Shown here piece by piece: positions 1 to 21,804 of a DNA stretch of 21,804 nucleotides. The position numbers were made by a program, and so were the translations under genes. Each line of letters starts with the position of its first letter. Position 1 is the stretch's first letter. The notes under the pieces are model-generated. The model saw only the letters and a list, made by a program, of their open reading frames with translations. It ran no database searches and was not told the origin of the DNA. The stretch is from a virus, in the IMG/VR virus record IMGVR_UViG_3300029448_000203, positions 1 to 21,804 of that record; one strand, 5' to 3'.

Positions 1-3000
1 ATTTATCGTAATCTTGAAATTCTTTCTGCTCGTCTTTGTCTTCAGTATCAACAATAAAATCTACCATCTCTATATCATAAGTAGATAGATTATTTTTGAC
101 TTCTTTTAAAATAGAGCTGTTTGAAAAATCATTTAAGTTAGAGTAAATTGCTTTATTAATATTATTAATAACAATTACAGAAGACAGTGGTAAAGAGAGT
201 AAAGCTCTTTTTAATTTATCATTCTCTTCTGGGTCAAATAAATCTACTACACCTGATATATAATTACCATCACCATCATAATATCCTTCTAAAACGTTTT
301 CTACATCTAGCTTAGTGATAACATCTTTGTTTTTTAACCTGTAAGAAATTAACTGAATCAAAGCATCTGAAATATATTGTGGTAAATAAGCGCTATAAGC
401 TTCATCATTTACTCCCAACTCTTCATAATCTATTAATGCGTCATCAAAAATATTCGGTATATCTTGACCGTATATTGATATTGTTTCTTCTTGTTTTACA
501 ATATTACTCTCAGCGTAGTTATCAAAGTTTTTATGTCCTTTTAAATCCTGAATATTTGAAAATACTGTTAGAGTAATTCCATTAGGCCCTTGTATTGTGT
601 TTATTTCAGGGTCTCCATTCTCATCAACAATCACAGAACCTTCAAACCAATCCTTGAACTCTTGTGTTTGGGTCATTTTGTAAGACTCGTATGCTTTATC
701 TTTAGGGAGTTTTTTCTCAAGCTTTTTTAAAAACTGATTTTCTAACCCTAATGACTTTTCAATGTAAATTATACCGTCATTAATCTTTTTCTTTAAAGTT
801 TCATACTCAGTATCTTTATATCGAGTTTCAAGTCTTTTTAATCTTGCTAATTCTTTTTCTCTAAATTTAACTTTCTTGTGGTCTTTAAACCTTCTGAATT
901 TTTCTGGATTAAAAACTGTTTTGATTAAATCAATTTCATCTGCTTCTAAGATTCCTTCTTTCTTCTTTTCTTTAACTTGCTCTTTTTCTTCTGATTGTAA
1001 AGCTTTAGTTTCAAGTTCGACGCTTTCTGTTTCGAAGTTGTTCGATAGGTTTTCATTAATGTTGTTTAAAATAGTTTGCGCTTCTATTAGTCCTGCATCT
1101 AATGCTTCCTGTGCTTCTGTTTTCATTAATAACAAAGCATTTTTAGCTTTATCGTCATTAGTTAATCCATACACGCTTTTGTATGCTTTTAGTTTAGTAT
1201 TTAAAGCATAGATTATTTGCTGAGTTTTAATCTGATCGACGCTTCCTTCTTCTTTGTTTTTTATCAGGTTGGATTTTTCAAGCTCCGACAGTTCGTCATC
1301 ATATTTTTTGTTGATTTGAGCATAGTCGCTTACTAGTTTTTCAGCAGCTTTTCTATTCAACCCAACCCCATTCGGATATTTCTTGGAATAAATAGAGTGC
1401 CTTTCTATGACAGGAAGTTTTCCTGATTTTATTAAAGAAATATTCTTGCCGAAATTAAATTCTAATTCTTCCTGTCTTCTCTTTTCAATATCAGCCTTTT
1501 TAATTTCTACTGAGTCAGCCTTAGATTTTTTGGTTGAATTTTCTGCTTTAGCTTTTTTAAAAGAAGTTTTGAGTGGTGGCTTATTTTCTGATTGTTTAGC
1601 TTTTATATTTAAAGCTAATTTTGGAGAAGAAGACATTCTTAACTCACTAGAATCGTAATCAATTTCTTTTTTAACTCCTGTTACATTAACGTCGAATCCT
1701 AATTTTTTTGAAATAGATTTTTGATACTTTTCAAGTATATTATTATGCTCGTAACCTTCTACAGCAAAAACATCTCTGTGATAAAATATATTATCGTCTT
1801 TAGTAATTGTACTTAAAACTTTAACATATTTATCATACTGATCTCCCCTTTCAAATTCTTCTTTTGTTAAAGGCTTTTCTGTTTCATAATTAATGTATGA
1901 AAAGTAAAATGATGTGAATACTTTCGTATTATTATCAGTCAATTCTTTACCATCAATTGATAACCAATAACCTTCTAACACTTGTTGATCCAAAAGATAC
2001 TTCTTAGTTTGATCTAATCTCGCGTCATCATTAAAAGCTTCTGATAAATCGTCATTATTCTCTTCAAAAACTTTAGCTATGCTTTGAATTAATTGCGACT
2101 CTTGAAGTTCGTAAGTTTTAGTTTTAATAGGTAGATGTAAATAATCTCCTGCGTTAGTTTGAATGAATGCAAAATATTGCTGCGCTTGTAATTGAGGGGG
2201 TATTTCGTTTAGAGTTAAATATGTTTTAACTTTCTTTAAAAACTTACCGTCACTTATTAATTCTATTTCTTTTGCCTTGCTGTCTAAAGCATATACAGAA
2301 TTTTCAATGTTGGGTGACAATACACCGTCTTCGTTAATATATTGTATGACAGGAACAAAATTAACACCATTGTAATCAATGCCTGTTTGAGTAGAAAGCA
2401 TATTTATAGCTAAAGGAAAATCCTCGAAGTTATTCGCATCAACAACTTTTTTAAAGTAAGTGTACGAAGAAGTTTCTATTTCAAAAGTTTTTGATAAATC
2501 ATTTAAACGTACTTCTTTTTCTTTTTGTCTTAATGGCTGTACTAATGTAACTAAATTATTCCAGTTATTTAAAAATACTTTACCTTTTTCTGTTACGCCT
2601 TTATTATCTCCTTGCGTTTTATAATAAGAAGGATTGATATAAAACAATAGTTCAGGAGTCACGTTGAAATCAATTAATTGTCCTTCAGGAGTGTAAAATC
2701 TAAGAGGATCAAAAAAGTACCCTATTTTTACAGTATTGCCCGTTTGCGGATGTTTAAATGTTACTACAATAGTATTATTTACAGTATTATCAGTCTTTCT
2801 AAATCCATTTAAAGTTTTAACTCTTGAATTATGACTGATGAAACTATTGCCATTAGGATTTTCTTCTACGCTTAATATTAAATTCTCTGGAGTTAATAAT
2901 CGCTTGTTTGCCATTAAATAAAGTAAATCTTCTTCTGACAAACTTCTACTAAACCTGATGTTACCAATGCTGTTAGGGTCATTGATAAGAACCTTATTGT

Positions 3001-5842
3001 TTTCTTCTTGATCAAACGTTTTTAATTCTTTCTCTTCTGCTTCAATTTGTTGTATTTGAGCTTCGTTTGACTCTACTTGTTCTGCCAACTCTTCTACTTT
3101 TTGTATCTGCTCTAACTTTTCTTTTTTAGAGTCATTACTTTCTTCGCTAAACTGCACTTCATTTTTAGCCTCTTCGATGACTTCTTTTACTTTGCTTATC
3201 TCTGGAAGCTTCTCTTTAGTATCAGTCCTCTTATATTGCCTTATATTGCTCCAAATCCGATTAATTTCATCTAGCTCAGTTTCATTTGTTACTGTTTTTA
3301 ACTCTTCTTTAAGCTGTTCTTTTTTAGTTCCTGTCTGAACTTTCAACTCTTGTAATGGTACAGTAACTGGTGTATTTTGAGGCTTAGCTTTTTTAGGTGG
3401 CTTATTAACATCTAAGTTTTGTTTTATAACTGATTCTAGTGGCCCCCAACTACTTGTTATTACATTTGAATGAACATCACGCATTGTTAAGTCAGGATTT
3501 TTATCGAGATTTAAAGACTTTTTCAACGCATCAGTTATTATATCAGAATGCTCTTTTAAAAATTTAACTCTGTTTTTCTTAGACACTAAATAATTATAAT
3601 CATCAACAAGCTTAGATTTAACTGCTAACAACTTTTGATAATCTTTTATTGATTCAGTTATTTCAGATTTTTCCGATGGACTAGTTTTTTTAACCTGATT
3701 TCCTAAGTTATTATAAGAACTCATAGCATTTATAAAATCTTCTAAACTATATTTATTTTTTACTTTTTTAGGTAGTGACTTATATATATGCTGAGCTTGA
3801 TAATTGACTTCAGGAATGTTTAATCCTATTGAAGATTTTTTAGCTTCGCTTACAGCGTTTTTAGATTCTCTTATAACTGTTCCTGTTATGTAACCTTCGT
3901 TTAAGCCTTCAAGCAAAGGATTAATCTTTTCATCTAATTCAATTGACTTGCTACTTAAATCTTTAATTATATCTTTTCTCCTGTTATCACTATCTCTTTC
4001 CTGAGCAATACTGAACGCCATAGCCTCTACAACATCTTCATGCATATTTTCAGGAAGTATTTTCTTAGCTTGTTTAATAGCGTCTAGAAACTGGTCAACT
4101 TGCTTCAAGGTTTTCTCGGCAACTTTCTTTTTTCGATCTAATATCTCCTCTTTAGTTGAGCCGTTATTATAATCAAATTCTTGGTCTAAGCCCATTAAAT
4201 CATTGTTCTTAGCTAACTCCTTTAACTGTACTCTTAAATGTTTTAAAGCGCCTGTATTGTATGCTTCATTAACCTTTCTAAACAGAATTTCTGATTCAGC
4301 ATTTTTAGCGCTAAAAATATCTTTGTCGTCAATTGCTTGGTTTAACTTGTCGTAAGCAGAAATAATCCCAGTGACACTTTTAAATCTATTTTTAATAGTA
4401 TCAGTAATTGTCTTTTCTACTTTCTCTTTTCTGTCTTCATAATTCTTAGCTTCAGTTAATTCGTCCCAAGCATTCTTAACTCCAAATTGCCACCCTAATC
4501 CAATTTTAGGTGCTCCAGTTGTTTTATCTTTGTTGATGAATGTTGGCGAACCTACCATACCTATTAATCCGCCTAAGACTACATTCTCGTAAAATTCTTT
4601 TGTGCCAATGTTTCCAGCATATTTATCTACCGAAGACTGTATAATCTTTAAAGCTTCCGACTGAGCATTAGGTGAATATGAATTAACAGCATAATCTAAA
4701 GCTCCTTCACTGATAGCTGATTGGCCAGCTTCTTCAATAATACCTTCAGAAACAAAAGGCTTTAAGACAGAATATGTTCCTTTACTGATAGGATTACTAG
4801 CAATCTTTGCTTTCGCTTTGTTTAATAACCCTTTTCCGCCTGTGTTTACTCTTAGCCCTTTAAGTGAAGATACACCAGTCATTCCTGTAACGCCTGAGAT
4901 CAAATCATTCACTCCAGAGTTAAATGTTCTTCCTAAAGTCATTAGATTCGAAGCATGAACTAACGCAGCATTCGCCATAAAAACAGTGTTGGCTGATTTA
5001 TTAACAAAACTTTCAATGCCTTGTAATTCATCTTCATCTAAAAGTCTACCTAATTTTTGTTGTTCAGATTGCTTCAGTTTTGTTAATGCTTGTTCTTTAT
5101 AATGAGCTGCTTCTACTCCTGCTTCGTAAAAAGAACCTGTGATTAATTGTCTACCAAATGTTAGAGCTTTTCCTCCCGATTTAGCCGCTCCTGCGAACTT
5201 AAATACACTAGGTAGTTTGGACAAAATATTTGCTGTAGTCAATCCAAGTACAGGCGCACCTGCTCCAAGAGTCCCTGCAGTTAATGTCGCGGCTGCGGTT
5301 TCAGATATAACTGCACCTAATACAAAGCTCATACCGTCTCCTAGAAAATCTCTCATCCAGAAGTCTAATGTGCCAACTTTTTGCCCTATGTTTTTATTAT
5401 CGTAGTCAGTGTTAGTATAAATAGGTAAAAACTGTTCAATATCTTTGTCTAACTCTCGTAAAAAGTTATGTATTCCGTTATCAAAAGTCTTATTAAGGTC
5501 TCCTTTTATTACTCCATAAGCTGCTGTTGGAATCATCGCTAAGCCTCCTACTCCAGCACTAAGGCCTTTGCCTATAAGCCTACCTACGCCATTAAATATC
5601 TTTGCTCCTGCACCTTGTTCTGCAGCTTGTTTATCATAAATACTTTTAATAGTTTGTGCCCTATTATTTGTTGTGATTATTCCTCGTTTTTTAGGCACAT
5701 CAGATAAATCATAAAAAGAGTTCAAATCATCGTGCATATATTCAGGCAGGCCTGTACCTCCAAACATATTTGCATAAGGATCGTAGTTTGTGTTCTGAAC
5801 ATCCCTAAATCTATTGTTCTTTCCTTTAATTGGTGTTGGCAT
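1..5842 (-). CDS. Giant virion-internal (ejected cargo) protein, 3' end beyond window
   Basis: An open frame starts at ATG 5842-5840 (MPTPIKGKNN) and runs without a stop for 1947 codons to the left edge. In crAss-like phages giant proteins at this place, just after the muzzle and smaller cargo genes, are packaged in the virion; one of them is the virion RNA polymerase. The N-terminal third has Gly/Ala-rich hydrophobic stretches near residues 91-111 (GLSAGVGGLAMIPTAAYG), 171-206, 284-328 and 417-431 (GGLIGMVGSP), of the kind seen in proteins that cross or insert into host membranes during ejection. Charged, probably coiled-coil regions lie at about 830-945 and 1440-1650, with a more globular part between. 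A DGDGN stretch lies near residue 1857. I saw no polymerase DxDxD motif and no HExxH in the visible part, so a polymerase role is not shown. One nucleotide separates it from the upstream gene. Confidence 0.9.
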   Translation of the reverse strand, partial: MPTPIKGKNNRFRDVQNTNYDPYANMFGGTGLPEYMHDDLNSFYDLSDVPKKRGIITTNNRAQTIKSIYDKQAAEQGAGAKIFNGVGRLIGKGLSAGVGGLAMIPTAAYGVIKGDLNKTFDNGIHNFLRELDKDIEQFLPIYTNTDYDNKNIGQKVGTLDFWMRDFLGDGMSFVLGAVISETAAATLTAGTLGAGAPVLGLTTANILSKLPSVFKFAGAAKSGGKALTFGRQLITGSFYEAGVEAAHYKEQALTKLKQSEQQKLGRLLDEDELQGIESFVNKSANTVFMANAALVHASNLMTLGRTFNSGVNDLISGVTGMTGVSSLKGLRVNTGGKGLLNKAKAKIASNPISKGTYSVLKPFVSEGIIEEAGQSAISEGALDYAVNSYSPNAQSEALKIIQSSVDKYAGNIGTKEFYENVVLGGLIGMVGSPTFINKDKTTGAPKIGLGWQFGVKNAWDELTEAKNYEDRKEKVEKTITDTIKNRFKSVTGIISAYDKLNQAIDDKDIFSAKNAESEILFRKVNEAYNTGALKHLRVQLKELAKNNDLMGLDQEFDYNNGSTKEEILDRKKKVAEKTLKQVDQFLDAIKQAKKILPENMHEDVVEAMAFSIAQERDSDNRRKDIIKDLSSKSIELDEKINPLLEGLNEGYITGTVIRESKNAVSEAKKSSIGLNIPEVNYQAQHIYKSLPKKVKNKYSLEDFINAMSSYNNLGNQVKKTSPSEKSEITESIKDYQKLLAVKSKLVDDYNYLVSKKNRVKFLKEHSDIITDALKKSLNLDKNPDLTMRDVHSNVITSSWGPLESVIKQNLDVNKPPKKAKPQNTPVTVPLQELKVQTGTKKEQLKEELKTVTNETELDEINRIWSNIRQYKRTDTKEKLPEISKVKEVIEEAKNEVQFSEESNDSKKEKLEQIQKVEELAEQVESNEAQIQQIEAEEKELKTFDQEENNKVLINDPNSIGNIRFSRSLSEEDLLYLMANKRLLTPENLILSVEENPNGNSFISHNSRVKTLNGFRKTDNTVNNTIVVTFKHPQTGNTVKIGYFFDPLRFYTPEGQLIDFNVTPELLFYINPSYYKTQGDNKGVTEKGKVFLNNWNNLVTLVQPLRQKEKEVRLNDLSKTFEIETSSYTYFKKVVDANNFEDFPLAINMLSTQTGIDYNGVNFVPVIQYINEDGVLSPNIENSVYALDSKAKEIELISDGKFLKKVKTYLTLNEIPPQLQAQQYFAFIQTNAGDYLHLPIKTKTYELQESQLIQSIAKVFEENNDDLSEAFNDDARLDQTKKYLLDQQVLEGYWLSIDGKELTDNNTKVFTSFYFSYINYETEKPLTKEEFERGDQYDKYVKVLSTITKDDNIFYHRDVFAVEGYEHNNILEKYQKSISKKLGFDVNVTGVKKEIDYDSSELRMSSSPKLALNIKAKQSENKPPLKTSFKKAKAENSTKKSKADSVEIKKADIEKRRQEELEFNFGKNISLIKSGKLPVIERHSIYSKKYPNGVGLNRKAAEKLVSDYAQINKKYDDELSELEKSNLIKNKEEGSVDQIKTQQIIYALNTKLKAYKSVYGLTNDDKAKNALLLMKTEAQEALDAGLIEAQTILNNINENLSNNFETESVELETKALQSEEKEQVKEKKKEGILEADEIDLIKTVFNPEKFRRFKDHKKVKFREKELARLKRLETRYKDTEYETLKKKINDGIIYIEKSLGLENQFLKKLEKKLPKDKAYESYKMTQTQEFKDWFEGSVIVDENGDPEINTIQGPNGITLTVFSNIQDLKGHKNFDNYAESNIVKQEETISIYGQDIPNIFDDALIDYEELGVNDEAYSAYLPQYISDALIQLISYRLKNKDVITKLDVENVLEGYYDGDGNYISGVVDLFDPEENDKLKRALLSLPLSSVIVINNINKAIYSNLNDFSNSSILKEVKNNLSTYDIEMVDFIVDTEDKDEQKEFQDYDK

Positions 5843-5846
5843 ATTA
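5840..5846 (-). promoter_or_regulatory. TAATATG stop-start junction
   Basis: The stop of the 900-residue cargo gene (TAA, 5846-5844) is one base from the ATG of the giant gene (5842-5840). The leader before this ATG is A/C-rich with no GGAGG-like sequence, so translation of the giant gene probably depends on ribosomes finishing the previous gene or on an A-rich unstructured leader. The coupling is inferred. Confidence 0.45.
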
Positions 5847-8546
5847 TTGGTTTTGTTGTAATCTAATTACGTCCGCTAAATCCATAGGTTTTAACGTTGT
5901 ATTAATTATACTCCTGACATATTCATCAGAAAATTGTCTTTTAGCTGCTTCTTTAGTGATTGCGCCTGATGGGTGAGGAATAATTCCCTTATCTGTTTCC
6001 ATCATTACCAACACTTTATTGCTAGATGTTCCTAGATCGTCAGTAAAAGGAATAAATCCATATCTTTGACCAGATCTATCAGTGCTAGCCCATAATATAT
6101 CAGGAGACCCATTTTTTAATGGAATCTTAACTTTTCCCGTGAGCTCAGTCCAAGTACTTCCATAATCTTCTGGCTTAGCTAATTTATTATTTAATTCAAA
6201 AATAAAATTATCGTTGTGTTTATTTAAAGAAGAAACCATATTCGCTATTTCTAACTTTCTATTTTGAGCAGATGCTGAAGAACTTTCGTTTAATAAAGCA
6301 TACTCATTAAGTAAAAAATCTTGAGCTTCATCTATATTACTGTCATCAATCGCTTTAATGTCTCTGTATTCTTTCCTCCCGTCTTTAGAGTAACCTATCT
6401 TCTCAACTACAACTTTACCATTAGTGTATCTAAAAGTATGCTGCACGTTTTGAGCATTCTTCCAATCGACGTGCTTACGTTTAGTTTTTCCTACTTTCTT
6501 ACCGTCTACGTTGGTCACTAACGACTTACTTTCGCCGCTTAAAATTTTCCCTGACGACCAAAGTTTACTAGCTAATTGATTTACTTGCGCATTAGTTTTA
6601 CCTCCTTGGGTGCTTCCGAAAATATTTCTAGACTTAAAAGTTTCTGGCAATTGTTGATAAGGATTTATATTGATGTCTTTGCTTTTTTTTAACTTTTTCA
6701 GTATCGCTTTTTCACGATTTTTAATTACTGATTTCTTTATTGTCTCAACTTGCGATCTATTTCTTTCACTTGCTTCTTTTTCATTTATAGGTTTTACTTT
6801 ACCTATATCAAGAGATTTAGTTGGGTCAAGTATATATTCAACTAGCTGTTGATCTGTCATATCAATATCATAATCTTTAAATTCCTCTTTAATCATATCC
6901 ATCATATCTTCGTTAGATACAACATTTTCTACTGCAGTAGCCCATTGATACTCTTTTAACTGCGATTGTTTATCTTTGGACTCATTTAGTTGCCCTAATG
7001 TATTTCTAAATGATTCAGTTTGCACAGAGCTAGAATTATATAGCCTATATAATTGACCTGATTTATCTGCGTCAATGCCTTTTTCTTGCGTCTTCTTCAA
7101 AAAATCTTCTTGCTTTAAGTGCGAGTATCTTTGTAAATATAATATATCTTCTTGTTCGACGCCATTGACAGCATTAGCTATATTTTTGTTTTTAAGAACT
7201 TCAGCAAAGTAGACTTGTTCTAAAGACCCAATTTCATCTGACAAAGTTTTATCTAAGTGTTCTCCGTAGCCACCTTCTCTAAACTGTAAATCTGGTGCAG
7301 GAGTAAAGATAAGATCAGATTCATCTTTCTCAATTTGCTGCATCATTATTTCTAGTTCTTGCCTCTTTAAACTATTTTTAATGTTGTCAGCTTTTGCTTT
7401 ATTGTATATTAAATCTAAATCTTTCTTTTCATCGTAAAAAGTTTTAACTGCAGAATCAACGTAACCATTAATTACTTGTTCAGTAGCTATTTTTCTTACT
7501 AAATCTTTATCGTTTAAACTTTTACTTTTATTAGAGTTAAGATCAGATTTGTTTTTTCTAATATCTTTTTTAAACTCGTTTAACGCTGCCTCAGTCTTAG
7601 CCCCATATATTCCATCAATATCTCCTACTGAATATCCTGATTGGGCAAGTATTTGCTGTAAGTTTTGAACGTCTTGTGAGTCACCTTTTGCAAGTTTACT
7701 CATAGCGTTAATTTGTTGGTCTAATTGTTTAATCTGCGAGTCAAATAACTGTGAAGTATATTGTTTTGCTATATCATCATTTAATAATCTTTCTTGACCC
7801 CAGATTTCTACCCCTAACTGTTGTTTATATAGTTCGTTTCCTAATAACGATTCAGCAGCGTTTCTTACCTTGTCTCTTGATATTCCTTTAAGAGTATGCT
7901 TCTCAAACCATGTAGAAGCTCCCTTATCGCCAAGTAATTCTACTACCTGATCATCGGACAAATTATCTAATCTATCAAACAGCTCTTCTTCAATATTTAG
8001 GTAAGGAGTTATAAACGCTTCAGCATTATTGATTGTTCCTTTTTTAGATTTAGTTTCGTAGTCATAAAAATTATCAATAGCCTTAGATCCATAAGCAGAA
8101 TAGTAATCAGACATTGCTTTCATTCGGTTAAGGTCAGCTCCCGGAGTATCTTTATACGTTTCATTAACGCTCTTATAAAATGCTTGTTCTTTATCATAAA
8201 GCTCTTTAAAAGTATTAAATTCACTGTGTGGATTCTGCTTTTCTTTTTTAAGCATTGATATATAATCTTTAGTAGCTTTGTCTCCCTGAGCTATACCTTT
8301 TTTCTTGTATATATCGTAGATTTCTTCGTACTTTTTATCGAGATTTTCTTTAAACTCTATAGCTTTCTTAGCATCAATAGATCTATAAGTAGGATTTAAT
8401 AAACCTTTTTCTGTTTGCGCTGTATTAAGATCTTTTTCTTTCTGCGTAATTTGAGCAGCTTGAGCCTCTAAATTTGGTTTATATATCTCGGGTGTATAAC
8501 CTTGTATGTTTGCGTTAAACATTACAGGCCTATCAAATCTGTTCAT
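5844..8546 (-). CDS. Virion cargo protein with peptidoglycan-binding-like motif
   Basis: This 900-residue protein is mostly helical and highly charged, with Lys/Glu/Gln-rich stretches and no signal peptide or clear membrane segment. Its place between the 453-residue cargo protein and the giant protein suggests an internal virion protein ejected with the DNA. Residues about 289-329 resemble a PG_binding_1 helical repeat: LQQILAQSGYSVGDIDGIYG is followed by KTEAALNEFKKD, matching the family pattern of LQ, Gly-Tyr, D-G-x-x-G, T-x-x-A and a final x-F. That domain normally guides cell-wall hydrolases to peptidoglycan. No catalytic hydrolase motif is evident elsewhere, so it may anchor or guide the ejected protein in the periplasm. 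The C-terminal third (roughly 640-890) looks more globular and beta-containing and I do not recognise it. The gene directly abuts the upstream one (TAAATG). The cargo role is inferred from position; the binding motif is seen. Confidence 0.85.
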   Translation of the reverse strand: MNRFDRPVMFNANIQGYTPEIYKPNLEAQAAQITQKEKDLNTAQTEKGLLNPTYRSIDAKKAIEFKENLDKKYEEIYDIYKKKGIAQGDKATKDYISMLKKEKQNPHSEFNTFKELYDKEQAFYKSVNETYKDTPGADLNRMKAMSDYYSAYGSKAIDNFYDYETKSKKGTINNAEAFITPYLNIEEELFDRLDNLSDDQVVELLGDKGASTWFEKHTLKGISRDKVRNAAESLLGNELYKQQLGVEIWGQERLLNDDIAKQYTSQLFDSQIKQLDQQINAMSKLAKGDSQDVQNLQQILAQSGYSVGDIDGIYGAKTEAALNEFKKDIRKNKSDLNSNKSKSLNDKDLVRKIATEQVINGYVDSAVKTFYDEKKDLDLIYNKAKADNIKNSLKRQELEIMMQQIEKDESDLIFTPAPDLQFREGGYGEHLDKTLSDEIGSLEQVYFAEVLKNKNIANAVNGVEQEDILYLQRYSHLKQEDFLKKTQEKGIDADKSGQLYRLYNSSSVQTESFRNTLGQLNESKDKQSQLKEYQWATAVENVVSNEDMMDMIKEEFKDYDIDMTDQQLVEYILDPTKSLDIGKVKPINEKEASERNRSQVETIKKSVIKNREKAILKKLKKSKDININPYQQLPETFKSRNIFGSTQGGKTNAQVNQLASKLWSSGKILSGESKSLVTNVDGKKVGKTKRKHVDWKNAQNVQHTFRYTNGKVVVEKIGYSKDGRKEYRDIKAIDDSNIDEAQDFLLNEYALLNESSSASAQNRKLEIANMVSSLNKHNDNFIFELNNKLAKPEDYGSTWTELTGKVKIPLKNGSPDILWASTDRSGQRYGFIPFTDDLGTSSNKVLVMMETDKGIIPHPSGAITKEAAKRQFSDEYVRSIINTTLKPMDLADVIRLQQNQ

Positions 8547-8549
8547 TTA
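8544..8549 (-). promoter_or_regulatory. TAAATG stop-start junction
   Basis: The TAA of the 453-residue gene (8549-8547) is immediately followed by the ATG of the 900-residue gene (8546-8544), with no spacer and no Shine-Dalgarno sequence in the preceding bases. This favours coupled translation of two cargo proteins. Confidence 0.45.
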
Positions 8550-9908
8550 TTTTACTTTTAAAGTGTTATTTTTAGATAAATTGTTTATAAGTTCTGCAAA
8601 AGCTTTATCGTCTCCCTTAAAGATATAATTCAACATAGCCTTACTATAGTCTTCACTTATACCGAAAGTTGAAGACAAACTATTAACATAATTAATCTTT
8701 TCCATAGTTGACAGAGCAGCTATTTGTTTCTGATTTTTTTGAGCGGCTTCTCTCACTTGTTTAGCGTTAATGTTTTTTCCCACCGTATTCCATAAATTCT
8801 GCGCTGCAGCTCTGCCCATATTTCTTTTCTGTGCGTCATTCTGGGACTGTTCTAAATATTGTTGGTGTTTATATTGTCTGTCTTGCATCCCTAAATTAGA
8901 TCTCATTTGAGCTTCTTGCGCTCTGAGCTGATTGTTTTGGGACTGCTCTTGGAATTTAGCTTGTTGCATTTGTTGATTCAAATTAACATCTATATTAGTG
9001 TTCAAAGCATTATTTACTTGAGCACTTCTACTTGTCATTCTATTCCTAGCTGCATCAGCTTGTCTATTCATATTGTTTGTAATCGCGTCAAAATTAACTC
9101 TATTTTCTCGCATCAAATCTAATGAATTATAGTATTCTGGATTCTGGAATAATTTAGCTTGTTCCGAAGGTCTCACTAAATCATTTAATGAGGAAGCAAT
9201 CATTGGAGATAAGCTAGCTTTCATAACGTTGTTTTCATCAGTAATGAAGTTTGAGACTTTATTTAGTCCTTGACCTATTTTGTTGAAAAAGCTAGGTTTA
9301 CTATTTGATTGTGCTTGAGATTGAATATTGTTAATAGTATTATCTAATCTATTATCTAAATAATAATCTTTAAACTCATCGTCATTTTGTACAGGTGTAA
9401 TAGGGAGACTAAATAATGTATCTTTATCGTCATGTATATAATCTGAACTAAAATCAGGCGTAACATTCAGATTGTCAGTTGGAGCAGTATAAGGCGATTT
9501 AAGAGGACTTATATTATTGTCTAATGGTTGTATAGGTAAAGTCTGTAAAGGGTCGTTATTATCGTTTATATCGCCTCCTAAAGCAAATTGCTTTGTTTGA
9601 TTCTGTTGAGAGTACCCGATATTGTTCATTTTAAACATTTCGTTACGTTTCTTCAAATCATTAAGCTCATTTTCCATGCTCATTAACTGGACACTTGTTA
9701 ATGCTTTGTTTCCTTTTTTGTACTTCTTTGCAATCTTCTCTGCTAACTTAGCAAAAGATTTATTCTTGTTAGGCAATCTATTTGATATTACATAATCGTC
9801 ATGCTTTACTTCTCCTTTTTCTACTTCAACATTAGGATTAATATTTACTCCTCCTTGAGCATGATTCTTGCCTGAATATTTTGTTAATTTATTTGTTATA
9901 TGTTGCAT
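8547..9908 (-). CDS. crAss-like virion cargo protein (small, Gln/Asn-rich)
   Basis: This 453-residue protein follows the muzzle gene, as the small cargo protein does in crAss-like phages. Residues 11-66 hold a recognisable block: KYSGKNHAQGGVNINPN, then EVEKGEVKHDDYVISNRLP, then FAKLAEKIAKKYKKG. I recall related blocks (G-x-H-x-x-G-G, E-x-G-E, DYV-x-S-x-R, FAK) in virion proteins of Bacteroidota phages. The middle (about 110-220) is low in complexity, rich in Asn, Asp, Pro and Leu, and probably disordered. Residues about 275-375 are Gln/Asn/Met-rich and predicted helical, and the C-terminal 80 residues look compact. No membrane segment or enzyme motif is seen. Its ATG shares one base with the stop of the muzzle gene. 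The internal location and ejection are inferred from position and from the family. Confidence 0.85.
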   Translation of the reverse strand: MQHITNKLTKYSGKNHAQGGVNINPNVEVEKGEVKHDDYVISNRLPNKNKSFAKLAEKIAKKYKKGNKALTSVQLMSMENELNDLKKRNEMFKMNNIGYSQQNQTKQFALGGDINDNNDPLQTLPIQPLDNNISPLKSPYTAPTDNLNVTPDFSSDYIHDDKDTLFSLPITPVQNDDEFKDYYLDNRLDNTINNIQSQAQSNSKPSFFNKIGQGLNKVSNFITDENNVMKASLSPMIASSLNDLVRPSEQAKLFQNPEYYNSLDLMRENRVNFDAITNNMNRQADAARNRMTSRSAQVNNALNTNIDVNLNQQMQQAKFQEQSQNNQLRAQEAQMRSNLGMQDRQYKHQQYLEQSQNDAQKRNMGRAAAQNLWNTVGKNINAKQVREAAQKNQKQIAALSTMEKINYVNSLSSTFGISEDYSKAMLNYIFKGDDKAFAELINNLSKNNTLKVK

Positions 9909-9910
9909 TA
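9906..9910 (-). promoter_or_regulatory. TAATG stop-start overlap
   Basis: The TAA ending the muzzle gene (9910-9908) shares its last base with the ATG of the 453-residue cargo gene (9908-9906). Such overlaps usually mean termination-reinitiation, which would tie cargo production to muzzle production. No Shine-Dalgarno sequence is visible upstream. Confidence 0.5.
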
Positions 9911-12900
9911 TCTTATATTAATTCTAGTGTTAATAGACATCATATCAGTCTTTATTTTAGTATTTTCTTGGTCATCGAAAATTAATCGAACATTAAACCA
10001 TTTCCCTTTTAACAAGTTTTGGTTAAATAAAGGTGTTTGGTCATTTACATTAACTGGGATTTTATCAATGAAGTAATCATTCGAAATGTTACTCCAATCA
10101 GAAGTAAAAATAATGTTGCTAGTAGACATATCCCTGATTGCTGAGATTTTAAATATATTATTTGTTCTAATAACTGTTTTAGTATTTGACCAAAGTAAAT
10201 TTAACGAATCTGAATTGGCATTATATTGTAGTAGTTGCTCTCCAGTTGATTGTCCTTCGGCATAAGCTATAAAGCTATTAAATGTTTTATCTACTTCGTA
10301 CAATGATTTTGTGTCTCTATCATATCGCTCACAGATACTATAATAATAAATACTATCTAAACTCGAGGCCAGCATATTATTGACGTTATACTCTATAATA
10401 TGTTTTTCGTAATTACCGTAGAAATGATTGTAGTTACCAGTACTGTGTCTATATAATTCAGAATCTAAACTAGAATAGAAAGTTAAATTATTATTGAACA
10501 AAGTGTCTGGAAGAATACTATGAAACGAAGTCCACTTCATACTCTTAAACGAAAAAGATAATGTGAAAGATCTGTTCTCGTTATTCACTATGTATTTATA
10601 AGTTACCATCAAACGTTTGTATATATTATCGTAAGCCAAATGTATTTCTTCCCCTTCTTGACTGTAAATCTTGTTTCTAAAGTAATGATACATTCCATCT
10701 TGACTTAGTTCTTTTAACTGGCCATTATAAAGCATAACTTTTGAACTTGCTAAAGTGTCTACCCATACTAAACCGTAAGGAGTTTTAATAACTTCACCTG
10801 TTTTATTGCCAGCATAACCGGTGTCATTTAAAGTCAATTCTACTGGAGCGATAGATAAAAAGTCACCTGTGTCTACATATATATTAGAAGCGTCAGTTTG
10901 TATTCGACTAGGATTTGTTTGCATTAAAAAGTTACTTTCTTTAGTATTAACAACAAGTTTATTCGCCTCATAGTTCAATGATGTTATAGATCCTCTATTA
11001 GCTGGTATCTCTAGTATAGAATTAGCTGCATATACAGAATATACATCGCCATTACCTTGATTCAAGTCTGCTGAAACCGCGCTCCATATAATTCTGTTAG
11101 GGTATTTATTGATACAATCTGAACAAAAATCGTAAGTAAATTTAATAGGGTAATAAATATTTTCAACTTGTTTTTTACTGTAGTCGTAATTATATCTATA
11201 CAACTCTGGGCAAACTGATCCCATTGGAACGTATCTTCTATTAGCTTTAGCATCAGCATCAAAATCGAAAGTTAATAACTTGTCTCTAAGATAAGATACA
11301 TAGTCATTGCTTTCAACATTGTAAATGTCTCCGCACAAAGTTTCTCTTTCTCTCAGAGAGACATCAATCTCATTTTCAACATAAATGTTCTGCAAAACTT
11401 CGCCATGAAATTCCATATTGCCTGTTCCACAAGAAGTTAAATGACTCGCTGCATTTTTAATGTTGTGATTAGCGAAAGAAGTGTATTGAGATAACTCAGA
11501 TTTATTGATCGAAGAAATAAATTCTTTTACAGCTTGAACTCCTACACCTAATGCTGCCCCAACACCTGCCGCAATTAATGCTCCTTGTGGGCCTGCTTTT
11601 GTACCTGCTGCAGTAGAAGAAAGTGCACTTTGTAGTTTACTACTGTCAAAAGACTTGTCGTTAGCTGAGGTCTGAGCACCTAAAGCTGATGCAGCACCTA
11701 TTAATGCACTGCCGAGTATTCTTGAACTTACATCCATTACTCCTCCATTTGTTTCTCTAACAAACATAGCGTTAGACAAGTGCATCTGTGAAACCCACAC
11801 ATCTCCTTGAAATACTGTGGTTTCTCCTACTTTTACATCATTATGAGTTCTAACGTATTCTATTGAATATAAATCACAAAATACATCTCTATCTTTGTTT
11901 ACTAAAGCGCCGTACAAAAGAGAATGTTCGTTATTTTCTATCCAACTAACTGGTGTTTCTAACTTAATAAATTGAATTGGGTTCAAGTAAGAAGTGTTAA
12001 TAGTTACTGTATCGGCTTTATACTTGTTCACATCTTTTTGCAAAAACTCAAAATATTTATTCTTCTCTATTGTGGAATACTGTCTTATTGTATCAAATCT
12101 GCTTGCGCCTGCGGTTAAATAAGAAACACTAATAACACTGTCCAAGTCTCCTCTATTGCTGCCTAAGCCAGTAAACAACGAAGATCCTGCTCCATCAAAA
12201 TATAAACAGTGACCTGTACCGTTTCCAGTTTTATTATCTTGTCCTATTACGGAAGTGTCTACAACTTCAGTTGTCCTGAATTCGTATATTTTTGTATATT
12301 CATCAGCATTATACAGCTTTCTATTATATAATGTATCTGGAGAGATAAAGTATAAGTACTCTGCTGTAAGCGTATCAGTAGGTGTAATCTCTTGTGGTTG
12401 TAGGTAAGTAAAACCTAAGTAGTCAACACCTCCGCTAGTAGTTTTTGTAGTTAGCTTTGATGAGAATCCTTTACTAACAATAGTTTTATTGCTTTCATCT
12501 CTCTTAGCTTTTACTATATAATGACCAATTACATCGTCTGGATACTGAATATTTGTAAAATTATATCCAATGACTCTTTTTTCTTCCGAGCCTCCGAAAG
12601 AAACTATATCTCGATCAGGAGTAATGAAGTTTTTAACAGACGTTCCTGACAGATCGTTTCCATCCAAATCATGCCAATAATTGTCTGCACATAAAGGATC
12701 TGTATAATTAGTATTGGAACATATCTTACTGGCGCAGTATCCATGCCTATAGAACCCTGTGGGCGTATTAGGAAGAATAGTAAAGTCTGTCTTACAAGGG
12801 ATATGAAAAACTGGAGACTCGTCACCATTGGTATGAATAAAAACAATCCCAAAACTTTCTGTTTCTCCTCCCATAAAACTTTGATGTCTCTCGTCAAAAG

Positions 12901-13912
12901 GTACTAATTTAGAAACCCACTTTGTGATGATGCTATTTGCATACTTTTGGTAAACAGAATAGTCTCTGTATTTCTCTGTTAAGTCAGCTCTTAGCAATCT
13001 GTTATTGACTTGTGTCATCGAACGAGACGTTTCATATATTATATTCTTACTCACTAATTCATCTAATGTCACTAAAAGAGCATCAGTAGTTATGTTGTTT
13101 AAAACATAGTCTATCTGATCGTTTTGTAAAACAAAATTTTCTTTAACAAGATAAGATTTTGTAGTTGTGCCATCTCCAGTATCGCTGACTGTAACATAAA
13201 TATTGATGTAATCAAATCTTGTATCTAGTTTTGATAATGTCAGTTTAACACTTCCGTGATCATTTTTAATAACATATTCGGGCAAGGTTAGATAACTTCT
13301 ATATACAACATTAAACTCGGCGTCTAAGTATGCTATACTAAATTGGTATGCTCCTTCTTTTAAGTTACCACTAGGAAGTGCTTCTGTTGACATATTTGGA
13401 ATAATATAATCAGGATTTAATTCTACTAAATTACAGTCAAAATCCCCGTTTGCATCATTGTATATTCCATCTTCTATTTTTGAAAGATTGATTCTTCTGT
13501 CTGGATTCAAGCTGTCTCTAAAGTAAATAATTTCATCGCACCCGTTTATTACTCTATGTACTCCTGTTATTCTATTTTCATAATCTAGGCTAAAATTAAG
13601 ACAACTGTTACTTAACAACTCGGTATAAGACGATCCGTTAAACTTGCCTATTGTATTTATGTCGTTGCCGTCAGTAGCAAATATTATAAATGTTTCATCA
13701 GAAAGATAAATCGTGCCAATATGTTTTTGACTATCTCTTAGTGTATGTATAAGTTCTGTCCCCTTCTCATTAGAAACTGTGTTCATTTCGCCGTACTCTG
13801 AATCATGTACAACATTAAGCGCAAAAGGGTAATAGTTTTCAGGAATTTTATCATAAGAATAATCAGTATTAAGTCCATAAATAGGTAAGCCTGATTTGTT
13901 TTCAACTATCAT
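9908..13912 (-). CDS. Tail muzzle / tubular protein of crAss-like phage
   Basis: This 1334-residue protein matches the crAss tail tubular protein family, related to the P22 gp10/T7 gp12 class, which forms the distal tip (muzzle) of the tail barrel and gates DNA exit. The N-terminus (about 1-140) has the usual pattern: a short GLPIYGLN-type start, PENYYPFALN, a NEKG motif, a GTIYLSDETFIIF strand and DRRINL. A C-terminal signature of GYAG followed by TPYGLVWVD lies near residues 1030-1050, followed by a repeat-rich beta region. The body is mainly beta strands. Unusually, about residues 725-800 form a long Gly/Ala-rich hydrophobic stretch with glycine-zipper spacing (AAGVGAALGVGVQAV), unlike the rest of the protein and suited to membrane insertion or a channel plug. 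It lies 2 nt after the 286-residue ring protein gene and overlaps the cargo gene by 1 nt. The family call is confident; the role of the hydrophobic part is inferred. Confidence 0.9.
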   Translation of the reverse strand: MIVENKSGLPIYGLNTDYSYDKIPENYYPFALNVVHDSEYGEMNTVSNEKGTELIHTLRDSQKHIGTIYLSDETFIIFATDGNDINTIGKFNGSSYTELLSNSCLNFSLDYENRITGVHRVINGCDEIIYFRDSLNPDRRINLSKIEDGIYNDANGDFDCNLVELNPDYIIPNMSTEALPSGNLKEGAYQFSIAYLDAEFNVVYRSYLTLPEYVIKNDHGSVKLTLSKLDTRFDYINIYVTVSDTGDGTTTKSYLVKENFVLQNDQIDYVLNNITTDALLVTLDELVSKNIIYETSRSMTQVNNRLLRADLTEKYRDYSVYQKYANSIITKWVSKLVPFDERHQSFMGGETESFGIVFIHTNGDESPVFHIPCKTDFTILPNTPTGFYRHGYCASKICSNTNYTDPLCADNYWHDLDGNDLSGTSVKNFITPDRDIVSFGGSEEKRVIGYNFTNIQYPDDVIGHYIVKAKRDESNKTIVSKGFSSKLTTKTTSGGVDYLGFTYLQPQEITPTDTLTAEYLYFISPDTLYNRKLYNADEYTKIYEFRTTEVVDTSVIGQDNKTGNGTGHCLYFDGAGSSLFTGLGSNRGDLDSVISVSYLTAGASRFDTIRQYSTIEKNKYFEFLQKDVNKYKADTVTINTSYLNPIQFIKLETPVSWIENNEHSLLYGALVNKDRDVFCDLYSIEYVRTHNDVKVGETTVFQGDVWVSQMHLSNAMFVRETNGGVMDVSSRILGSALIGAASALGAQTSANDKSFDSSKLQSALSSTAAGTKAGPQGALIAAGVGAALGVGVQAVKEFISSINKSELSQYTSFANHNIKNAASHLTSCGTGNMEFHGEVLQNIYVENEIDVSLRERETLCGDIYNVESNDYVSYLRDKLLTFDFDADAKANRRYVPMGSVCPELYRYNYDYSKKQVENIYYPIKFTYDFCSDCINKYPNRIIWSAVSADLNQGNGDVYSVYAANSILEIPANRGSITSLNYEANKLVVNTKESNFLMQTNPSRIQTDASNIYVDTGDFLSIAPVELTLNDTGYAGNKTGEVIKTPYGLVWVDTLASSKVMLYNGQLKELSQDGMYHYFRNKIYSQEGEEIHLAYDNIYKRLMVTYKYIVNNENRSFTLSFSFKSMKWTSFHSILPDTLFNNNLTFYSSLDSELYRHSTGNYNHFYGNYEKHIIEYNVNNMLASSLDSIYYYSICERYDRDTKSLYEVDKTFNSFIAYAEGQSTGEQLLQYNANSDSLNLLWSNTKTVIRTNNIFKISAIRDMSTSNIIFTSDWSNISNDYFIDKIPVNVNDQTPLFNQNLLKGKWFNVRLIFDDQENTKIKTDMMSINTRINIR

Positions 13913-13914
13913 AA

Positions 13915-14775
13915 TTAATATTGATTTTTTCTAAACAAATAAGGGTTAGCGAAAAAACGTAACTTATCAAATTTCATTGCCTGAAAGTTTTTATTAGATA
14001 CATTCTTTATTAGGTATTTTCCTCTAATTCTTGTAGCTAATGTATCTTTTTCTCTAACAAACATTTGACGAAGATTCCCGTTTAGTCTGTCTAAGTCTTC
14101 TTCTAAGTAGCTTATTTGAATATATGTTTTAATAAAATTAAAAACGTCTACATCATCGACAATTAAAAAATTCTCGTCACATTTAGGATAAGCGTAATAT
14201 TTAACTATAGCGTATCCATCGCAAATGTTTGTTCTTAATGTACCTGATTGATCCATTGAAAATATGTTTGTATCAGTACCTGCACAGCCATTGCAATATT
14301 CACATTGTATATTCTTATTTGTTCGGCCTGAATAGAATATTTTAGACGTGCAGCTCTTTTTGAAATGCGAGTCTAGGAACAATCTATAATTTATTGTGCA
14401 TCCGATTGTGTGATATTTTGTAATAAGTTCTTGTGCACCGCAAGATTCTCTTATTTCAAGTAGTTCTTCATCACTTAAAGACATTGTTTTACAAGAGTAA
14501 CAATTGTTAATAGAAGAGGTTGTTTCATTATCTGCTTTTTCTAAATCTTCTTCGCTTATATAATATATATCTTTAATAGTCTCATATTTATCATTAAAAA
14601 TAATAGTGTTATTCTTAATTTGTACAGTTTTGCATTCTTCTATAAACTTCTGAGGGACTTGCAGCAATGTATAAGCGTCGTAAGCTTTTGCAATTATCGT
14701 ATCCTCTGTATAATGCTCTATTAAATTTTTAGGTAAGTAGTTTATTATATTACTTAAATTTGTATATTTAGTCAT
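13915..14775 (-). CDS. Cys-rich tail ring / stabilisation protein
   Basis: This 286-residue protein lies between the IHF-like gene and the muzzle gene, where crAss-like phages encode ring proteins of the tail barrel. Residues about 26-75 (AYDAYTLLQVPQKFIEE, then a short strand, NDKYETIKDIYYIS) follow the pattern of phage tail-stabilisation or adaptor proteins: an amphipathic helix, a beta strand and a conserved Asp before an Ile/Val-rich strand. There are eleven cysteines (48, 92, 95, 112, 126, 142, 158, 161, 164, 185, 199), including a CYSC pair and CEYCNGC at 158-164. This could be a metal site or a disulfide cluster. The C-terminal 70 residues are basic and helical, with LRQMFVREKD. The start overlaps the previous stop (ATGA). 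The ring-protein role is inferred from position and fold pattern; P22 gp4-like is the closest named class I can suggest. Confidence 0.82.
   Translation of the reverse strand: MTKYTNLSNIINYLPKNLIEHYTEDTIIAKAYDAYTLLQVPQKFIEECKTVQIKNNTIIFNDKYETIKDIYYISEEDLEKADNETTSSINNCYSCKTMSLSDEELLEIRESCGAQELITKYHTIGCTINYRLFLDSHFKKSCTSKIFYSGRTNKNIQCEYCNGCAGTDTNIFSMDQSGTLRTNICDGYAIVKYYAYPKCDENFLIVDDVDVFNFIKTYIQISYLEEDLDRLNGNLRQMFVREKDTLATRIRGKYLIKNVSNKNFQAMKFDKLRFFANPYLFRKNQY
14772..14775 (-). promoter_or_regulatory. ATGA start-stop overlap
   Basis: The ATG of the 286-residue ring protein gene (14775-14773) overlaps the TGA of the IHF-like gene (14774-14772). This is the classical four-base overlap for translational coupling and fits two subunits of one tail barrel made in fixed proportion. 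It is the only TGA stop in the window. Confidence 0.5.
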
Positions 14776-15344
14776 AGTTTATTGTGTTCTACATCGTATC
14801 TATAGCTATGTTTACCATTTTCAGTTAAAAGCTTAAAGAACTCGAGTTTCTTTTTCTTATTCCAATTAAACTTAAAATAAGGAAAATTAGATATAATTGA
14901 TCTACTTTTCAGATGATAAGGTTTTATCCACCTGATTGTCGCAGGGTAAAAATCCGTAGCTCTAAAACTGTTAGTAGTGAGATATTTTAAAACCTGATCT
15001 TTATCTTTTAACAACTTCATAGAGCTGTCGTAACCTTTAAGTCTGAAAACTTTAAAAGTGCCCATGTTATGTGGAGCAATGTATGTCTTGCCTTCAATAA
15101 TGTGATCAAACATGACATCAAAGTATGTTTTAACGAAATCTGTCCAATCTTTATAACTGATGCTATAACGATGATTTGGGTTCAATGTGTGCTCTAAGCC
15201 TGCGGATATTCTAATGTTATTATCATAAGGAGGTTTTTTGTACTTATATCTTTTGTAAAGATCTCTGTAGCCTAGCCCCGCAGGCTTGTTGATTTTAAAC
15301 CTGTAATTATACCATCGGGAAACGGGTCTCTGGTTGACTATCAT
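14772..15344 (-). CDS. IHF/HU-like tail ring protein
   Basis: Residues about 63-105 match the HU/IHF core: a helix (DWTDFVKTYFDVMFDHIIEG), a strand (KTYIAPH), then NMGTFKVFRLK, equivalent to the PGFGTFEVR of HU. In crAss-like phages, proteins called IHF subunits lie in the tail block and structural work places IHF-fold proteins in the tail barrel, so a virion ring role is more likely than host-style DNA bending. The N-terminal 60 residues are very basic and Tyr-rich (YRDLYKRYKYKKPP), an extension absent from bacterial HU. The C-terminal part (FYPATIRWIKPYHLKS, then FKFNWNKKKK) resembles the extended beta arm and tail of the phage versions. The protein is twice as long as ordinary HU (about 90 aa). 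Its start lies 38 nt inside the upstream gene. The fold call is good; the exact ring position is not known from sequence. Confidence 0.85.
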   Translation of the reverse strand: MIVNQRPVSRWYNYRFKINKPAGLGYRDLYKRYKYKKPPYDNNIRISAGLEHTLNPNHRYSISYKDWTDFVKTYFDVMFDHIIEGKTYIAPHNMGTFKVFRLKGYDSSMKLLKDKDQVLKYLTTNSFRATDFYPATIRWIKPYHLKSRSIISNFPYFKFNWNKKKKLEFFKLLTENGKHSYRYDVEHNKL

Positions 15345-15975
15345 TTGTAATATCAGATTTAATGTTTAAAGTATTAGCTAATACTTTAAAGGTTTGTTCT
15401 ACACATATAGCCTGTAACTCAGGTAAAATGTTAAACGCTAAGTCCAACGGATTATCTATACAGCTAGATTCAATGTTTTCATCACAATAACTTTTCCCTG
15501 CCCAATCAGTTTCGTCTACCCATATTCCAGATACAATAATCGTTTTTATAGTATCATTATTCCAGATAATAACTTTGTCATTCAGTATTGAGTAAGACAT
15601 TTTATCCGACAAAACAGGGTGATTTATTCTATATTTTTGTAAATTCGGTTCTACAAAGCTGACTTGATCCCTATTCAATGTATAGATTTTAAAACTTGAG
15701 TCCATTACTGATCTCGGTATTGTAAAAACTGACTTTTTAACTTCACATCCATATTTTACACAGTCACAATCGTGAGCTTTTGCAGTTTCTAATTCTATGC
15801 AGTATTCAGTGTAATCAAACTTACTTATGTTCTTTTTATCTTTGTAAACTTCTTTTAGTAGAGTTAGTCTAATATTGTTAAGTGTGAAATATATAAACTC
15901 ATCTGTTATCAAAGTCTCACCACTATAATCTTTTAACTGATTTCTTACTGCAGAAATAGCTTCTCTTATTTTCAT
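15307..15975 (-). CDS. Tail-barrel structural (ring/adaptor) protein
   Basis: This 222-residue protein begins with an amphipathic helix pair (MKIREAISAVRNQLKD, then TDEFIYFTLNNIRLTLL) like that of head-tail adaptor and tail-stabilisation proteins. A Cys-rich hairpin follows: C59, then CDCVKYGC at residues 70-77, then KSVFTIPRSVM, a pattern I associate with a conserved crAss-like virion protein. A mixed beta region (about 90-155) leads to SYCDENIESSC and a C-terminal helix (LDLAFNILPELQAICVEQTF). It lies directly before the IHF-like gene and overlaps it by 38 nt, which supports assembly into the same barrel. It has no membrane segment and no enzyme motif. It probably contacts the portal or a neighbouring ring; this is inferred from gene order. 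The ATG leader is A/T-rich without a Shine-Dalgarno sequence. Confidence 0.82.
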   Translation of the reverse strand: MKIREAISAVRNQLKDYSGETLITDEFIYFTLNNIRLTLLKEVYKDKKNISKFDYTEYCIELETAKAHDCDCVKYGCEVKKSVFTIPRSVMDSSFKIYTLNRDQVSFVEPNLQKYRINHPVLSDKMSYSILNDKVIIWNNDTIKTIIVSGIWVDETDWAGKSYCDENIESSCIDNPLDLAFNILPELQAICVEQTFKVLANTLNIKSDITNDSQPETRFPMV

Positions 15976-15985
15976 AATTTATTTT

Positions 15986-18892
15986 TTAAAAACTGATTAC
16001 TAATACTTGCGATAAATTTGTTACAGCGTAAGCATTGCCGTCAGATAAATTTGCTGACGCTTCTGTATAAATATTGTATAAGCCGTCAATGTTGAATGTT
16101 TTACTGACAACTTCGTTTACACCGTTTAATCCAGAACTGCTTCCGTTATTGTAACCTCCAGTAATTGGATCCCCATTAACAAAATCTGTAGTATCATAAA
16201 TACCAGAATTAGGGGAAGTTTCCATTCTAACTCTACAGTAATTGTATGAGATGGTATTGTTTACTAACTGAGTAGCTGTAAATGCGAAAGGATGCTGCAA
16301 ACCATTGCCGGGGCCTCCAACATAAGATCTACCTGTAGCAATTCTACAATCAAAGTTAAATGTATTGTTTCCAGTTACAGTTATATCTGACAAGTTTGGA
16401 ATAAAGGCTACTGCACCGTTTGCGACGTAATATTCCATAAAACCACCTATGGCTGGTAAACTAGAAAGATTGCTTGTCCAATTCAATTGAACAGGAGTGG
16501 AAGAAGTACCAACATTCATTTTTTGCGCCATGTTATACGGGTTATCTAAACTTCCCTCGGTATTAAATATGTAAGATGAGTCGCTAGGGTAATGGTCAGC
16601 TATAATATTGTAAACTGCTCTGTAACCTTCGTTTGCTGTGCCTTGATTGAATAATTGAGGAACAGTGCCTGATAAACCTCCGCTATAACTAGTTTGAAAA
16701 AACGTCGTATCATCTGCGCTAAAAGATGCGTAATCCGATGGCGCTGTTTGTCTGAATGCAATAGATTCACATGGGTCTCCTGTACCATCACTGTTTGAAT
16801 CGTAAACAAAATTGTTAGTAACATTCCAAGTAGAAGTGTTTAGCGATACAAAAGAGGATAAATTTTGATTCCCTACACCTTTTATAAAATAAGCAAAATG
16901 ACCCGGAGAATAACTACCTACTTGCGGACCACCGTAGTTTCCAGAAGCGCAAGAAGTATTTTGATTCTCAAATGTCCCTGCGGTCAATCTAAAGGACAAA
17001 GGTGTTTTGTATATACCGACAATATTAGAAGTACTTGAATCCGATATACATACGTCTTGTGCGTTATACTCATAAGTAAAGCTTACATTCTCACCTAAGT
17101 TTACTCCTGCCGTACTAGTGTTTACCGCCCAAGTTAATTTATCAAATTCTATTTCTGTAGTAGCTAAGACATTGTTGTCTTCAAAATAATTTTCGTAATT
17201 TCCTGTCCAATTACTACTTGTTCCAGAAGGAGCTTTCATTGTGTCTGTACCTATAATAAAATTAGCAAACGCTAACTCTACACCAGCTTGTGATCTAATT
17301 GTAATCTTTAAGTTATCTCCATTTGAAACTGTATCGGTCGAAGTTATCACTGTATTCCAGTCAATATAACCTGTAGTTGAATTATAAGACTGAGCTGTAG
17401 TAGTCAGTGTCGAGGAGTGTGTAGGATTCACCGTAATATTATAAACTAAAGTGCCTGATAAAACAGCACTTCTTCCAGTTGAATCTACAACTGACTCTAC
17501 CGTTATTACTTGATCTACTGTAGGATTTTCAGTTACAGTTCCGTTCGACATCATCACAGGCTCTTTTATAGTTGTACCGTCAATGTTGTATCTTACCGTA
17601 TATGGAGCCGTCCCGTCGCTAAATTCAAAGTTCATATCGAAGTCTCCTTCTGGGCAAACTGACGTAGAAGAACCTGTTACATTTGCTTTGAATTTTAAAC
17701 TCAAAGAGATATAAATATAACGTTTGCCTTGACAAGCTCCTAAACTATGCTCAAAAACGTACAATCCTTCGGGAAGTAAATCAGTGGTTAAAACTCCGTT
17801 TACTAACTGACTACTAGTTACGTTGTTAGGACTTACTGTAGACAAAATAATATTTCCGTCAGTGCTTGTGGCGTATGTAAACAAGTTAATTGTGTCACCT
17901 ATTCCGTGATCTGCGGAAACATAAGTATTGTTAGGAACAGGGTTATCGCATGAAGTCAATTCATCACATAAACCTTGACCGAATGTATAGTGTTTGACAT
18001 ATAATTTATCGTCACACTGAGATTCTTGTATGTCAACTTCTCTTTTAAAGCTATAATTACTTGTTGGAAAAACTGTTGTGTATCTTTCTATGTTCAGACT
18101 AACGATATTAGTATGATCTGCCATGTTAGTCCAATCATTTTCATACGATGTCTGGTCCGTGTCAAAAGTTGATTTGAGAGTGCTGCACCAATTGTATGGA
18201 TGCGTACTGTCGCTTGTGTCATAAGTCAAAACTAATTGCGTAGTTGTCAGCGTGAAGTCTAACTTATACTTATAATTGTAAACTACATAAGTCCCGCTAG
18301 CATAGGCGAAAGTAAATTTTAAAATATCGAGGGGGTCTGCATTGTCAAAATAGGACTGCAGAGTAGGACTAGATGAAGGTAAGTCTACAAAGATAGTATT
18401 ATTATTACTGCTTGCTTGGTCTCCGATTGTTAAATTAAAAGGAGTAAGTGTTGTATAAGAACAATCATCTCCTATGGTAATCGGCGAGGAGTAGCTCGAT
18501 TCAGTTACAAATCCATCAGAACTGTAAGTGACGTCATCTGATAAAACTGTCCCTCGTAAAACTCCACTTTTAGTGCTCGTGAGCGTGCTTCCTGCGCAAG
18601 TAACATTAAGTGTAGGGTTATTGTAGCAAGGGTCTATCTCTTCAAATGTATCACAAGCAATACTTTCCTCTTGAACTAGATACTCTTTTACTAAGCAATA
18701 CATATCATTATTTAGACTACACACATCCGAGTTAGCGACAATTAAAGAAGCTAAGTACGACGACTTAGCTTCGGTTTTTTCTTGGCACTCGTTTGGGCAA
18801 TTTACTCCATACAATAGCGATAATATGTAATTATCTACACTATTATGCAGCCTGCAGTTAATCGCACTGTTTGCATTTATTGTCTGAGTCAT
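15986..18892 (-). CDS. Large beta-rich virion protein with Ig-like domain (probable appendage)
   Basis: This 968-residue protein is rich in Ser, Thr, Asn, Gly and Tyr and predicted to be nearly all beta strand. The N-terminal 100 residues differ: they are helical and Cys-rich (Cys 13, 32, 36, 58, 66, 80, 89, 99), like a docking domain. Residues about 402-490 look like the Ig/PKD-like modules of Bacteroidota surface adhesins (SVCPEGDFDMNFEFSDG, then APYTVRYNIDG, then a strand before DSTGRSAVLSG). At 698-707 the sequence DSNSDGTGDP resembles a calcium-binding loop of thrombospondin type 3 kind. No signal peptide is seen, as expected for a virion protein. It is made just before the tail-barrel proteins and just after the short Cys-rich protein, whose 3' end it overlaps by 35 nt. 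A tail appendage or host-surface-binding role is inferred; the family is not recognised with certainty. Confidence 0.85.
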   Translation of the reverse strand: MTQTINANSAINCRLHNSVDNYILSLLYGVNCPNECQEKTEAKSSYLASLIVANSDVCSLNNDMYCLVKEYLVQEESIACDTFEEIDPCYNNPTLNVTCAGSTLTSTKSGVLRGTVLSDDVTYSSDGFVTESSYSSPITIGDDCSYTTLTPFNLTIGDQASSNNNTIFVDLPSSSPTLQSYFDNADPLDILKFTFAYASGTYVVYNYKYKLDFTLTTTQLVLTYDTSDSTHPYNWCSTLKSTFDTDQTSYENDWTNMADHTNIVSLNIERYTTVFPTSNYSFKREVDIQESQCDDKLYVKHYTFGQGLCDELTSCDNPVPNNTYVSADHGIGDTINLFTYATSTDGNIILSTVSPNNVTSSQLVNGVLTTDLLPEGLYVFEHSLGACQGKRYIYISLSLKFKANVTGSSTSVCPEGDFDMNFEFSDGTAPYTVRYNIDGTTIKEPVMMSNGTVTENPTVDQVITVESVVDSTGRSAVLSGTLVYNITVNPTHSSTLTTTAQSYNSTTGYIDWNTVITSTDTVSNGDNLKITIRSQAGVELAFANFIIGTDTMKAPSGTSSNWTGNYENYFEDNNVLATTEIEFDKLTWAVNTSTAGVNLGENVSFTYEYNAQDVCISDSSTSNIVGIYKTPLSFRLTAGTFENQNTSCASGNYGGPQVGSYSPGHFAYFIKGVGNQNLSSFVSLNTSTWNVTNNFVYDSNSDGTGDPCESIAFRQTAPSDYASFSADDTTFFQTSYSGGLSGTVPQLFNQGTANEGYRAVYNIIADHYPSDSSYIFNTEGSLDNPYNMAQKMNVGTSSTPVQLNWTSNLSSLPAIGGFMEYYVANGAVAFIPNLSDITVTGNNTFNFDCRIATGRSYVGGPGNGLQHPFAFTATQLVNNTISYNYCRVRMETSPNSGIYDTTDFVNGDPITGGYNNGSSSGLNGVNEVVSKTFNIDGLYNIYTEASANLSDGNAYAVTNLSQVLVISF

Positions 18893-19340
18893 TATTCTCT
18901 AGATTTTTATTCAGTATTTTTAAAGCTTCGCAAAGTTTACCGCAATCACACTCGCTGCATAAAGCGCTATTTGATAGGTATTCATATAGCAATACATTGT
19001 CAATATCTAAGCTCTCTAATGTTTTACATTTAAGTTCATTATCCTTGTCGTAAAAATTACATTGTTTATCTATTTTAGTGACACCTTCGCTACTGTAAGA
19101 TAATCGAACACTGTAAACTGACGTAGTTAAACTTTCTTTTTTTATGTATAAGGTATTTGTTTGATAATAGTTTCCACTTGTGTCGCTCGCATCCCAACTA
19201 ATTGTTTGGTCAGATTCGTCTGCGCAATTAATTGATAACTTTACGGTTATAGACAAAGTGTTATCGCTGTCGTAATCAGACAACACTGTTGAGTCTGTTA
19301 CTTCAATATACTCTGTTGTTGTATTATATGTTATTGTCAT
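18858..19340 (-). CDS. Short virion-associated protein with Cys-rich C-terminus
   Basis: This 160-residue protein has two parts. Residues 1-95 are beta-rich and look like a small sandwich (TYNTTTEYIEVTDSTVL, then an alternating strand region ending in YSVRLSYSSEG). Residues 105-160 are helical and Cys-rich: C105, then CSECDCGKLC at 128-137, then CKQC at 156-159. The Cys pattern recalls the helical Cys-rich N-terminus of the next protein, with which the gene overlaps by 35 nt, so the two may pair through these regions by disulfides or a metal. I do not know a named family. The gene follows the PAS protein gene after a 28-nt gap, the longest in the window. The ATG leader ends in GAATTATAAT with no Shine-Dalgarno sequence. 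A structural role is inferred from context only. Confidence 0.75.
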   Translation of the reverse strand: MTITYNTTTEYIEVTDSTVLSDYDSDNTLSITVKLSINCADESDQTISWDASDTSGNYYQTNTLYIKKESLTTSVYSVRLSYSSEGVTKIDKQCNFYDKDNELKCKTLESLDIDNVLLYEYLSNSALCSECDCGKLCEALKILNKNLENNDSDNKCKQCD

Positions 19341-19368
19341 ATTATAATTCTTTCAGTGGGTTAAACCA

Positions 19369-19992
19369 CTAATATATTTTTAAAGTGGAGTTAGACTTAG
19401 GTATCGCTATTCCAGCTATACCTATTGTAATTCCTTCTACCACTCGTTTGTATTTAATAAAGTGCCATTTTTTGAGGAGGTTTTTGTAGTCTCCTCCTAC
19501 TTCATTTCCTTGCCAAATACTGTCTTCCAAAGCTGCGTCATCATTTTTTTGAAAAACTTCACTTAACTCTTTGCCCCATATTTTTTCATCTTTATAACCA
19601 ATATAATCAGATGACGTAAATCCTTGAGGAAGTAAAAAGTGTTTTTCATATGACTTGTTTAAAGAAATCATAATGCCATTAAGATCTTTGATCCACATTG
19701 GAAAAGGGCTATTTAAGTGTGCTGTTTCAGTGACAGTTATTTGATATTGAAGTATTCTTATGGATTTAACTAACTCTATATTTTTAGAATTGACTTCGTT
19801 AAGATCATCAGTGAGTTCTTCGACCTTAACAGTCAGTCCTTCTACTTGACTTTTTAAAAAGTCCACTATGAATTTAGTGTCATTTACTTGATTTCTTCGT
19901 TTCCATTTAATGAAGCGAGGGATTGTTACAAGAATAAAAGTTGATATAGAAGCTATTATAGCTTCTATATGGGGTTTAATAAATTCTTCCAT
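19369..19992 (-). CDS. Membrane-anchored coiled-coil protein with PAS-like domain
   Basis: This 207-residue protein has three recognisable parts. Residues about 9-27 form one hydrophobic helix (IEAIIASISTFILVTIPRF) followed by a basic stop-transfer stretch (KWKRRN), so the bulk is probably cytoplasmic. Residues about 40-85 form a coiled coil (QVEGLTVKVEELTDDLNEV). Residues about 92-198 look like a PAS fold: PFPMWIKDLNGIMISLNKSY is the typical first two strands (W-I-K-D-L-N-G, then a strand and N-K), then IGYKDEKIWG, and a final beta pair (KWHFIKYKRVV, ITIGIAGIAIP). PAS domains bind small ligands or mediate protein contacts. There is no kinase, cyclase or DNA-binding output domain. The gene lies 1 nt after the fibre gene and ends in TAG, the only TAG stop here. 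It could be a holin- or spanin-like lysis component or an envelope sensor; the PAS reading is fair, the function unknown. Confidence 0.8.
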   Translation of the reverse strand: MEEFIKPHIEAIIASISTFILVTIPRFIKWKRRNQVNDTKFIVDFLKSQVEGLTVKVEELTDDLNEVNSKNIELVKSIRILQYQITVTETAHLNSPFPMWIKDLNGIMISLNKSYEKHFLLPQGFTSSDYIGYKDEKIWGKELSEVFQKNDDAALEDSIWQGNEVGGDYKNLLKKWHFIKYKRVVEGITIGIAGIAIPKSNSTLKIY

Positions 19993-19993
19993 T

Positions 19994-21070
19994 TTACATA
20001 AGTGTGTCAGATATTACTCTCCAGTTAGTCCCGTCGAAGTAACATAGTTTGTTTAGTGTCGTGTTGTAAGTCATTTCTCCTCCTGAGTAACTTGAAGTAT
20101 TTATACTGTTAATCTCCGAAGTAGTCAACCCAGAGATATTAACAAAACTCGTTATGTTTATGCTAGAGTCACAGCTCCATTCGCCTGCATTATCTTCATG
20201 CAATATTTTTCTCCAACCAGAGTTTCCCGACCCAGATACTTTGAAGTAAAAGACTCCAGATTGGTTGTCAATAGCCAGACTTCCTACATTTCCAGAAACT
20301 GTACTATTTGGATTACTTGAAACTGTGCTTATTGTACTGCCTTCTCCGTCATCAAACTCTATAAATCTGTTTACGTTGCTCACTGTGTTTGTTGACAACA
20401 CAATCAGAGATGAATCCGAGTCAGTTTCTCCTATCCGAGAAAAATTAAAAAAATTGCCGGCCTGTCTTAATGTTGACGACTGACTCAGGCTGAGAGTGAC
20501 TGTTCGCGAGAAAATCCTAGTGGTTGTGTCATTGAATACTGTAATTACTGAATCGCCTATAGTATCTGAGATGTCAGGTGACATATAATAATAGCCATGT
20601 ACTTCTGAGTAACTTAACTCCCTAATTCCTACATTTGTAACTTTTGTTATATGTAAATTAGACCCTGACCTATCAACATTAAAATACTTCCCACTTTCAG
20701 GTTTAACAGAAAAATAACTAAGTTCTTCTAAGGATAAAGAATAAACATCCGCACCTCTTATGATTCTATCTGATGTTAAAGTGGAAGAAGTATTATAAAC
20801 GTTAGCTTGCGATAAAGTAGTCGACAAAGCCTCTAAAATGCTTTCTATAGATGTTCCTGCCGCATATTCTGTGTTGTTTACAGTCACTGCTTCAGAAATT
20901 AATGCTTTCCAATAATTTTGCTTAAATCCTTCCTGCAGCGTAGAATATAGATTGATAATATCAGGGTATTTCCCAACGCTTTTATTTCTCTTATAATTCG
21001 AAGTGTAATTTGTATCGCTAAGTAACCCGAAAGGAATATTCAATGGTTTAATATCGTTATAATTCTTCAT
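19994..21070 (-). CDS. Fibre-type structural protein
   Basis: This 358-residue protein has a more polar, partly helical N-terminal region (about 1-95, with YSTLQEGFKQNYWKALISEA) suited to attachment to the virion. A long Ser/Thr/Asn-rich beta region follows (100-260). The C-terminus carries two related units of the kind common in phage fibres: GSLAIDNQSGVFYFKV with GWRKI at about 263-290, and GGEMTYNTTLNKLCYFDGTN with WRVI at 330-353. In such units a Gly-x-x-x-Tyr strand is followed by a loop and a Gly-Thr-x-Trp strand. The protein lies 22 nt after another fibre-type protein and probably works with it. Whether it is a head or tail fibre cannot be decided; no receptor-binding specificity is visible. 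The start ATG has an A/T-rich leader. Confidence 0.82.
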   Translation of the reverse strand: MKNYNDIKPLNIPFGLLSDTNYTSNYKRNKSVGKYPDIINLYSTLQEGFKQNYWKALISEAVTVNNTEYAAGTSIESILEALSTTLSQANVYNTSSTLTSDRIIRGADVYSLSLEELSYFSVKPESGKYFNVDRSGSNLHITKVTNVGIRELSYSEVHGYYYMSPDISDTIGDSVITVFNDTTTRIFSRTVTLSLSQSSTLRQAGNFFNFSRIGETDSDSSLIVLSTNTVSNVNRFIEFDDGEGSTISTVSSNPNSTVSGNVGSLAIDNQSGVFYFKVSGSGNSGWRKILHEDNAGEWSCDSSINITSFVNISGLTTSEINSINTSSYSGGEMTYNTTLNKLCYFDGTNWRVISDTLM

Positions 21071-21092
21071 ATTATATTTTTAACGTAAAGAA

Positions 21093-21804
21093 TTAGATAT
21101 TAGGTTTTGATTGGACTAATGTAACTGATGCAGTCCATCTAATCGTTTCACTAGCTGCCCCTGTGCACCGGATATAAAAATTTCTGTTAGAACCTGAAGT
21201 AAGTGCTCTTACGCTAGCTGACCATGTAGGCGAACCGTAAGTACTAACGGAAGTCAATGCTACATCTCCACTACTACCATTTATTCTAGGGGTTGTGCCA
21301 CTTCCTTCGTTTGTGTAAAGAAATGTTCCTTCCCAGCCTGCAAACTTGGAAACCGTTGAATCTACAGCAGATAATTTAACTGTAATGACTGTTGCTGTGT
21401 TGTCTTCAGTTTCAATATTAGTTTGGCCGCCTGAAGTTTTCATAGGTGTTACAGCTGCATCAGTTGTTTCAAGAACCATTATAGCTTCTCTTACTGTATG
21501 TAACCCATAAACCGTGTCAGTAGTCAACCTGCCTCCAGTAACGACTTCGTAATCAGAAACTGATTTGACTCCTCTACCCATTGCAAAAACATAATCATTA
21601 TCAACAACAATATCTTTACCTAAAGCCATTACGCCATTTCCTTGAACATCTACATTTTGACCGTAAGCCAAACTTGCTACACCATCAACAATGACACCAG
21701 ATCCTCCTGCGCAAGTATATGCGGTGCTAGAATCTCTTGTACCGATCCATACTCCTTTCCCTCCGATAGAAGTATTGTAAGAACCTCCTATAGTAGAAAA
21801 CGAA
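21093..21804 (-). CDS. Fibre protein with YadA-like repeats, 5' end beyond window
   Basis: The frame stays open to the right edge (44 further codons upstream of the TTG at 21671), so the gene starts outside and TTG 21671 is not the true start. At least 236 residues are visible. The N-terminal visible part has a 14-residue period seen in LAYGQNV, MALGKDI and FAMGRGV, with Gly-rich earlier units (STIGGSYNTSIGG). This is the left-handed beta-roll pattern of YadA-type trimeric adhesin heads, which also occurs in trimeric phage fibres. After a short linker (TTDTVYGLHTVREAIMVLE) comes a Thr/Ser-rich, probably beta-sandwich C-terminal domain ending in TIRWTASVTLVQSKPNI, with an Ile-x-W-x-A pattern typical of fibre tips. 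The trimeric state and host-binding role are inferred. Confidence 0.82.
   Translation of the reverse strand, partial: SFSTIGGSYNTSIGGKGVWIGTRDSSTAYTCAGGSGVIVDGVASLAYGQNVDVQGNGVMALGKDIVVDNDYVFAMGRGVKSVSDYEVVTGGRLTTDTVYGLHTVREAIMVLETTDAAVTPMKTSGGQTNIETEDNTATVITVKLSAVDSTVSKFAGWEGTFLYTNEGSGTTPRINGSSGDVALTSVSTYGSPTWSASVRALTSGSNRNFYIRCTGAASETIRWTASVTLVQSKPNI

Follow-up and report, generated by a model that had tools for sequence, protein, structure and literature searches.

What does a protein that joins a membrane anchor to a PAS domain do among the structural genes of a phage? The window considered here (the whole stretch of DNA that was analysed, 21,804 nt) is part of a 32.5-kb virus record and carries, on its minus strand, a gene for such a protein, referred to below as the PAS gene. 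The first-pass annotation of this locus had described a single membrane helix, a coiled coil, and a PAS-like domain encoded between fibre and tail genes, and had proposed that the product times lysis, acts as a holin with a regulatory domain, or docks a virion component. In this paper, we describe the architecture of the protein, its relatives, and the genes that surround them, and weigh what its function may be. The features of the locus are collected in Table 1.

Table 1. The PAS gene, the parts of its product, and its adjacent genes, in window coordinates.
Feature	Position	Strand	Basis
PAS gene, 207 aa: N-terminal membrane helix, coiled coil, PAS	19369..19992	-	ORF, translation, family alignment
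Membrane helix, about residues 9-28	19909..19968	-	Hydropathy, charge count; pattern shared by nearly all relatives
Coiled-coil/signalling-helix region, residues 38-92	19717..19881	-	One long helix in model
Motif WIKDLNGIMISLNKSY, residues 100-115	19648..19695	-	First PAS strands and start of next helix
PAS domain, residues 94-199	19396..19713	-	pLDDT, PDB fold matches, Pfam PAS E=4e-4
Fibre-like gene, upstream of PAS gene	19994..21070	-	ORF list
160-aa gene, downstream of PAS gene	18858..19340	-	ORF list

Architecture of the Protein

The lone N-terminal membrane helix of the first-pass annotation is confirmed by hydropathy, the charge count, and the structural model. Residues 9-27 form a single hydrophobic helix with a Kyte-Doolittle value of 1.66, followed by KWKRR; one lysine precedes the helix, and five K/R residues occur in the next 15 positions. 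In nearly all relatives the helix is likewise N-terminal, preceded by few K/R residues and usually followed by 2-5 of them, as judged by hydropathy and charge counts. Because the K/R cluster follows the helix, the positive-inside rule predicts one anchor with the N-terminus outside and the PAS domain in the cytoplasm, which supplies the membrane topology that the annotation had left to be predicted. The coiled coil also holds: residues 38-92 are a single long helix in the model, and this region gives coiled-coil matches in a profile search of the PDB. The annotation was equally right about the absence of an output domain, as the chain stops 8 residues past the PAS domain. Kinases, transcription factors, and cyclases of this kind carry an output domain on the same chain, and the 207-aa protein has none.

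The fold was predicted with AlphaFold2, using a 14-sequence alignment. In the model, a helix extends to residue 34 and is followed by the long helix; from residue 99 onwards, the order is strand, strand, helices, strand, short helix, strand, and strand, with pLDDT near 94 at residues 101-160 and 78-89 beyond. This is the layout of a canonical PAS fold, namely two strands, helices, and three strands forming an antiparallel sheet. When the model was compared with the PDB by Foldseek, each of the best 10 matches was a PAS domain, the leading one at E=1.8e-5 with probability 1.00, and the top matches include 3lyx, 3mxq, NifL 2gj3, BvgS, Aer, and VqmA. Neither a non-PAS fold nor a known virion family, the two outcomes that would have contradicted the first reading, was obtained. 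In profile searches, the window copy matches Pfam PAS and NCBIfam sensory_box, both with E=4e-4, at scores just below the cut-offs (20.9 bits for a cut-off of 22.6 and 20.6 for one of 22.9, respectively), which are score thresholds and not biological criteria, and the relatives in the MA9V phages clear the cut-off of PAS_4. A PDB search with the single window sequence returned chance matches only. We regard the predicted PAS identity as confirmed, with weak support from sequence alone and strong support from structure.

Relatives and Sequence Conservation

Searches with tblastn matched g078 of the Cellulophaga phage phi14:2 and two Chryseobacterium jumbo phages, while a profile built from four sequences matched 14 loci in IMG/VR, phi14:2 itself being among them. 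Through these two approaches, 16 phage records besides the window were found to share the three-part architecture. A scan of viral contigs with the single window protein sequence gave no match, and no cultured relatives were found with P0007 as the probe; probe P0008 matched Flavobacterium and crAss phages, in whose annotated regions no gene is named as PAS. The Bacteroides host implied by the first-pass annotation is not shown, the cultured relatives infecting Cellulophaga and Chryseobacterium. Its description of a PAS domain at this place as unexpected was overstated: the domain itself is already known, as the phi14:2 copy bears the name PAS fold protein in its deposited record.

The motif WIKDLNGIMISLNKSY, quoted in the first-pass annotation, is indeed present, and nowhere else is the family so strongly conserved. 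Residues P96, P98, W100, K102, D103, N112, and Y115 are invariant in all 14 representative sequences, and so are G132, D135, D151, K180, G191, and G194. Pairwise identity ranges from 26 to 88% in the PAS half versus 9 to 84% in the helix/coiled-coil half, which suggests that the PAS domain is the important part.

More diverged PAS-like proteins, phi18:3 gp090 and phi19:1 gp108, were taken from a viral fold library, whose rows were paired with these proteins by phage and length. Profile comparison with the family gave moderate results (probabilities 94 and 86, respectively). The group phrog_10199, listed as of unknown function, holds phi18:3 gp090 and is weakly matched by phi14:2 and MA9V-1.

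Two sets of matches were not retained. Those in Brevundimonas jumbo phages share the PAS domain and lack the helix and the lysis context, and they were excluded from the family; they encode a soluble, distantly similar PAS-only protein of 166 aa (L020:7953-8453 and L021:7845-8345), and their genes lie downstream of a tRNA cluster. The sole match in genome_contigs, from Reinekea, has the sequence of an ordinary PAS signalling protein of the long, membrane-bound type, in which other domains are also present.

Gene Neighbourhood in the Window

The contig shows a crAss-like gene order: terminase, portal, capsid, fibres, PAS gene, ring protein 2, muzzle-like protein, and cargo. The terminase, portal, capsid, and fibres were named by order and by eye, ring protein 2 by PF25702 (E=4e-13), the muzzle-like protein by phrog_15100, and the cargo protein by CARG1 at a score just below the cut-off. 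The position first assigned to the PAS gene is thus correct, with a fibre-like gene upstream and the ring protein 2 and muzzle cluster downstream. The stop codon of the fibre-like gene lies 1 nt from the PAS start, an arrangement that is identical in the relative L006, so that the two genes are probably co-translated. The downstream 160-aa gene is also found in L006, separated there from the PAS gene by a membrane-protein gene.

Lytic enzymes were sought in the window contig (a fragment, 32.5 kb) with DUF5675, GH19, and Amidase_2, and in the closest relative, G001 (a fragment, 52.9 kb), with the same families and GH108; no match was obtained in either, the GH19 negatives being weak since that search also missed its controls.

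Two other observations concern this contig. In the cargo region, a 900-aa protein (5844-8546, minus strand) contains an embedded PG_binding_1 domain at residues 290-327 (E=6e-9), a stretch that the G001 relative appears to keep when read by eye, and this domain may help the phage to pass peptidoglycan during entry. Near position 21800, a fibre ORF (L005:2989-3804, minus strand) includes four unknown residues, XXXX, which mark an assembly gap.

Lysis Genes Around the Relatives

In phi14:2, the PAS gene is followed by a GH19 endolysin gene, with a 4-nt overlap, and then by the gene of a 192-aa TM protein, which is the canonical holin-endolysin-spanin order. The cassette of MA9V-1 and MA9V-2 consists of GH108, a PG_binding_3 lipoprotein, PAS, an Rz-like TM protein, and a lipoprotein with a C-terminal TM, the last two being spanin-like. 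A GH108/PG_binding_3 endolysin follows PAS in L019, a lipoprotein with a C-terminal TM helix in L007, and a DUF5675 gene in both L013 and L014; in L014, a protein related to the phi14:2 TM protein (phrog_25644) comes next. A homologous small membrane protein adjoins the PAS gene in L006 and L015. No lysis gene adjoins it in L008, L010, L011, L009, L012, L016, or the window, and in L009 and L012 it comes after the capsid gene. The position beside endolysin or spanin genes that marks a holin is therefore found in relatives and not in the window contig. In five of 11 lineages, the PAS gene lies no more than two genes away from a lytic enzyme; a rough binomial estimate, which uses guessed gene counts and rates and takes the lineages as independent, puts the chance of this at about 3e-4 to 6e-3 if rates of 6-12% are assumed and at 0.05 if 20% is assumed.

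The small membrane protein shared by L006 (10567-10947) and L015 (9121-9540) has the motifs ETISSxLGxN and DFID, with 37% identity between the two copies (E=2e-13). In two loci (L013:7089-7505 and L014:649-1257; cf. L035:6707-7168), the place of the endolysin behind the PAS gene is occupied by DUF5675, which may be a phage lytic enzyme family. The L013 DUF5675 protein (PF18925) and crAss001 gp30 match the same PHROG, 1501; gp30 is annotated as an L,D-carboxypeptidase/transpeptidase and lies two genes after the annotated holin gp28. In hhalign, the N-terminal half of the family matched the crAss001-type 'lysis regulatory protein/holin' with a probability of 90 and, in one comparison, E=1.7e-6 over a low-complexity helix; this likeness consists of a helix and a coiled coil, which align easily, and the holin label of crAss001 is itself an annotation.

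In phi18:3, the neighbours of the PAS-like gene include a 5-TM protein and an endolysin. Homologous multi-TM proteins, phi18:3 gp091 and phi19:1 gp111 (L033:39637-40143 and L034:9110-9649; 34% identity), occur near the endolysins of these two phages and are unannotated holin candidates.

A Possible Role in Lysis and Its Alternatives

We consider it somewhat probable that the PAS gene belongs to a lysis module and encodes a holin-like protein or a membrane-bound regulator of a holin, because of its recurring position, its overlapping starts, and the single anchored helix of its product. For the window copy, such a role would follow from homology to the relatives. In the proposed mechanism, the helix would insert in the inner membrane with the C-terminus inside, and the coiled coil would allow oligomerisation. 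The PAS domain may bind a small cytoplasmic ligand or cofactor, or it may just dimerise, and its state would set the trigger time of the membrane assembly, after which the endolysin and spanins would act. Among the functions first suggested, lysis timing or a regulated holin fits best; the endolysin, DUF5675, and spanin-like genes near the relatives speak for it, and the window contig, with no recognised endolysin, speaks against it.

The holin-like and regulator versions can be weighed against each other in the relatives. Strictly, a holin would make the lethal lesion alone, with PAS serving merely for oligomerisation. In the cassettes of phi14:2 and MA9V, the PAS protein is the sole holin-like candidate seen beside the endolysin, and in phi14:2 its gene also overlaps the endolysin gene by 4 nt. 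We nevertheless find the strict version doubtful, given the better conservation of the PAS half and the additional multi-TM protein near the endolysin in phi18:3 and phi19:1; in these two phages a regulator is favoured, since the extra protein looks more holin-like.

Other explanations place the protein outside lysis. A truncated sensor kinase would likewise consist of a single anchor, a coiled coil, and a PAS domain lacking an output, and relatives weakly match the linker and PAS of ArcB (E=6e-4 and 3e-3). In one such explanation, the anchored PAS domain would pair with host sensors, interfering with the PAS sensor kinases of the host, or would keep out a second phage at the inner membrane (superinfection exclusion). 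The association with lysis genes in some lineages and not in all is compatible with such a host-membrane factor, which we judge improbable: the gene lies inside late structural/lysis operons and not in early or accessory regions, it overlaps lysis or membrane genes by 4 nt, and the PADLOC defence library gave no match. A component of the virion or its assembly, docking a fibre or tail part or anchoring assembling particles to the membrane, would suit a gene that lies 1 nt downstream of a fibre gene within the structural block, in the window as in L006, or after the capsid gene in L009 and L012. This explanation, the virion docking of the first-pass annotation, fits less well and appears quite improbable, as the deposited annotation of phi14:2 has no MS/MS virion note for g078, unlike g080, g081, g083, and g085, the nearest folds are sensor PAS domains, and the phages that carry the relatives differ considerably in their structural genes.

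The lysis of crAss-like phages is poorly understood, and a review of these phages mentions only spanins, lysins, and a provisional spanin/holin (PMC10136315). Our literature search for PAS together with holin, phage lysis, or crAss, for which most subscription papers were out of reach, returned nothing relevant. With a membrane PAS protein recurring in the lysis cassettes of the cultured phages phi14:2 and MA9V-1, a lysis time set by a sensor is testable. A wider proposal, which we put forward tentatively as the less likely outcome, is that crAss-like and unrelated Bacteroidota phages use single-helix lysis proteins whose trigger is governed by a PAS sensor in the cytoplasm, with lysis time following a host metabolite or redox state. 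If true, this would be a new regulatory input to holin-type proteins, of which the literature searched gave no earlier description.

Comparison with Known Systems

Among the closest described counterparts is the 'PAS fold protein' of phi14:2, g078 (YP_008242302), which has the same length and the same order of helix, coiled coil, and PAS as the window protein, with about 28-33% identity, and occupies the same slot between the fibre genes and the ring/tail cluster. In phi14:2, an endolysin gene and a small TM gene lie directly downstream, which is not so in the window. The PAS protein of the Chryseobacterium phages MA9V-1 and MA9V-2 shares the three-part architecture and about 26-32% identity with the window copy; unlike in the window, it is encoded in a jumbo phage and embedded in a GH108/spanin-like cassette.

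The crAss001 'lysis regulatory protein/holin', gp28, and its relatives have the N-terminal helix, the K/R cluster, and the coiled coil of the window protein, and a DUF5675-type enzyme and a spanin-like protein are encoded nearby. Unlike the window protein, gp28 has no PAS domain, and the half that the two have in common is a candidate homology. The T4-type holin T also combines a single helix with a globular C-terminal domain. In holin T this domain is periplasmic, whereas the PAS domain of the window protein is predicted to be cytoplasmic from the K/R residues after the helix. In the fold library, 'Holin, Proteus phage phiP4-3' was a weak match (E=0.02, probability 0.92).

By sequence profile, the closest PAS domain is that of VqmA (E=1e-4), the DPO receptor that is also encoded by phage, and phage VqmA (7dwm) is among the Foldseek matches of the 207-aa protein. 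VqmA carries an output domain that binds DNA and lacks a membrane helix, and the window protein is its opposite in both respects.
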